A stretch of 64,000 nt of DNA from Pseudomonadota bacterium (GTDB lineage Bacteria > Pseudomonadota > Gammaproteobacteria > Xanthomonadales > SZUA-38): contig JBCCCR010000008.1 in NCBI GenBank assembly GCA_039033415.1, positions 62,001 through 126,000 on the forward strand. Reading direction: 5' to 3'. A program made the translations under genes and the position numbers. Shown here in pieces: positions 1 through 64,000 of this stretch (within the stretch, counting starts at the first letter, position 1; the number at the start of each line of letters is the position of its first letter). The notes below the pieces were generated by a model. It searched no databases and was not told the DNA's origin. It saw nothing but the letters and a program-made list of their open reading frames with translations.

Positions 1-759
1 ACTGAACCAGTCCCAGCCAGTCTGATTCTTGGACAGCACGCTCGTGCTCCACTCCCGGTCGAGCCAGCTGCTGCCGCGCACCGGCAGCCGCTCACCCGCC
101 AGCGTCAGCGTGCCGCTGCTCGCCAGCTCAGGAATCGAGTAATAGTAGCTGGCGTTGCCAGGCCCCGCACCCTTGATGCTCAGGCCGTTGTCCCCGTGCG
201 GGATCACCGGACTGACCGGCGTCAGGTTCAGCTCCAGAGCCACCTCCTCACCGGTCGCCCGAAGCACAATTCCGTCATCGCGCCAGTGCGCGGACCAGTC
301 ATCCAGGTCGACGGAGAGCCGACCGGTCGCCGCCGCGGCCAGCCCCGCGGCACCCCGGCTCAGACGCTGGTCGTGGAAAAAGCGGCCGCCGTCGAGGTCG
401 CTCACCGCGAAGTGAGCCAGGTACAGCTGTCCCGTCGACCATCCGACAGGGTTTGACGCCGGGCTGTCGGGCTTGAGCGCCTGCCGGAAAAACGTGAGCT
501 GATAGCCGAAGCGTCTCGGCGGCGCGCTGGCGGCCGCGTCCCCGGCCAGCGCCAAATGACCGGTGAAATACCACCACTCGGTTTGGTACTCGGGATGGGC
601 ACCGTGATCTGCAGGAAATTCAAAGGCACGCGGAGCCACCGCCCGACGGAAACCCGGGTCAGCCTCGCCGCCGAGCGTCTGCTGCAGATCGGTGACCGGT
701 GGTGGCTCAGCACCACAGCCCAGCAGCAGTACCACCGCCAGGCCAAGCAAGCCGCGCAT
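1..759 (-). CDS. AttH/CrtC-like lipocalin-fold lipoprotein (3' part beyond window)
   Basis: Reading the minus strand from an ATG at 759 gives an uninterrupted frame to the window edge (253 codons, no stop), so the gene is cut. The N-terminus is a lipoprotein signal with lipobox LLGCG (Cys about residue 15). It is followed by blocks typical of the carotenoid 1,2-hydratase / AttH family: EYQTEWWYFTGHL near residue 57, then SSWLDREWS and GWDWF towards the cut. The start lies 2 nt after the TGA of the upstream permease, so translation is probably coupled. In known att-type operons such a protein accompanies an FtsX-like ABC exporter, as here. The family has a lipocalin-like two-domain fold. The substrate is unknown, and carotenoid hydration is not implied. 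Confidence 0.8.
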   Translation of the reverse strand, partial: MRGLLGLAVVLLLGCGAEPPPVTDLQQTLGGEADPGFRRAVAPRAFEFPADHGAHPEYQTEWWYFTGHLALAGDAAASAPPRRFGYQLTFFRQALKPDSPASNPVGWSTGQLYLAHFAVSDLDGGRFFHDQRLSRGAAGLAAAATGRLSVDLDDWSAHWRDDGIVLRATGEEVALELNLTPVSPVIPHGDNGLSIKGAGPGNASYYYSIPELASSGTLTLAGERLPVRGSSWLDREWSTSVLSKNQTGWDWFS

Positions 760-761
760 CG

Positions 762-3287
762 TCACGACCGCGGCACCGCTGGGCGGTTAAAGCTCAGGGC
801 AGGCGGCAGCGCCGCCAGCACCGCGGCAACCAGCGCCAGCCCACCGCCCAGCGCAAACGTGGTCCATTGCCAGTCGACATAGAGCGTCCAGCCAAAGGCT
901 CGAGTATTGACGACGCCGGTCAGCAGCCAGGCCAGCGCAGCGCCGAGCGGCGCGGCCAGCAGCGCGGCCGTGAGTCCGAGCCCAGCCGATTCCAGCAGCA
1001 GCAGGGTGCCGATCTGCCGCCGCGTGAGTCCCAGGCAATGCAGCAGGCTCGACTCGCGGCGACGCTCCAGCTGCAGCGCAAGGATGGCGCTCAGGACGCC
1101 GACAAAGGCAACGATCGCGGCGAGCCATTTCAGCCCTCGGGTCAGCTGAAACGTCTGGTCAAAGACTTCCAGCGAGCGCCGCCGGATTTCCCCCGTTTCC
1201 CCCAGCTCAAGATCAGCAAACGCCGGACTATCTGACTGCGCCAGAGTTTCCCGCAGCCGAACAAACCCGGCCTCAGCCTGACCTGGTTCGAAGTACACCG
1301 CCGCCGAGGTGACGTCGAGGTCCGACCAGATCTGCTGATATTGATCCAGATGAATAATCGCCCGGCCTCCGTCGGCCCGGTAATCCTTGAACACCGCGCC
1401 AACCTTAAGCCGTACTGGCCCCGTGGGCCCCGGCACGCTGATCCGATCGGCCGGTTGCAGCGACAGCCGTCGGGCGAGCGTCTCGCTGATGAGCGCCACA
1501 GGCTCGCGATGCCACCGACGCCAATCATTGCCGGACCAGGGTGTCATGAATTCGTACGAATCCCGCCCCTCGGCGGTCAGGTCCTGAGCCGACAGCCGGC
1601 TGACGCCCGCCTCCTCGGGCCAGCTGCGGCTGACGTAGCGCGCGACCTCCCGCACACCGTCACTCGAACGCACCCGGCGGAGAACCTCAGGGCTGATCGA
1701 CGCGTTTTCAGCGCCGTTGCGGAGGTACGCATCCGCGCTCAGGCTCACGTTAAGCCAGCCCACCACGCTGCCGCGAAAACTCGAGATCATGTGGTCGACA
1801 CCAATGACGGTGGCCACCGCCAGGATCAGCGCCGCCAGCGCGGCACCGGTCCGGCTTAACGTCTGGGGCAGGCGGGCTCGGGCAAAGCCGGCGAGAGGTC
1901 GGCCGGCCACCCCAACGGGCAGGGAACCCAGCAGCCTGACCGCCAGCGGGATAGCGATGGCGATCCAGCCGACGGCGACCAGAAAAACCGCGGCCAGAGC
2001 GCTGATCAGGCTCGCGTTGAGCTGGAGCAGAACCGCCAGGGCCAAGGCGAACGTACCGAGGGTGACCAGCTGCCAGGTGAGCCTTGAGGACGCGGCGGTC
2101 CGCTCGGTGCTCCGCGCCTGGGCCAGCGGGCTTTGTCGTGCCGCGGTCAGTGCCGGCCACAGCGCCGCCGCCAGTGAACCCAGCAATCCCAGCACCGCGG
2201 CCTGCGCCCAGAGCAGCGGCGAAATGCGGGCGCTGCGGCTCACCACCTCGTAATACAGCTGACTGACCGTACCCGCCATCTGCGCCATGACCGCGTCAGC
2301 GAGCCACAGTCCCAGCAGCATCCCGAGACCGGTACCCAGCACCCCCAGCAGGCAGGCCTCAAGCAGGATCCACCGCGTGATGTCGCGACGGGTCAGCCCG
2401 AGCAGCCGGCAAAACGCGTAGACCTGTTGGCGCTGCAGGACAAAAAATCGCAGCGTGTTGAACACGATAAAGGCGCCAACGAGCAGCGCCAGAAGGCTGA
2501 GCGCCAGCAGGTTGAGCTCCAGGGCCCGGCTCATACCCGCATTGCTGGAGTTCCCGACGGCTCGCAGCGTCAGCTTCGCCGGCAGCGCGGCTCTTAGTTC
2601 AACCAGCTGCGCTTCGAGTGCCGTTTCGTCCGCATCATCAAGCGCCAGGTCGATACGACTGAGCGGCAGCGGCGGCGGGGGCTCAGCGACCGAACCGCGC
2701 GTCATCGCCAGCAGCGAGGCCGCCTGGCTGAGGTCAACAATCAACAGCTCCTCGGCGCCGCTGACCAGCGATGGGTCCAGCCTCGCCGCCACCGTCAGCG
2801 CGGCGGTGTCCGTGGGCGTGGCCAGTCGGACCTCACTCCCTACCGGCTCACCGGCCAGGACGAGCGGCTCTCCGCCCAGCCAGTCCGCCAGCGGAAAACC
2901 GGCTTCACCCGCGTAGCTGCCGGTGAAGTCCCGCAGCCGGGCCTCGCGCAGCAGATCGATGCCGAGGACGGTCCGCCGGCGGTTGTTGGCATCCTTGACC
3001 TCAAAGCTGAGTACAGGCGCCATCACCAGCCCGGCAAAGCGTCGCTGGAGTGCCACAAAAGCGCCGCCGTCAAAAAAGTCTTCTGCGCCGGTGATCTGGT
3101 GGCTGGCAGAGCCGGACAGCTGGTCAGAAAACCGGCTGAAGCTCTCGCTGATCGTCGCTCGCGCGGCGCCCACCGAAACCACCGCGGCAACCCCGAGGGC
3201 GAGCCCCAGGAGTGCCAGCGCAAGCTGCCCAGGATGCCGCGCAAAATAGCGCCAGGACGCTTTCAGCTGCAGGGAATACAGGTGCAT
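762..3287 (-). CDS. FtsX-like ABC transporter permease
   Basis: An 841-residue inner-membrane protein of the MacB/LolC/FtsX permease superfamily. One membrane segment lies near residues 21-40, followed by a large periplasmic domain. Further hydrophobic segments cluster near 258-285, 310-337, 358-385, 403-455 and 480-505. A second periplasmic region precedes three C-terminal segments after about residue 725. This is the duplicated FtsX-domain layout of the AttFG/YbbP type (8-10 helices) rather than the single-domain FtsX. The ATPase gene ends 21 nt upstream and the AttH-like gene begins 2 nt downstream, so the three form one operon. Such systems usually use ATP to extract or move lipids, lipoproteins or peptides at the inner membrane. 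The substrate here cannot be read from sequence. Confidence 0.88.
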   Translation of the reverse strand: MHLYSLQLKASWRYFARHPGQLALALLGLALGVAAVVSVGAARATISESFSRFSDQLSGSASHQITGAEDFFDGGAFVALQRRFAGLVMAPVLSFEVKDANNRRRTVLGIDLLREARLRDFTGSYAGEAGFPLADWLGGEPLVLAGEPVGSEVRLATPTDTAALTVAARLDPSLVSGAEELLIVDLSQAASLLAMTRGSVAEPPPPLPLSRIDLALDDADETALEAQLVELRAALPAKLTLRAVGNSSNAGMSRALELNLLALSLLALLVGAFIVFNTLRFFVLQRQQVYAFCRLLGLTRRDITRWILLEACLLGVLGTGLGMLLGLWLADAVMAQMAGTVSQLYYEVVSRSARISPLLWAQAAVLGLLGSLAAALWPALTAARQSPLAQARSTERTAASSRLTWQLVTLGTFALALAVLLQLNASLISALAAVFLVAVGWIAIAIPLAVRLLGSLPVGVAGRPLAGFARARLPQTLSRTGAALAALILAVATVIGVDHMISSFRGSVVGWLNVSLSADAYLRNGAENASISPEVLRRVRSSDGVREVARYVSRSWPEEAGVSRLSAQDLTAEGRDSYEFMTPWSGNDWRRWHREPVALISETLARRLSLQPADRISVPGPTGPVRLKVGAVFKDYRADGGRAIIHLDQYQQIWSDLDVTSAAVYFEPGQAEAGFVRLRETLAQSDSPAFADLELGETGEIRRRSLEVFDQTFQLTRGLKWLAAIVAFVGVLSAILALQLERRRESSLLHCLGLTRRQIGTLLLLESAGLGLTAALLAAPLGAALAWLLTGVVNTRAFGWTLYVDWQWTTFALGGGLALVAAVLAALPPALSFNRPAVPRS

Positions 3288-3308
3288 AAGCGTGTTTAAG
3301 GCACGTTC

Positions 3309-4049
3309 TCAGGCGGAAAGGACGCGCGCTGAGTTATTCGTGGGTTCGCTGGGAAGCAGCCGACCTTCGCTGATTGACAGCGTGCGGTCCATTCGGGCGG
3401 ATAGCTCAGAGCTGTGGGTGATCAGCAGCAGGCCGGCGCCGCGTTCGCGGCATTGATTCACCAGTAGCTCGATCACCTGGTGAGCATTGTCCAGATCCAG
3501 GTTGCCGGTCGGCTCGTCCGCCAGAACCAGCTGTGGCTGGTGAATGAGCGCCCGAGCCACCGCCACACGCTGCTGCTCACCGCCCGACAAATCCTCGGGC
3601 AATTTGTCCCGCAGCGCCGCGATGCCAAGGGCGTCGAGCAATTCGCTGCTTCGCCCGTCGTCCGGCAGGCCACTCAGGGCCAGCGGAAACGCGAGATTTT
3701 CCCGGACGGTTAGGGTGGGCAGCAGGTTGAACGATTGGAACACGATGCCGAGCTGCTGCCGCCGAAATTGCGCGAGGGCGTTCTCGTCCAGGGTGGCCAG
3801 CTGGTGGCCGGCGACGCGAACGTGACCGGCGTCGGGTTTCAGCAGGCCGGCGATCAGGTTGAGCAGCGTGGTCTTGCCCGAGCCGCTGCGCCCGACGAGC
3901 GCCAAACTTTCACCGGCGGACAGGCTGAGATCGAGCTGGTCCAGGACGGGCCTCGGGTCAGGTGGGTAGATCTTGCTGACGGCGCTCAGCTCAACCAGCC
4001 GCTCGCCCGGGCCGACCCCCTGAGCCGACGCCGCAGTCTGCTCAGTCAC
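3309..4049 (-). CDS. ABC transporter ATP-binding protein (LolD/YbbA type)
   Basis: A 246-residue nucleotide-binding subunit with Walker A GRSGSGKTT (53-61), Q-loop FQSFNLLP (about 104-111), signature LSGGEQQ (154-160), Walker B ending LADEP (176-180) and a switch His in LLITHSS. The MacB/LolD/FtsE-type signature and size match the partners of FtsX-like permeases, and the next gene encodes exactly such a permease 21 nt downstream. It lies 6 nt downstream of hemH on the same strand, so co-transcription with hemH is possible. It should sit on the cytoplasmic face and power the 841-residue permease. Compared with LolD it has a longer N-terminal tail before the first strand. Confidence 0.92.
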   Translation of the reverse strand: MTEQTAASAQGVGPGERLVELSAVSKIYPPDPRPVLDQLDLSLSAGESLALVGRSGSGKTTLLNLIAGLLKPDAGHVRVAGHQLATLDENALAQFRRQQLGIVFQSFNLLPTLTVRENLAFPLALSGLPDDGRSSELLDALGIAALRDKLPEDLSGGEQQRVAVARALIHQPQLVLADEPTGNLDLDNAHQVIELLVNQCRERGAGLLLITHSSELSARMDRTLSISEGRLLPSEPTNNSARVLSA

Positions 4050-4055
4050 GAACCG

Positions 4056-5195
4056 TCAGCCGCTGGCGCCGAGCGCCCGGGCCCGTTCCACCCGGGCAGC
4101 CAGGTCGGATGGCGTCTCCTGCAGCTGCTGCCAGCCGGGCCAGCCGCCGACATGCTGCTCGACCAGCTTGGCCACCATGGCCGCGTGATCGGACTGTTCG
4201 TTGAGGGCGGGGATGTAGCTGTACCGCTTGCCGCCCGCTTCCTCAAACAGTTCACGGTTTTCCATCGCGATCTCTTCGAGCGTTTCCAGGCAGTCAGCGG
4301 CAAAGCCCGGGCAGATGACCTGCACGTCCTGGACCCCTTCACCCGGCAGCTCCTCCAGACGCTGATCCAGGTAGGGCTGCAGCCAGGTCTCGCGGCCGAA
4401 GCGTGACTGGAAGGCGAGCTCCCACTGGTCATCCTGAAGCCCGAGCGCCTCGGCCAGCAGTCGCGCGGTCATCTGGCAAAGGCAGTGGTAGGGGTCGCCG
4501 GTCATAAAGTAGCGCTGCGGAATCCCATGGAACGACATCAGCAGCTTCTGCGGCTGGCCGTGATCAGCCTGGTGCGCACGCACGCTCTCGGCCAGCGCCT
4601 GAATGTAGGCCGGGTGGTCGTGGTAGGTGTTCACGAAGCGCAGCTCCGGTATCCAGCGGCGCCGGGCTAGCGAGGCGGCAACGCCGTCGAAGGCTGCCGC
4701 CGTTGTGCTGGACGAATACTGGGGAAACAGCGGTAGCACCAGGAGCCGTCGAACGTTTTGGGCCTCCAGGGCGTCGAGCGCCGCCGGGATCGACGGGTTA
4801 CCGTAGGTCATCGCCAGCTCGACGGCCGGGCCGCCGGACTGATCGTCCGCATCGCGCGGCCCGCTGCCGAGCTTGGCGGCGACCGCCTCGGTGAGCCGCT
4901 GGCTGTAAACCAGCAGCGGCGACCCGTCTTCGTGCCAGATGCTCGCATATTTGCGGGCCACGGGGCCTGGCCGGACGCGCAGTATCACCAGGTTAAGAAT
5001 GATCTTCCAGAGCCAGCGTGGTGCATCCACCACCCGCCGATCTGACAGGAATTGGGCAAGGTAGCGCCGCACAGCGCTGGCGTTTGGCGCGTCCGGGGTG
5101 CCAAGGTTGAGCAGCAAGACGCCGTCCCGCGCCGCGGAACCATGATCGTAGGCAGAGTTTCGCCCACGATCTTGTGTCTGGGTTTCCGTGTTCAC
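4056..5195 (-). CDS. hemH: Ferrochelatase
   Basis: Inserts ferrous iron into protoporphyrin IX, the last step of protoheme synthesis. Recognised from GVLLLNLGTPDAP near the N-terminus, the catalytic-His block SFHGIPQRYFMTGDPY and the C-terminal block CPGFAADCLETLEEI. The GTG at 5195 is preferred (379 aa) because an AAGGA lies 13 nt upstream and it leaves about 24 residues before the first conserved block. The open frame continues to a GTG at 5264, but those 23 extra residues look non-family. A TATATAG stretch right at the start means an even later start cannot be excluded. No C-terminal cysteine cluster is present, so this is not the [2Fe-2S] type. The ABC ATPase follows 6 nt downstream. Confidence 0.93.
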   Translation of the reverse strand: MNTETQTQDRGRNSAYDHGSAARDGVLLLNLGTPDAPNASAVRRYLAQFLSDRRVVDAPRWLWKIILNLVILRVRPGPVARKYASIWHEDGSPLLVYSQRLTEAVAAKLGSGPRDADDQSGGPAVELAMTYGNPSIPAALDALEAQNVRRLLVLPLFPQYSSSTTAAAFDGVAASLARRRWIPELRFVNTYHDHPAYIQALAESVRAHQADHGQPQKLLMSFHGIPQRYFMTGDPYHCLCQMTARLLAEALGLQDDQWELAFQSRFGRETWLQPYLDQRLEELPGEGVQDVQVICPGFAADCLETLEEIAMENRELFEEAGGKRYSYIPALNEQSDHAAMVAKLVEQHVGGWPGWQQLQETPSDLAARVERARALGASG

Positions 5196-5382
5196 ACTAT
5201 ATATCGTGTCCTTGCCGGCAATTTTTCGCTGCGTCTTCGATGACAACACGGCCCCGGCCAGCACGCCGAGGAAACCGCTAACGCTATGATCTGCCGAAAA
5301 AATCTGCTAAGTTGACCGTTGTCGCTGAGTGACGACAGCGGCTAATGGATACCTTAAAACAACTGGTGTGAAGTTAGTAGCA

Positions 5383-6321
5383 ATGCCCTTGACCCGGTCC
5401 ATTGCCACGATCGCGGGCCTTTTGGTGGCCGGCGTCGTGCTGCCCGCTGCGGCTATCGCGCAGAGCTTTGGGTTCGCCGTAAACTCCGACGACGAGTTTG
5501 ACGCCGACCAGCTCCTGCGCGTCAATCTGTTCAGCGGCGCCACCGAATTTATTGGGCCGCTACCCACCAGCCTCGAAGACGTAGAAGGCCTCGCTTTCGG
5601 CCCCGACGGTACGCTCTACGCGGTCGACAACGCAACCAAAGCCGTGTTTGTCGTCAACCCGGAAACCGTCAACGCGCTGCCGGTGGGCAACCGGCGCCCC
5701 AATCTGGGCTTTTCGACCGCATCCAACCTCGATTTTGGGATGACTTTCACCTGTGACAACCGGCTGCTGCTGGTGGCGGAAGAGACTCAGTCGCTGTACG
5801 AGATCGACGTCACGACGGGACAAGCCAGCGTGATCGGCGCCAGCGGTGGCCTCGGCAACCCGATGACCGCCATCGCCAGCTACGGCGACCGCACCGTGGC
5901 CTTGGCGTCGGGCGGTACCTTGCACGACATTGACGTAGAGGCAGGCACCTCCTCGCTGATCGGTCAGATCCAGGGGTTTGAGATCAACGATGCTGGTCTC
6001 GCCTTTGACGCTGACGGAACGCTGTGGGCGGTGCTGGACGGTACCCGCCCGGAAACGTTTGAGTTTCTGCCAGGGCGCATCCTGCAGATTGATCTGGCGA
6101 CCGCCGAAGCCCAGGAATTTGCGCAGACCCGTCCCGGTATCGAGTCGCTGGCGGTGGCGCCGCCCAACGGCTGCACCACGGGCACGCCATCACCCGGCGA
6201 GCCGGTTCCGACGCTTTCCCAATGGGCACTGATCCTGCTGGTGCTGCTGCTGGGAGCGGCACCCCTGGCTTCACGCCGCTCGGCTCAGCGGTTCACCGAC
6301 GCCAATCGCGGGCGCCGCTAA
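5383..6321 (+). CDS. Secreted beta-propeller-like protein with IPTL-CTERM sorting tail
   Basis: Predicted mature secreted protein of unknown function. The ATG at 5383 gives a clear Sec signal peptide (MPLTRSIATIAGLLVAG, cleavage after AIAQ); a GTG at 5329 only adds an unlikely leader. The central 240 residues carry repeats such as EGLAFGPDGTLYAVDN, DAGLAFDADGTLWAVLD and IESLAVAPPNG, resembling a calcium-binding or SMP-30/DUF4394-like propeller. The last 38 residues are VPTLSQWALILLVLLLG, a hydrophobic stretch and an Arg-rich tail. This is the IPTL-CTERM signal, processed in known systems by exosortase H. The tail after the membrane segment is longer than usual (about 16 residues). No exosortase gene is in this window. 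The gene is divergent from hemH. Confidence 0.82.
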   Translation: MPLTRSIATIAGLLVAGVVLPAAAIAQSFGFAVNSDDEFDADQLLRVNLFSGATEFIGPLPTSLEDVEGLAFGPDGTLYAVDNATKAVFVVNPETVNALPVGNRRPNLGFSTASNLDFGMTFTCDNRLLLVAEETQSLYEIDVTTGQASVIGASGGLGNPMTAIASYGDRTVALASGGTLHDIDVEAGTSSLIGQIQGFEINDAGLAFDADGTLWAVLDGTRPETFEFLPGRILQIDLATAEAQEFAQTRPGIESLAVAPPNGCTTGTPSPGEPVPTLSQWALILLVLLLGAAPLASRRSAQRFTDANRGRR

Positions 6322-6467
6322 GCCACACCCAAGCGGTATGGTTCCCCTACACAACCCCGTTGTGGCGTGCCTCAGCTGTGACTCACGTTCATTTCCTTGT
6401 CACCGGTGATCATGCACAATGGTGGGCTGTTAAGTCGCCAGTGGCGACATCGATAACGAGGTAAGTC

Positions 6468-6692
6468 ATGTTAGGTGGAATCAGTATTTGGCAGCTGTTG
6501 ATCATTTTGGTGATCGTCATGATGCTGTTCGGCACCAAGAAGCTCCGCAATATGGGCAGCGACCTTGGTAGCGCCATCAAAGGTTTCCGCAAGGGTATGA
6601 GCGAAGACGAGCCAGAGAAGCTCGAAGCTGATCCGCCGGAGCCGATGAACAGCGAAGCCGAGGGCGCCAAAGAAAAAAGTGGTACCTCCTGA
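6468..6692 (+). CDS. tatA: Sec-independent translocase subunit TatA
   Basis: A 74-residue protein with one N-terminal membrane helix (about residues 5-21, [18 protein letters not shown]), the [20 protein letters not shown] hinge and amphipathic helix, and a short acidic, disordered tail. It is the pore-forming or membrane-thinning subunit that works with TatBC to export folded, twin-arginine proteins. The tatB gene begins 23 nt after the stop and tatC overlaps tatB, so the three form one operon. A likely client in this window is the TRAP binding protein at 58136, which has an RRTFLR signal. The upstream 146-bp gap probably holds the promoter, but no convincing -35/-10 pair was found. Confidence 0.96.
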
Positions 6693-6715
6693 TTTTCTGA
6701 TCAGCGACTCAAGTC

Positions 6716-7147
6716 ATGTTTGACATCGGTTTTTGGGAGCTCTCCGTCATCGGCGTGATCGGGCTGCTGGTGCTGGGACCCGAACGCCTGCCAAAAGTCG
6801 CCCGAGTCGTGGGCGGCTACCTGCGCAAGGCCCGCAGCACCTGGGCCAACGTGCGGGCCGAGATCTCCGCGGAGCTCAACGCCGAAGAGTTCAAAGAAGC
6901 GATGAAGCAGCCCGCTGAAGAGCTCAAGTCGGCGATGGCTGAACCGATGAAAGACCTCGAGTCGCTGAAAAAATCCGCTGGTGAGACCATGTCTTTTGAT
7001 CAGCCCGAGTCGTCCGAAGCAAACCAAACTGACGCAGCTTCGGACGAGAGTGATGCGGCCAAAATGGCAGAGGGTGCCAGCGACGTGACGGCCGAAGCCG
7101 ATGAGCAAGCGGGCGCATCTGATAGCGTCCCGGACAAGACCGCATGA
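6716..7147 (+). CDS. tatB: Sec-independent translocase subunit TatB
   Basis: A 143-residue TatB. A short N-terminal membrane helix (GFWELSVIGVIGLLVLGPE) is followed by the conserved LGPERLPKVARVVGGYLRKA turn and amphipathic helix, and a long charged helical domain. The Pro after Glu-Arg-Leu and the larger size distinguish it from TatA. The C-terminal 50 residues are acidic, Ser/Ala/Asp-rich and probably disordered. It forms the signal-peptide receptor with TatC, whose gene overlaps its last codons (ATGA at 7144), which indicates translational coupling. Confidence 0.95.
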   Translation: MFDIGFWELSVIGVIGLLVLGPERLPKVARVVGGYLRKARSTWANVRAEISAELNAEEFKEAMKQPAEELKSAMAEPMKDLESLKKSAGETMSFDQPESSEANQTDAASDESDAAKMAEGASDVTAEADEQAGASDSVPDKTA

Positions 7148-7944
7148 GTTCGCCCGCCGATTCCGACAGCAACGACTTCGCCGACGGCGTACCCGGCGAT
7201 ACCGAACAGAGCTTTCTGTCCCACCTGGTCGAGCTTCGGCAGCGCGTTATGTGGGCCGTGCTGGCGGTGCTGATCGTGACCCTCTGCCTGCTGCCGTTTT
7301 CCCGGGACATCTACAATTTCCTTGCTGCACCGCTGCTCGACGAACTGCCTGAGGGTGTCACCATGGTGGCCGTTGAGGTGGCATCACCCTTTCTGACCCC
7401 CTTCAAGATGACCCTGCTGACCGGCGTGTTCCTGGCCATGCCGGTGATTATTTTTCAGATCTGGTCTTTCGTCGCGCCAGGACTCTACAGCCACGAAAAG
7501 CGCATTGCGGTACCTATTTTGGTTTCCAGCTGCGCGCTGTTTTACTTAGGCTGCGCGTTCGCCTACTTCGTGGTGTTTCCGCTGGTGTTTGCGTTTTTCA
7601 ACGCGGTTACGCCCGAGGGTGTGACCTTCATGCCGGACATCGCGCATTACCTGAATTTTCTACTGCTGATCTTCTTTGCGTTTGGGCTCGCCTTCGAGGT
7701 GCCGATTGTGGTGTTTATCTTGCTGGCCCTCGGTGTGACCACCGCGGAGTCACTGCACGAAAAGCGTCCGTACATCATCGTCGGAGCGTTTGTCGTCGGC
7801 ATGCTGCTGACGCCACCCGACATCATCTCGCAAACCCTTTTGGCCCTGCCCATGTGGGTGCTCTACGAGCTGGGGATCATCTTCTCGAAGATCCTGCTGA
7901 ACCGCATGCCGGCCCGCGACGACGAGGCTGAGGGCGAAGCCTGA
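7144..7944 (+). CDS. tatC: Sec-independent translocase subunit TatC
   Basis: A 266-residue polytopic protein with six predicted membrane helices and the family blocks FLSHLVELRQRVMWAV near the N-terminus, PVIIFQIWSFVAPGLYSHEK and FGLAFEVPIVVFILLALGV. The conserved Glu of the first block contacts the twin-arginine motif in studied homologues. A 20-residue acidic cytoplasmic extension precedes the first block, and the C-terminus is acidic (DDEAEGEA). It starts inside the end of tatB (4-nt overlap). The operon ends here: the next 250 bp hold a large palindrome and no gene. Confidence 0.97.
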   Translation: MSSPADSDSNDFADGVPGDTEQSFLSHLVELRQRVMWAVLAVLIVTLCLLPFSRDIYNFLAAPLLDELPEGVTMVAVEVASPFLTPFKMTLLTGVFLAMPVIIFQIWSFVAPGLYSHEKRIAVPILVSSCALFYLGCAFAYFVVFPLVFAFFNAVTPEGVTFMPDIAHYLNFLLLIFFAFGLAFEVPIVVFILLALGVTTAESLHEKRPYIIVGAFVVGMLLTPPDIISQTLLALPMWVLYELGIIFSKILLNRMPARDDEAEGEA

Positions 7945-7976
7945 CGGAAACTCGTTGGCAGGTGCCTTCGTTCCCC

Positions 7977-8084
7977 GGCCTAGTCGTTAGCGGCCAAACC
8001 GGGGACGCCGTGAATCCTTCCCTGGAGGCTTGGCCTCGCCATCCATGGCTCGGACACCCCGGTTTGGCCGCTAACGACTAGGCC
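7977..8084. repeat. 108-bp palindromic element with perfect 28-bp arms
   Basis: The left arm 7977-8004 (starts GGCCTAGTCGTTAGCGGCC, ends CCGGGG) and the right arm 8057-8084 are exact reverse complements over 28 bp. The 52-bp loop contains a smaller hairpin, GAGGC-TTG-GCCTC near 8026-8038. The transcript of tatABC would fold strongly here and could terminate or be stabilised, but there is no T-run. The length and nested symmetry look more like a dispersed REP- or MITE-type element than a normal terminator. No target-site duplication or transposase is visible. It fills most of the gap between tatC and the lysR gene. Confidence 0.8.
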
Positions 8085-8197
8085 CTCCCATTGCTGCACG
8101 CTCCTCGCGCTGAGTATCGGCAAGCGAAGTCATTTGCGCCTGCGATTTACTCGTAGACCTAGAGGTGGAACGATCGGAACGGAGCCAGGCGGAGTTC

Positions 8198-9094
8198 CTA
8201 TGTGCTGTCCGCGTCCCGGAATGACCTGATCAGGTAATCAACGAAGGCGCGGGCTGACGCTTTAGCCTGCCGACCGCCGGCAAGAATTGCGTTGGCTTCC
8301 ACGGCCCCGATATGCCAGTCCGGCAGGAGCTGAACCAGCATGCCGTTCTCAATTTCCGAGCGGCATCCCATGAGTGCGGTCGATACCACTCCCATACCCG
8401 CCAAGGCCGCCGCCGTGGTTCCTTCGTTGACGGTGATCATGAGTCGGCTCTCGACTCGAACCGACGTGGTCTTCCCGCCTTTGCTGAAGGTCCATCCCGC
8501 CGAGCCGGAACTCGACGGCCCCAGAATGATTTGATGTGCGGCCAGGTCTGCCGGAACCTTCGGCGTTCCGGCCCTAGCCAGGTATTCCGGCGCTGCCGCC
8601 AGAAGGCGCGGGGAGTCAGCGAGCTTCCGCGCAGTCATGCTGGAATCGCGTAGCGTTCCAAAGCGCAGCGCCACATCGATCGCCTCCTCGATCAGACTCT
8701 GGTGTGAGTCGGTGAGCACCAGATCGATTCTCAGCTCAGGGTGCTGCGCCACAAACGCCGGCAGGCGCGGGATGATTTCTCTTACCGCGAAGCTCGTCGA
8801 GGCGCCGACCCGCAGATTGCCGCGCAATTCTCCGGTGCCCCTCACCAGATGGTTCGCTTCTTCCAGCGACGCAAGAATAGGGTCCAGCCGCGCCAGGTAC
8901 TCCGCTCCCGCCTCGGTGAGCTTCACGGCATGGGTGCTTCTTACCAGCAGCGCTGACCCCAACTCCTGCTCCAGCTTGGAGACGATCCTCGAGACCGAGG
9001 GCTGCGATAACCCGACTTCTTTGCCCGCCGCCGTAAAGCTGCCGGTCCTGGCGACCCGGCTAAACAGGCGCAGCGAAGAGATTCGATCTTTCAT
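8198..9094 (-). CDS. LysR-family transcriptional regulator
   Basis: A 298-residue LysR regulator with an N-terminal winged helix-turn-helix (residues 1-60, including GSFTAAGKEVGLSQPSVSRI) and a periplasmic-binding-like effector domain (about 90-295). It is divergent from a peroxiredoxin / SDR / AhpD-like cluster with 140 bp between starts, the usual arrangement for a LysR regulator that controls its neighbour. A 26-bp inverted repeat at 9136-9161 is a good operator candidate. The effector domain resembles the CrgA/YafC group (RVGASTSFAVREIIPRLPAF), whose ligands are mostly unknown. A redox or electrophile signal is inferred from context only. Confidence 0.92.
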   Translation of the reverse strand: MKDRISSLRLFSRVARTGSFTAAGKEVGLSQPSVSRIVSKLEQELGSALLVRSTHAVKLTEAGAEYLARLDPILASLEEANHLVRGTGELRGNLRVGASTSFAVREIIPRLPAFVAQHPELRIDLVLTDSHQSLIEEAIDVALRFGTLRDSSMTARKLADSPRLLAAAPEYLARAGTPKVPADLAAHQIILGPSSSGSAGWTFSKGGKTTSVRVESRLMITVNEGTTAAALAGMGVVSTALMGCRSEIENGMLVQLLPDWHIGAVEANAILAGGRQAKASARAFVDYLIRSFRDADST

Positions 9095-9135
9095 TTGTTT
9101 TTCAAATAATCAATAGCCATTTCTTGATGCTACCA

Positions 9136-9161
9136 ATCATTTTTCATATGAGCAAAATGAT
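9136..9161. promoter_or_regulatory. Candidate LysR operator in divergent promoter
   Basis: Arms ATCATTTT (9136-9143) and AAAATGAT (9154-9161) are exact reverse complements around an internal CATATG (9145-9150). The repeat lies 42 bp from the lysR start and 74 bp from the peroxiredoxin start, where LysR proteins normally bind to repress themselves and activate the divergent gene. It contains the T-N(11)-A type dyad spacing typical of the family. This is based on position and symmetry only. Confidence 0.5.
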
Positions 9162-9234
9162 CTCCATCGGCGGCTGAGCTCAGCTAAAGACAGCTCGGCA
9201 GCCCAAATCACCGACACGCAAAAGGAATGAAATC

Positions 9235-9897
9235 ATGACGCTTCAAGAAAAACTCGACGCATTCAAGGCAGACTTTGAAACGCATCAGGCGCCGCCCGCG
9301 GCGGTGGAAGCCTTTCATCGTTCAACCCAGGAACTGATTGACGCCGGCTACGCAGAGCGCGCCCTGAAGGCCGGGGACCAGGCGCCGGAGTTCACGCTGT
9401 CCGATTCCGAGGGCAACGAGGTCTCGTCTCGAGACCTACTCACCGAAGGGCCGCTGGTCCTGACCTTTTACCGGGGCGTTTGGTGCCCCTATTGCAACCT
9501 TGAGCTGCAGGCGCTGGAAGCGGCAGTCGAGGATATCCAGGCTCGCGGGGCGACGCTCCTGGCGATTTCTCAGCAGAGCCCGAAGAACAGCCGCGCCGCT
9601 AAGCGGCAGAATAGGCTGAGCTTTCCAATCCTGACGGACCAGCAAGGCAAGCTGGCACAGCAGTTCGGTTTGCGCTGGGAACTTCAGAGTTACCTCATCG
9701 ACGTCTTCAAGATGTTTGACGTCAACCTTCCGGCAATCCACGAGGACGACCAATGGACCTTGCCGATGCCCGCGCGCTACGTGATCGATCAGCAAGGCAC
9801 CATCGTCTACGCAGAGATCAATCCGGACTATACCCAGCGGCCCGAGCCCAGCGATCTGTTGCCCGTTCTTGATCAGGTGATCCGGAAAGCAGCGTAA
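9235..9897 (+). CDS. Peroxiredoxin-like protein (AhpC/TSA superfamily)
   Basis: A 220-residue thioredoxin-fold protein. The block LVLTFYRGVWCPYCNLEL carries a C84-P-Y-C87 pair, with the peroxidatic Cys position preceded by the FYRG context of the AhpC/TSA-like subgroup. The domain starts about residue 45 (AGDQAPEFTLSDSEG), after a 40-residue helical N-terminal region. A typical Prx has one catalytic Cys in a PxxxTxxC setting; this CxxC form belongs to the peroxiredoxin-like or bacterioferritin-comigratory-type group and may act by a disulfide within the CxxC. It is the first gene of a three-gene cluster, with the SDR gene 69 bp downstream. Confidence 0.85.
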   Translation: MTLQEKLDAFKADFETHQAPPAAVEAFHRSTQELIDAGYAERALKAGDQAPEFTLSDSEGNEVSSRDLLTEGPLVLTFYRGVWCPYCNLELQALEAAVEDIQARGATLLAISQQSPKNSRAAKRQNRLSFPILTDQQGKLAQQFGLRWELQSYLIDVFKMFDVNLPAIHEDDQWTLPMPARYVIDQQGTIVYAEINPDYTQRPEPSDLLPVLDQVIRKAA

Positions 9898-9965
9898 CGA
9901 CCCAGTCCCGGCGTCCGCCGGCGCGGCGCCGGGGCGTCCAGCTAAGCATATATAGGAATACCACC

Positions 9966-10688
9966 ATGAAAATTTCCAACAGCACGATCCTGATCACCGG
10001 CGCGAATCGCGGCATCGGCCTTGCCCTGGTTGAGCAGGCCCTGGCAAAGGGCGCCGATCAGATTTACGCAACCTATCGTTCGCTCGAGAATCGAGCGCGG
10101 CTGGAGCAGTTTGGGCAGCGGGTGAAACCGCTGCACCTCGATCTCAGTGATCGGGACACAATCGCCCAGCTAGCACACGCAGTGCCGACACTGGATATCC
10201 TGATCAACAACGCGGGGCTGTTCAGCGCCGCCGATCTGCTGGAAGACACCGAAGCCCAGCTGCGCAGCGATTTTGAGACGAACTTTTTTGGCGCGCTTGC
10301 GGTTACCAAAACTGTGCTGCCCGCCCTGAAAAGCGGGACGCCGGCGGCTGTTGCCAATGTCTCCAGCATCTCGGGCCTGGCGTCGATGCCAAGCTTCGGC
10401 GGCTACTCAGCATCGAAAGCTGCCGTGCACTCGATGACACAGGCACTCCGGGCCAAGCTAAAAGCCGATTCCATCACGGTCCATGGCGTTTATCCCGGCC
10501 CTGTAGCCACTCGCATGACGGAAGGCTTTGAGATGGAAACAACGCCACCCGATGTGGTTGCCAAAGCCATGCTCGACGGCATCGAAAACGGCGTAGAAGA
10601 GATATTTCCGGACGCCATGTCGCAGCAGGTTGGCCCCGTTTATCTGGCGGCGCCCAAAAAGCTGGAACAGGCTTTTTCCGAATTTTGA
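9966..10688 (+). CDS. Short-chain dehydrogenase/reductase
   Basis: A classical SDR of 240 residues. It has the NAD(P)-binding TGANRGIG (11-18), NNAG (81-84), a catalytic Ser in VSSISG (about 133-136) and the YxxxK pair Y147/K151 (GYSASK). R38 in the YRS stretch after the second strand hints at NADPH preference. The substrate is unknown. It lies between a peroxiredoxin-like gene and an AhpD-like gene (27 bp gap to the latter) under a divergent LysR regulator, so a role in reducing toxic carbonyls or quinones is a reasonable inference but is not shown by the sequence. Confidence 0.9.
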   Translation: MKISNSTILITGANRGIGLALVEQALAKGADQIYATYRSLENRARLEQFGQRVKPLHLDLSDRDTIAQLAHAVPTLDILINNAGLFSAADLLEDTEAQLRSDFETNFFGALAVTKTVLPALKSGTPAAVANVSSISGLASMPSFGGYSASKAAVHSMTQALRAKLKADSITVHGVYPGPVATRMTEGFEMETTPPDVVAKAMLDGIENGVEEIFPDAMSQQVGPVYLAAPKKLEQAFSEF

Positions 10689-10715
10689 GCTCGGGATCAT
10701 CAAGGGAGACCACGC

Positions 10716-11234
10716 ATGCAAAACTATACGACACATACGATTGAGAACGCTCCGCCAGCAGCGCGACCCGTCTTGGAGGCAGTCAAGGCGAAGATGGGTT
10801 TTGTCCCAAACCTGATGGCCACCATGGCCGAGTCGCCGGTGCTGGTGGAGAGCTACCTGACGATGATGACGCTGTTTGACAAGACGGCGCTTACCGAAAC
10901 GGAGCGCCAGATCATTTTGATGACCAATAACCGTCTGAACGGCTGCACCTACTGCATGGCAGCGCACACCGCGGTTTCCCAACGGGCCGGGGTCGATGAC
11001 GCCATCATCGAGGCGCTGCGCGTTTTTGCGATCATCGTCCATCGGTCACGCGGGCGACCAACGCCGGAGCAGATCGATGCCTTTCTTGCGGCGGGTTACA
11101 CCAAGCAAACCGTGCTGGAAGTGATCGTCGGCACAAGCCTCAAGGTGCTTTCCAATTACACCACGCCCATCACTCAACCGAGCTTGGACAAGGCTTTCTC
11201 CTCCGTGGCTTGGAGCGAAGACATGGCTTCTTGA
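10716..11234 (+). CDS. Carboxymuconolactone decarboxylase / AhpD-like protein
   Basis: A 172-residue all-helical CMD-family protein with the AhpD-type redox centre NGCTYCMAAH (C77, C80, H84). In AhpD such a CxxCxxxH motif gives alkylhydroperoxidase or disulfide-reductase activity; decarboxylase members lack it. A start RBS (GGGAG) lies about 9 nt upstream of the ATG. It is the last gene of the peroxiredoxin-SDR-AhpD cluster and could be the electron donor or partner of the peroxiredoxin. It converges on the ATPase gene on the other strand, with 73 bp between stops. Confidence 0.88.
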   Translation: MQNYTTHTIENAPPAARPVLEAVKAKMGFVPNLMATMAESPVLVESYLTMMTLFDKTALTETERQIILMTNNRLNGCTYCMAAHTAVSQRAGVDDAIIEALRVFAIIVHRSRGRPTPEQIDAFLAAGYTKQTVLEVIVGTSLKVLSNYTTPITQPSLDKAFSSVAWSEDMAS

Positions 11235-11307
11235 TTCCGCCGGCGTGGTCGGCGTTGCTCGCGATACTTCACGCCCCGTTTCCTGCCATGCAATGTATGG
11301 CTGTGAA

Positions 11308-13152
11308 CTACGCTTCGCCCGCACCGCGACTAGGCGCGACATCGCTGGTTTCCGGAACGCTGGCAGGGCCGCTGGCTTCGATACTTGGGGGTATCACGCG
11401 GAGGCACTCGGCAACCGTTGTGAGGCCCGCCGCTACCTTTCGCGCGGCGGCAACACGCAAGGGGCGCATGCCTCGGCGCTGCGCCAGGCGGGTGATGGCG
11501 AGCTGGTTGAGCTCCGGCTGGATGACCGCGGATACCGCGTCGTCCACCGTGAGCATCTCGTAGATCGCGGTGCGGCCCCGAAAGCCCGTATTGCGGCATT
11601 CGGTACAGCCCACCGGCTCGTTGACCGTCGCCGGCCGCTCCATCTTCCAAGGGCCGGTCAGGCTGCGCCACGCCGCTTCGCTGATCTCGGCGGGTTGGCG
11701 GCAATGCGGGCATAACGTCCTGACCAGCCGCTGAGCCACAATGCCGCTCAGCGTGCCGCGCAGCAGGTAGTGCGGCACGCCCAGATCCATCAGGCGAATG
11801 ATGGCTGACGGCGCGTCGTTGGTATGCAGGGTAGAGATCACCAGGTGGCCGGTCAGCGAGGCCTGGATTGCCATCTGCGCGGTTTCCAGGTCGCGGATCT
11901 CGCCCACCATAATAATGTCAGGGTCCTGGCGCAGCAGCGTGCGCACGCCTTCGGCAAATCCCACGTCGATCGACGCCTGCACCTGCATCTGGTTAAACTC
12001 CGGACACACCATCTCGATGGGGTCCTCGACCGTGCAGACGTTGATGTCCGGCCGGGCCAGGTGGCGCAACGTGGCGTAAAGGGTGGTGGTTTTGCCCGAT
12101 CCCGTCGGGCCGGTGACCAGCACAATCCCGTGGGGGCGCTCGACCATGCGCCGCCAGATCATCGCCTCATGCTCCGTAAAGCCCAGCTCGTCGAAACTGC
12201 GCGTGGCCACCTCCGGATCGAAGATCCGCATGACACATTTTTCGCCGAAAGCCGTCGGCATGGTGGACAGCCGCAGCTCGATCTCCTGGCCTGACGGGCT
12301 GCGCGTCTTGATCCGACCATCCTGAGGCCGACGCTTTTCCGCCAGATCCATACGCCCGAGGATCTTGATTCGGGAGGTTACGGCGGCCATCACCGGCGTC
12401 GGCATCTGGTAAACCTTGTGCAGATGCCCATCGATGCGGAAGCGTACGTTGCTGCGCTCGCGGCGTGGCTCCAAATGAATGTCGGACGCGCGCTGCTCGA
12501 AGGCGTACTGGAGCAGCCAATCGACGATGTGCACCACGTGCTGGTCGTCGGCCGACAGCTGGCCAGCCTGACCCAGCTCCAGCAGCTGCTCGAAGTTGAG
12601 CACCTTTTCGGTATCGCTGCGCAGGCGTGAATCCTCAGCGCCCTGCACCGAGCGTGAGACGCTGTAGAACTCCAGCACAAAGCGATTGATATCAAGGGGG
12701 CTGGCAACCACCGGACGGATCGTCTGACGCACGATCTGTTTCAGATCGTCACGCCAGGAGAGGTCAAACGGCTCGGAGGTGGCGATAACCAGCTCGTCCT
12801 CACCGACCTCAACGGGGAGGATGCGATAACGCTGGGCATACGACTGCGAAACGATGGACGTGACCGAGTCGACGTCCACCTCCATCGGATCGATGTGGTA
12901 GTGGTCCATGCCGGCCCGTTCCGCCAGCCAGCCGGTAAGGGTTTCGAGCGTCAGCGTGCGATCGGCGTAAGCCGCGTGCTGAAGCTTCTGGTTCGCCACC
13001 ACGACCAGCGGATGCAGATGCACCCGCGCGCCGTCTCGACCGGCCTCACCCTTTAACAGGTTGGCGTCTTCCTGGAGCAGCCAGCCGTCGCTGACCAGCG
13101 CCGCCAGCACCTGCTCCAGGCTCAGGGGTTTTCCGCGCGCTAACTCATTCAT
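11308..13152 (-). CDS. GspE/PilB-family secretion ATPase (stand-alone)
   Basis: A 614-residue AAA-type traffic ATPase. The N-terminal region resembles GspE_N/MshEN (about 90-165, AQRYRILPVEVGEDELVIA). It is followed by the Arg-finger/Asp-box region (SDIHLEP, 223-229), Walker A GPTGSGKT (348-355), Walker B PDIIMVGEIRD (about 411-421), the His box STLHTND and a C-terminal tetracysteine module (CPHC and CTEC in the last 130 residues) ending in RGRTAIYEML. It is not next to gsp or pil genes, and a second ATPase of this type (GspE, 49824) is in the same window. It could energise a type IV pilus, an MSH-like pilus or a second T2SS encoded elsewhere. It is divergent from glyQ. Confidence 0.9.
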   Translation of the reverse strand: MNELARGKPLSLEQVLAALVSDGWLLQEDANLLKGEAGRDGARVHLHPLVVVANQKLQHAAYADRTLTLETLTGWLAERAGMDHYHIDPMEVDVDSVTSIVSQSYAQRYRILPVEVGEDELVIATSEPFDLSWRDDLKQIVRQTIRPVVASPLDINRFVLEFYSVSRSVQGAEDSRLRSDTEKVLNFEQLLELGQAGQLSADDQHVVHIVDWLLQYAFEQRASDIHLEPRRERSNVRFRIDGHLHKVYQMPTPVMAAVTSRIKILGRMDLAEKRRPQDGRIKTRSPSGQEIELRLSTMPTAFGEKCVMRIFDPEVATRSFDELGFTEHEAMIWRRMVERPHGIVLVTGPTGSGKTTTLYATLRHLARPDINVCTVEDPIEMVCPEFNQMQVQASIDVGFAEGVRTLLRQDPDIIMVGEIRDLETAQMAIQASLTGHLVISTLHTNDAPSAIIRLMDLGVPHYLLRGTLSGIVAQRLVRTLCPHCRQPAEISEAAWRSLTGPWKMERPATVNEPVGCTECRNTGFRGRTAIYEMLTVDDAVSAVIQPELNQLAITRLAQRRGMRPLRVAAARKVAAGLTTVAECLRVIPPSIEASGPASVPETSDVAPSRGAGEA

Positions 13153-13269
13153 CGCCTTATCTGTCCGCGTCGACGACCCGGGCTGTTCTCCCGTATCCGT
13201 AGGGTGGACCCATACGCCTTGTTGCTCGCTTCCCTGGGACGGTGGGTCCGGTTTGTCGAGTATAGCGGT

Positions 13270-13275
13270 TATACT
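13270..13275 (+). promoter_or_regulatory. Probable -10 box of glyQ
   Basis: TATACT is a near-consensus -10 element 30 bp upstream of the glyQ ATG, in the 152-bp divergent gap. A TTGTCG lies only 11 bp upstream, too close for a standard -35, so the -35 is unclear. Confidence 0.35.
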
Positions 13276-13304
13276 GCGCGGCTAATTTTTGATGGTTTAG
13301 GGAC

Positions 13305-14231
13305 ATGCCGCAGGCTTCCACTTTTCAGTCGTTTATCACCCAGCTCAACCAGTTTTGGGCAGACCAGGGGTGTGTGTTGATTCAGCCGCTCGATACGGAA
13401 GTGGGCGCCGGTACGTTTCACCCGGCAACCTTCCTGCGCTCGATTGGTCCCGAGCCCTGGTCAGCCGCCTACGTGCAGCCCTGCCGCCGCCCGACCGACG
13501 GCCGCTACGGGGATAATCCGAACCGGCTCCAGCACTACTATCAGTATCAGGTTGTGATCAAGCCGTCACCGCTCGATATTCAGGAGCTATACCTGGAGTC
13601 GCTCAAGGCGGTGGGCATCGATCCGCTGGTTCACGACATCCGCTTTGTGGAAGACAATTGGGAGTCACCGACGCTCGGCGCCTGGGGCCTCGGCTGGGAG
13701 GTCTGGCTGAACGGAATGGAGGTCACGCAGTTCACCTACTTCCAGCAGACCGGCGGCCTCGACTGCAAACCGGTGACCGGTGAGATCACCTACGGCCTGG
13801 AGCGCCTGGCCATGTACCTGCAGGACATCGACAACGTCTATGACCTGGTGTGGACCCGCAGCGGTGATCGAACGGTGACGTATGGCGAGGCGTTCCACCA
13901 AAACGAGGTGGAGATGTCCACCTACAACTTTGAGAAGGCTGATGTACCGGTGCTGTTTCAGGCGTTCGACGAGTGTGAAAAAGCCTGCCGCGAACTCCTC
14001 GAGTCTGGGTTGTCGCTGCCGGCCTATGAGCAGGTGCTGAAAGCCTCGCACACCTTCAACCTGCTCGACGCGCGCAACGCGATTTCGGTCACCGAACGCC
14101 AGCGCTTTATTCTTCGGGTGCGGGATATGGCCAAGGGGGTCGCGCAGGCTTACTACGACAGCCGAGAAGCGCTGGGCTTTCCGGCGCTCGGCGAGGCCGA
14201 AGCACCGGTCGCCGAGGCGGTCGCCTCATGA
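13305..14231 (+). CDS. glyQ: Glycyl-tRNA synthetase alpha subunit
   Basis: Class II synthetase catalytic subunit (308 aa) of the bacterial alpha2beta2 glycyl-tRNA synthetase, which charges tRNA-Gly. The sequence is very close to the family throughout: [50 protein letters not shown] and [17 protein letters not shown]. Length is normal, with a short acidic C-terminal extension. It overlaps glyS by 4 nt (14228-14231), so the two subunits are translationally coupled. The minus-strand ATPase gene is divergent. Confidence 0.98.
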
Positions 14232-16318
14232 GCACCGCCGCTGAAACCTTGCTCGTCGAGTTGGGTTGCGAGGAGCTGCCGCCCAAGTCGCTGGACCGGC
14301 TCGCCGACGCGTTCGCCGCCGGCGTCGCCGAGGAGCTGGCGGCGGCCGGCCTGACCGATGCGCAAACCGGCCAGGCCGAGGTGTTCTGCAGCCCTCGCCG
14401 GCTGACGGTCCGGCTGGCTGGCGTGCTGGCGCAGCAGCCGGATCGAGACGAAGAGCGGCTGGGGCCGGCGGTGGCCGCAGCGTTCGACGAGGCCGGCGAA
14501 CCCAAGCCGGCGGCGCTGGGTTTCGCCCGCTCCTGCGGCGTTGAGCTGGCGGAGCTTGAGCAGCTGGAAACCGATAAAGGGGTCCGCCTGGCGCTGCGCC
14601 GCAGCGTGCCGGGGCAGCCGCTGCAGGAACTGATTGTCGGCATGCTGGAGCGCGCGCTAACCAAACTGCCCGTTCCCAAGCCGATGCGCTGGGGGGCCAG
14701 TCAGGCGCTGTTTGTCAGGCCGGTGCACTGGATTGTGGCGATGTATGGCAGCGAGGGCTTGGCTGGCGAGCTGTTTGATCAGCCGTTCAGCACCACCTCC
14801 CGCGGACATCGTTTTCTGGCTCCCGGCCCCGTGCCCATCAGCCATCCCGACGCCTATCCCGAAGCGCTTAAGGCGGCCGGCGTGCTCGTGGACCGACACG
14901 AACGGCGCGAGGAGATCCGCCGGCAGGTTGCGGCGCAGGTTGAATCACCCGACCAGGTGCAGCTCGACCCGGAGCTGCTGGATGAGGTCAACAACCTGGT
15001 CGAATGGCCAGCCGCCCTGGCCGGCGCCTTCGATTCAGCGTTTCTGGCGGTGCCCGCTGAAGCGCTGGTTTCGAGCATGCAGTCACACCTGCGCTTTTTT
15101 CCGGTGCGCGACAGCAGCGGCGAGCTGACGCCTCGTTTTGTCGGCGTGGCCAACATCGAGAGTCGAGACCCGGCCCAGGTCAGCCGAGGCTACGAGCGGG
15201 TGATTACGCCCCGTCTGGCCGACGCGCGATTTTTCTGGGAAACCGATCTCAAAACGCCGCTCACCGAACACCAGCAGACGCTCGCCGGCATGGTGTATCA
15301 GAAGGCTCTCGGCAGCCAGTGGGATAAGGTGCAGCGGGTGAGTCGCCTGGCCGCGTCCCTGAGCGACACGCTGGGCGTCAATCCGGCCTCCGCCGTGGCG
15401 GCAGCTGAGCTCGCAAAAACCGACCTGCTCACCCAGATGGTGGGAGAGTTCCCCGATCTGCAGGGCACTATGGGCCGCTACTACGCTTCGGCGCAGGGCC
15501 ACCCGCAGGACGTCTGCGACGCGATCGAACAGCACTACCTGCCGCGTTTTGCCGGTGATCATCTGCCTCCGCCGGGGCCCGGCCAGGTGCTGGCGCTGGC
15601 GGAACGCATCGACACGCTCTGCGGTATCTTCGCCGCGGGGCTAAAGCCGAGCGGCAACCGAGACCCGTTTGCCCTGCGCCGCACCGCCCTGGGGCTGATT
15701 CGGATCATGATCGAAGGGCAGCTCGATCTGGAGCTTAAGCCCCTGATCGACCTGGGCCTAGCCGGCCTGACCGACCGGATCAGCGATGCGCCCGAGTCGG
15801 CCGACGAGGTGGAGCGATTTGTGATGGAACGGCTGCGGGCCTACTACGCGGACCAGGGCATCAGCACCGACGTCTTCGAGGCGGTGTGGGCGAGAAAGCC
15901 CAGCCGGCCGCTCGACTTCCACCAGCGGGTCACAGCGCTTCATCAGTTTGTGGACGACGACGCGGCGGCGGCGCTGGCGGCGGCCAACAAGCGGATCGCG
16001 AACCTGCTGCGCAAAGCGGAGCTCGAGTCGGTGCCTGCCGTCGACCCAGCGCGCTTTGAGGAAGCGGCGGAGACCGCGCTGTTTGAAGCCCTCGAGGGCG
16101 TGTCGGTCAGCGCGCGTCACGCGGCCGAGGAGCGGCACTATGACCAGGCGCTCACTCAGCTAGCCACGCTGCGACCGGCGGTTGACGCCTACTTTGACGC
16201 GGTAATGGTCATGGCCGAGGACCCAGCGCTGCGCGAGAACCGGCTGGCGACCCTGGCGCGCATCAAGGCGGGCTTTGACGATATCGCCGACATTTCCCTG
16301 CTGCGACCCGCGCCATGA
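14228..16318 (+). CDS. glyS: Glycyl-tRNA synthetase beta subunit
   Basis: The 696-residue beta subunit, needed for tRNA-Gly recognition with GlyQ. It is recognised from [15 protein letters not shown] at the N-terminus, the KRMRWG-type block [19 protein letters not shown], an HD-like region (QGTMGRYYA) and a C-terminal DALR-type anticodon-binding domain ([13 protein letters not shown]). Length matches the family (about 690). It starts within the glyQ stop (ATGA), and its own stop overlaps the start of the next gene (ATGA at 16315), so the whole operon is coupled. Confidence 0.97.
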
Positions 16319-16872
16319 AGCTGGTCGTCCTCGGTCGTGACGGTGTGATCAACCTGATCAACGAGGACGAACCGGTACGCCGGGATAGCTGGAAGCCCGT
16401 GCCCGGCAGCATCGCCGCCATTACCCGACTCAACCAGGCAGGCTATCGAGTGGTTGTCGCGACCAACCAGCAGGCGCTGTCTTTGGGTCAGCTCGGCGTG
16501 GAGGAGCTGCACGACGTGCACGAAATGATGCTGCGCGAGGTGCAGGAGAGTGGGGGTTCCATCGAAGGCATCTTTTTTGCCGCCAAAGGTAACCCCGACG
16601 GTCACGGCAAGCGTCAGCCGAAGGTCAACCTGCTGCGCCAGATCGAACAGCGTTACCACGTTCCCAGCACCGCCATCACCGTGGTTGGCGATTCCCGCGA
16701 AGATCTGGAGGCCGCCAAAGCGGTTGGCGCCCGCGCGCTGCTGGTGCAGACCGGCGACGGCGCCCACGCCTTGAGCGACCTCAACCACTTTGACGGTGTG
16801 ACCATCTTCCGCGATCTGGCGGCTGCAGCCGAGCAGCTTTGCCGAGAGGCTGCCAATACGCCTCATGGCTAA
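16315..16872 (+). CDS. gmhB: GmhB-like HAD protein lacking the nucleophile Asp
   Basis: A 185-residue HAD-IIIA protein in the position where related genomes carry the heptose-bisphosphate phosphatase GmhB (between glyS and plsC). Motif I should read LDRDGVIN; here it is VLGRDGVIN, with Gly7 (codon GGT) where the nucleophilic Asp is expected, while the acid/base D9 remains. Motif II (T50-N51-Q52), a motif III Lys (about K103) and motif IV GDSRED (125-130) are kept. The zinc loop of GmhB (Cys-x-His...Cys-x-Cys) is absent: residues 87-103 contain no cysteine. It may be inactive, have a changed function, or carry a base error at one position. It overlaps glyS and plsC. Confidence 0.8.
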   Translation: MKLVVLGRDGVINLINEDEPVRRDSWKPVPGSIAAITRLNQAGYRVVVATNQQALSLGQLGVEELHDVHEMMLREVQESGGSIEGIFFAAKGNPDGHGKRQPKVNLLRQIEQRYHVPSTAITVVGDSREDLEAAKAVGARALLVQTGDGAHALSDLNHFDGVTIFRDLAAAAEQLCREAANTPHG

Positions 16873-17599
16873 GCTTCGGGCCGCGCTGTTTCTGCTGAAC
16901 CTCGCGCTGTCGCTGGTGGTGTTTGTGCCGGTGCTGCTGCTCACCGTCGTGCTGCCGGTGGACTATCGGTTTTACTTTGCCCGGCGGTGGATCCGCTACA
17001 CGCTCGCTAGCCTGAGCCTGATCGGGGGCATCAGCGTGGAGCTGCGCGGGCTGGAACATATCTCCCGCAGGCCGGTGATCTACTTCGTCAAGCATCAGTC
17101 TACGCTCGAGACCATCGTGCTGCAGGGGTTGCTGCCGCCCTTTTCCTGGGTGCTCAAAAAGCAGGTGTTCTACATCCCGCTGTTCGGCTGGGGTCTGGCC
17201 ATCCTGAAACCCATCGCCATCGATCGGACCGCCGGCGCCAGCGCCGTGACCCAGGTCAAGGAGCAGGGTCTCGCCCGGCTGGCGGAAGGTCGATCGATCA
17301 GCATTTTTCCCGAGGGGACCCGGAAGGTGCCCGGCTCACCGCCAAACTACAAAATCGGTGGGGGCGTGCTCGCGGAAGCGGCTGACGTGCCGATTGTGCC
17401 GGTCGCCGTGAATACGGGGCTCTTCTGGCCGCCGAAAAGCCTGCTGATCGGAAGGCGTGGAAAAGCGGTGATCGAATTTGGGCCGCCGATGGATGTGAGC
17501 AGCCTCGGCGCGGCTGAGATTACCGCGAAGGCTCAAGCGTGGATCGAGCCGAATACCGACCGGTTGCTAAGCGAGGGCAGGGCCCAGTTGAGCCGCTAG
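16865..17599 (+). CDS. plsC: 1-acyl-sn-glycerol-3-phosphate acyltransferase
   Basis: A 244-residue membrane acyltransferase of the PlsC family, making phosphatidic acid from lysophosphatidic acid. An N-terminal hydrophobic hairpin (residues 5-30) precedes the motif KHQSTLET (the H-x4-D/E catalytic block with Glu in place of Asp, common in this subgroup), AIDR near residue 118 and [10 protein letters not shown]. It starts 8 nt before the stop of the HAD gene, completing the glyQ-glyS-HAD-plsC operon. It is convergent with rhlB with a 4-nt overlap of stops (17596-17599). A second, less similar acyltransferase is at 60635. Confidence 0.92.
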
Positions 17600-19053
17600 G
17601 CTGAGCCTGCTTCGGGTGCAGCCTTGGGCTTGCGTCGACGCCGCCTGCGGCGACGTGGCTTGGGGGAATCGCCGCCACCGTCGTCACTCTTCGCGGCAGT
17701 CTCACCACCCTCGCCACCACCGGAGCCTCCCTCGGCGCTGGCGCGCGGGCCGCGCCCACCTGAACCCCCTCGCCGACCGCCGCCGGAGCTTCCGCCGCGA
17801 GGCCGGCCGCCACCGCGGCTGGGGCGACCCCCACGGCCATCTCGCGGGCGACGGGGCCTGGGCGCGGGCGGGTTGAGCTGCACCAGCAGCTCGGGATCAA
17901 CACTCTCTACCGGAATGGACGCTTCGATATACGCTTCGATATCAGGCAGCGAGAAGGCGAAATCCTCACAGGCAAAGCTGATCGCGTCACCCTTGGAACC
18001 CAGCCTGGCGGTTCGCCCGATGCGATGCACGTAGTCCTCAGCGTCATGAGGCAGGTCAAAATTGAACACGTGGCTGACTTCGGGGATGTGCAGACCCCGG
18101 GCGGCGACGTCCGTAGCCACCAGAATGCCGATCTCACCTTCGTGGAACTTGGCCAGGAGCGTTTGCCGCTTGTTCTGCCGGACGTCGCCCGACAGCACTT
18201 CGGAAACAAAACCGTTGGTTTTCAGAAACGCGTTGACCTTTTCTGTCGCGGCTTTGGTGTTGCAGAACACCATGGTTCGATAAGGCTCGATTTGCTTCAG
18301 CAGGCCCACCAGCAGCGGTATCTTTTCGCTGTTCGCGGGGAAATACACCGTCTGAGTCACGCGGTCAGCGGTGATCTGCTCGGCTTCCACGTCCACCCGC
18401 TCCGGGCTGTTCATGTGTTCGTAGGCCAGCTCGGTGACGCGGTAGGAGAGGGTGGCCGAAAACAGCATGTTCAGCCGATCTTCCGGTGCCGGCATCCGAC
18501 GCAGCAGGTAGCGGATGTCCTTAATGAAGCCCAGGTCGAACATGCGGTCCGCCTCATCGAGCACCAGAACCTCAATATGACGGAGGTTGAACACCTTCTG
18601 CTTGAAGTAATCGATGATGCGTCCCGGCGTACCGATCAGGACGTCAACGCCGTCTAAAAGAGTTGCGCGCTGCTTTTCGTAGTCGATACCGCCGTAGGCG
18701 AGCGCTAGCTTAAGCCCGGTGTGCGCGCCGAGGACCTCCGCGTCCTTGTGGATCTGGATCGCCAGCTCCCGCGTCGGCGCTAAGATAATCGCGCGGGGGT
18801 TGTTGGCCCGGCGCTCGGGGTCTTTCGGCTGGGTGGTCAGGAGGCGCTGAAACGCGGCCACCAGAAACGCACCCGTCTTGCCGGTTCCGGTTTGACCCTG
18901 GCCGGCCACGTCTTTTCCCTCCAGCGCGAGCGGCAGGCTCTGCGCCTGGATCGGCGTACACATCTCGAAACCCGCATCGCGCAAGCCGGCGCTGATCTCG
19001 GGGACGAGATCAAATTGATCGTAGCGAACGTCAGAAAAAGTCGGTTTTGACAT
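17596..19053 (-). CDS. rhlB: DEAD-box RNA helicase RhlB
   Basis: A 485-residue ATP-dependent RNA helicase. The ATG at 19053 ([16 protein letters not shown]) is chosen; the open frame runs on to 19224, but that part is not family-like. It has the Q motif ([16 protein letters not shown]), motif [10 protein letters not shown] (53-61), DEAD ([14 protein letters not shown]), SAT and HRIGRTAR. The C-terminal 100 residues are an RGG/Gly-Arg tail ending in a run of Arg and Lys, longer than in E. coli RhlB (421 aa), and probably bind RNA or the degradosome. It is divergent from trxA, and rhlB-trxA-rho is the conserved gammaproteobacterial order, which supports the assignment over other DEAD helicases. 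Confidence 0.93.
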
Positions 19054-19253
19054 GGGGCGGGAAGACCAGCGTTGATGGCTTGATTTGCTTTTCTGCTTCG
19101 GCTCCAATGCCTGAAGGCCAGCAAAACGACAGAGCCGGGAGGGCGGCAGACGCCGCGAAGCCCTGCAGTTTAGCGGATATGGTTGAATCCGCAAGCAAAA
19201 ACCCCAACCTACTGACAGCGGCAAAAGCGCCGGCGAAAGACGAGGAGACAGAA

Positions 19254-19583
19254 GTGAGCGAGCGAATTATTCACACCAGCGACGAAGAGTTTGAGGCCCA
19301 GGTCCTGAAGGCGGACGGCCCGGTGCTGGTCGATTTCTGGGCCGAATGGTGCGGCCCGTGCAAAATGATTGCGCCGGTCCTGGATCAGGTCGCCGAGGAA
19401 TATGGTGACAAGATTACGGTAGCCAAGATGGACGTCGATACCAACAAGCAGACGGCCATGAAGTTCAACGTCCGGAGCATCCCCACCCTGATGATCTTTA
19501 AGGACGGCGAGCTCCACGACACGAAGCTCGGCGCCATGAGCAAAGGCCAGCTGACCGAATTTATCGACGGCGCGATCGCCTGA
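19254..19583 (+). CDS. trxA: Thioredoxin 1
   Basis: A 109-residue cytoplasmic dithiol-disulfide oxidoreductase with active site [10 protein letters not shown] and the cis-Pro loop [13 protein letters not shown]. The frame is open from 19047, but the GTG at 19254, preceded by GAGGAG at 6-11 nt, gives the standard length and the usual start ([12 protein letters not shown]). It lies between rhlB and rho as in E. coli. A T-run hairpin 55 bp downstream (19638-19667) should end its transcript before rho. Confidence 0.96.
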
Positions 19584-19637
19584 TCCATCGCCGCGATTCG
19601 GCGACAAACAATTGGCCTCGACCGCTGGGACTCCGGC

Positions 19638-19667
19638 GGTCGGCGGCTTAGCCAACCGACCTTTTTT
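19638..19667 (+). terminator. Intrinsic terminator after trxA
   Basis: The stem GGTCGG (19638-19643) pairs with CCGACC (19656-19661), with an inner GGC/GCC pairing, and is followed directly by six T (19662-19667). It is a classic intrinsic terminator in the right place and direction for trxA. Confidence 0.8.
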
Positions 19668-19941
19668 ACCAAACGACCCCATCGCCGAACGGGCCGAAGG
19701 CCGCGTCAGCACTGGATTCTTGTCGGCTTCCGGCACGCTTTACCCCCGCCGGGGTTCATGCTACTTTAAGCGCTGACGCAGCAGGCACCCCCTGCCGCTG
19801 CGCTTCCAACCCAGATTGATACTCAATTAATACTTAACATCTTCGGGCCACACCCGACGTAATCCTTAACGATATTTGCCCGTGGCCGGGCATCAGCATC
19901 AACGCGCGGGACCTTAAGTCCCCAAAAAGGCTATCCGCCCT
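19668..19941 (+). other. rho leader region
   Basis: The trxA-rho gap totals 358 bp. After the trxA terminator the remaining 274 bp contain no ORF and include an AT-rich stretch around 19810-19870 (AATTAATACTTAACATC) that could hold the rho promoter. In E. coli rho is autoregulated by termination in a leader of similar size, so a Rho-responsive leader is plausible. No specific attenuator hairpin was identified. Confidence 0.35.
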
Positions 19942-21198
19942 ATGAATCTCACCGAATTAAAAACAAAATCTGCCACCGAGCTGGTTGGCATTGCCAAGGA
20001 CATGGGGACGGAAAACCTGACCCGCGCGCGCAAACAGGATTTGATCTTTTCGATTCTGAAAGCGCACGCCAAAAGCGGCGAGTCGATCTACGGTGACGGG
20101 GTGCTGGAAATTCTCCAGGATGGCTTCGGCTTTCTGCGGTCGGCGGACTGCTCTTACCTGGCGGGCCCCGACGATATCTACGTCTCGCCGAGCCAGATCC
20201 GACGCTTCGGCCTGCGCACCGGCGACAACGTGGCGGGCAAGATTCGCCCCCCCAAAGACGGCGAACGCTACTTTGCGCTGCTCAAGGTACAGGAAATCAA
20301 CTTTGAGCCGCCGGAGGCCGCTCGCGGCAAGGTGCTGTTTGAAAACCTGACGCCGCTGTTTCCGCGCGAACCGCTCGCGCTGGAGCGAGGCAACGGCAGC
20401 ACGGAGGATCTGACGGCTCGCATCATCGACATGGTGTCGCCCATTGGCAAAGGCCAGCGCGGTCTTGTGGTTTCTCCTCCCAAGGCCGGCAAAACGATGA
20501 TGCTGCTGAACATCGCGCAGTCGATTGTCGCCAACGCGCCGGATTCCAAGCTGATTATTCTGCTGATCGACGAGCGGCCCGAGGAGGTGACCGAGATGGC
20601 CCGCGCGGTGGATGCGGAGGTGCTGTCCTCCACCTTTGACGAGCCCGCGTCACGCCACGTGCAGGTCGCCGAGATGGTGATCGAGCGGGCCAAGCGTCTG
20701 GTCGAACACAAACAGGACGTGATCATCCTCCTGGATTCCATCACCCGCCTGGCGCGCGCTTACAACACCGTTGTGCCGTCGTCAGGCAAGGTGCTGACCG
20801 GTGGTGTGGACGCCAACGCGCTGCAGAAGCCCAAGCGTTTTTTTGGCGCAGCCCGCAACATCGAAGAGGGTGGTTCGCTGACCATCCTGGCGACGGCCCT
20901 GGTCGATACCGGCTCCAAGATGGATGAGGTGATCTACGAGGAGTTCAAAGGCACCGGCAACATGGAGGTGCACCTCGATCGGCGCATCGCGGAGAAGCGT
21001 ATCTACCCGGCGATCAACATCAATCGCTCTGGAACCCGGAAAGAAGAGCTGCTGGTCGAAGCGGACGTGCTGCAGAAAACCTGGATCCTGCGCAAGCTGA
21101 TCCATCCGATGGACGAGCTGGCGGCCATCGAGTTTATGCTCGATAAGCTCAAGGCGACCAAAACCAACAACCAGTTCTTCGATTCGATGAAGCGCTGA
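19942..21198 (+). CDS. rho: Transcription termination factor Rho
   Basis: A 418-residue hexameric RNA-dependent ATPase that terminates transcription. It has an N-terminal Rho_N helical domain ([20 protein letters not shown]), a cold-shock-like RNA-binding domain with GFGFLRS (about 56-62), Walker [11 protein letters not shown], Walker [17 protein letters not shown] and the Q/R-loop region [11 protein letters not shown]. Length is equal to E. coli Rho (419). AAAAGG precedes the ATG by about 13 nt. It is convergent with parB. Confidence 0.98.
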
Positions 21199-21215
21199 GG
21201 GGCGTCCGTCCGTCA

Positions 21216-21241
21216 GCCCGCCGTCGCGCGGGCGGCTATTT
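21216..21241. terminator. Hairpin between rho and parB
   Basis: GCCCGC (21216-21221) pairs with GCGGGC (21228-21233) in the 37-bp gap between two convergent genes. It is followed by CTATTTGA on the plus strand, so the U-tract is weak. It is probably a bidirectional terminator. Confidence 0.45.
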
Positions 21242-22105
21242 GATCCGCGCTAAGATCCCGTCCAGCTCGTCGAGCGAGTTGTAGCTCACCACCAGCTGTC
21301 CTTTGCCGCTGGCGCTGTGCTTGAGCTGCACCTTTGCGGCCAGCCGATCGCCGAGGTCAGTCTCGAGCTGCTGGATGTTTGGGTCCTTGGCGGCCGCCGG
21401 CTTGCTCGCACTTGAATCCCCCTGCAGCCAGCGCTTCACCAGCGCTTCAGTCTCGCGCACCGACAATCCCTTCAGCGCCACCTGCCGTGCCGCCTGAGCC
21501 TGCTCGGCGCCGGTCAGACCCAGCAAGGCCCGCGCGTGGCCCATCTCCAGGGAACCGGACTCAACCAGCTTTTTGACCGCCGCCTCCAGCTCCTGGAGCC
21601 GCAGCAGATTGGACACGGCCGCGCGGGAACGGCCCACCGCGCGGGCTGCCGCTTCGTGGGTAAGCTCAAACTCGTCGATCAGACGCTTCAGCGCCGCCGA
21701 CTCTTCGAGTGGATTCAGGTCCTCGCGCTGGATGTTTTCGATCAGCGCCATGGCCACCGTCGCCTGGTCGGACACCTCGCGCACGAGAACCGGTACCTCA
21801 GCGAGGCCGGCCAGCTGCGCAGCGCGCCAGCGCCGCTCGCCGGCGATGATTTCGTATTTGCCGGCGCCGATCGTGCGAACCACAATCGGCTGGACCATGC
21901 CCTGTGCGGCAATGGAGTCGGCGAGCTCCGTCAGCTTCGCCTCGTCCATGCCGGTGCGCGGCTGATATTTCCCGGGCTGCAGCAGTTCGACGGCCAGCTC
22001 GCGATAGGTGCCCTCCGGCTCTGATGTCGGCGCGCCTGCGCTGCCGGCTGACTCACCCAGCAGCGCGTTGAGGCCCTTGCCGAGCCCGCGTCGCTTGGCG
22101 TTCAT
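21236..22105 (-). CDS. parB: Chromosome partitioning protein ParB
   Basis: A 289-residue centromere-binding CTPase. The N-terminal box starts MNAKRRGLGKGLNALLG, with an Arg-rich ParA-activating end. The ParB/Srx fold contains the CTP-binding block GERRWRAAQLAGL, then a helix-turn-helix ([22 protein letters not shown]) and a C-terminal dimerisation domain. Targets are parS sites, and two canonical ones lie in recF at 43690 and 44308. The start overlaps the end of parA by 4 nt, so the two are coupled. Confidence 0.97.
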   Translation of the reverse strand: MNAKRRGLGKGLNALLGESAGSAGAPTSEPEGTYRELAVELLQPGKYQPRTGMDEAKLTELADSIAAQGMVQPIVVRTIGAGKYEIIAGERRWRAAQLAGLAEVPVLVREVSDQATVAMALIENIQREDLNPLEESAALKRLIDEFELTHEAAARAVGRSRAAVSNLLRLQELEAAVKKLVESGSLEMGHARALLGLTGAEQAQAARQVALKGLSVRETEALVKRWLQGDSSASKPAAAKDPNIQQLETDLGDRLAAKVQLKHSASGKGQLVVSYNSLDELDGILARIK

Positions 22106-22893
22106 GGTGCCACCCGTCGGTCGCTGCCGAGCGCTTCCCGGCGCACCAGTTCTCCGGCCAGCCTGAGGTAAGCCTGGGCACCCCGGCTGCCCGGGTCATA
22201 GGTGATCACCGGCTGACCAAAGCTGGGGGACTCGGCGATTCGCACGTTGCGAGGGATAACCGTCATATAAACTTTGGCTCCAAAATGCTGCACCAGCTGG
22301 TTGGATACTTCGGTAGATAGGTTGTTGCGCACATCAAACATGGTGCGCAGCAGGCCTTCGATTCTTAGGCCCGGATTCACCGCCTCGCGGATTTGTTCGA
22401 TGGTGTCGAGGAGCGACTTCAGTCCCTCCAGCGCAAAATACTCACACTGGATGGGTATCAGGACCCCATCAGCTGCGGTCAGCGCATTGACCGTCAGCAT
22501 GCTGAGGCTCGGGGGACAGTCGACCAGCACCTCGTCGTACTGATCCTGGATGGGCTCCAGCGCTCGCTTCAGCTGCGCCTCACGCGCCAGCTTGTCCATC
22601 AGCCGAACCTCAGCGGCGGTGAGCGCGGTGTTGCCTGGCAGCAGATCGAACTTGAAATCCGGCAGGCTGTGGCGGGCCTCCACAATTGAGGTTTCGCCGA
22701 GCAGCACCTCGCCCGTAGTCAGGCTCTGAGCGCGGGCGTCGACGCCGCAACCCATTGTGGCGTTGCCCTGCGGATCCAGGTCCACCAGCAACACCCGGCG
22801 ACCCCGATCGGCGAGCGCATAGGCGAGATTGACGCAGGTGGTGGTCTTGCCCACCCCGCCCTTCTGGTTGGTTACCGCGATCACTCGGGCCAC
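22102..22893 (-). CDS. parA: Chromosome partitioning ATPase ParA (Soj)
   Basis: A 263-residue deviant Walker A ATPase: KGGVGKTT (11-18), LLVDLDPQGNATMG and DEVLVDCPPSLSML. It binds nucleoid DNA with ATP and moves ParB-parS complexes. The size and short N-terminus (no HTH) mark it as a chromosomal type Ib/Soj-like ParA rather than a plasmid ParA. It sits between rsmG (13-nt overlap) and parB (4-nt overlap), the classical rsmG-parA-parB operon. The usual mnmG neighbour is absent here, and mnmE is instead next to yidC. Confidence 0.97.
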   Translation of the reverse strand: MARVIAVTNQKGGVGKTTTCVNLAYALADRGRRVLLVDLDPQGNATMGCGVDARAQSLTTGEVLLGETSIVEARHSLPDFKFDLLPGNTALTAAEVRLMDKLAREAQLKRALEPIQDQYDEVLVDCPPSLSMLTVNALTAADGVLIPIQCEYFALEGLKSLLDTIEQIREAVNPGLRIEGLLRTMFDVRNNLSTEVSNQLVQHFGAKVYMTVIPRNVRIAESPSFGQPVITYDPGSRGAQAYLRLAGELVRREALGSDRRVAP

Positions 22894-23531
22894 GCAGCGG
22901 CCTCCGGCGTTTTCTCAACAATGCTCAGTTTACGCACTCCTTCACTGCCCGGCACGGAAAGGGTCACCGTTTCCCGCAGCCTGAAGCCTTCGATCACCGC
23001 CTCTTTGGCTTGATTGGGGCCCTGCATGGCGAGGACCTGACCGCCGCTGCGTAGCAGATGGCCCGTCAGCGCGAGCAGCCGATCCATCGGCGCAAACGCC
23101 CGGGCCAGGACGCCATCGTAAGGCGTCGATGGCTGGTGCTGCTCAACCCGCATCTCCAGCACGGTCACGTTCGGCAGTCGCAGCGTTCGCGCCGCGTGAC
23201 GCATGAAGCGCGCTTTCTTGCCGGCGCTGTCAAGCAGCCAAAACTGCCGCTCCGGCTGCACCACGGCCAAAGGTATCCCAGGCAGGCCCGCGCCGGCGCC
23301 GACGTCAATCCAGCGGGACCCGGCAAGATACGGATGAATCGACAGGGCGTCCAGTACGTGCCGCCCCAGCATCGCCTCGCGGGATCGCACCGCCGTTAGG
23401 TTATAGGTCTGATTCCAGCGGTTGAGCTCGTCCAGGTAACGCAGCAGCAATTGAACCTGCGGTGGGCCTACGGCCAGATCGAGCGCCGCCAGCCCCGATT
23501 CCAGGTCCGTTGTCAGATCAGTGGGTTTCAT
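22881..23531 (-). CDS. rsmG: 16S rRNA (guanine527-N7)-methyltransferase RsmG
   Basis: A 216-residue SAM-dependent methyltransferase that modifies G527 in the 530 loop of 16S rRNA. Motif I is WIDVGAGAGLPGIPLAV, preceded by the conserved WNQTYNLTAVRSREAMLGRHVLDAL and followed by LLDSAGKKARFMRHAA and VLARAFAPMDRLL. Length is normal. Its stop overlaps the parA start by 13 nt. It is divergent from the DUF945 gene. Confidence 0.96.
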   Translation of the reverse strand: MKPTDLTTDLESGLAALDLAVGPPQVQLLLRYLDELNRWNQTYNLTAVRSREAMLGRHVLDALSIHPYLAGSRWIDVGAGAGLPGIPLAVVQPERQFWLLDSAGKKARFMRHAARTLRLPNVTVLEMRVEQHQPSTPYDGVLARAFAPMDRLLALTGHLLRSGGQVLAMQGPNQAKEAVIEGFRLRETVTLSVPGSEGVRKLSIVEKTPEAAAWPE

Positions 23532-23680
23532 CCAGGCGGGAAAACGCTTTAGCCCGGCAGTATCTTTGCTCGGTCTCCGGGAATCAAGCGCTGATCAGAA
23601 CGTACAAACCCCGAAGCCCTCGGGCCAGCGCTTTGTCGAGTCACCCACCCGCCGGGACCTTCCCCTGCTACCATCGCGGC

Positions 23681-24886
23681 ATGAAGCTGACCCGAACTCT
23701 CGCGCTTCGATGGCTTGGCGCGCTGCTGACGCTATGGCTGCTCCTGGGGCTGCTCAGTCCCGGCCTGATCGGGCTGTGGCTCGAGCGCCACGCCGGCGGC
23801 ATGATCGCGGGGATCGATCAACAGTTTGGGCAATACGAGATCCACGCGACAGCGCTGCAGCGGCGCTGGTTTTCCAGCCAAACGACCATCAGCGTTGCGA
23901 GCACCGAGGGGCGCGCGTTGTTTGACTATCCACTGACGCTCCAGCACGGCTATCTGACTTTGAAGCCAGCATGGCTGCAGGCGGACGGCGCGCTGGTCGG
24001 GGCTGAAGGTGCCGCGCTCGGGAGCCTAAGCTGGCGCCTCAGCCTGCTCGGTACCGCAGAGGCATCTCTCACGCTGCTGCCGGCCAGCGGTATCAACGGG
24101 GCGCTGGATCTGAGCTACGAGCTGCGAAACGGCAGCTGGTTGCTCTCGAGTCCCGGCATTTCCGGGCCAGGCTTTGAGCGCGTCGTGGGTCGGCTGGAGA
24201 TCGCCGCGGACAAGGGTGACGCGGTGCTGAGGGTGCAGGCGGATCGCTTCACCGGTCAGGGCTGGTCGCTGAGCGGCGTGTCGCTGGACGGCGACGCGCG
24301 GACGGCAGCCGAAGCCGAAACGCGCGAAACGTTGGTCGGGCTTGAGCTCGCCCTCGCGGGGGCCGGGTATCAGCAGGACGGGCTGTCACCCTTCGGCGCG
24401 TGCCGCTGGGAGGTTGCACTGAGTCGGCTGTCGCTCCCGCTGCTGATCAAGGCGCTGGAATTGCGGGACACCCAGTCGGCGCTGGCGCTGCTGCCGCCGC
24501 TGCTGGAATGGGAGCCGGGTATTCCACGCGTGAACCTGGCGATGAACCACCCCGAGCTGGGCCAGGCGCGTTTTTCGGGTTCCGCCTCGCTGACCCAACC
24601 ACCCCCGGCTGGCTTCCTGCTCCGCCCCCAGACGCTGATGCCCGTGCTGGTTGCGGAGGTCGAAGGCGTAATCGCCGAGCCGCTGGCGGTAGGGATGACT
24701 CGCGCAAACTTTCTCCGCGCCGGCTACCCGCAGGCGCAGGCTACCGGCTATGCGTCGGAGCAGTGGAACGCGCTGGTGCGCGACGGCTGGCTGGAGCGGC
24801 AGGGTGAAGAACTCAAGAGCCGTTTGGAGCTGGGTGATGGCGAGCTGCTCGCCAACGGCCTGATCAAGCGACGCTGGTCGGGCTGA
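23681..24886 (+). CDS. DUF945 (YdgA-like) membrane-anchored protein
   Basis: A 401-residue protein with one N-terminal membrane anchor (residues 5-30) and a large periplasmic part. The block GQYEIHATALQRRWFSSQTTI matches the start of DUF945/YdgA proteins, which have long beta-strand repeats and no assigned function. The ATG at 23681 is chosen since it begins the membrane anchor; the frame is open 73 codons further upstream without family features. The 3' end overlaps the convergent ABC ATPase gene by 23 bp. Confidence 0.75.
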   Translation: MKLTRTLALRWLGALLTLWLLLGLLSPGLIGLWLERHAGGMIAGIDQQFGQYEIHATALQRRWFSSQTTISVASTEGRALFDYPLTLQHGYLTLKPAWLQADGALVGAEGAALGSLSWRLSLLGTAEASLTLLPASGINGALDLSYELRNGSWLLSSPGISGPGFERVVGRLEIAADKGDAVLRVQADRFTGQGWSLSGVSLDGDARTAAEAETRETLVGLELALAGAGYQQDGLSPFGACRWEVALSRLSLPLLIKALELRDTQSALALLPPLLEWEPGIPRVNLAMNHPELGQARFSGSASLTQPPPAGFLLRPQTLMPVLVAEVEGVIAEPLAVGMTRANFLRAGYPQAQATGYASEQWNALVRDGWLERQGEELKSRLELGDGELLANGLIKRRWSG

Positions 24887-26348
24887 GCAGGGGCAACACT
24901 TCCGCCACAGGACCCGCTTTGACAACCTTTCCGGCCTCGAGCAGCACCACGTGCTCAGCCACCTGGCTGAGCCGATCCGTATCGTGCGTGATCATCAGCA
25001 TCGAGAAGCCCCGCGCGCGCTGTAGACCCCTAAGCAGCTCGAGCAGCGCGGCCCGCACCGGAATATCCAGGGCGCTGAATGCTTCATCGAGCACCAGCAG
25101 CGCAGGCTTGACCGCCAGCGAGCGGGCCAGCGCCACGCGCTGGCGCTGACCGCCGGACAGCTGATGTGGATAGCGATCGAGAAACGACGCATCCAGACCG
25201 ACATCGCTGAGCAGGTTACCGGCCTGGGCGGCGGCTTCACCCACCTGCGCCAGCGATTCCGCCAGGACCTGGCGAACGCGGCGACGCGGGTTCAGGCTGG
25301 CGAACGTATCCTGCAGCACCAGCTGCATCGGCAGCCGCTCCGGTCCCCAACGAGGCCCCATCACCTGACCGTTCAGTCGCACCGTGCCCTGCGCTGGCGT
25401 CAGCAGGCCCATCACCGTTCGGGCCAGCGTCGACTTGCCGCTGCCGGATTCGCCGACCACGGCGGTCGTTGAACCCGCGGCCAGCTCCAGCGAGACCTCG
25501 TCGAGCGCGCGACCTCCCGCGGCGCCGGGAAAAGCCACGGTGAGCCCGTCCAGCGCCAGCCGCGGTGGATCCGCTGAATCAGGCGGTGGCGCGGCCGGCT
25601 CGGCCATTGGCTGCGGCGAGTCACCCGATGCCTCGGCATCCGCTGGGTCTGTTCCACTCGGGCGCGTGAGGTGCAACAACCGCAGCCCCAGGTGTTCCAT
25701 CAGCGGCAGGTCGTGCGTGATCAGCAGCACCGCCATGTTTCGCTGGGTCGCCAGCTTCATCATCAGCGCCATAACCTCGCGGGTCGTTCGACCATCCAGC
25801 GCCGCGGTTGGCTCATCGGCCAGCAGCAGCGCCGGTTCCAGCGCCAGCGCCAGCCCCAGGGCAACGCGCTGACACTGCCCGCCGGAGAGCTCGTGAGGAT
25901 AGGCTCGCAGCCAGCGGCGCTCGTCGCCGAGCTCAAGCTCGCTGAGAATGTGGCGAGCGCGATCAGCGCTCAGGCCAAGCTGACGAAACTGCCGTCCGAT
26001 CCGCAGCACCGGGTTAAGCGCCACCGCAGGGTCCTGCGACAGACCGGTGATGTGGCGACCCCGCAGCGCCAGCCAGCGTTTTTCGGGCAGGCCCACCAGC
26101 TCCTCGCCGTCAAAGCGGCAGCTGCCCTGCACCCGGGCACTCGCCGGCAGCATCCCCAGAAGGGTCCGGCCCAGCGTGGTCTTGCCACAGCCCGACGGAC
26201 CGCAGATCGCCAGCAGCTGGCCTCGATCCAGCGACAGCGATGCCAGGCTGAGCGCGGGAGGGGTGCCCGCCGGCGCGCCCGGTGACAGATAGTCCACCGA
26301 GAGTTGCTCGATTTGAAGCAGGGGATTGGTCATGTTCTGAGCCGACAT
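24864..26348 (-). CDS. Double ABC ATPase of peptide/nickel uptake type (YejF-like)
   Basis: Two complete nucleotide-binding domains in one chain: Walker A GPSGCGKTT with signature LSGGQCQRVALGLAL in the first, and GESGSGKST with LSGGQRQRVALARSL in the second, joined by a Pro/Ala/Ser-rich linker. This is the arrangement of YejF and of fused OppDF/DppDF-type importers. The start is taken as ATG 26348 (494 aa); ATG 26333 is equally possible, and a further upstream start at 26405 is unlikely. No permease or binding-protein gene is adjacent, so the membrane partners must lie elsewhere. It is divergent from gshA. Confidence 0.88.
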   Translation of the reverse strand: MSAQNMTNPLLQIEQLSVDYLSPGAPAGTPPALSLASLSLDRGQLLAICGPSGCGKTTLGRTLLGMLPASARVQGSCRFDGEELVGLPEKRWLALRGRHITGLSQDPAVALNPVLRIGRQFRQLGLSADRARHILSELELGDERRWLRAYPHELSGGQCQRVALGLALALEPALLLADEPTAALDGRTTREVMALMMKLATQRNMAVLLITHDLPLMEHLGLRLLHLTRPSGTDPADAEASGDSPQPMAEPAAPPPDSADPPRLALDGLTVAFPGAAGGRALDEVSLELAAGSTTAVVGESGSGKSTLARTVMGLLTPAQGTVRLNGQVMGPRWGPERLPMQLVLQDTFASLNPRRRVRQVLAESLAQVGEAAAQAGNLLSDVGLDASFLDRYPHQLSGGQRQRVALARSLAVKPALLVLDEAFSALDIPVRAALLELLRGLQRARGFSMLMITHDTDRLSQVAEHVVLLEAGKVVKAGPVAEVLPLLSPTSVA

Positions 26349-26419
26349 GATATTCCGAATCGGGATAACGGCGTAGAGCGATTGCTGATATGCTGCCGCC
26401 GGCAATAAGGCTGACCCCT

Positions 26420-27778
26420 ATGAACAACAACACCCCGTCAGAACCTGCCACCCGCGAATCGCTGCTCGCCGACCTGGAACGAGGCAGCAAACCCCGCGAT
26501 CAGTGGCGTATCGGCACCGAACACGAGAAGTTTGGATTTTGCCTCAAAACCCACCAGCCGCTGGCCTATGAAGGTACACCCGGCATAGCCGTCATCCTCG
26601 AAGGGCTTTGCCAGGACGGCTGGGATGCGGTGACCGAAAACGACAATATTATTGCGCTCAAGCACCCTGACGGCAGCTCCGTCACCCTCGAGCCGGGCGG
26701 ACAGCTCGAGCTGTCCGGTGCGCCGCTGGAGAACATCCATCAGACCTGCACCGAGGTCAGCCGGCACCTGAAGGCCGTCAAGTCGGTCGCTGCACCGATG
26801 GGTGCGGGCTTCATTGGCCTGGGCTTCCACCCGCTTGCGAAGCGCGAAGACATCCACTGGATGCCCAAAGCGCGGTATGGGGTCATGCGGCGCTATATGC
26901 CCAAGGTCGGTAGCCTGGGCCTGGACATGATGACCCGCACCTGCACCGTGCAGGTCAATCTCGATTTTGAAAACGAAGCCGACATGGTCGAGAAATTCCG
27001 GGTGTCACTGGCGCTCCAGCCGCTGGCCACCGCGCTGTTTGCCAACTCACCCTTTACCGAAGGTCAGCCCAACGGGTTCCTGAGCTACCGCTCCCAGGTG
27101 TGGACCGATACTGATCCGCAGCGTGCCGGAATGCTGCCTTTCGTCTTTGAGTCGGGCATGGGGTTTGAACGCTGGGTCGACTACATGCTCGATGTGCCGA
27201 TGTACTTTGTGCGCCGCGGCGGCCAGTATATTGATGCAGCCGGGCAGTCATTCCGGGATTTCCTTGCCGGCAAGCTGCCGGCGCTGCCTGGCGAACAGCC
27301 CACTCTCACCGATTGGCAGGATCACTTGACCACCGTGTTCCCTGAGGTCCGGCTCAAGACCTTTTTGGAAATGCGCGGCGCTGACGGAGGACCGTGGCAC
27401 CGACTCTGCGCGCTGCCGGCTTTTTGGGTCGGATTGCTTTACGACGCCGACGCGCAGACGGCCGCCTGGGACCTGGTGAAACACTGGACCGCCGATCAGC
27501 GTCAGCAGCTACGCAACGACGTTCCTCGGCTGGGGCTGCAGGCTGAGATCGACGGCCAGCCGCTCGGCGAGATCGCGCGCGAGGTGATGGACATCGCTTC
27601 TGCCGGCCTTCGTAGCCGCAACCGGCTCAACGACGTCGGCGACAACGAGAGCGGCTTCCTGGAGCCGCTGCGCGAGATTGTGGAAAGCGGGGTAATTCCG
27701 GCGCAGCGCAAGCTGGCCAAGTTCCACGACGAATGGGACGGCGACATCCATCCCATCTTCAAAGAGTTTGCGTATTAG
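26420..27778 (+). CDS. gshA: Glutamate-cysteine ligase (plant/alphaproteobacterial type)
   Basis: Catalyses ATP-dependent joining of glutamate and cysteine, the first step in glutathione synthesis. The 452 residues match the GCS2/plant-type class rather than E. coli GshA: DQWRIGTEHEKFGF near the N-terminus, GGQLELSGAPLENIHQTC, GVMRRYMPKVGSLGLDMM, TCTVQVNLDFENEADMV and YFVRRGGQYIDAAG. ATG 26420 is chosen over an in-frame ATG at 26390. The gene ends just before a bidirectional inverted repeat. No gshB is in the window. Confidence 0.95.
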   Translation: MNNNTPSEPATRESLLADLERGSKPRDQWRIGTEHEKFGFCLKTHQPLAYEGTPGIAVILEGLCQDGWDAVTENDNIIALKHPDGSSVTLEPGGQLELSGAPLENIHQTCTEVSRHLKAVKSVAAPMGAGFIGLGFHPLAKREDIHWMPKARYGVMRRYMPKVGSLGLDMMTRTCTVQVNLDFENEADMVEKFRVSLALQPLATALFANSPFTEGQPNGFLSYRSQVWTDTDPQRAGMLPFVFESGMGFERWVDYMLDVPMYFVRRGGQYIDAAGQSFRDFLAGKLPALPGEQPTLTDWQDHLTTVFPEVRLKTFLEMRGADGGPWHRLCALPAFWVGLLYDADAQTAAWDLVKHWTADQRQQLRNDVPRLGLQAEIDGQPLGEIAREVMDIASAGLRSRNRLNDVGDNESGFLEPLREIVESGVIPAQRKLAKFHDEWDGDIHPIFKEFAY

Positions 27779-27791
27779 TTCATTAATAGTG

Positions 27792-27837
27792 GGGTCAGAG
27801 TAAAGGGTCAGAGTAAAGCGCGGCTTTACTCTGACCC
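27792..27837. repeat. Repeated GGGTCAGAGTAAAG unit with inverted copy
   Basis: Two direct copies of the 14-mer GGGTCAGAGTAAAG (27792-27805 and 27805-27818, sharing one G) are followed by an exact inverted copy (27824-27837) with a CGCGG loop. The last two copies form a 14-bp hairpin between convergent gshA and the lipoprotein gene, so it can serve as a bidirectional terminator. This GGGTCAGAGTAAA unit is familiar as a dispersed repeat in many proteobacterial genomes, from general knowledge rather than a search. Confidence 0.75.
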
Positions 27838-27853
27838 CTGTTCATCGTCAAGC

Positions 27854-28291
27854 TCAGTCCTCCAGCTTGACCATCCCAGCTTCAACCTCTTCGATTTTCC
27901 AGACCACCAGCTCCCAGTCTTCCCGCCGCGGGCTGTCCGCCTTCAGGCCGAGAAAATAGCGGTTTCCTGACTGGAAGTTGACCGTGATCTCCTGCGGTCC
28001 ACCGCGGGACAGATCCCGCGCGATACCCGGCACCAGATCGCGATTCACGATGCCGCGGGCTCGGATGGTATGCACACCCGGTTCAATCCGGCGCTGGCCG
28101 CGGGGATCGCGGATCTCCCGGTCGTCGATACGATAGATCTCCACCGGAAAGATGCGTTCGGCACGTCGACTGACGTCGGTGAGGATCAGCGCGTAGCGCT
28201 CGCCCGCCATCGGTCCAGTGTCGGGGCCTGTGGCGCAGGCGGTTAGCAGCCCAAAGCTCAGGAGCAGGAGAGTCAGCGACAACGATTTCAT
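27854..28291 (-). CDS. Small lipoprotein of unknown function
   Basis: A 145-residue predicted lipoprotein: signal MKSLSLTLLLLSFGLLTAC with lipobox LTAC. ATG 28291 is preferred; a GTG three codons upstream is possible. The mature part looks like a small beta domain (RIEPGVHTIRARGIVNRDLV, NRYFLGLKADSPRREDWEL), similar in style to PEGA-like or carboxypeptidase-like sandwich domains. No enzyme motif is visible. It follows the OmpA/MotB-like gene by 12 nt on the same strand and may be an outer-membrane partner of that pair. Confidence 0.7.
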   Translation of the reverse strand: MKSLSLTLLLLSFGLLTACATGPDTGPMAGERYALILTDVSRRAERIFPVEIYRIDDREIRDPRGQRRIEPGVHTIRARGIVNRDLVPGIARDLSRGGPQEITVNFQSGNRYFLGLKADSPRREDWELVVWKIEEVEAGMVKLED

Positions 28292-28303
28292 TGGCGGCAC
28301 CGG

Positions 28304-29410
28304 TCAGCGTGCGGTGAGCTTGAGCTCGATGCGCCGATTGCGGGCGTAAGCCAGCTCGTTTTCCCGCGGATCCAGCGGGTGATACTGACCAAACCCGGTG
28401 GCCGCCAGCCGCCGAGGGTCAATACCGCTGCGCTGCAGGTAGCGGACTATCGCCAGCGCCCGGGCCGTGGAGAGCTCCCAGTTTGACGGGTAGGCCGGGG
28501 TGGTGATCGGCCGGATATCGGTGTGTCCGTCGACGCGAAGCACCCAGTCGATGTCGGCAGGAATCTGCGTTTCTATTTCCTTAAGGACAGCGGCAAGGCT
28601 GCGGACCTGGGCTTTGCCCTGGTCTTCTAGCTCAGCGGAGCCGCTCGCAAAAAGCAGCTCCGACTGGAACACAAAACGATCACCCTCCACACGCAGATCG
28701 GGGTTCTCACCCAGCGCCGCCTTCAGCCGACCAAAAAAATCAGAGCGGTAGTCTTTGAGCTCCTGTACCTGGTTGGCCAAAGCCAGGTTCAGACGCTGAC
28801 CCAGGTCGGCAATTTCGGAAGCCTGCGTCGTATTTTCCTGTTCGGCAAGCTCGAGCGCGCTGGATACCTCGGTCAGCTGCTGGCGCAGGGCCTGAAGCTG
28901 ACGGTTGAGCAGCACCACCTGGGCCCGCGCCTCATCGGTCAACTCCGCCTGGACGGTGGCCTCTCGCCGGGTCGTGTCCAGCGCCCCGGCCAGCTCCGCG
29001 ACCTCGGCCTGCAGTGCATTCCGCAACTCGGTCAACGCGGCGAGATCTGAGTTGAGCGCGGCAACGGTCTCGGTGCTGGCGGCCAGGCTGGCTTCGCTCT
29101 GCGCCAGCTCGTCGGTGAGGGTGCTGCGAGCCGCCTGCGAGGCGGCCAAGGACTCGCTGAGGGTTGCCAGGCGCTGCGTGAGCGTAGCGCTGGTGGACTG
29201 CTCCAGAGCCAGCATGTCGGTAAGCTCGGCGACCTGGCCCTCCAGCGCGCTCAGCGCACGCTGTTTCCCGCTGAGTTCGTCGGTTAGGAAATACTGCCCC
29301 AGGGTGAACAGCAGCAGCACAAAGATGACCACCATGAGGAGAGCCGCCAGGGCGTCGACAAAACCCGGCCAGATATCCAGCGGCCGCCGGCGGGCGAGGC
29401 GGGCGGACAT
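28304..29410 (-). CDS. MotB/OmpA-like peptidoglycan-binding protein with coiled coil
   Basis: A 368-residue protein: one membrane helix at about 21-40 (LAALLMVVIFVLLLFTLGQY), a long coiled coil (about 45-215, many Ala/Leu/Glu heptads) and a C-terminal OmpA domain with VDGHTDIRP and TGFGQYHPLDPRENELAYARNRRIE. This is the layout of MotB-like stator subunits, but the usual proton-carrying Asp of the MotB helix is not in the helix core; an Asp lies just before it (FVDALAAL). The MotA/TolQ-like gene ends 37 nt upstream. It probably anchors a proton-driven complex to peptidoglycan. It is not a flagellar gene by context. Confidence 0.83.
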   Translation of the reverse strand: MSARLARRRPLDIWPGFVDALAALLMVVIFVLLLFTLGQYFLTDELSGKQRALSALEGQVAELTDMLALEQSTSATLTQRLATLSESLAASQAARSTLTDELAQSEASLAASTETVAALNSDLAALTELRNALQAEVAELAGALDTTRREATVQAELTDEARAQVVLLNRQLQALRQQLTEVSSALELAEQENTTQASEIADLGQRLNLALANQVQELKDYRSDFFGRLKAALGENPDLRVEGDRFVFQSELLFASGSAELEDQGKAQVRSLAAVLKEIETQIPADIDWVLRVDGHTDIRPITTPAYPSNWELSTARALAIVRYLQRSGIDPRRLAATGFGQYHPLDPRENELAYARNRRIELKLTAR

Positions 29411-29447
29411 CAGCGCGGCAATTCCTCGTGACCGACAGCCTGTCGCA

Positions 29448-30440
29448 TCAACGTTCCTCCAGCTCGGTCCGCTGGCTGAGCGCTGCCGCCAGCGTGCGGT
29501 TGAGCAATCGCAGCTCCGAGCGCAGATCCTCCGAAAGCTGATCGTTATTGACGCTCTGTCCGAGGTCGGCGATCCGGCGATTCAGGGTGGCCAGCTGGTG
29601 GTGCAGCTCGCTGCGGTGGGTCGACTGGTCGCCGAGCGCACGCTGCATACGTTCCAGCCCGTCAGCGGTTTGTTCGAGCAACGCCTGCACGTAGGCGGGT
29701 ACGCCGGCTTCCCCGTCACCCGGCAGGGCGCCGCTGGACAGGCGGGTCACGCTGGACAGCCACTCCTCGAGGTCGTTAAAAAACCGGTTCTGCGCATGGC
29801 CTGCCTGAAGGTCAAAAAATCCCAGGATCAACGAACCGGCCAAGCCAAAAAGGGATGACGAAAAGGCCACCGCCATGCCCGCGAGGGGCCCTTCGAGACC
29901 GGCCTTCAGCCGCTCAAAAACCGCCGGGCCCGCGCCGTCAGCGGGATCCAGCCCGCCGATGATTTGACCGACATCGCCGATCGTGAGCAGCAAACCCCAG
30001 AATGTCCCCAACAGCCCCAGAAAAATCAGCAGCCCAACCAGATACCGGGTCACGTCGCGGGACTCATCCAGCCGGCTGCGGATACTGTCGAGCAGCGAGC
30101 GCAGGGATCCTGCAGAAAGGGTGAACTGCCCGTCATCATGGCGAGCCAGCATCCGCGCCATCGGCGCCAGCAGGTGGGTTTCCTCCCGGCTCTTGCGGGC
30201 CGGATTCTTGCGCCGGAATTCGTCGATCCACCGGGCTTCCTGATACAGCGCGAGGACCTGGCGCAACGTGACCAGTAGACCGATGACGAGCACGGCGACA
30301 ATCACCCCATTGAAGGCGGCGTTCGCCATGAACGCGTTCTTGAGCGGCTCCAGCAAAACCACCAGCAGGGCCGCGAGGGAAGCGGAGAAGACGGCCATCC
30401 AAAACAGTGCGCGGTGAGGGCGGGTGATCTTCAAAGCCAT
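29448..30440 (-). CDS. MotA/TolQ/ExbB-family membrane protein
   Basis: A 330-residue protein with four predicted membrane helices (about 11-30, 44-62, 150-172 and 205-232). The last two lie in the MotA/TolQ/ExbB core (LIFLGLLGTFWGLLLTIGDV and EGPLAGMAVAFSSSLFGLAGS). A cytoplasmic domain sits between helices 2 and 3, and the C-terminal 60 residues form a coiled coil. TolQ/ExbB normally have three helices and MotA four. Together with the OmpA-domain protein downstream it makes an orphan stator-like pair. Flagellar, Tol or TonB neighbours are absent. Confidence 0.82.
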   Translation of the reverse strand: MALKITRPHRALFWMAVFSASLAALLVVLLEPLKNAFMANAAFNGVIVAVLVIGLLVTLRQVLALYQEARWIDEFRRKNPARKSREETHLLAPMARMLARHDDGQFTLSAGSLRSLLDSIRSRLDESRDVTRYLVGLLIFLGLLGTFWGLLLTIGDVGQIIGGLDPADGAGPAVFERLKAGLEGPLAGMAVAFSSSLFGLAGSLILGFFDLQAGHAQNRFFNDLEEWLSSVTRLSSGALPGDGEAGVPAYVQALLEQTADGLERMQRALGDQSTHRSELHHQLATLNRRIADLGQSVNNDQLSEDLRSELRLLNRTLAAALSQRTELEER

Positions 30441-30634
30441 TGGGACGTTTACCTCTCGCCAGATCGGCCAGCCTGCGGGCTAAAGCTGGCAAAAAGGTGG
30501 CCGGCTGCAGGCCACGATGTGTTACGTCTGTTAGGACACCGCCGAGCCCAGAAGTTCGCCAGGCGACAACGCGCCTTGGCCCGACGATGCGCCACATCCA
30601 TTAGACGCACCGCGGGCCAGCTCGGTTACAGAAA

Positions 30635-30661
30635 GCGCCGGGGGAGAGGTAGCCCCGGCGC
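30635..30661 (-). terminator. Hairpin after the secreted-protein gene
   Basis: GCGCCGGGG (30635-30643) and CCCCGGCGC (30653-30661) form a perfect 9-bp stem, followed on the minus strand by TTTCTGT. The stem is strong and the U-tract weak. It lies 14 bp past the stop of the gene ending at 30675. The rest of the 234-bp gap to the MotA-like gene shows no ORF. Confidence 0.55.
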
Positions 30662-30674
30662 ACACCAGAGATTG

Positions 30675-31763
30675 TCAGGGCTCGCGCGTGGCCCCGAAAC
30701 TGGCTTTGGCTCGCAGCTTTGCCTCCAGCGCGCGCAGGGTTGGAGTCGCAGCCGCCAATCGCTCGGCCCGGCTTCGCGGCGCCGCGACCTTTCCGTCTTT
30801 TTGCGCCAGGAGGGCCAGCTGCGCGGCGTTGCGAGCGCTTCGGGATAGCCGCGGCTGCATAGCCGAGGCGGCGGCCGTTTTCGCTGACGGGTTCAGCGTT
30901 TCGCTGAAGGTTAGATCGGAGATGCGTCGACCAAACGTCGGGAAACCCTCACCGGTCAGGTTGGCGCCCGGCACAAACCGTTCGGCAATACCGTTCATCT
31001 GGTCGGTGCCGAAGTCTTCGCCGAACACCAAGTAGGCCACAAACTCGTTGACGGTTTCCGCCACCACCACAAAAAAGATGTTCTCCACCGCGTCATACGA
31101 TCCCGCGACTTCCAGGTCGGTGCCTGAGCGAAGGCCTTCGGTGGTCGTGTCATCGCCGGTGCCGGTGACCAGGTCGAGCGTGAGCAGGTCCGCCTCAAAC
31201 GGCTGAACGTTTACGTCGCTGGGAAAGCAGTTGTTGTCGATTGGGGCGGTGCAGTCGGTCACAAAAATCCACTGACCCTGCATGGCCAGATACGGATCAT
31301 CAATCGAGGGGGAATACCAGAATCGCTGAATCGGGATCAGCTCACCGTCGATCAACAGCTGACCGGTGGTCAGCGTTTCGAACGTGAGAGAAATTGGGCG
31401 TCCGGTAAAAGTACTGACCGGATCGCGAAAGGCGCAGCCCAGGCACTGTCCGTCCTCGGAAAACACCAGCTCGTCATCAAACCGATAGGACACCGGACCG
31501 GTGACGGTTGGTGTGAGCGTGCCCAGTGCGCTAAACCAGAGCGGTTCACGAAGGGTGGCGTTGGCTTCGTCGGTATAGGTGTAGATCGTCAGAAAGACCT
31601 GCCGATCCTGAACCTCGATGGCATAACCCCGACCCGGCTGCTCGGGATTCCAGTAAAAGCCGCTTTCCGGCACAAACGCCTGGGTAAACACCTGTGCTGC
31701 GGCGCCGAAAACGCTGAGCAGTAAGGCCAGGCCAAGCAGTGGCGCGGATTTAGAGAAGGCCAT
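30675..31763 (-). CDS. Secreted protein with WNPEQPGRGY-type beta domain
   Basis: A 362-residue secreted protein. The signal peptide (MAFSKSAPLLGLALLLSVFGAAA, start at ATG 31763) is followed by ESGFYWNPEQPGRGYAIEV and YTYTDEANATLREPLWFSALG. This pattern (WN...G-G-...E, then Y-TYD...PLW) recurs in uncharacterised secreted proteins of Xanthomonadales-like bacteria. A pair of Cys (LGCAF, TDCTAPIDNNC) may form disulfides. The C-terminal 60 residues are Ala/Arg-rich and unlike the rest. The function is unknown. It stands alone between hairpins. Confidence 0.7.
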   Translation of the reverse strand: MAFSKSAPLLGLALLLSVFGAAAQVFTQAFVPESGFYWNPEQPGRGYAIEVQDRQVFLTIYTYTDEANATLREPLWFSALGTLTPTVTGPVSYRFDDELVFSEDGQCLGCAFRDPVSTFTGRPISLTFETLTTGQLLIDGELIPIQRFWYSPSIDDPYLAMQGQWIFVTDCTAPIDNNCFPSDVNVQPFEADLLTLDLVTGTGDDTTTEGLRSGTDLEVAGSYDAVENIFFVVVAETVNEFVAYLVFGEDFGTDQMNGIAERFVPGANLTGEGFPTFGRRISDLTFSETLNPSAKTAAASAMQPRLSRSARNAAQLALLAQKDGKVAAPRSRAERLAAATPTLRALEAKLRAKASFGATREP

Positions 31764-31975
31764 AGGCACACGTCCTGATTCAAACAGCTGACATTATGGC
31801 AGCTGCACCTGAATCGCCAATGAACGGTTAGCCTAGGAGAGCTACAGCAACAGCTCTAAAAAAGGCAGGGATTGGGAACGGCCGGAAGATCAAGCGGCGT
31901 GCATGGCGGCGAGCGGGCGCCGCGGCTACAGCCGGGGCCGGTTTTTTTCCACGGCCCCAGCTAGATTTTATTGGC

Positions 31976-32734
31976 TCAGGTAGGCGCCTGGTCGTCCCAC
32001 ATGATGACCGACACACCCATTTCGTTGTCTTTGGGCAGCGCCGGATCGTAGAACCCTTTTTCGCGAGCACTTTCGCGGGCCTTGGCCAGCGCCACCGACA
32101 GCTCCTCGCGCCAAAACTCGCGCAGCTCTTCACGCCGCTCGGGTTTGATCTGAAAACCGTAGATGGTCCGCTCGAGCAGCGGGTCGGTCGGATGGTTCAC
32201 GTTATGGGAAATCGTTTTAATGTGGTGCGAGAGCACCCAGCCAACGTAGTCGTAAGTCACGCCGGAGCGACCGTTATTCGCGTAGTTTTCGCTCACCAGC
32301 GAGACACGATCACCGCGGATCGCGATATTGCCGGAGGCCAGGAGCGTGCGTTTCAGGAAATTCGGCGTGAGCTCGCCGCCATGGCGGGAGCAGACGCTCT
32401 GCCAGTCGGGGAAGTTTTCACCGCTTAAGGAAAGCTCTTTGGGCATCTCGCTGTCGGCCGCCCAGCCGGACAGGAAACGCACCACCAGGATGTCACCTTT
32501 TTTATCGTGGTACTCATCCCGCAGATACTTTTTTACGGTTTTTGCCGCGGCGCCAGAGTGAGAAATAATTTCTTGCATGCTCAGGCCTTTTTTCTTAAGC
32601 GCCTGAACCGCACCCGCAAAAACCAGGTCAGAAAATCGTTTGACGGAAACCTGTTCAGCCACCAGCAGATCCGTAAAGGCATCCGCAACCTGGATGATCA
32701 TTTTTTCCAGAGAAGTGAGGCGTTCGCTCGCCAT
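31976..32734 (-). CDS. DUF6502-family protein
   Basis: A 252-residue cytoplasmic protein. ATG 32734 (MASERLTSLEKMI) is preferred over 32755. The N-terminal 90 residues are helical and look like a helix-turn-helix (VKRFSDLVFAGAVQALKKKGLSMQEIISHSG). The middle carries HGGELTPNFLKRTLLASGNIAIRGDRVSLVS, which I associate with DUF6502 proteins. That family has no known biochemical role; DNA binding is a guess from the N-terminus. The 205-bp gap downstream contains a GGGGCC/GGCCCC hairpin (about 31933-31957) but no gene. Confidence 0.65.
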   Translation of the reverse strand: MASERLTSLEKMIIQVADAFTDLLVAEQVSVKRFSDLVFAGAVQALKKKGLSMQEIISHSGAAAKTVKKYLRDEYHDKKGDILVVRFLSGWAADSEMPKELSLSGENFPDWQSVCSRHGGELTPNFLKRTLLASGNIAIRGDRVSLVSENYANNGRSGVTYDYVGWVLSHHIKTISHNVNHPTDPLLERTIYGFQIKPERREELREFWREELSVALAKARESAREKGFYDPALPKDNEMGVSVIMWDDQAPT

Positions 32735-32949
32735 GAATGTCAGTCCTCCGGCCACGACGCAATGAGGGGCTGTGGCCTAATATAGTTGTGGTTCTTGGCC
32801 TAAACCCCGGGACTGACAAACGATAGAGGTTTAGGTTGATCTTATCGGCGCTTGACGCCTGCCTTCTTAACGAGGCGGCGCCAGTCTATGCCATCAGCGT
32901 CAAGGATTCCAGTGTTTTCGGGAGGTCTCGCGGTGTAGATAATGCGCAA

Positions 32950-33759
32950 ATGGAGCTGATCGACATCGGGGCAAACCTCACCCACGAATCCTTTTCCCAT
33001 GATTTGGCGGAGGTGCTGGAACGGGCCCGCCAGGCTGACGTAATCCAGATGATGGTGACCGGCGCCAGCCATCAGGGTAGCGAAGCGGCCCTCGAGCTGG
33101 CGCGCGGGTATCCGGGATTATTGTTTGCCACCTGCGGCAATCACCCGCACTACGCAGACGAATTCAGCGACGCCATGGCCGCGGATTTTGCGCGCTGGTC
33201 GGAGGCTGACGAGGTGAAGGCAATGGGTGAGACCGGTCTGGACTATTTCCGGGATTTATCGCCGAGGCCCAAACAGCAGCAGTCGTTCGAAGCGCAGCTG
33301 GAGCTGGCCGTGGCCAGCGGCAAACCGGTGTTTCTGCATCAGCGCGACGCCCACGAGGATTTTCTTGCGATCGTGACCCGCTACCGCGATCAACTGTCGC
33401 GGGCGGTGGTGCACTGCTTCACCGACAGCGAGCAGGCGCTCAATGACTACCTCGATCTGGATCTGTACATCGGGATCACCGGCTGGATTTGTGACGAGCG
33501 CCGCGGTCGCCACCTCAAAGATCTCGTCAGCCGCATCCCCGAAGATCGGCTGATGGTGGAAACCGATTCGCCCTACCTGCTGCCGCGGGACCTTAAGCCG
33601 AAACCCGCCAGCCGCCGCAACGAACCCTGCCACCTGCCGCACATCGTTCGGGAGATTGCCGCCTGTCGCGGGGAAACACCCGAGGTCACGGCGGCCAACA
33701 GCCTAAGGACAGCACGGGAATTTTTTGCGCTAGAGCCCAATCAGCACTCTAGCGAATAG
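32950..33759 (+). CDS. tatD: TatD-family 3'-5' DNase
   Basis: A 269-residue metal-dependent hydrolase with a TIM-barrel fold. ATG 32950 (MELIDIGANLTHESF) is chosen; the frame opens at 32836 without family residues. The N-terminal DIGANLTHESF is the TatD-proper form, in which the HxH of other amidohydrolases is replaced, as in E. coli TatD. Other blocks are CGNHPHYADEF, GETGLDYFRD, FLHQRDAHEDF, VHCFTDSEQ and VETDSPYLLPRD. It acts as a 3'-5' exonuclease in DNA or RNA turnover. Despite the name it is not part of the Tat pathway, and it is not next to tatABC here. Confidence 0.93.
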   Translation: MELIDIGANLTHESFSHDLAEVLERARQADVIQMMVTGASHQGSEAALELARGYPGLLFATCGNHPHYADEFSDAMAADFARWSEADEVKAMGETGLDYFRDLSPRPKQQQSFEAQLELAVASGKPVFLHQRDAHEDFLAIVTRYRDQLSRAVVHCFTDSEQALNDYLDLDLYIGITGWICDERRGRHLKDLVSRIPEDRLMVETDSPYLLPRDLKPKPASRRNEPCHLPHIVREIAACRGETPEVTAANSLRTAREFFALEPNQHSSE

Positions 33760-33785
33760 GCCGCAGACGGCGGATGGCGTTACGC

Positions 33786-34616
33786 TTAAGTTCGCAAGCC
33801 CACGCCGCGCTTGAGGAGTACCAGGCACAAGCAGCCCAGCACCAGCACAAACACCGCAGACACGCTGTAGGCCACCGTCAGACTGACATCGCTGACGCCG
33901 AGGATGCCGTACCGAAACGCGTTGACCATATACAGAATCGGATTGGCCAAAGACACGGTCTGCCAAAACTCGGGGAGCAGCGAGATCGAATAGAACACGC
34001 CGCCCAGATAGGTCAACGGCGTCAGCACAAAGGTGGGGATGATCGAGATGTCGTCAAACTTATTGGCGAAGATCGCGTTCACCATGCCGGCCAACGCGAA
34101 GATCACTGCCGTGATCAGAACCACCGAGATGGTCACCAGCGGGTGAGCCACCTGAAGATCGGTAAAAAACAGCGACACCCCGAGCACCACAATACCCACC
34201 AGAACGCCGCGGAACACCGCACCCGTAACGTAGCCGGCCAGAATTATCACCACCGGCAGCGGACTGATCAGCATCTCCTCAACGTGTTTGCCGAACTTGG
34301 CGCCAAAGAACGAGCTCACCGTGTTGCCGTAAGAGTTGGTGATGACACTCATCATGATCAGGCCCGGCACAATAAAGTCCATATAGTTGAACCCATCCAT
34401 GGTGCCGATCCGTTGGCCGATGAGATTGCCGAAGATGACGAAATAGAGCGTCATCGTGATCGCCGGCGGCACCAGGGTTTGGACCCAGATCCTGACAATC
34501 CGCGTGACCTCTTTGCGCACGATCGTTGCGTACCCCACCCACGCGGTGTGGGCAGTCGGTCTGACGAGGGACCCAGTGGTTGGGGCGGCTTCGACGCCGG
34601 TCAGCGCGTCACTCAT
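33786..34616 (-). CDS. yadH: ABC-2 type permease YadH
   Basis: A 276-residue inner-membrane permease with about six helices. The start is the ATG at 34616, which overlaps the yadG stop by 8 nt; the open frame to 34826 lies inside yadG and is not real. Strong similarity to E. coli YadH is visible in IVRIWVQTLVPPAITMTLYF, FIVPGLIMMSVITNSYGN, FFGAKF and DDISIIPTFVLTPLTYLGGVFY. Partner of YadG. The substrate is not known. Confidence 0.95.
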   Translation of the reverse strand: MSDALTGVEAAPTTGSLVRPTAHTAWVGYATIVRKEVTRIVRIWVQTLVPPAITMTLYFVIFGNLIGQRIGTMDGFNYMDFIVPGLIMMSVITNSYGNTVSSFFGAKFGKHVEEMLISPLPVVIILAGYVTGAVFRGVLVGIVVLGVSLFFTDLQVAHPLVTISVVLITAVIFALAGMVNAIFANKFDDISIIPTFVLTPLTYLGGVFYSISLLPEFWQTVSLANPILYMVNAFRYGILGVSDVSLTVAYSVSAVFVLVLGCLCLVLLKRGVGLRT

Positions 34617-35526
34617 TGGGTTTCTCCACCAGTCGCATAAACAGTTCTTCCAGCCGGTTGGTTTTGTTGCGCATCGACAGAACGCGGATCCCCCGCTTGT
34701 CGAGGTGTTCGAACACGCGATTGAGGGCGCGGCTTTTAGGCACCTCCACCTCAAAACAATTTGGGTCACGAAGCCGAGAAACGTAACCGTCGATCTGCGG
34801 TGGCTCCTCGAGGTCTTTGTCGACATCCATCACAAACGTTTCGATGTCCAGCCGGGTGAGCAGCTCGCGAACCGAGGTGTTCTCCACAATCTCGCCGTGA
34901 TCGATGATCGCAATGTTGCGACACAGCTCCTCCGCTTCCTCGAGGTAGTGAGTGGTCAGGATGACCGTGGTGCCCTGCTCGTTGATCTCGCGGATGAATT
35001 CCCACATGGCTCGGCGGATTTCGATATCTACGCCGGCCGTCGGCTCATCGAGAATGAGGAGTCGAGGCTGATGAATCATCGCGCGGGCGATCATCAGGCG
35101 CCGCTTCATACCGCCCGACAGCGTTCGAGAGATGACGCTGCGCTTGTCCCAGAGCTGCAGCTTACCCAGCAGCTCCTCCGCTCGATCGTAGGCTTTGGCG
35201 CGCGGGATACCGTAGTAGCCCGCCTGATTCACCACAATATCGAGCGGCCGCTCAAACCAATTAAAGTTCATCTCCTGCGGCACGAGACCCAGCTGGCACA
35301 TCGCCAGCGCCCGCTGACGCTCCACGCTAATACCAAAAACTTCGGCGTCGCCACCGGTGGGATTGACCAGCGAGCTGATGATGCCGATCAGCGTCGACTT
35401 CCCGGCACCGTTGGGGCCGAGCAGGGCAAAAAAGTCGCCTTCTTCCACGGTCAGGCTGACGCCGTTCAATGCGCGAGTCCCGTTTTCGTAGGTCTTTTCG
35501 AGGTTTTTTACGTTGAGCGCGAGCAT
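34609..35526 (-). CDS. yadG: ABC transporter ATP-binding protein YadG
   Basis: A 305-residue ATPase subunit for YadH. Walker A GPNGAGKST, Q-loop VPQEMNFNWFERPLD, signature TLSGGMKRRLMIARAM, Walker B LLILDEPTAGVD and the H-loop LTTHYLEEAE are all present. The FNWFE stretch after the Q-loop is characteristic of the YadG branch. The gene is translationally coupled to yadH (8-nt overlap). It is divergent from uspE, with a 214-bp gap that shows no ORF. Confidence 0.95.
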   Translation of the reverse strand: MLALNVKNLEKTYENGTRALNGVSLTVEEGDFFALLGPNGAGKSTLIGIISSLVNPTGGDAEVFGISVERQRALAMCQLGLVPQEMNFNWFERPLDIVVNQAGYYGIPRAKAYDRAEELLGKLQLWDKRSVISRTLSGGMKRRLMIARAMIHQPRLLILDEPTAGVDIEIRRAMWEFIREINEQGTTVILTTHYLEEAEELCRNIAIIDHGEIVENTSVRELLTRLDIETFVMDVDKDLEEPPQIDGYVSRLRDPNCFEVEVPKSRALNRVFEHLDKRGIRVLSMRNKTNRLEELFMRLVEKPNE

Positions 35527-35740
35527 GTCTTCCCTTGCCGGAGTGACCCTGAATTACGTGAGGTATGCGAATCAGGTGCGGACTGGCGAAACGATCGCCG
35601 AGCGTTAATTTTGCGCCCCGCGGGCGCGTTTGTGAAGCGCCGGCATTGGCGCGGCCAGCTCCACACTACGTAATTGACACAATTGGCGGGTGGCCTGGAT
35701 TGAACTGCAATACCAAGCCCTGACACAAGGCCCATTACTC

Positions 35741-36643
35741 ATGGCAAAAATTTCCAAGATTCTGGCCATCGCAAACCCCCTGGTCGCGCTCTCGGAGGAC
35801 CATCCAAGTGTTGGGCAGCCGGCCTGTGACCGGGGCGCACAAATCGCCAAGATGCTCGGTGCCTCGCTCCGCCTGCACGCGGTGGTTTACGAACCGTCCG
35901 CCAATTTCGATCTCTTCCATATCGCCGACGAAGACCATGTGCGTCATCAGTTCCGCGAAGACGCCCAGGCTTTGCTGGACCAACTGGCGGCTCGCTACGC
36001 CAAGCAAGGATTGGCGGACGTCGACACAAGCACGCAATGGGCCCATCCCTTCGACCGCGGTGTGATCGGCGCGGTGGAGCTGGACTGGCCCGATGTGGTG
36101 ATGATCACCGCGAGAAATGCTCAGCGCCTGTCTCCCGCCGAGTGGCGTTTGCTGCACGGCTGCGAAATCCCCGTCTGGCTGGTCAGGGATGAGCCGTGGC
36201 CCAACCCGGCCCGGATCGCCGCGTTTGTCGACCCCGCACACCGATCAGCACACCGCAGCCAGGCTGATCGCGAGGTGCTGAACTGGACGCTGGCACTCCA
36301 CAACCAGGTTGGTGATGCGCGGCTCATGCACGCGATTCAGCAGATCCCCGGCGAGGGGCTGGACGATGACATGCACGACTACCTGGCGGAGGTCAAAGCG
36401 CAGCGCCAGGAGGAAATCACTCGCCTGCTTCCCGGCGACGGGGGCGTCAAACTGCCGATCGAGCTCGCCCCGGGTGAACCGGAGATTCTCATGCGCGATT
36501 TTGCCCAGGGAGATGACGCGGCGCTGGTGGTGATGGGCGTGTTTTCCCGCTCACGGCTGGCGGACCTGCTGATTGGGAGCACAGCGCGTGAGGTGTTGCC
36601 AGACCTGCCGTGTGACGTGCTGGCGGTGCCGGCAGACCGGTAA
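35741..36643 (+). CDS. uspE: Tandem universal stress protein UspE
   Basis: A 300-residue protein with two Usp domains. ATG 35741 (MAKISKILAIANPLVALSED) begins the first domain; the frame is open to 35690 but not family-like. The second domain ends with the conserved ALVVMGVFSRSRLADLLIGSTAREVLPDLPCDVLAV, which includes the G-(2x)-G-(9x)-G-S/T nucleotide-type motif. The length (E. coli UspE, 316) and two-domain form support UspE over UspA. Stress-induced, ligand uncertain. It converges on mnmE with 9 nt between stops. Confidence 0.85.
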   Translation: MAKISKILAIANPLVALSEDHPSVGQPACDRGAQIAKMLGASLRLHAVVYEPSANFDLFHIADEDHVRHQFREDAQALLDQLAARYAKQGLADVDTSTQWAHPFDRGVIGAVELDWPDVVMITARNAQRLSPAEWRLLHGCEIPVWLVRDEPWPNPARIAAFVDPAHRSAHRSQADREVLNWTLALHNQVGDARLMHAIQQIPGEGLDDDMHDYLAEVKAQRQEEITRLLPGDGGVKLPIELAPGEPEILMRDFAQGDDAALVVMGVFSRSRLADLLIGSTAREVLPDLPCDVLAVPADR

Positions 36644-36652
36644 CTCAAAAAC

Positions 36653-38017
36653 CTACTTGCCGATACAGAAGCTGGAAAAGATCTCCCCCAGCAGATCATC
36701 CGGTACAAACTCTCCGGTGATGTCAGCGAGCGCCTGCTGAGCCAGCCGGAGCTCCTCGGCCAGCAGCTCGGGCTGTGGATCGTCCTGGACCAGGGCCTGC
36801 GCCTGGGCTAGATGATCTCGAACAGTCTCGAGCGCGCGCAGATGCCGGCCGCGCGCGCTGAACTGTCCCTCCTGCTCAGAGCTGGCCCCCGCGAGACTGC
36901 GCAGGTGCGCCCGAAGGTCGTCCAGTCCAGCGCCGGTTCGCAGGGAAATGTAGAGACCCTCAGCACCTTTGCCGGGGTTTGCGCCCGAACGGTCGATCTT
37001 GTTGTAGAGCACCGTTTGCGCGGGCGCCGCGGGCGGCAGCTTCGGGCGCCTGGAGTCTGAGTCCGCGTCGTCCACCATGACCAGCACATGGTCAGCAGAC
37101 TCCACGGCCTGCACTGCTCGTCTCATGCCCTCCAGCTCAACCCGATCCTCACTCTCCCGGAGTCCGGCGGTATCCACCAGGTGGAGCGGCACCCCGTCGA
37201 GCTGGATCTGCTCTCGCAGCACGTCGCGGGTGGTGCCGGGAATCTCAGTCACGATTGCGCTGTCGCGCCCGCTCAGCGCGTTGAGCAGGCTCGACTTGCC
37301 GGCGTTTGGCGGCCCGACAATGGCCAGGGTCAACCCGTTCCGCAGCGCAGCGCCGTGACGTGCCCCACGCAACAGCTCGTCCAGTAGCGAAACCAGCCGC
37401 GCGACCTTTTCGCCGAGCGCCGCTTCGCCCAGGAAGTCGATTTCGTCGGTTGGAAAATCGATGGCGCCTTCCACAAAAACCCGCAGCGCCGTCAGCTCAC
37501 TCAGCAGACTCTGAACGCGCTGCGAAAACGCCCCTTCCAGCGAGCGACTGGCGGCGCGAGCCGCGCGCTCCGTGGATGCGTTGATCAGATCCGACACCGC
37601 CTCGGCCTGGGCCAGGTCGAGCTTGTTATTGATAAACGCGCGCTCGGTAAATTCGCCGGGTCGGGCCATGCGGGCACCCAGCGCCAGGACGCGGTCGAGC
37701 AGGAGCTGCATCACCACCGGGCCGCCGTGGCCCTGAAGCTCCAGCACGTCCTCGCCAGTATACGAATGCGGCGCGGCAAAAAAGAGCACAACCGCCTGAT
37801 CGAGGGGCTCGCCGGCCTCGTCCAGCACGGGTAGATAGCGGGCCCGGTTCGGTTCCAGGGTTCGCCCCACCAGGGGTATTTGTAAGGTAAGTGCTGCCGG
37901 GCCGGACAGCCTGACGATGCCAATGCCCGCCGCTCCGGGAGCAGTGGCGATGGCCGCGATGCTGTCAGCCGACGGCGAGGTCAGCCGCTGGCCTCCACCC
38001 GCTTGGTGATCACCCAC
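36653..38017 (-). CDS. mnmE: tRNA modification GTPase MnmE
   Basis: With MnmG it makes cmnm5U34 in tRNA wobble positions. The N-terminal tetrahydrofolate-binding domain (DSIAAIATAPGAAGIGIVRLSG) is followed by a helical domain and the G domain (GPPNAGKSS, TEIPGTTRD, DTAGLRES, NKID), ending in the FCIGK tail with catalytic Cys. Start choice is uncertain: GTG 38017 lies inside yidC, while a CTG at 37984 overlaps the yidC stop and gives the usual N-terminus. No ATG is available. It follows yidC directly. Confidence 0.95.
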   Translation of the reverse strand: MGDHQAGGGQRLTSPSADSIAAIATAPGAAGIGIVRLSGPAALTLQIPLVGRTLEPNRARYLPVLDEAGEPLDQAVVLFFAAPHSYTGEDVLELQGHGGPVVMQLLLDRVLALGARMARPGEFTERAFINNKLDLAQAEAVSDLINASTERAARAASRSLEGAFSQRVQSLLSELTALRVFVEGAIDFPTDEIDFLGEAALGEKVARLVSLLDELLRGARHGAALRNGLTLAIVGPPNAGKSSLLNALSGRDSAIVTEIPGTTRDVLREQIQLDGVPLHLVDTAGLRESEDRVELEGMRRAVQAVESADHVLVMVDDADSDSRRPKLPPAAPAQTVLYNKIDRSGANPGKGAEGLYISLRTGAGLDDLRAHLRSLAGASSEQEGQFSARGRHLRALETVRDHLAQAQALVQDDPQPELLAEELRLAQQALADITGEFVPDDLLGEIFSSFCIGK

Positions 38018-39672
38018 TGCTGGGCGAGCGAGAGCACCGCGTTGACGGTCCAGTAGAGCACCAGGCCGGCCTGAAAGAACGCAAACATGACCGAGAACAC
38101 GATCGGCATGGCCAGAAAAATGCGCTGTTGAATCGGGTCGGCCGCCGGGTTCGGGGAAAGTTTGGTGGTCAGGAACATCGCCGCGCCGTTGATCACGGGG
38201 AGAATAAAGAGCGGATCGGGCGAGCTCAGGTCGTTAATCCAGAGCATAAAATCCGCCTGCCGGAGCTCGACGCTCTCCAGCAGCACCCAATAGAGCGCAA
38301 AAAATACCGGGATCTGAACCAGGATCGGGAGACAGCCGCCGAGCGGGTTCACCTTTTCCTTTTTATAGATCTCCATCATGGCGACGTTGAACTTCTGCTT
38401 GTCGTCGCCGTGCCGCTCCTTTAGCTGCTGGATTCGTGGCTGCAGCTTACGCAGCTTGGCGGTACTGCGGTACTGGGCTTCGGAGAGCTTGTAGAACACG
38501 GCCTTGACCAGCACGGTCAGCAGAACAATCGCCCAGCCCCAGTTCCCGGTGAGCGTGTGGATCTTGTCCAGCAACCAGAACAGAATCTTGGAAAACGGGG
38601 TGAAGATGCCGTAGTCAACGGTGAGGATCAGGCCTTCGGCCAGGGGTTCGATCTGGTCGTGTAGTTTGGGCCCGACAAACAGCGTGCTGGGGAAGTAGCC
38701 CATCGCGCCGGGGGCCACTCGCTGCGAGGGACTGAGCGTTCGGATCCGGTAACGCTGGCCCCGGTCCACGGCCACCGCCTCCAGCTGCGCCTGTTGCTCC
38801 GCTGGCGGTACCCACGCGGTGACAAAGTAGTGCTGCACCATCGCAGCCCAGGCGGCGGCGCCGCTGCGGGCGATCGCTTTGTCGTCCAAATCTTCGAAAT
38901 CAAATTTCTCGTATTTGCCTTCAGCGGTGTAAAGCCCGGTACCGATGAAGCTGTAACGTTCCGGGTTGCTGAACGCGCTGCCGCTGACCTCGGGTGGCGG
39001 TCGTCGCACCAGCTGCTGGTAATCGCTACCGATCCATTCCTGATCGGAGTTGTTCCTTAGCGCCTGCTCCAGGCCCACCACGTATGAGCCGCGCGCAAAG
39101 CGATAGGTTTTGGTGAGCGTGGTCCCGCCAGCGCTCCACGTCATCGGCACCACCAGCTCCTCAGCGCCGTCGCCCAGCACAAAGCGGCTCTGCTCAACGG
39201 TAAAGGTTTGCGTGTGGTCTGCACTCGGGTGGGTGTTGCTGACGATGCCCGACTGCGCCAGGAACAGCGTGGCTGGATCGCTGCTGAGCAGCTGCACCTT
39301 GGTATCCGGAGTTTTCAGCTTCACCGGGTAGTCGCGAAGCGTTGCCTCCACGATTGCGCCGCCTCGCGTGCTGATTTTGAGGTCGAGCACGTCCGTCTGA
39401 ACCGTAATGAGGTCACCACTTTCAGAATAGATGGCAGCTTCAGGCTGAGCCGCCGGCGTTTGGGCGACGCCGGGTGTGGGTATGTCCGCGGGTGGGTCGG
39501 AGCTGTCTTGCGCCGCTTCGGGAATGGCGTCAGCCGGCGGGACATTGTCGACCAGTTCTTGAACCGGTGCTGGTGCCGGGGCCGCTGGCGCGTAGTCGAT
39601 CTGCCACTGCTGATAGATCAGAAACGCGCAGGCCATGAGGGCGATCAGCAGGAATAAGCGGGAATTGGGCAT
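37981..39672 (-). CDS. yidC: Membrane protein insertase YidC
   Basis: A 563-residue insertase. An N-terminal helix (RLFLLIALMACAFLIYQQW) is followed by a Pro/Ala linker, a large periplasmic beta domain (about 75-330) and the five-helix insertase core with GNWGWAIVLLTVLVKAVFY (the conserved Arg/Lys groove region), GGCLPILVQIPVFFALYWVL and LYWTVNAVLSLAQQWVITK. Length is normal for Gram-negatives. It sits after rnpA with a 43-nt gap; the small yidD gene usually found between them is not present. Confidence 0.97.
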   Translation of the reverse strand: MPNSRLFLLIALMACAFLIYQQWQIDYAPAAPAPAPVQELVDNVPPADAIPEAAQDSSDPPADIPTPGVAQTPAAQPEAAIYSESGDLITVQTDVLDLKISTRGGAIVEATLRDYPVKLKTPDTKVQLLSSDPATLFLAQSGIVSNTHPSADHTQTFTVEQSRFVLGDGAEELVVPMTWSAGGTTLTKTYRFARGSYVVGLEQALRNNSDQEWIGSDYQQLVRRPPPEVSGSAFSNPERYSFIGTGLYTAEGKYEKFDFEDLDDKAIARSGAAAWAAMVQHYFVTAWVPPAEQQAQLEAVAVDRGQRYRIRTLSPSQRVAPGAMGYFPSTLFVGPKLHDQIEPLAEGLILTVDYGIFTPFSKILFWLLDKIHTLTGNWGWAIVLLTVLVKAVFYKLSEAQYRSTAKLRKLQPRIQQLKERHGDDKQKFNVAMMEIYKKEKVNPLGGCLPILVQIPVFFALYWVLLESVELRQADFMLWINDLSSPDPLFILPVINGAAMFLTTKLSPNPAADPIQQRIFLAMPIVFSVMFAFFQAGLVLYWTVNAVLSLAQQWVITKRVEASG

Positions 39673-39715
39673 GGTGGATTTGGTTGCCTTTGGGCGCTTT
39701 TAGTGGCGGGCTAGC

Positions 39716-40084
39716 TCAGGTGCTCTGGGCTTGTGAGCGAGACCAGCTCATGAGCTGATCCCAGTGGCTCTCCAGCGCCGACAACAGGTCTTGGGCCGAC
39801 ATGCTGGCCGCCGGGGCCCGGGCGATGACCACTAGATCCACCGGCTGCTGCCGGATGGCGTTTCGCCGAAAGCTTTCGCGAGCCAGCCGCTTGATCTGAT
39901 TGCGTTTTACGGCGCGCTTGTCGACTTTTTTGGAAACCGCCAAACCGAGCCTTGCGTGATTGGTGGCGCCTCGGCATGCCAGGACGGTGAACGCCCGGCT
40001 GGCGGTACGACGCGGCCTGGCAAAAACTCGACCGTAGTCCTTTTTGGTCAGGACGCGAAACGATCGGCCAAACCGTTCATCCAC
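39716..40084 (-). CDS. rnpA: Ribonuclease P protein component
   Basis: A 122-residue basic protein that helps RNase P RNA process tRNA 5' ends. Family blocks are RVLTKKDYGRVFARP, GLAVSKKVDKRAVKRNQIKRLARESFR (the RNR motif region) and VVIARAPA. It starts 29 nt after rpmH on the same strand, the standard arrangement. The C-terminus is slightly shorter than in E. coli relatives with yidD overlap. Confidence 0.96.
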   Translation of the reverse strand: MDERFGRSFRVLTKKDYGRVFARPRRTASRAFTVLACRGATNHARLGLAVSKKVDKRAVKRNQIKRLARESFRRNAIRQQPVDLVVIARAPAASMSAQDLLSALESHWDQLMSWSRSQAQST

Positions 40085-40113
40085 AGCGGCTCACCCAGAG
40101 CTGCCGGAAGCCG

Positions 40114-40248
40114 TTAGCCAGCTAGACGCTTACGACCTTTAGCGCGGCGCGCATTAATAATGGCGCGGCCGCTGCGCGTGGCCATGCGAGAGCGAAAGCC
40201 ATGGGTGCGGGCCCGCTTAAGGCGGCTAGGTTGAAATGTGCGTTTCAT
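40114..40248 (-). CDS. rpmH: 50S ribosomal protein L34
   Basis: A 44-residue ribosomal protein. The minus-strand ATG at 40248 opens [18 protein letters not shown] and continues [20 protein letters not shown] to a TAA at 40114-40116. This is the whole invariant L34 sequence. It is the first gene of the rpmH-rnpA-yidC-mnmE run leaving the origin leftwards. Confidence 0.97.
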
Positions 40249-40285
40249 GGGAGCTTACCTGCTTATCCGTTGTCGTCGCGCATAC

Positions 40286-40333
40286 AAAAACACGGCCGTT
40301 CTCCTCCGCCAGGGGCGAGGCGCCGGGCCGTGT
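40286..40333 (-). terminator. Terminator-like hairpin in rpmH leader
   Basis: On the minus strand the 8-bp arms ACACGGCC (40333-40326) and GGCCGTGT (40297-40290) close a 28-nt loop with inner G/C pairing, followed by TTTTTG (T-run 40290-40286). It lies 38 bp upstream of rpmH and in its direction. It could be an attenuator of rpmH or could stop antisense transcription from the dnaA side. Confidence 0.45.
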
Positions 40334-40497
40334 CAAAAGGAGCGAAAGAATACCGGCGCAGGTACAGTGGTGTCAACCGGTTCAGCGCTGGGAAGCAGCG
40401 TGTCCCGCTGGCGCCGATCGAGCGCTTTTTGCGGCAGCTTTAGACCGCCCGCAACCGAATCTTGGAAGTGATGGCTGGGCGGCGTTAGACTGCTCGG

Positions 40498-40518
40498 TCC
40501 GACAAATTCTTTGTCGGA
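40498..40518 (+). promoter_or_regulatory. Perfect hairpin in dnaA leader
   Basis: TCCGACAAA (40498-40506) and TTTGTCGGA (40510-40518) are exact reverse complements with a 3-nt loop. They are followed by TTTAATGG and end 33 bp before the dnaA start. It may be a leader RNA hairpin or an operator for a dimeric regulator. The short T-run also allows attenuation. Confidence 0.6.
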
Positions 40519-40551
40519 TTTAATGGCGGGACTGCACCGAATGAAACACTT

Positions 40552-41871
40552 GTGAGCGGCGACGAGCTCTGGGCCCGATGTTTGAGCCGGCTGGAAGGCG
40601 AGCTCAGCGGGCAGGAAATGAACATGTACATCCGGCCGCTGCAGGCACATTCTGCGGATGGCGTGACATCACTGATGGCACCCAATGAATTTGTGCTGAA
40701 CGCCGTCCGCGATAATCACCTCCTGCTGATTGAGCAGACGCTCAGCCACCTGGCCGGATCAGCCGTTGATGTTGAGCTCTTTATCGGCTCGGTCGGCGGT
40801 GAAGAGGGTGCGCCTGCAGCCCCGGCAGGCGCCGCATCGGATCCCCGGATCGCCACAAATCTCGATCCGGCATTTCGCTTCGACAATTTTGTGCGGGGCA
40901 AATCCAACGAGATGGCGCAGGCGGCAGCGCTTCAGGTGGCCGACAACCCGGGACACAACAGCTACAACCCGCTGCTGCTCTATGGCAGCACGGGCTTAGG
41001 CAAAACACACCTCCTTCATGCGGTGGGCAACCATTTGGTCAGCACCGGCAAGGCTCGGGTGATGTACCTGCACTCAGAGCAGTTTGTTTCCCGGATGGTC
41101 CAGGCGCTTCGCCACAACAGTATCGACGAATTTAAGAGGCGCTATCGGACCGCTGACGCGCTGCTGATCGACGACATCCAGTTTTTCGCCAACAAAGAGC
41201 GGTCACAAGAAGAGTTTTTTCATACCTTCAATACGCTGATCGACGGCAAACAGCAGGTGATCCTGACCTGTGACCGCTATCCTCGGGATGTCGACGGTCT
41301 TGAATCCCGACTGCAGTCTCGTTTCGGCTCGGGCCTGAGCGTTTCGATCGAGCCACCGGATTTTGAGACACGGGCCGCAATCCTGATCGCGAAAGCGGCC
41401 GAAAAAGACTTGTGTCTCAACGAGGAGGTGGCGCTGCTGATCGCCCGCCATGTTCAGTCCAACGTTCGCGAACTGGAGGGAGCGCTCAATACGCTTTGGC
41501 TGAAAGCGCATATCACCAAGCAGGAGGTCACCGCGGGCTTTGCCAAAGAGGCGTTGCGTGAGCTGCTCTCCGCGCATCAGCGCCAGTGCACCATCCCTAA
41601 TATCCAGCAGACGGTGTCCGACTACTACCACATCAGCGTGGCCGAGATGGTCTCCAAGCGTCGCTCTCGAAACATTGCGCGGCCGCGGCAGATGGCCATG
41701 TGCCTGGCCAAGGAGCTGACCGAACATAGCTTGCCGGAAATCGGCCGGGCGTTTGGCGGTCGGGACCACACCACCGTCCTGCACGCATATCGCAAAATCC
41801 ACGAGCTTTGCAGCTCCGACGGGCGCTTGCATGACGACCACGACAAACTGGTTCGAGCCTTGACCCAGTAG
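40552..41871 (+). CDS. dnaA: Chromosomal replication initiator DnaA
   Basis: A 439-residue initiator. Domain I (residues 1-80, ELWARCLSRLEGELSGQEMNMYIRPL) and a short Ala-rich linker precede the AAA+ domain with Walker A GSTGLGKTH (145-153), Walker B LLIDDIQFFANKERSQEEFFHTFN and sensor SRFGSGLSVSIEPPD. Domain IV carries the DNA-recognition signature GRDHTTVLHAYRKI. The start is a GTG at 40552; no ATG is available near it. It begins the dnaA-dnaN-recF-gyrB run, 253 bp before dnaN. Confidence 0.98.
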   Translation: MSGDELWARCLSRLEGELSGQEMNMYIRPLQAHSADGVTSLMAPNEFVLNAVRDNHLLLIEQTLSHLAGSAVDVELFIGSVGGEEGAPAAPAGAASDPRIATNLDPAFRFDNFVRGKSNEMAQAAALQVADNPGHNSYNPLLLYGSTGLGKTHLLHAVGNHLVSTGKARVMYLHSEQFVSRMVQALRHNSIDEFKRRYRTADALLIDDIQFFANKERSQEEFFHTFNTLIDGKQQVILTCDRYPRDVDGLESRLQSRFGSGLSVSIEPPDFETRAAILIAKAAEKDLCLNEEVALLIARHVQSNVRELEGALNTLWLKAHITKQEVTAGFAKEALRELLSAHQRQCTIPNIQQTVSDYYHISVAEMVSKRRSRNIARPRQMAMCLAKELTEHSLPEIGRAFGGRDHTTVLHAYRKIHELCSSDGRLHDDHDKLVRALTQ

Positions 41872-42124
41872 CCGTCGACAGCGGAGACGGTGCTTTTTCC
41901 TGGTGGGCGGTATTAAGTGGTGGATAAATTGTGGATAATTTGTCGATAGCAGGGAGCCGGTGACTTATCCCCAGCTTACACACCGCCAGGGGCTGAAGTT
42001 ATCCACCGCAAGAAATGACACAAGTCATTGATTTTATTAATTAATTGGGGGTTGTTCCAGTTATCTCGCGGAACAATAACAATAACTATCTAACTATTAA
42101 ATAATCATAAGTGGAAGCCTATTT
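41872..42124. other. oriC: Probable chromosomal origin oriC
   Basis: The 253-bp dnaA-dnaN gap carries one perfect DnaA box (TGTGGATAA at 41930-41938) and three with one mismatch: GGTGGATAA at 41919-41927, TTATCCCCA at 41965-41973 and TTATCCACC at 41999-42007. Next to them is a long AT-rich stretch (42027-42115, for example TTTTATTAATTAATT and repeated AACAAT units) suited to unwinding. Boxes point both ways around 41950. Flanking genes and strand switch support this as the origin. Confidence 0.85.
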
Positions 42125-43225
42125 ATGAAATTCAGCATTCAGCGAGAAGCTCTGTTGCGGCCATTGACCCAGGTAGCTGGGGTCGTGGAACGGCGACAGA
42201 CGCTGCCGGTTCTTTCCAATCTGCTGGTACGGGCTGCGGAGAATCGACTGATGCTGACGGGCACGGACCTCGAGGTGGAACTCACGGCATCGGTGGGTGT
42301 GGAGGTTGAGCGAGACGGAGAGATCACCATCCCCGCACGTAAGCTTCTCGATATTTGTAAAGCGCTACAGGACGGAACGCGCCTCGACCTGGAGTTCGCT
42401 GCGGACAAAGCTACCATTCGCGCCGGAAGCGGTCGGTTTACGCTGGCTACGCTCCCCGCCAACGAATTTCCGGTCATCGAAGATGTTGAGGTCGGAGAAT
42501 CCGTCCAGATCAAGCAAAGCGACCTCAAGCGCATTATTGAGGGCACCGCTTTTGCTATGGCCAACCAAGATGTCCGTTACTACCTGAATGGGCTGCTGCT
42601 GGAGCTTCGGGAGGGCATGCTGCGGTGTGTCGCAACCGACGGTCACCGGCTGGCCATCACCGACGTTGACGCCGATCTGGCGGTCGACGACGTGCGGCAG
42701 ATGATCATTCCGCGCAAGGGTGTTCTCGAACTGCAGCGTTTGCTCGACAACGACGACGAGCCGATCACCGTCCAATTCGGTCGCTCGCATGTGCGGGTGG
42801 CGCTGGACGATGGGACGTTTACCTCAAAGTTGATCGACGGCAAATTTCCGGACTACGAGGCGGTGGTTCCCATGGGCGCTGATCTGGTCGTCGAAGGCGA
42901 ACGTGACGACATTCGCGACGCGCTACATCGAGCCGCGATTCTGTCGAACGAAAAATACCGGGGCGTTCGCCTCGAGTTGGCACCGAATCAGATGCGGATT
43001 GTGGCGCACAACCCGGAACAGGAAGAGGCGGTGGAAGAGGTAGAGGTCACCTGTGAGATTGACCAGCTGGCGGTTGGTTTTAACGTCAACTACGTGCTTG
43101 ACGCCCTCAACGCTCTGGAAACGGACCAGATTCAGCTTTGCTTCAAGGATGCGAACAGTAGCTGTCTTTGTAAATCACCGGAGTCCGAACACGCCCGTCA
43201 CGTGGTGATGCCGCTACGCCTGTAG
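42125..43225 (+). CDS. dnaN: DNA polymerase III beta sliding clamp
   Basis: The 366-residue ring-forming clamp, of normal size. Family blocks are MKFSIQREALLRPLTQVAGVVERR, LPVLSNLLVRA, FTLATLPANEFP, GTAFAMANQDVRYYLNGLLLEL, ATDGHRLA and the C-terminal HVVMPLRL. It is the first gene after the predicted origin. recF follows after 43 nt. Confidence 0.98.
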   Translation: MKFSIQREALLRPLTQVAGVVERRQTLPVLSNLLVRAAENRLMLTGTDLEVELTASVGVEVERDGEITIPARKLLDICKALQDGTRLDLEFAADKATIRAGSGRFTLATLPANEFPVIEDVEVGESVQIKQSDLKRIIEGTAFAMANQDVRYYLNGLLLELREGMLRCVATDGHRLAITDVDADLAVDDVRQMIIPRKGVLELQRLLDNDDEPITVQFGRSHVRVALDDGTFTSKLIDGKFPDYEAVVPMGADLVVEGERDDIRDALHRAAILSNEKYRGVRLELAPNQMRIVAHNPEQEEAVEEVEVTCEIDQLAVGFNVNYVLDALNALETDQIQLCFKDANSSCLCKSPESEHARHVVMPLRL

Positions 43226-43268
43226 GCGAGATAGTGGCGCCGGCGCGCAGCGTACCGCTTCTTTTGCA

Positions 43269-44348
43269 ATGATTCGCGTCAGTCGTCTCCAGATAGACGG
43301 CGTTCGAAATCTCAGTGCGGTAGACCTGAAGCCCGGTCCGGGCATCAATCTTTTTCTCGGCGGAAACGGCGCGGGCAAAACCAGCCTGCTCGAAGCGTTG
43401 CACTGCCTGAGCCGTGGACGCTCATTTTTGGGCAGCGGCCGACACGAATTCCTCAATCGAGAGCAGCGCAAAGCCATCATCGTTGCCCACCTGACGCAAA
43501 ACGAAGAGTCCGCAGAGGTGCTGGGTATTCAGCGAGAGCCTTCGACCTGGTCGGCGAGAGCGGGGGGCGCCGACATTAAGTCGTTAGCAACGCTGGCGGA
43601 AAAGTTACCCTTTAGCGTCTTCCACCCGGGTCTTCATCGGTTGGTCGAAGGGCAGCCCGAAGACCGTCGAAGGTTTCTGGATTTTGGTGTGTTTCACGTG
43701 GAACATCATTTTTTAGACCAGTGGCGTCGTTATCGGACGACGCTCCGGCAGCGGAATGCAGCGATTCGCAGCGGCGCTTCGCTCGGAGAAATCACAATTT
43801 GGGATCGCGCACTGACGGACCACGGAGAAGCAGTTACGCAATTTCGACTAGATCACCTGGAGCGCATCAAGGAATTTGCCGGCAAACACTTGCAGGTTTT
43901 TTCGCCGTCGTTGGGAAAGATCTCGCTGTCGCTCGCTAAGGGTTGGCCGGAGGATCAAACGCTGGATGAGGCGTTGGATGAGAGTCTCAGCCAGGATCGT
44001 GATCTCGGATTTACGGGTCGGGGACCTCACCGAGGTGATGTTCGTTTGGTGCTCAGCGGTCAGCGAGTTGCCGGTCGTCTATCGCGCGGACAGCAGAAAA
44101 TGGTCGCGCTGGCCCTGTTGCTGGCCCAGGCTGAGGCTATGTCGGAAGCCGGGGAGGTGCCGGTGATCGGGTTTGATGATTTACCGTCCGAACTGGACGC
44201 GGAGCATCAGCGTTTGGCCGTCGACGTGGTTCGGGAACTCGGCGCGCAAACGTGGATTACGGGCAACGCTTCACCCCCGGGGGTGGACCAGGGCGGCGTC
44301 GATAAGGTGTTCCACGTGGAACAAGGGCGGGTCTCAGAACTGGTATAA
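43269..44348 (+). CDS. recF: DNA repair and recombination protein RecF
   Basis: A 359-residue ABC-type ATPase that helps load RecA at gaps. Walker A GGNGAGKTSLLEALH, signature-type LSRGQQKMVALALLLAQAE and Walker B GFDDLPSELDAEHQ are present. The sequence FHVE occurs twice, at residues 142-145 (GVFHVEHHF) and 348-351 (VFHVEQGRV). The DNA encoding both FHVE motifs is also a canonical parS site. The 3' end carries the probable gyrB promoter. Confidence 0.97.
   Translation: MIRVSRLQIDGVRNLSAVDLKPGPGINLFLGGNGAGKTSLLEALHCLSRGRSFLGSGRHEFLNREQRKAIIVAHLTQNEESAEVLGIQREPSTWSARAGGADIKSLATLAEKLPFSVFHPGLHRLVEGQPEDRRRFLDFGVFHVEHHFLDQWRRYRTTLRQRNAAIRSGASLGEITIWDRALTDHGEAVTQFRLDHLERIKEFAGKHLQVFSPSLGKISLSLAKGWPEDQTLDEALDESLSQDRDLGFTGRGPHRGDVRLVLSGQRVAGRLSRGQQKMVALALLLAQAEAMSEAGEVPVIGFDDLPSELDAEHQRLAVDVVRELGAQTWITGNASPPGVDQGGVDKVFHVEQGRVSELV
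43690..43705. promoter_or_regulatory. parS: parS centromere site 1 (inside recF)
   Basis: TGTTTCACGTGGAACA is identical to the canonical 16-bp ParB-binding consensus. It lies inside recF, 1.6 kb to the right of the oriC gap, and encodes F-H-V-E. ParA and ParB are encoded at 21.2-22.9 kb. Confidence 0.93.
44308..44323. promoter_or_regulatory. parS: parS centromere site 2 (3' end of recF)
   Basis: TGTTCCACGTGGAACA is a perfect palindrome and a standard parS variant. It lies 602 bp after site 1 and ends 20 bp before the TATAAT at 44344, so it overlaps the -35 region of the probable gyrB promoter. Confidence 0.9.
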
Positions 44349-44349
44349 T
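44341..44349 (+). promoter_or_regulatory. Extended -10 promoter, probably for gyrB
   Basis: TGGTATAAT is a perfect TATAAT with the TGn extension and spans the recF stop codon. There is no good -35 (ACAAGG at the 17-bp position), as is usual for extended -10 promoters. The gyrB start is 99 bp downstream, past an 8-bp hairpin (44399-44406 with 44426-44433). Confidence 0.6.
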
Positions 44350-44375
44350 CGGAGGGTTGCGGCGGCTGTGGTTAG

Positions 44376-46835
<2,460 letters not shown>

Positions 46836-46853
46836 GGCGCCAACCATTCGAAA

Positions 46854-46874
46854 GCCGGCGGGATTCCCGCCGGC
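46854..46874 (+). terminator. Hairpin after gyrB
   Basis: GCCGGCGGG (46854-46862) and CCCGCCGGC (46866-46874) form a perfect 9-bp stem with an ATT loop, 19 bp after the gyrB stop. No T-run follows, so it is a weak terminator or a stabilising 3' hairpin. Confidence 0.5.
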
Positions 46875-46899
46875 ACCGCTTTGCGCTACCATCGCGCAC

Positions 46900-47835
46900 A
46901 TGTTTTCTCAAGTTGCCGAGCGTGATCCCGCGCAGACTGCAGCACTGCTGACTGGCTGGGTTGTGCTTCTGGCGGCGGTGGTGGGTTGCATCTGGCTGAC
47001 AGCGTCGATCGTCTGGAAGCTGGTGGATCTGAATCCGGCGCCGGCACCCTCGCTTGGTGGCGACGCTGAACCCCTTGCCACGGCGGCGGCCCAATCGGTG
47101 GATCTGCCCGGCCTGCATCTGTTCGGGCAGTCGGGTATGGCGATACCGCTGGGTGGCGGCACGTTCGATGCACCCGAAACGAGTTTGGATTTGCTGCTGC
47201 GCGGGACGCTGGCCTCCGACGATCCTGAGGAAGGTATGGCGATTGTGGTGGACAGCGAGGGTGATGGATTCTATAGCGTCGGCGACGAGCTGCCCGGCGC
47301 CGCGCGGCTGCACGAGGTTTATACCGATCGCGTGGTGCTGGTGCACCAGGGCCGATTCGAGACGCTTCGCCTTCGTGATGAATCCAATCCGCCGCCGCGG
47401 CGGCGACTGGCTCGCAACGGCAATCGGAGCGGCAGCCGGGGCGCCGGACGCAGCGGGTCGCAGTCGATGCCCGGAATCCGCACCAGCGCGGTGCCGGGCG
47501 GAAACGGCCAGCAGGTGGACTGGCGCAACGTCCAGACCACGCTCCGCATCGACCCCGCGGAGCTGGCCCGCCAGGTCCGCGTATTACCCCACATGGAAAA
47601 CGGGAAACCCGTTGGCGTACGCCTCCAGGCCGGCCGCGATAGCGCGGTGTTTTCCAAGCTTGGTCTCCGCAACACCGACATCATCACGGAAGTCAACGGC
47701 GTGCCTCTCGATAACCCGGCACGTTCATTTGAGCTGATCAACCAACTCAAGTCTCAGTCGAACTTTGCGGTCCGGCTCAAGCGTGACGGCCGGGAAATGA
47801 CCCTGAACATCGACGCCAACCAGCTGGGAAATTAA
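46900..47835 (+). CDS. gspC: Type II secretion system protein GspC
   Basis: A 311-residue inner-membrane T2SS component linking the inner platform to the secretin. One membrane helix (about 18-42) is followed by the HR domain (LHLFGQSGMAIPLGGGTF, DLLLRGTLASDDPEEGMAIV). A basic, Gly/Ser/Arg-rich linker (about 165-200) leads to a C-terminal PDZ domain (NGKPVGVRLQAGRDSAVFSKLGLRNTDIITEVNG in two blocks). The stop TAA is directly followed by the TTG start of gspD. It is first of gspCDEF. Confidence 0.9.
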   Translation: MFSQVAERDPAQTAALLTGWVVLLAAVVGCIWLTASIVWKLVDLNPAPAPSLGGDAEPLATAAAQSVDLPGLHLFGQSGMAIPLGGGTFDAPETSLDLLLRGTLASDDPEEGMAIVVDSEGDGFYSVGDELPGAARLHEVYTDRVVLVHQGRFETLRLRDESNPPPRRRLARNGNRSGSRGAGRSGSQSMPGIRTSAVPGGNGQQVDWRNVQTTLRIDPAELARQVRVLPHMENGKPVGVRLQAGRDSAVFSKLGLRNTDIITEVNGVPLDNPARSFELINQLKSQSNFAVRLKRDGREMTLNIDANQLGN

Positions 47836-49827
47836 TTGACTAACCACCCAAACCTGCTGTCATTCACCGCCGCCGTGGGACTGGCGCTGCTGCTGGCTGT
47901 GGTCGAACCAAGCCGGGCGCAAAGCGGCAAGCTCAACCTGGAAGACGCCAGCCTTCAGTCGCTGGTCGCTACCGTCGCGGAGGTCACCGGCAAGAACTTT
48001 GTCCTCGACCCGCGCGTTCAGGAAGTGACGGTCAACGTCATCTCCAACCGGGACATGAACCCGGACGAAATGTACGAGCTGTTTTTATCCGTACTGAGGG
48101 TTCATGAGTTCTCCGCTGTCCCGGCCGGAGATGTCATTAAGATTGTGCCGGATGCAAAGGGGCTGCGGGACGCTATCCCGCTGGTTAACAACAACCCTCG
48201 CGGTGACCAGCTGGTCACTCAGGTCATTGAGGTCAAGCACGTCCCGGCAGCCCAGCTGGTGCCGCTGCTGCGTCAGCTGATCCCCCAGAACGGCTCGGTG
48301 GCGGCCCACGAAGGTTCCAACGTGCTGGTGATTTCTGACCGCGCCGCTAACGTATCGCGGTTGGCACAGATCATTCGTCGCATCGATACCGTAAGCGAAG
48401 ATGACGTGGAGGTGATGGCGCTGCAGCACGCCAACGCCATCGAGGTGGTGCGAGCACTCAACACGGCCACCGCAGGTTCCGGGGCCAACGGAGCTGGCGG
48501 CCCTAAAGCCCTGGCAGATCAGCGTACCAACAGCGTGCTGTTGTTCGGCGATCCCGCCGTCCGGCTGCGCTACAAAACAATTGTCTCCCACCTGGACACG
48601 CCCATCGAAAGTGGTGGTAGTACCCAGGTAATCTATCTCCGTTACGCCAGCGCGGAGTCGCTGGTACCGATCCTCGACAGCGTGGTGCGTGGGCCAGAAG
48701 GTGACGCCACGGACGGCCCCGCTACCATCCAGGCTCACGCCGAGACCAACTCCCTTGTGATTACCGCGCCCCCAGCTGTGTTTCGGACGGTGCAGTCAGT
48801 TGTGCGTCAGCTCGACGTGCGCCGTGTCCAGGTGCAGGTGGAGGCGATTATCGCGGAGGTTGCCACAGATTTTGCGCGTGAGCTGGGCGTTCAGTGGCAG
48901 GCTGCTTCGCTCGACTCTCTAGGCGATTCGGGACCGATCGGGGGTACCGGTTTTCCCACAAACTTTGGCACCGGCCCCGATATCCTCGACCTGACGCCAA
49001 CCGGTGAAAACGTCTTTCCCAACCTCTCCGCCCTGGGTGCCGGTCTCAATCTCGGCTACCTGTCCGGCGTGATCGAAGTTCAGACCGGGGTGGATGCTGA
49101 CGGTATCCCGATCATCCAGGAGATCCCGCGGCTCAACGCGCTGGTCACGGCACTGGATTCGGACGCGGACAACAACGTGCTCTCTACCCCTTCCATTGTG
49201 ACTCTGGATCACCAGGAGGCCGTGATCAATGTCGGCCAGGAGGTTCCGTTTGTTACCGGTCAGTTCACCAATACCGGCGCCAACCAGGCGGCGGTCAGCC
49301 CGTTTCAGACCATTACCCGGGAAGACGTCGGCCTGACGCTGACCGTCACGCCGCACGTCAATGAGGGTGATACGGTGATCCTGGCGATCCAGCAGGAGGT
49401 GTCGAGCATCTCGGCCCAGTCGGTAGCGGTGGACCTGATCACCAACAAGCGGGAGCTCTCGACCACAGTCATGGTGCCGGACGGTGGCGTGCTGGTCCTC
49501 GGCGGCCTCATCGACGATGCCGTGTCCGAGCGCATTCAGAAGGTCCCAGCGCTGGGTGACATTCCGCTGCTTGGCAATCTGTTTAAGTATCGGACCACGC
49601 AGCGCACCAAACGAAATCTGATGGTCTTTATCCGGCCACGTATCCTCAAAGATCAGGCTACGATGGATGCGGTTACCGGCGCCAAATACAACTTCATGCG
49701 CGATTCGCAGATCGAGGAGCGGCAGAGCTACGAGGGGCTGCTGCGTGCTGAATCGTTGCCCCTGCTGCCGACGCTCGAAGAATATCGCGAAGTGCAGGAG
49801 GCGGAGCCCGAAAGCTCGGACCAGTGA
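47836..49827 (+). CDS. gspD: Type II secretion system secretin GspD
   Basis: A 663-residue outer-membrane secretin. The start is TTG 47836, immediately after the gspC stop, giving a signal peptide (LSFTAAVGLALLLAVVEPSRA). N0 (LNLEDASLQSLVATVAEVTG), N1-N3 repeats (LVTQVIEVKHVPAAQLVPLLRQLIPQ, VIYLRYASAESLVPILDSVV) and the secretin domain (QVQVEAIIAEVATDFARELGVQW, NVLSTPSIVTLDHQEAVINVGQEVPFVTG split over blocks, VPDGGVLVLGGLIDD) are in order. The C-terminus (about 40 residues after RPRIL) probably contains the pilotin-binding segment. It is coupled to gspE by a 4-nt overlap. Confidence 0.95.
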   Translation: MTNHPNLLSFTAAVGLALLLAVVEPSRAQSGKLNLEDASLQSLVATVAEVTGKNFVLDPRVQEVTVNVISNRDMNPDEMYELFLSVLRVHEFSAVPAGDVIKIVPDAKGLRDAIPLVNNNPRGDQLVTQVIEVKHVPAAQLVPLLRQLIPQNGSVAAHEGSNVLVISDRAANVSRLAQIIRRIDTVSEDDVEVMALQHANAIEVVRALNTATAGSGANGAGGPKALADQRTNSVLLFGDPAVRLRYKTIVSHLDTPIESGGSTQVIYLRYASAESLVPILDSVVRGPEGDATDGPATIQAHAETNSLVITAPPAVFRTVQSVVRQLDVRRVQVQVEAIIAEVATDFARELGVQWQAASLDSLGDSGPIGGTGFPTNFGTGPDILDLTPTGENVFPNLSALGAGLNLGYLSGVIEVQTGVDADGIPIIQEIPRLNALVTALDSDADNNVLSTPSIVTLDHQEAVINVGQEVPFVTGQFTNTGANQAAVSPFQTITREDVGLTLTVTPHVNEGDTVILAIQQEVSSISAQSVAVDLITNKRELSTTVMVPDGGVLVLGGLIDDAVSERIQKVPALGDIPLLGNLFKYRTTQRTKRNLMVFIRPRILKDQATMDAVTGAKYNFMRDSQIEERQSYEGLLRAESLPLLPTLEEYREVQEAEPESSDQ

Positions 49828-51296
49828 ACACCAGACCCCATCGACCCTCGTACGGCTTTGCCCGACGCAACGGGGCAACCCTGCTCGAGTGGCGCGGTGA
49901 CCGGGCCGCGGTTGCTTACCGTCAGGGCGTGCGGCCGGAAGCGCTGCTCGAGCTCAAGCGTTACCTCGGTGCTGAACTGGAGCTGCAGGCCCTGCCCGAA
50001 AAAGCCTTTGATGATCTGCTGCAAAAGCTTTACCAGCACGGTGGCGGCGATGCCCGGCAGATGGCCGAGGACATCTCCGACGAGCTTGATCTCAAGCAGA
50101 TCGCCGAAGAGCTCGCCGAGCCTGAAGACCTGCTGGAGAGTGAGGACGATGCACCGATCATCCGACTGATCAACGCGCTGCTTACCGAAGCGGTCAAAGA
50201 AAACGCCTCCGATATTCACATCGAGCCGCTGGAAAACAGCCTGATGGTCCGCTTTCGGGTGGACGGCGTGCTGCGGCAGGTCCTGGCGCCGGAGCGTCGC
50301 GTGGCTGGGCTGGTCGTGTCGCGGATCAAGGTGATGGCTCGACTCGATATCGCCGAGAAGCGCCTTCCGCAAGACGGCCGGATTTCGCTGCGCGTCGCCG
50401 GTCGCCCGGTGGACGTCCGCGTCTCCACCATCCCGTCGAGCCACGGTGAGCGTCTCGTGCTCCGGCTACTGGACAAACAAGCCGGCCGTCTGGATCTGGA
50501 GGAGCTCGGCATGGGTCAGCAGACCCGCGACAGCCTCCAGCAGCTCATCACCCGGCCGCACGGCATCTTGCTGGTCACCGGGCCCACCGGTTCGGGCAAG
50601 ACCACCACGCTCTATGCGGCGCTTGGACGCCTCAACGATCGAACCCGCAACATCATGACGGTGGAAGATCCCATCGAATACGACATCGAGGGGATCGGCC
50701 AGACGCAGGTAAATCCCAAGGTGGAGATGGACTTCGCCCGGGGCCTGCGCGCGATTCTGCGCCAGGATCCGGACGTGGTGATGGTCGGGGAAATCCGCGA
50801 TCTGGAGACGGCGCAGATTGCGGTGCAGGCGTCGCTGACCGGCCACCTGGTTTTAGCCACCCTGCATACCAACAGCGCTATTGGCGCGGTGACCCGTTTG
50901 CGGGATATGGGGGTCGAACCGTTCCTGCTCGCGTCCAGCCTGATTGGCGTTTTGGCGCAGCGCCTGGTTCGGGTGCTGGATCCCTCTCTGCGGCAGCCTT
51001 ATGCGGCCGGGGGCGCTGAGCTCAGGGCTTTTGGTCAACCGGCAGACAGCCAGGTCACGCTGCACCGACCGCCTGCCGAACCGCCGGGGGCCGGCTATCG
51101 CGGCCGTACCGGGATTTACGAGCTGGTCGCGATGGACGAAACGCTCCGGGAGCTCATCCACGACAGCGCAGGCGAAGCGGCCCTGGAGACCCACGCCCGG
51201 CGCCACTGGCCCAGTCTGCTGGACGATGGCTGGCGCCTCGTTAGCAGCGGTGTGACCTCGGTGGAAGAGGTGCTGCGCGTCACTCGACAGGAATAA
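49824..51296 (+). CDS. gspE: Type II secretion ATPase GspE without tetracysteine module
   Basis: A 490-residue cytoplasmic ATPase powering the T2SS. A GTG start at 49824 overlaps gspD. It has an N-terminal GspE_N domain, SDIHIEP (129-135), Walker A GPTGSGKT (253-260), Walker B PDVVMVGEIRD (316-326), the His box ATLHTNSA and the C-terminal RGRTGIYEL (about 426-434). The zinc-binding tetracysteine segment usually found before that block (CxxC...CxxC) is replaced by a Pro/Ala/Gly stretch at 384-424. No Cys is seen in the whole sequence. Confidence 0.93.
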   Translation: MNTRPHRPSYGFARRNGATLLEWRGDRAAVAYRQGVRPEALLELKRYLGAELELQALPEKAFDDLLQKLYQHGGGDARQMAEDISDELDLKQIAEELAEPEDLLESEDDAPIIRLINALLTEAVKENASDIHIEPLENSLMVRFRVDGVLRQVLAPERRVAGLVVSRIKVMARLDIAEKRLPQDGRISLRVAGRPVDVRVSTIPSSHGERLVLRLLDKQAGRLDLEELGMGQQTRDSLQQLITRPHGILLVTGPTGSGKTTTLYAALGRLNDRTRNIMTVEDPIEYDIEGIGQTQVNPKVEMDFARGLRAILRQDPDVVMVGEIRDLETAQIAVQASLTGHLVLATLHTNSAIGAVTRLRDMGVEPFLLASSLIGVLAQRLVRVLDPSLRQPYAAGGAELRAFGQPADSQVTLHRPPAEPPGAGYRGRTGIYELVAMDETLRELIHDSAGEAALETHARRHWPSLLDDGWRLVSSGVTSVEEVLRVTRQE

Positions 51297-51311
51297 GCGC
51301 GGCATATCGTT

Positions 51312-52514
51312 ATGGGCGCTTACGAATACTCTGCACTCGACACCCAAGGGCACACCAAAAAGGGGGTGCTCGCCGGCGATACCGCCAGGCAGGTCCGCCA
51401 GCAGCTGCGTGAGCAGGGACTCAGTCCGCTCAGGGTTGACCCGGTTACCGAGGCCAGCGGCGGGTTTGGTGTCCGTCGCTTGTCGACTAGCGAACAGGCC
51501 CTGCTGCTCCGGCAGCTCGCCAGCCTCCTCGGCGCCGGCCTGCCGCTGGAAGAATCTCTCGCAACCGTCAGCCAGCAAAGCGACCGGGCGGGCAGCAAAA
51601 AAATCATGACCGCCCTGCGGTCCCGCGTCATGGAGGGGCACGCGTTGTCGTCGTCCATGGCCGAATTTCCAGGCGCGTTTCCACCGCTGGTGCGCGCCTC
51701 GATCGCCGCCGGCGAACAGTCCGGCCAGCTCGACCGGGTGATGAACCGTCTCGCGGACTACGCCGAAAGTCGCGACGCGCTCGGTCGGAAAGTTCTGCTG
51801 GCGATGCTTTACCCGGCCATCGTGGCGGTGGTGGCGGTGGCCACGATGATGGGACTGTTGACCTACGTTGTGCCCCAGGTTGTGACCGTCTTCAACTCGA
51901 TGGACCAGAGCCTGCCGTGGCTGACCCGGGCGCTGATGGCGCTCAGCGGATGGCTCACGCAGAACATCGGCTGGCTGCTGCTGGCGCTCGTGGCCGCTGC
52001 CGTTTTGGTGGGCCTGGCCCTGCGTCAGCCGTCGCTGCGACAGCTCTGGCACCGTACGCTGCTGCGCCTCCCGATCCTCGGTCGGCTGAGCCGCGCCGCC
52101 AATACCGCCAGGCTCTGCCGAACGTTAAGCATCCTGACCGGCAGCGCCGTCCCGCTGCTGGACGCACTGAAAATTTCGGCTGATGTTCTCAGCAATTTGA
52201 CGATGGCCAAAGCGACACGCGAGGTGACGCGCCAGGTCCGCGAGGGCGGCTCGCTGAGCCGGAGCATGCAGGCCAGCGCCGTTTTCCCGCCGCTGGTGGT
52301 GCGGCTGATCGCCAGCGGTGAAAAAAGTGGGGAGCTGGACCAGATGCTGGAGCGAGCCGCTGAACACCAGGACCGGCAGGTGGAATCCACCGTGGCGGTG
52401 TTTACCGGTGTGCTTGAGCCCGTGATGATCCTGCTCATCGGCGGCATGGTGCTGACGATCGTGCTGGCCATCCTGCTGCCGATTTTCCAGCTCAACCAGC
52501 TGACCGGCGGCTGA
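51312..52514 (+). CDS. gspF: Type II secretion inner-membrane protein GspF
   Basis: A 400-residue platform protein. Duplicated T2SSF domains (LLRQLASLLGAGLPLEESL about 65-85, and CRTLSILTGSAVPLLDALKI about 270-290) alternate with three membrane segments (about 165-190, 215-240 and 365-395). The N-terminus MGAYEYSALDTQGHTKKGVL is typical. It starts 15 nt after gspE. No gspG or other pseudopilin gene follows; ftsE is next, 87 bp away, so the cluster stops at F. Confidence 0.95.
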   Translation: MGAYEYSALDTQGHTKKGVLAGDTARQVRQQLREQGLSPLRVDPVTEASGGFGVRRLSTSEQALLLRQLASLLGAGLPLEESLATVSQQSDRAGSKKIMTALRSRVMEGHALSSSMAEFPGAFPPLVRASIAAGEQSGQLDRVMNRLADYAESRDALGRKVLLAMLYPAIVAVVAVATMMGLLTYVVPQVVTVFNSMDQSLPWLTRALMALSGWLTQNIGWLLLALVAAAVLVGLALRQPSLRQLWHRTLLRLPILGRLSRAANTARLCRTLSILTGSAVPLLDALKISADVLSNLTMAKATREVTRQVREGGSLSRSMQASAVFPPLVVRLIASGEKSGELDQMLERAAEHQDRQVESTVAVFTGVLEPVMILLIGGMVLTIVLAILLPIFQLNQLTGG

Positions 52515-52601
52515 TCTCGTGCCGCAGCACTTGACGCTTGCGGGCGGACGGCACCGAGCCGACGCTCAGCAGCACGATGGCGCAATGAGCGTGGTTAACC
52601 C

Positions 52602-53276
52602 ATGATCCGTTTCGACGCGGTGGCCAAGCGATATGCCGGCGGCAACCAGGCCCTGGAAGACTTGAGTTTTGAGATCGGCGCTAGCGAAATGGTTTTTGTT
52701 TCCGGCCATTCGGGCGCCGGAAAAAGCACCCTGCTGAAGCTGATAGCGCTCATGGAGCGACCCACGCAGGGTGTCGTGCTGATGGACGGCAGCAACGTCG
52801 GCCGGATCCGCCGCCGAGGGATTCCCGCTCACCGCCGCCGGGTGGGCATGATCTTTCAGGATCATCGGCTGCTGCCCGAGGCCACCGTCTTTGACAACGT
52901 TGCGCTGCCGTTGGTGATTGCCGGGGTGAAGCGTAGCGAGCGACAGCGCCGCGCGAGGGCCGCCCTCGATGCGGTTGGCCTCCGGGAGCGTGAACGAGCG
53001 TTGCCGGCACAGCTTTCGACCGGGCAGCAGCAGCGCGTGGGCATCGCGAGGGCCATCGTTAATCGCCCGCCGGTGGTTCTCGCGGACGAGCCGACCGGCA
53101 ATCTCGACCCTGAGCTCTCCGCCGAGATCATGAACCTGTTTGCTGAGCTCAGCCGCAGCGGTATCTGTTTTCTGGTGGCCAGTCATGATCTGTTTCTCGT
53201 CAGGCGCATGAAGTGTCGGGTCCTGGTGCTGGAAAACGGTCGATTGATCGATGATTTCCGGCCACAGAAACCGTGA
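52602..53276 (+). CDS. ftsE: Cell division ATP-binding protein FtsE
   Basis: A 224-residue ATPase that, with FtsX, controls peptidoglycan hydrolases at the septum. Walker [12 protein letters not shown]-loop [21 protein letters not shown] (the FtsE-specific DHRLL), signature [15 protein letters not shown] (LSTGQ rather than LSGGQ, a common FtsE variant) and Walker [13 protein letters not shown] are present. It overlaps ftsX by 4 nt. The upstream 87 bp show no clear promoter. Confidence 0.96.
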
Positions 53277-54250
53277 AGCGAACCAAAAACGTCAAATCGT
53301 CCAACGCCTCAGGCTCGCGGTCGAGTCAGGGTTCGCTCTCCTCCTTTTTTGAACACCACCTGGACTCGGCGATTGGCAGCATCCGGCGTTTGCTCGCCCG
53401 ACCGCTCGGGAGCGCTATGACCGCCGCGGTGCTGGCCGTAGCGCTCGGCTTGCCGGCGGCTTTTTATTGGCTCATTGGAAACCTTCAGACCGTGGGTGAC
53501 CAATATCCCGATGCTCGCCAGATCTCGGTTTTCCTACCGGCTGACGGCGATCGCGCGGCTGCTGAAGCGCTGGCGGCGAAGCTGCGGTCCCGCGAGGATG
53601 TGCAGGCGGTGGACCTGCTGGATCCGGAGGAGGAGCTGATGCTTTTGCAGCAGCGATTTGCCGACCCAGCGCTGATCGAGGCGCTGCCGGCCAATCCGCT
53701 GCCCTGGACGGTGCTGGTCACGCCGGCAGCTCAGTTCAAGGACACGGCATCGGTCAGCGCGCTGGCCCAGAAGCTGGAGGTTTTGCCAGGCGCTGAGTCA
53801 ACGTTGCTCGACATGGCCTGGCTGGATCGGCTGAACGCCCTGCTCGCGCTCGCGGGCCGCGCCGCGCTGGTGCTTGCTGTCCTGCTGTCAATGGCGGCCC
53901 TGCTGATCGTCGGTAATACGATCGGCCTGGAGCTCAAGACCCGCAGCGTCGAGATTGAAATCACCCGACTGCTGGGGGCCACCGACAGCTTTGTGCGTCG
54001 CCCGTTTCTCTACCTTGGCCTGAGCTACGGCCTGCTGGGTGGCACGCTGGCAGCGCTGGTGATTGTGCTTGGCGTCGGGCTGCTGGCCGGACCCGTCAGC
54101 GAGCTGGCGGCAAGCTATAGCAGTGACCTCACCCTGCGCTGGCCCGGCGTCCTGTTTGTCGCCGCGCTGGTTGCCGGGGGCGGCGTCATCGGTTGGGGCG
54201 GCGCCTGGCTGGCGGCTGGCCGTCAGCTCGGTGCTCTGGATCCCGACTAG
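53273..54250 (+). CDS. ftsX: Cell division protein FtsX
   Basis: A 325-residue permease-like partner of FtsE. A Ser-rich cytoplasmic N-terminus precedes helix 1 (about 45-67), a periplasmic domain (about 70-195, ISVFLPADGDRAAAEALAAKL) and three C-terminal helices (LAGRAALVLAVLLSMAALLIVGN, FLYLGLSYGLLGGTLAALVIV and WPGVLFVAALVAGGG). LKTRSVEIEITRLLGATDSFVRRPF is the conserved cytoplasmic block. It begins within the ftsE stop. rpoH, often next in other gammaproteobacteria, is absent here. Confidence 0.95.
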   Translation: MKRTKNVKSSNASGSRSSQGSLSSFFEHHLDSAIGSIRRLLARPLGSAMTAAVLAVALGLPAAFYWLIGNLQTVGDQYPDARQISVFLPADGDRAAAEALAAKLRSREDVQAVDLLDPEEELMLLQQRFADPALIEALPANPLPWTVLVTPAAQFKDTASVSALAQKLEVLPGAESTLLDMAWLDRLNALLALAGRAALVLAVLLSMAALLIVGNTIGLELKTRSVEIEITRLLGATDSFVRRPFLYLGLSYGLLGGTLAALVIVLGVGLLAGPVSELAASYSSDLTLRWPGVLFVAALVAGGGVIGWGGAWLAAGRQLGALDPD

Positions 54251-54371
54251 CCTTCCGTCTTGCCCATGGAGCGGGCAGGCGCAACAATGCATGAGCCGAA
54301 CGCAGTGCTCGGCCCAAAGCCCGGTCGAAGCCCCGAACCGGGCTCTGACTACTGGTCTCAAGGAAACGTAG

Positions 54372-55166
54372 GTGGAACAAGGCGGCCGAATTCTCATCGT
54401 CGACAGCTCGAAAGTGACGCGACGGTTGATAGAAAAAACCGTGGCGCAGGCGCTGCCGGATGCGCAGATTGTGGCCTGCGACAGCGCCGCCACAGCGCTC
54501 GAAGAGTTTGCCGGCGGCAGCGTCGACCTGGTGAGCACGGCCATTTCCCTGCCGGACATGAACGGTATGGATCTCGCCGCTGAGCTTCGCGGCCGCAGCG
54601 ATCAGCGCTTTATGCCTATCATCCTGGTCTCCGGCGACGTCAATGACCGGCTACAGAACCGCGATATCACCGAACACGTGACGGACTACTTCGACAAGTC
54701 TGATGGGTTTAAGGCCCTCGGGGCTTTCATCCAGGGTTACGTCAAGCCCGATACCTCGGTTACCGGCCATATCCTCTACGTCGAAGATAGCCGGGTTGTG
54801 GCGGTTGCTACCCGCCGCATCATGGAAGCGGCGGGTTTCAGCGTTCAGCATCTGGTGACTGTCGAGGAAGCCCTCGAGATCCTGGAGGGTAATCTCGCTT
54901 CGCTCGGCGGTCCGGCGATCGATGTGGTGCTCACCGATGTCTACCTGAAAGGCGGACTGACCGGCATGGATCTGGTGCAAAAGATTCGCGGTCCGCTCGA
55001 CCTTGGTCGAAGCCGGCTGCCGATCATTGTCATGACCGGAGATGACAACAAGGACAAGCAGGCCGCCCTGCTGCGCGGCGGCGCCAACGATCTGGTGGCC
55101 AAACCCATCGACGAAGATTTGCTGGTCAACAAGCTGCGGTTCCAGCTGCAGCTTGCGCAGGGTTGA
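54372..55166 (+). CDS. Double receiver-domain protein, first receiver degenerate
   Basis: A 264-residue cytoplasmic protein made of two response-regulator receiver domains and nothing else. GTG 54372 follows AAGGAA at 7-13 nt. The second domain is complete: E138/D139, phospho-acceptor D189 (VVLTDVYLKGG), T222 and K244 (VAKPID). The first has D11 (ILIVDSS) and K109 but Ala57 where the phospho-acceptor Asp should be (VDLVSTAISLPDMNG, codon GCC). It resembles the REC-REC part of PleD-like proteins without the GGDEF end. No kinase is adjacent; ung begins 16 nt downstream. Confidence 0.85.
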   Translation: MEQGGRILIVDSSKVTRRLIEKTVAQALPDAQIVACDSAATALEEFAGGSVDLVSTAISLPDMNGMDLAAELRGRSDQRFMPIILVSGDVNDRLQNRDITEHVTDYFDKSDGFKALGAFIQGYVKPDTSVTGHILYVEDSRVVAVATRRIMEAAGFSVQHLVTVEEALEILEGNLASLGGPAIDVVLTDVYLKGGLTGMDLVQKIRGPLDLGRSRLPIIVMTGDDNKDKQAALLRGGANDLVAKPIDEDLLVNKLRFQLQLAQG

Positions 55167-55182
55167 GGGCGATACCGCTCGC

Positions 55183-55890
55183 GTGACAGAAGCCGACCAA
55201 AAAGCTGACACCACCATTATCAGCGACGCGTGGGACCCGATCCTCGCCAGCGAGTTTGACGCGCCTTACATGAAGGAACTCCGGGCGTTTCTGAAAGCGG
55301 AAAAGTTGGCCCGCAAAGTTCTCTACCCGCCGTCAGCCAAGGTCTTTGACGCGCTGCGCCTGACGGGTTTCGACGACGTTCGCGTGGTGATTTTAGGGCA
55401 GGATCCCTACCACGGCCCCGGCCAGGCCCACGGCCTGTCATTTTCTGTGCCGGCCGGCGTGCCGATCCCGCCATCACTCAAAAACATCCTGCAGGAGATC
55501 CATGACGATCTCGGCATCCCAGCGCCCGCTCACGGCAATCTGGTGCACTGGGCGATGCAGGGAGTGCTGCTGCTTAACGCGGTGCTGACGGTGGAGCAGG
55601 GCAATGCGGGAGCGCACCAGGGAAAAGGCTGGGAGACGTTTACCGATGCGGTGGTCAGCCGGCTGGATCAGTCCCGCAGCGGCCTGGTTTTTCTGCTATG
55701 GGGTAGTTACGCGCAGAAAAAGGGGCAGCTGATCAACCGAGACCGGCACCTGGTGCTCGAGTCTGCTCACCCGTCACCGCTGTCGGCTCACCGCGGGTTT
55801 CTCGGGTGTCGCCACTTCTCCCGGGCCAACGATTATCTCGCCTCGCAGGCGCTGCCGCCCATCGACTGGTCCCTGCCGCAGCTAGACTAG
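55183..55890 (+). CDS. ung: Uracil-DNA glycosylase
   Basis: A 235-residue family-1 UDG that removes uracil from DNA. It has the catalytic water-activating loop VVILGQDPYHGPGQAHGLSF, the LLLNAVLTVE strand and the Leu-intercalation loop HPSPLSAHRGF with catalytic His. The start is GTG 55183 (VTEADQKAD, 16 nt after the receiver gene); the frame is open from 55042 inside that gene. It converges on the kinase gene, with 23 bp between stops. Confidence 0.96.
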   Translation: MTEADQKADTTIISDAWDPILASEFDAPYMKELRAFLKAEKLARKVLYPPSAKVFDALRLTGFDDVRVVILGQDPYHGPGQAHGLSFSVPAGVPIPPSLKNILQEIHDDLGIPAPAHGNLVHWAMQGVLLLNAVLTVEQGNAGAHQGKGWETFTDAVVSRLDQSRSGLVFLLWGSYAQKKGQLINRDRHLVLESAHPSPLSAHRGFLGCRHFSRANDYLASQALPPIDWSLPQLD

Positions 55891-55913
55891 CCTTAGGGCT
55901 TGACCGATGGCTG

Positions 55914-57953
55914 CTAACGCTGGCTGTAGCTCACCAGCGCCGCGGCCACGTCGTCGACAATCGGGCCCACCTCTTCCTTGGCTTTTTCGTCAGCGTTCAG
56001 CGTGGTGAAGTCCACCTTGCGAGTCCAGCCGCGGCCGAGCGGCCGCCGATCCTTCAGCGAAATATTTCGGATCTTGACGTTGACCGAATACAGCGTGCTG
56101 AACTGGCCGTAATACTGCAGCTGCGTCTCGCCGATGTAGTCGATTTCCGCCAGCACCAGCACGTCGCCACCGTTGTCCTGGATCAGCCCCGAGAGGCCCG
56201 CCAGATCGACGCCCTGCTCGTTGGCGAACACGCCGATATCTGGGAAAAACGCTTCGTCCAGCACGTCGAGTTCCCGGTCCAGCAGCGCGTTTTCGAGCAG
56301 CTGCTCGACCGGGCCCGCCAGGGCTCGATCTCCGACGGCCACAACAACCATCCGCGGATCAGCCGCCGGCTGCGACACCGCGGGTGACACCGAAGCCACC
56401 TGCAGCGGCTCCGCTTTCGCGGGCGCCGGCTGAGCTGTCACCGGCGTGGTGACCTGCGCGACGGACTGCGGTTGATCCGCGACCTGGGCAGTGGTTGGCG
56501 CTGCCTTCTGTGTCTCAGGCTGGGTGGTGACGGCGGCCGTCAACGCAGCCGGTTCAGTGCTGGGGTCCGGGGTCGTCCCCGACACTTCGCCGCCAGTCTG
56601 CGTCGTGGCGTCGGCCATAGCAATCTTTTCAGATCCTGCATCGGAGGTAGTGGTTTCTGACTTCACTTCGGTATCGACCGCGTCGCTGTCCGCCGCTTCG
56701 CTGGAAGCTGCCAGCAGCGCCTGTTCGAGATCCTCGCCGCTGATGGTTTCGTCCGATTCGCCAGCGTCGTCCGCTACCGGGTCGATAGACTCGCCGTCAT
56801 CCAGGCTTTGTGCCTTGGCCATCACCGGCTCGTCGTTAGCGCCGTCGGAGAAAAGCTGATCTTGGAACACGAACGCTGCGCCACCGGCGATACCCACCAG
56901 CAGCAGCGCCGCAATGGCAGCCGGCAGCCAGCGTGGGCCGGAGCTGGTTGACGTCTCGGCCGGGACGGCCGCGGGCGCCTGAGGCGGCAGCTGGTTGCCA
57001 GGCCCGGACACCCGGGTGGCCTCGACCGATCCGGTGCCCAGCTCCGGGATGGATTCGAGCTGGCTCAGGGCCGTGGTTCTCGCCTGGTTAAACGCGTTGT
57101 TGGCCGCCCCCGGCCCTTCCACCGGCGGTGGCGCGGCGATGGGGTTACTGCCTTTTAGATCGGCGAGTAGCTCGCGGCAATCCGGATAGCGCTGATCCGG
57201 GTCTTTGGCGATCATCCGGGCCAGAATCTGGCAGGTCCGTTCGTCGACCTCGGCATTAACCGAACGCACGTCCGGGATCTCCGCCTTGACCACCTCCAGC
57301 ATCATGCCGAGCGGGCTGGCTTCGGTGAACGGAATGTCCCCCGTCAGCATCTCGTAGAGCACAATGCCCAGCGCGAAGATATCGGAGCGCTGATCCACCG
57401 GCTGCCCGACGCACACCTCCGGCGACAGGTAGCCCGGCGTACCGACAAATTCGCCGGTGTTGGTCAGGCGCTTGGATAGATCCTGCACCATGGCGATACC
57501 AAAGTCGGCGAGCTTGACGTTGCCGTTGCTGCCCAGCATGAGATTGCCTGGCTTGATATCGCGATGCACAACCCCGCGGTCGTGGGCCACCGACAGACCT
57601 TCAGCCGCCTGCTTGAGAATATCCAGGGCCTCGGCGATGGGCAGCCGCCCATCACGCTTCAAACGTTCGCTGAGCGACTCGCCCTCCACGTACTCCATCA
57701 CGAAGTAGGGCTGACCCTCGTCCTCGCCGATAAAGTAGATTTGAATAATGCGGGCATCGTTCAGCGCCGCCATCGATTTGGCCTCGCGCTTGAAACGTTC
57801 GACGACGCTTTCATCGGTCGCCAGCTGTTCCGACAAAACTTTGATGGCCACATGCCGATTCAGCGCTTCGTCGTGGGCTTTAAAGACCACGCCCATGCCG
57901 CCGCGACCGAGCTCCGACTCGACCTTATATTGCCCGAAAGATTCTTTACCCAT
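55914..57953 (-). CDS. Membrane Ser/Thr protein kinase with extracytoplasmic domain
   Basis: A 679-residue kinase. ATG 57953 (MGKESFGQYKVESELGRGGMGVVF) is chosen over an upstream start at 58007. The kinase domain (about 8-265) has the Gly-rich loop, VAIKVL Lys, HRDIKPGNLML, DFG and GTPGYLSPE, so it is predicted active. One membrane helix (about 340-362) leads to a Thr/Gln/Ala-rich region and a C-terminal domain (last 140 residues: DPRMVVVAVGDRALAGPVEQ, DVLVLAEIDYIGETQLQYYG) that resembles the CsgG-like or LPP20-type lipoprotein fold. No PASTA domains. Target proteins are unknown. Confidence 0.9.
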   Translation of the reverse strand: MGKESFGQYKVESELGRGGMGVVFKAHDEALNRHVAIKVLSEQLATDESVVERFKREAKSMAALNDARIIQIYFIGEDEGQPYFVMEYVEGESLSERLKRDGRLPIAEALDILKQAAEGLSVAHDRGVVHRDIKPGNLMLGSNGNVKLADFGIAMVQDLSKRLTNTGEFVGTPGYLSPEVCVGQPVDQRSDIFALGIVLYEMLTGDIPFTEASPLGMMLEVVKAEIPDVRSVNAEVDERTCQILARMIAKDPDQRYPDCRELLADLKGSNPIAAPPPVEGPGAANNAFNQARTTALSQLESIPELGTGSVEATRVSGPGNQLPPQAPAAVPAETSTSSGPRWLPAAIAALLLVGIAGGAAFVFQDQLFSDGANDEPVMAKAQSLDDGESIDPVADDAGESDETISGEDLEQALLAASSEAADSDAVDTEVKSETTTSDAGSEKIAMADATTQTGGEVSGTTPDPSTEPAALTAAVTTQPETQKAAPTTAQVADQPQSVAQVTTPVTAQPAPAKAEPLQVASVSPAVSQPAADPRMVVVAVGDRALAGPVEQLLENALLDRELDVLDEAFFPDIGVFANEQGVDLAGLSGLIQDNGGDVLVLAEIDYIGETQLQYYGQFSTLYSVNVKIRNISLKDRRPLGRGWTRKVDFTTLNADEKAKEEVGPIVDDVAAALVSYSQR

Positions 57954-58135
57954 CACCCGTTTCTCCTGCTGCTGCTGGCCCACCGCTAATGGCGGGCGAG
58001 ACAACATTCCCGAGCATAGTTTAGCAACGTGGGGCGGGCAAATCGTGCGATCGGCTCCGCAAAACGTGTAAGAAAAGCCCCCGTCGCCCCGCCGAGGTAA
58101 AATGACGGGTCAACCAACAAAGGCGACCCAGCTTC

Positions 58136-59233
58136 ATGGAACGACGAACATTTCTGCGCTCGAGCGGCGCTCTGGCGGCCGGCGCTGTGGCGGTCAGCGG
58201 TTGCGCTCAGACCGACTGCGGCCCGGGGGAAGCGGTCAGCGAACCTTCCCGCGAATGGAAGATGGTGACCTCCTGGCCACAGAATTTCCCGGGTCTGGGC
58301 AGCGGTGCGGCGGACCTGGCAGCGGCGATCACGGCCATGAGCGGCGGCCGGCTCAATGTCAAAGTGTACGGTGCCGGTGACCTCGTACCGGCGTTTGAGG
58401 TCTTCGACGCCGTCAGCGCCGGTACGGCGGAGATGGGCCACAGCGGCGCCTACTACTGGAAGGGCAAGTCGCAGGCTCTGCAGTTTTTCTCCGCCATCCC
58501 GTTCGGCTTGAACGGTCAGGCCATGAACGGCTGGCTCTACGAAGGCGGTGGCCTGGAGCTTTGGACCGAAATTTACGACGACTTCAACCTGGTCCCGTTT
58601 CCCGCCGGCAACTCAGGCGTTCAGATGGGCGGCTGGTTCAACAAGCCGATCGACACGGTCGAGGATCTCCAGGGTCTCAAGATGCGTATCCCGGGCCTGG
58701 GTGGCGAGGTCCTTCGGCGCGCCGGCGGCACGCCCGTCACGCTGCCGGGGGCCGAGATTTTCACCGCCCTGGAGGCCGGTACGATCGACGCCACCGAATG
58801 GGTGGGTCCGTACAACGATCGGGCGTTCGGCCTGTATCAGGCGGCCCGCTATTACTATTATCCCGGCTGGCACGAGCCCGGTACCACCCTTGAGTGCATG
58901 GTCAACAAGCAGGCGTTCAACGAGCTGCCGGCAGATCTGCAGGCGATCGTGCGCCACGCGTGTCGTTCGATCAACGACTCGATGGCGGCCGAGTTTACGG
59001 CCCAGAACGCCTACGCCTTGAGCGAAATCCGCAAGGATCCGTCGGTGGAGCTGCGGCCGTTTCCGGAACCGGTGCTGCAATACCTGCGGCAGCTTTCGCT
59101 TGACGTGGTTGAGGAGATCGCCGCCGCCGATCCGCAGTTCAAACGGGTGCTCGACTCGTATCTCGAATTCGGCGATCAGGTCAGGGGCTGGAACGAGATC
59201 TCCGAGCAGGCCTATGCGGGAGCGGGGCTGTGA
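58136..59233 (+). CDS. TRAP transporter solute-binding lipoprotein, Tat-exported (DctP/TakP-like)
   Basis: A 365-residue periplasmic binding protein of the TRAP DctP family. The N-terminus has RRTFLRSSGA (residues 3-12) and a lipobox VSGC (C23), so it is both Tat-directed and lipidated. The mature part carries WKMVTSWPQNFPGLGSGA, RIPGLGGEVLRRAGGTPVTL and DATEWVGPYNDRAFGLYQAA, closest in style to keto-acid binding TakP. DctQ/DctM membrane subunits are absent nearby. It overlaps the next gene by 4 nt and starts a six-gene operon. Confidence 0.9.
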   Translation: MERRTFLRSSGALAAGAVAVSGCAQTDCGPGEAVSEPSREWKMVTSWPQNFPGLGSGAADLAAAITAMSGGRLNVKVYGAGDLVPAFEVFDAVSAGTAEMGHSGAYYWKGKSQALQFFSAIPFGLNGQAMNGWLYEGGGLELWTEIYDDFNLVPFPAGNSGVQMGGWFNKPIDTVEDLQGLKMRIPGLGGEVLRRAGGTPVTLPGAEIFTALEAGTIDATEWVGPYNDRAFGLYQAARYYYYPGWHEPGTTLECMVNKQAFNELPADLQAIVRHACRSINDSMAAEFTAQNAYALSEIRKDPSVELRPFPEPVLQYLRQLSLDVVEEIAAADPQFKRVLDSYLEFGDQVRGWNEISEQAYAGAGL

Positions 59234-59667
59234 GTTCGGTTGACGCCATATGGCATCACTCGGTTCAGGCTGGAGATATCGAGGGGGTCTGTAAGGGGGG
59301 CATGCCGGGCAATCTGGAGATCCGAATCGACGAGCTTGCCCCAGGCTTTATGCGCGGCTCGATGCCGGTCAATGAAAAGACACACCAGCCTTACGGCCTG
59401 CTTCACGGCGGCGCCTCCTGCGTGCTGGCGGAAACGCTTGGCTCCATCGCCGCCGCGCTGGTGGTCGATCAGGAGCGGTGGATCGTGCTCGGCCAGGAGA
59501 TCAACGCCAACCACCTGCGAGGCGTCCGCGACGGTCGGGTTCACGGCGTGGCCACACCCGAACACATCGGGAGCCGGTCGCAGGTCTGGTCGATCCGGAT
59601 CCACGATGATCAGCAACGGCCGGTTTGCGTCTCCCGCCTGACGGTGGCTGTCGTCGAAAAGCGGTGA
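59230..59667 (+). CDS. Hotdog-fold thioesterase (PaaI/YdiI-like)
   Basis: A 145-residue acyl-CoA thioesterase of the hotdog fold. The block YGLLHGGASCVLAETLGSIAA carries the H-G-G and catalytic Glu/Asp of the PaaI/DHNA-CoA hydrolase group. Size and pattern are normal for YdiI-like enzymes. The start is a GTG at 59230, overlapping the TRAP gene by 4 nt, and the stop overlaps srkA. The substrate is unknown, and a menaquinone role has no support in the window. Confidence 0.88.
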   Translation: MSSVDAIWHHSVQAGDIEGVCKGGMPGNLEIRIDELAPGFMRGSMPVNEKTHQPYGLLHGGASCVLAETLGSIAAALVVDQERWIVLGQEINANHLRGVRDGRVHGVATPEHIGSRSQVWSIRIHDDQQRPVCVSRLTVAVVEKR

Positions 59668-60638
59668 GCGATGACGCGCCTTATGCTGGTCTGGGCCCGG
59701 AGCAGGTGTTGGACGCGGTGGCCAGCGTCAACCTGCCCGTAGACGGCCGTCTGCTGGCACTGAACAGCTTCGAAAACCGCGTCTATCAGGTGGGCGTGGA
59801 GGACGCGGATCCGGTGGTGGCCAAGTTCTACCGACCTGGCCGCTGGACCAATGAAGCAATCGAGGAAGAGCACGGCTTCTCAGCCTATCTGGCTGAGCTG
59901 GACCTGCCCGTTGTCGCGCCGCTCGGTTTTGATGGCCAAACGCTGCTCACATGGCAGGACTACCGTTTTGCGCTTTTTCGCCGCCAGGGTGGCCGCGAGC
60001 CGCTGCTGGAAAGCGAAGAAAACCTCGAATGGATGGGTCGCTTCCTGGGTCGGCTGCACGCCGCCGCTGCGGATCGCCCGTTTCAACACCGTCAGCGGCT
60101 GCTCGACCTTGAGCGAACGGAAAGCGCCGTCGCCTTTGTCCAGGCCTGCCCTCAGCTGCCGATGGAGGCTGCGGGCCGCTACCGCGATGCCACCACCGCA
60201 CTGCTGAGTGCCCTGGCCGAGCGAGTGGGCGCCGGCCGCTGGGCGGAACAGTCGATTCACGGCGACTGTCATCGCGGAAACGTCCTGTGGACCGATCGAG
60301 GCCCCCACCTGGTGGATCTCGACGACTGCCAGACCGGCCCGGTGGTACACGATTTCTGGATGCTGCTCGACAGCGACCTTGTGCAGCGCCAGCGCCAGCT
60401 GGACAGCCTGCTCGAAGGGTACGAGCAGTTCGCTGAGTTTCCCTGGACGCAGCTTCAGCTGGTTGAGGCGCTTCGGTCCCAGCGCATGGTAGAGTACGCC
60501 GCCTGGATTGCCCGGCGCTGGGAAGACCCGGCATTTCCGCGGCTGTTTCCCTGGTTCGCCGAAGGACGCTACTGGGATGAGCATATCCAGGCGCTGAACG
60601 AACAGACGATGCTGCTGCAGGCAGGCAGACACCAATGA
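59664..60638 (+). CDS. srkA: Stress response kinase SrkA (YihE/RdoA)
   Basis: A 324-residue protein of the choline-kinase-like SrkA family, which phosphorylates proteins after envelope stress. LLALNSFENRVYQVGVED starts the N-lobe, SIHGDCHRGNVLW holds the catalytic Asp loop and LVDLDDCQTGPVVHDFWMLL the metal-binding Asp. GTG 59664 overlaps the thioesterase stop (GTGA); the longer frame from 59625 has no family features. In E. coli srkA precedes dsbA, but here it precedes an acyltransferase. Confidence 0.93.
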   Translation: MSDDAPYAGLGPEQVLDAVASVNLPVDGRLLALNSFENRVYQVGVEDADPVVAKFYRPGRWTNEAIEEEHGFSAYLAELDLPVVAPLGFDGQTLLTWQDYRFALFRRQGGREPLLESEENLEWMGRFLGRLHAAAADRPFQHRQRLLDLERTESAVAFVQACPQLPMEAAGRYRDATTALLSALAERVGAGRWAEQSIHGDCHRGNVLWTDRGPHLVDLDDCQTGPVVHDFWMLLDSDLVQRQRQLDSLLEGYEQFAEFPWTQLQLVEALRSQRMVEYAAWIARRWEDPAFPRLFPWFAEGRYWDEHIQALNEQTMLLQAGRHQ

Positions 60639-61441
60639 CCAATCCGCAGGAAAACTCCGCCGCTCCTCGCGCCCCCAGCGATCCCTGGGGCATGCTGCGC
60701 ATGGCCGGCCGCTTGCCGCTGCTGGCGCTGCATGCGCTGGTTAGCCTGCCGGTGACGCTCGCGGTGGTTTCCCAGGGCTACAACAAAGAAGGTGCGCGCC
60801 GGCGGTGGGCCGAAGGCTGGATGGCCTGGTGGTCGGGCACCATGCTCCGAATCTTTGGGTTTCGGATCGAGGTCCGCGGCGAGCCCGCCGCGGAGCCGGT
60901 GTTCATCCTGGCCAACCACATGTCCTGGGCGGACATCGAGCTCATTCACAGTCAGCTGGCCGCGGGTTTTGTCGCCAAGGCGGAGATCGCTCGCTGGCCG
61001 CTCATCGGCTTTATGGCCAAAGTTGGCGGCACCGTGTTTCATCAGCGCGGCCATAGTGGCTCCCAGGCTCAGGTCACCGGGGCGCTGGCCGACCGGCTGC
61101 GAAGCGGACGCTCGGTGGCGATCTTCCCAGAGGGCCGGACGGGCCCGGGTCGACCCGTCCTGCCGTTCCACGGCCGCATGCTGCAGGCGGCGGTAGAGAC
61201 CGACACGCCGATCCAGCCGGTGGCCATCACCTTTTTGCGGGACGGACGTTTTACGCCCGAGATAGCGTTCGGCGCCAATGAAAGCTTCGGCGCGTCGCTG
61301 GTTCGGCTGCTGCGGCAGCGAACGACGGTGGCGCGGATTCACTTTCTGGATACCCGGGCGCCCGATCTCGGGCGCAGCGAGCTGGCGCGCTGGGCGCGCT
61401 CGAAGGTGGCCCAGGTGGTGGAACATGACGACCCACTTTAA
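60635..61441 (+). CDS. Lysophospholipid acyltransferase family protein
   Basis: A 268-residue PlsC-like acyltransferase with an N-terminal membrane helix (about 25-47). The catalytic block NHMSWADIELIHSQL (H-x4-D) is followed by FPEGRTGPGRPVLPFHGRM. It is more distant from plsC at 16865 (canonical HxxxxD here, Glu there). It may act on lysophosphatidic acid or other acyl acceptors. It overlaps srkA by 4 nt and the yheT start by 17 nt. Confidence 0.88.
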   Translation: MTNPQENSAAPRAPSDPWGMLRMAGRLPLLALHALVSLPVTLAVVSQGYNKEGARRRWAEGWMAWWSGTMLRIFGFRIEVRGEPAAEPVFILANHMSWADIELIHSQLAAGFVAKAEIARWPLIGFMAKVGGTVFHQRGHSGSQAQVTGALADRLRSGRSVAIFPEGRTGPGRPVLPFHGRMLQAAVETDTPIQPVAITFLRDGRFTPEIAFGANESFGASLVRLLRQRTTVARIHFLDTRAPDLGRSELARWARSKVAQVVEHDDPL

Positions 61442-62453
61442 GCCGGCCCCGGGGCTGGCCAATCCCCACCTTCAGTCCATCATGGCAAGCTCGGCGCTGC
61501 GGCGGTTTCGCATGAGCCGGCCGATGCGGACGCTACGCGAGATCAGCGAGCCGCACATCCTGACCACGGCCAGCGGCGTTCGCCTGGCTGGCCTTCATAC
61601 CCCGGCGTCGGTCGACCGGCCGCGCGGGCTGGTGATGTTGTTTCATGGCTGGGAAGGCAGCGCGGAGTCCACCTATCTGGTGGAGACCGCGTTTTCGCTG
61701 TGGCGAGCTGGCTACAGCGTGTTCCGCTTGAACTTCCGGGATCATGGCGACACGCACCATCTCAATCCGGGCATCTTTCACTCCTGCCGTATCGACGAGG
61801 TGGTCGAGGCGTGTCAGGAGATTCAGCAGCTCAGCCCGGTCAGGCCGCTGCTGCTGGCCGGATATTCGCTGGGCGGCAACTTTGCGTTGCGGGTTGCGCT
61901 GCGGGCGCCCGATGCCGGGATCGATCTGTCGCACGTGGTGGCGGTCAGCCCGCTGATCAGCCCGGCCAACGGTCTGCGGGCCATCGAGCAGGCGCCGTGG
62001 TTCTACAACCACTACTTCATGCGCAAATGGCGGCGTTCGCTGCGTCGCAAGCAGAGTCTTTTTCCCCACCACGGCATCGACGACGACCTGCTGAGCGGGG
62101 ATATGTACGAACTTACTGACCGGCTCGTCAGCCGATATACCGATTATGAGGGGGCGCCTCCATACTTCGAAGGCTACTCGATCGCCGGCACCAGGCTGGC
62201 GAGGCTCCAGGTACCGGCCACGCTGCTGACGGCCGAGGATGACCCGGTCATTCCGGTAGAAGATTTTGATCACCTCAGCCTGCCTTCCCATACTGATATC
62301 ATGCGCTACCCCCACGGGGGCCACTGCGGATTTATTCACTCGTGGCGGCTGGAGAGCTGGGCCGTGAAATTTCTCGTACAGCGATTCAATAACGTGATCG
62401 GCGACAGCGCGATTGTTGTCCCGGACCACGTCAGGACACACACCGAATCATGA
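61425..62453 (+). CDS. yheT: Alpha/beta hydrolase YheT-like
   Basis: A 342-residue serine hydrolase of the YheT/ABHD1-3 (hydrolase-4) group. The N-terminus has FKPAPGLANPHLQSIMAS, typical of YheT. The catalytic triad is expected at GYSLGGNF (nucleophile Ser), DDPVIP (Asp) and HGGHCGF (His). HGWEGSAEST is the oxyanion block. ATG 61425 lies inside the acyltransferase gene (17-nt overlap), and the frame upstream is not coding. Its stop overlaps the next ATG. The substrate is unknown, possibly lipid esters given the neighbours. Confidence 0.92.
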   Translation: MTTHFKPAPGLANPHLQSIMASSALRRFRMSRPMRTLREISEPHILTTASGVRLAGLHTPASVDRPRGLVMLFHGWEGSAESTYLVETAFSLWRAGYSVFRLNFRDHGDTHHLNPGIFHSCRIDEVVEACQEIQQLSPVRPLLLAGYSLGGNFALRVALRAPDAGIDLSHVVAVSPLISPANGLRAIEQAPWFYNHYFMRKWRRSLRRKQSLFPHHGIDDDLLSGDMYELTDRLVSRYTDYEGAPPYFEGYSIAGTRLARLQVPATLLTAEDDPVIPVEDFDHLSLPSHTDIMRYPHGGHCGFIHSWRLESWAVKFLVQRFNNVIGDSAIVVPDHVRTHTES

Positions 62454-64000
62454 TTGAACAAGCCATCGCGCTGCATAAGGCGGGCGATATTGAAGCGGCG
62501 GAAAAAGCTTACCGTGAGCTGCTGGCGGCGGAGCCGGAGAACTTTGAGGCCCTGCATTTTCTGGCGCTGATTCGCCAGAACGCGGGTGCCCTGGACGAAG
62601 CGCTTGATCTGACCGAGAAGGCCATTGAGCTTCAGCCTGAGGTGGGTACCTATCACGCGACCCTGGGCGGCATCCGATATGCTCAAGGTGACCTGCCGGC
62701 GGCCCGAGCCAACTTCGAACACGCGCTGAGCCTCAATCCGAATCTGCCTGAGGGTCACAACACGCTCGGCTTCCTGCAGCTGCAGCTGGGTGAGCCGGAG
62801 ACGGCGAAAAAAACGCTAAACACGGCCCTGCGACTGGATCCCGATTCGGTCCCGGTGCACGCAAACCTGGCTCAGGTAGCCCTCGCCCTCGGGCGCGTCG
62901 ACGAGGCGGTAAACCTCTGTCAGCGCGCTCTGTCCATAGATCCGAAAAGCCTGCCGGCCCGGGCGACGCTGGCCGAAGCCCTGCTGGCGCAAGGCGCGTT
63001 TGCGATCGCTGAACAAGCCTTTCGAACCTGCCTGACCGAACGCCCCGGCGTGCCGGCCTGGCAAGCTGGGCTGGCGAACACGCTCGTCGCCCAGCAGCGG
63101 GCCGAGGAAGCGCGCGCGGTGACCCATGAGGGACTGGCGAATCATCCCCGGAACCCCATTCTTCGGGCAGCTGCCGGCCACGCGGCGCTGGCGCTTTCGC
63201 ACTGGCACGATGCCGCCGACCATTTTCAGCAGTCCCTGCTGGTCCGCCCGGGACATCACGCCACGATCGAAGGACTTGGCGATGCGCTGTGGGCCCGAGG
63301 CGAGCTTGATCAGGCGCGGCAGTGTTTCGAAGCCGTGCCGACGCCGGCGAGTCGGGTCAAAGCCCTGTCGGTCGCCGCTGAACTCGGCGATGCTGAAGCG
63401 GCGACGGCTGGCCTGAGCCAGTTGCTGGCAGAAAACCCGGGCGACTCGGGAGTGAGTCTCGCGCTGGCCTCGGTGCAGGCGGCGGGAGACGATTTAAACG
63501 CGGCGCTCGCAACAGCGGAAAGCAGCCTCGGCACTGACGGTGCCGACGGCGCCGAGGTGCCGCGCAATGCGGTGGCCCTGCTGGCGGCCGAATTGGCGCT
63601 GAAGCTCAAACAACCCGAGCGTGCGGTCGGCGCTCTAAGACACTTTGCCGCCAATCGTTCTAGCGATCGCGACGGAGCGCTGGCCCGGGAGTTTGAGGCG
63701 CGCGCTATGGACCAGGCCGGGGACTACGCGGCGGCCGCTACGGCTTTTCAGGGCGTGACGCGGGAAGTCCATATCGCGCCGGTCAGCCTGCCGGCGTCAG
63801 AGCTTCCGCCGGCGCCGGAAAGCCCCATCGACGATGGTCGCGAGCCGCCGGTAGTGGTCACCGGTTCACCCGGCAGCGGCGTCAACCTGCTCGCCAGGAT
63901 GCTGGCCGGCGGGCAGCACTTTGACGTGCTCGAAGACCGATTCATCGAGCCAGGCCAGCGCCGGGATTTTCTGGACTCGAGCGCTGAGCGGCGCCGCGGA
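62450..64000 (+). CDS. TPR-repeat sulfotransferase (3' part beyond window)
   Basis: The ATG at 62450 overlaps the yheT stop (ATGA), and the frame stays open to the window edge (517 codons). About 13 helical repeats fill residues 1-430, with typical TPR units such as AIALHKAGDIEAAEKAYREL and GYAQG-type turns. After a Pro-rich linker a nucleotide-binding start VVVTGSPGSGVNLLARML (about 463-480) appears, matching the 5'-PSB loop of PAPS-dependent sulfotransferases, though with GV in place of the usual TT/TS. The rest of the catalytic domain is cut off. It is last in the operon from 58136 as far as the window shows. Confidence 0.8.
   Translation, partial: MIEQAIALHKAGDIEAAEKAYRELLAAEPENFEALHFLALIRQNAGALDEALDLTEKAIELQPEVGTYHATLGGIRYAQGDLPAARANFEHALSLNPNLPEGHNTLGFLQLQLGEPETAKKTLNTALRLDPDSVPVHANLAQVALALGRVDEAVNLCQRALSIDPKSLPARATLAEALLAQGAFAIAEQAFRTCLTERPGVPAWQAGLANTLVAQQRAEEARAVTHEGLANHPRNPILRAAAGHAALALSHWHDAADHFQQSLLVRPGHHATIEGLGDALWARGELDQARQCFEAVPTPASRVKALSVAAELGDAEAATAGLSQLLAENPGDSGVSLALASVQAAGDDLNAALATAESSLGTDGADGAEVPRNAVALLAAELALKLKQPERAVGALRHFAANRSSDRDGALAREFEARAMDQAGDYAAAATAFQGVTREVHIAPVSLPASELPPAPESPIDDGREPPVVVTGSPGSGVNLLARMLAGGQHFDVLEDRFIEPGQRRDFLDSSAERRRG

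Follow-up and report, generated by a model that had tools for sequence, protein, structure and literature searches.

A parS site in the last codons of recF adjoins a putative gyrB promoter, in an arrangement kept in many related bacteria

Results

The DNA analysed, a 64-kb stretch referred to here as the window, belongs to the genome of a Pseudomonadota bacterium (6.42 Mb, 62 contigs) and carries the genes dnaA, dnaN, recF and gyrB consecutively. The gene dnaA (40552-41871, forward strand; TIGR00362, 537 bits) marks the oriC region, and recF (43269-44348, forward strand) encodes a product of 359 aa that scores 309 bits against TIGR00611 (cut-off 172). The gyrB gene (44448-46835, forward strand) starts with the ATG at 44448 and encodes 795 aa, with 1006 bits against TIGR01059 (cut-off 882); directly 3' of it are two ORFs (46900-49827) which resemble, by eye, the type II secretion genes gspC and gspD. 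The cognate partition genes are both inside the window, on the reverse strand. The product of parB (21236-22105, 289 aa), the cognate loader, scored above the cut-off of TIGR00180 and matched the PDB chains 7bnk, 6t1f and others, and that of parA (22102-22893, 263 aa) matched the NCBIfam ParA family under the equivalog cut-off. The control search with TIGR00180 also gave a match in E. coli, for which the cut-off status was not given.

Two sites of the 16-bp chromosomal parS type recognized by ParB/Spo0J proteins (consensus TGTTNCACGTGNAACA) are present within recF, and thus near the predicted oriC region; neither is assigned a strand. The downstream one, parS-B (44308-44323, TGTTCCACGTGGAACA), is identical to its own reverse complement, has no mismatch to the consensus and occupies recF codons 347-352 (V-F-H-V-E-Q). 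The upstream one, parS-A (43690-43705, TGTTTCACGTGGAACA), fits the consensus as an imperfect palindrome and occupies codons 141-146 (V-F-H-V-E-H). A preliminary description of this DNA had pointed to a second parS at the 3' end of recF, a perfect palindrome encoding F-H-V-E once again, and was accurate in all these particulars, as F348-H349-V350-E351 are read in the recF frame at parS-B and F142-H-V-E145 at parS-A. In the whole genome these two sites were the sole parS matches with zero or one mismatch, and the exact backward pattern did not occur. At two mismatches there were three further matches in the 6.42-Mb genome against 16 for the backward control pattern, thus the three are at chance level. 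These counts rule out that parS-B is a chance palindrome. A search of the 64-kb window allowing three mismatches was uninformative (2 matches, 1.45 expected by shuffling); the strength of the parS signal rests on the exact matches. A second genome of the same genus has the identical two sites with the identical spacing of 618 bp.

To follow the sites across the class, which we took to be the Gammaproteobacteria, a sample of 370 genomes was searched for recF, of which 303 matched, and 130 recF loci were analysed (30 plus 100 further ones among the matches listed). Three loci at contig ends (G082, G137 and G184) were excluded, as were the listed matches ranked below G337; the 130 loci are therefore those with the higher RecF scores. 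Where a count is given out of 129, the window's own locus is excluded. Thirty other loci (L138-L167, of which L146 and L166 had no RecF match) had been picked for carrying parS and were kept out of all rates. At the homologous codons, site A was found with at most one mismatch in 111 of the 130 loci (65 perfect, 46 with one mismatch), and site B likewise in 111 (82 perfect, 29 with one mismatch). Both sites were perfect in 46 loci, with a spacing of 606-630 bp. In 42 of the 46 site A sequences with one mismatch, the last base was changed to C; the parS1 site of P. aeruginosa, which is bound by ParB in vivo, shares this AACC ending (PMC5098823). Within the window's order, at least one perfect site was present anywhere in 163 of 200 genomes, against 3 of 200 for the backward pattern. 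Six loci (L020, L036, L052, L091, L129 and L137) had an extra perfect parS at or past the end of recF. In six others (L163-L165, L167, L298 and L299) the recF stop was within 7 bases of parS-B, such that the centromere ends the protein. Aeromonas caviae (L309) had site B only, and the recF genes of Acinetobacter baumannii (L310) and Legionella adelaidensis (L352) had site A only, ending in AACC; the latter species also had a one-mismatch site 5 bp past the recF stop.

The codons used at both sites were compared with what the codon usage of the respective recF gene would predict, with the window's own locus excluded. Among the loci with F-H-V-[E/K] at the respective place, H-V-[E/K] was written as CAC-GTG-[G/A]AA in 111 of 112 at site A (8.8 expected, sd 2.8) and in 111 of 115 at site B (9.1 expected, sd 2.9). 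The silent codon positions are thus locked to parS, which indicates that the DNA itself is under selection, over and above the protein it encodes. It would be natural to suppose that RecF itself requires F-H-V-E, a frequent peptide at the two sites across the sample, and that the palindrome arises incidentally from encoding it; since F-H-V-E can be encoded in 32 ways, and E. coli K-12 RecF (F-H-N-E and F-T-V-E at the homologous places) and other lineages without the sites carry different residues, the codon test refutes protein constraint as the sole cause and leaves this explanation hardly any probability. The silent positions are most likely held by selection for ParB binding. The F-H-V-E peptides of RecF (within residues 141-146 and 347-352) may even exist in the class because of parS. 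Several lineages that have lost the sites carry different residues at these RecF segments.

A ParB match was found in 349 of the 370 genomes of the class sample, so that the consequences of ParB loss can be compared in few lineages only. In one genus, a genome with a ParB match (G026) has a perfect site B, and two genomes without one, each a single contig (G250 and G156), have one and two mismatches, respectively, at B and three each at A; some of these changes are silent (CAC to CAT, GTG to GTA). One further genome without a ParB match and with a readable recF (G223) has no site. Other genomes with no ParB match have perfect sites nonetheless (G345 at both places, G365 and G115 at B) or sites with one mismatch (G280 at both places, G201 and G114 in the site A region). 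As these six assemblies consist of 120-410 contigs, parB is perhaps just missing from them. The recF genes of E. coli, Proteus and Pasteurella had no site within two mismatches, and Enterobacteriaceae and Pasteurellaceae are described as being without par genes (PMC3909081).

Downstream of parS-B lies the 9-mer TGG-TATAAT (44341-44349, forward strand), the extended -10 element of a putative sigma-70 promoter of gyrB. Its TATAAT hexamer (44344-44349) contains the recF stop codon TAA (44346-44348) and is separated from parS-B by exactly 20 bp (44324-44343), the distance that had been given before. Judged from the -10, gyrB transcription would start near 44356, giving a predicted leader of 44356-44447 (forward strand). 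No TTGACA-like -35 hexamer was found at 16-18 bp from the -10. With a 17-bp spacer the -35 place would be 44321-44326 (forward strand), where the sequence is ACAAGG, with no match to a -35 box, and would overlap the last three bases of parS-B; by this geometry the earlier wording that parS-B touches the gyrB promoter holds. Because of the lack of a -35 match, a simple promoter scan requiring one found no site, and a -35 box for this promoter was rejected as a candidate. Within the predicted leader, 44399-44433 can form a GC-rich stem-loop of 8 bp with no T run behind it (z -1.74 for a 105-nt fold, and an equal stability in 10 of 200 shuffles), which is either a leader element or a chance fold.

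To see how constant this spacing is, we counted every 9-mer made up of TGn followed by a hexamer agreeing with TATAAT at five or more of its six positions, in the 117 loci having parS-B within two mismatches. The extended -10 was present at exactly +20 after parS-B in 55 of the 117; the next best offset had 2, and all others up to 140 bp summed to 26. As controls, only three such 9-mers were found within 140 bp downstream of site A (114 loci), and the background in recF coding sequence was 10 in 126,360 positions. None of the 12 loci without parS-B had the -10 at that place (Fisher p 0.0012, kinship uncorrected). Including the window's own locus, the loci with the +20 promoter came from 37 of the 76 sampled families. 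Among relatives, the -10 at +20 was kept at 84% (G001) and 53% (G373) RecF identity and absent at 43% (G383), and in the family f176 it was found in 3 of 6 loci (7 genomes, with the recF fragment of G380 excluded). At least 116 exact-pattern matches were obtained in named genomes, which include Rhodanobacter, Dyella, Luteibacter, Frateuria, Tahibacter, Povalibacter, Wenzhouxiangella, Thiohalophilus and others. Among the 80 matches listed, 79 had a GyrB N-terminal motif at most 700 bp downstream, and the remaining one has 66 bp of sequence; one of the 80 is named Candidatus Eremiobacteraeota.

As TATAAT overlaps the recF stop, the start site of the gyrB transcript is a predicted one and the scan demanding a -35 found nothing, the hexamer might be simply a codon followed by the stop (nTA-TAA-T) and no promoter at all. 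We consider this very improbable: nTA makes up 4% of the codons in these recF genes, yet precedes the stop in 48 of the 70 loci with the stop at +22, and all 55 cases also have TG at the extended -10 place. Moreover, in 7 of the 55 loci the stop has moved from +22 to +25 and the -10 is still at +20, with the variants TACAAT and TATACT holding the same place. A mere stop-codon effect was rejected on account of the nTA enrichment, the TG and the place kept when the stop moves. A gyrB promoter 20 bp downstream of parS-B is thus well supported by conservation and very probably real, its start position being a prediction.

The +20 promoter is missing in 62 of the 117 parS-B loci. On a FastTree tree of RecF, built with the last 20 residues removed, at least 28 changes of the promoter were counted against 6 changes of parS-B, i.e. 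the promoter is patchy across the loci and parS-B far steadier. An independent-pairs test for dependence of the promoter on parS, in which few pairs were informative, was not significant (14 pairs, p 0.125-0.5). Of 59 matched genomes of the Pseudomonadaceae type, a family assignment that is based on G146 and its strong match to OprF (E 1.4e-77), 30 loci were examined. In these, parS-B was perfect in 26 and had at most one mismatch in 29, and the extended -10 at +20 was found in none (0/30). In 19 of the 30 the GyrB motif was as close as in the locus L033, in which the start of gyrB and the stop of recF overlap; recF and gyrB of P. aeruginosa PAO1 presumably overlap as well. The +20 promoter was also absent from 28 of 28 loci of the window's order that had been selected for parS and come from few families. 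By these counts, parS does not need the promoter.

Discussion

That parS lies inside recF is already known from P. aeruginosa, whose sites parS1 and parS2 are both within this gene (PMC3909081, PMC5521831), near oriC as in the window, and parS2 has the identical 16 bases (PMC5098823). ParB of this species binds the recF parS sites in vivo and is enriched across more than 20 kb (PMC5098823, PMC5521831, PMC3909081), parS is needed for segregation (PMC5098823), and a single parS near oriC is sufficient for it (PMC5098823; PMC4368675). The differences are that P. aeruginosa parS1 ends in AACC (PMC5098823) and that genomes of the Pseudomonadaceae type are without the extended -10 at +20. A codon lock across the class and a fixed distance to a -10 were not found in the portions available to us of the literature on parS with recF, a scope which excludes Livny et al. 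2007. A paper on half-parS sites (PMC10419367) does not mention recF, gyrB, PA0003 or PA0004, and a review of chromosomal ParB (PMC7022226) mentions neither recF nor gyrB. There was no Pseudomonas among the 40 matches listed of 55 recF-bearing plasmid records.

Judging by its sequence, its position, the cognate ParAB and the strong selection on silent codon positions, 44308-44323 is almost certainly a parS site. The preliminary observation of parS-B is therefore confirmed, and is better founded than the single sequence could tell. Sequence comparison establishes the parS site and the lock on its codons, as well as the -10 with its fixed spacing. A centromere has thus apparently fixed codons of an unrelated DNA-repair protein across a bacterial class, and possibly shaped the RecF peptide. 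As the parS/-10 arrangement is kept in many related bacteria, segregation might influence DNA supercoiling.

How this influence could work is suggested by the geometry. With TATAAT at -12 to -7, parS-B would extend from about -48 to -33 and so cover the place of the missing -35 box. The parS site together with the next codon would fill the -35 place, and this would explain the extended -10 in all 55 cases. RNA polymerase and the ParB dimer nucleating at parS would then compete for the same DNA, and fresh loading of ParB would damp the gyrB promoter for a short time, during which gyrB may still be expressed by transcription coming from upstream. Segregation would be the main job of parS-B; regulation of gyrB, if any, would be secondary and probably modest. 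On balance we favour, with some reserve, the view that parS-B is a ParB loading site placed in the last codons of recF and in the upstream half of the gyrB promoter, where it would compete with RNA polymerase.

A precedent is the ParB-family clamp protein KorB of plasmid RK2, whose loading site lies just upstream of a core promoter and which occludes RNA polymerase; an operator 4 bp upstream of the -35 gives 4-5-fold repression, and a KorB defective in clamping does so too (PMC11790492). This makes the competition of ParB with polymerase plausible in the present case. KorB, however, is a plasmid repressor with a partner, KorA, and its site is next to the -35 and does not replace it. In P. aeruginosa, the promoters adjoining parS3 and parS4 (PA0011 and PA0013) are repressed by ParB at native level (PMC5521831); parS lies beside a promoter there too, but the genes are others than gyrB, and regulation in the window is putative. 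In Caulobacter, a hot spot for parS insertion was found near recF-gyrB, and the authors considered an effect of the nearby insertions on gyrB and saw its transcription unchanged (PMC5815017). Insertion of parS is thus favoured near gyrB in that organism, but the insertions are artificial. Silencing of Caulobacter gyrB is the topic of another paper (PMC1175088).

The earlier proposal that ParB loading at parS-B changes gyrB transcription is unsupported so far. In P. aeruginosa, ParB excess lowered the expression of most genes from PA0003 to PA0015, gyrB (PA0004) by 2.0-fold, and in parB-null and parS-null strains a significant rise was reported for PA0010-PA0015 only, gyrB not being among the rising genes (PMC5521831). 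Native ParB therefore does not visibly govern gyrB in P. aeruginosa. Since all 30 loci of the Pseudomonadaceae type are without the promoter, that experiment is no test of the architecture in the window, and its negative result leaves the question of feedback on gyrase standing. The proposal is kept as a hypothesis for organisms built like the window. By our analysis, a measurable effect of ParB at native level on this gyrB promoter would have somewhat less than an even chance.

The most serious alternative is that the two elements are neighbours without cross-talk: parS-B is fixed in recF, the gyrB promoter happens to be at the recF end, the spacing has been inherited from one ancestor, and native ParB has no effect on gyrB. 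This agrees with the P. aeruginosa null strains, with the persistence of parS-B in genomes of the Pseudomonadaceae type and with the non-significant independent-pairs test, and wherever the codons of parS leave no room for a -35 box, a promoter would naturally be built on an extended -10. Against it, the -10 stays at +20 in the seven loci whose stop has moved, recF tails of other lengths rarely have a TATAAT-like hexamer tied to the stop (3 of 50 loci), and none of the 12 loci without parS-B has the -10 at that place, in a comparison not corrected for kinship. We hold this alternative possible but doubtful. Much weaker is the idea that the benefit runs in reverse, the open complex of the gyrB promoter or the negative supercoiling upstream of it aiding ParB loading or keeping the clamps on the oriC side. 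The position of parS immediately upstream of the promoter and a report dealing with ParB, supercoiling and condensation (PMC11602141) would suit it; the retention of parS-B in Pseudomonadaceae-type loci without the promoter and the sufficiency of one parS near oriC in P. aeruginosa (PMC5098823) speak against it, and we regard it as quite improbable.

Returning to competition between ParB and polymerase, a more far-reaching version of it would give the centromere, with parS in place of the -35 region, a function within the gyrB promoter itself across much of the class: whenever ParB loads at a newly replicated origin, RNA polymerase would be excluded and less GyrB made for a short time. We think this unlikely; if it were true, one 42-bp element that also codes for the tail of RecF would tie segregation to supercoiling. 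Among the lineages found here, some have the promoter, some are without it and some are without ParB, a series provided by nature in which to ask whether the segregation machinery feeds back on gyrase. Gyrase subunits are among the candidate partners co-precipitated with ParB in P. aeruginosa (PMC9927451).
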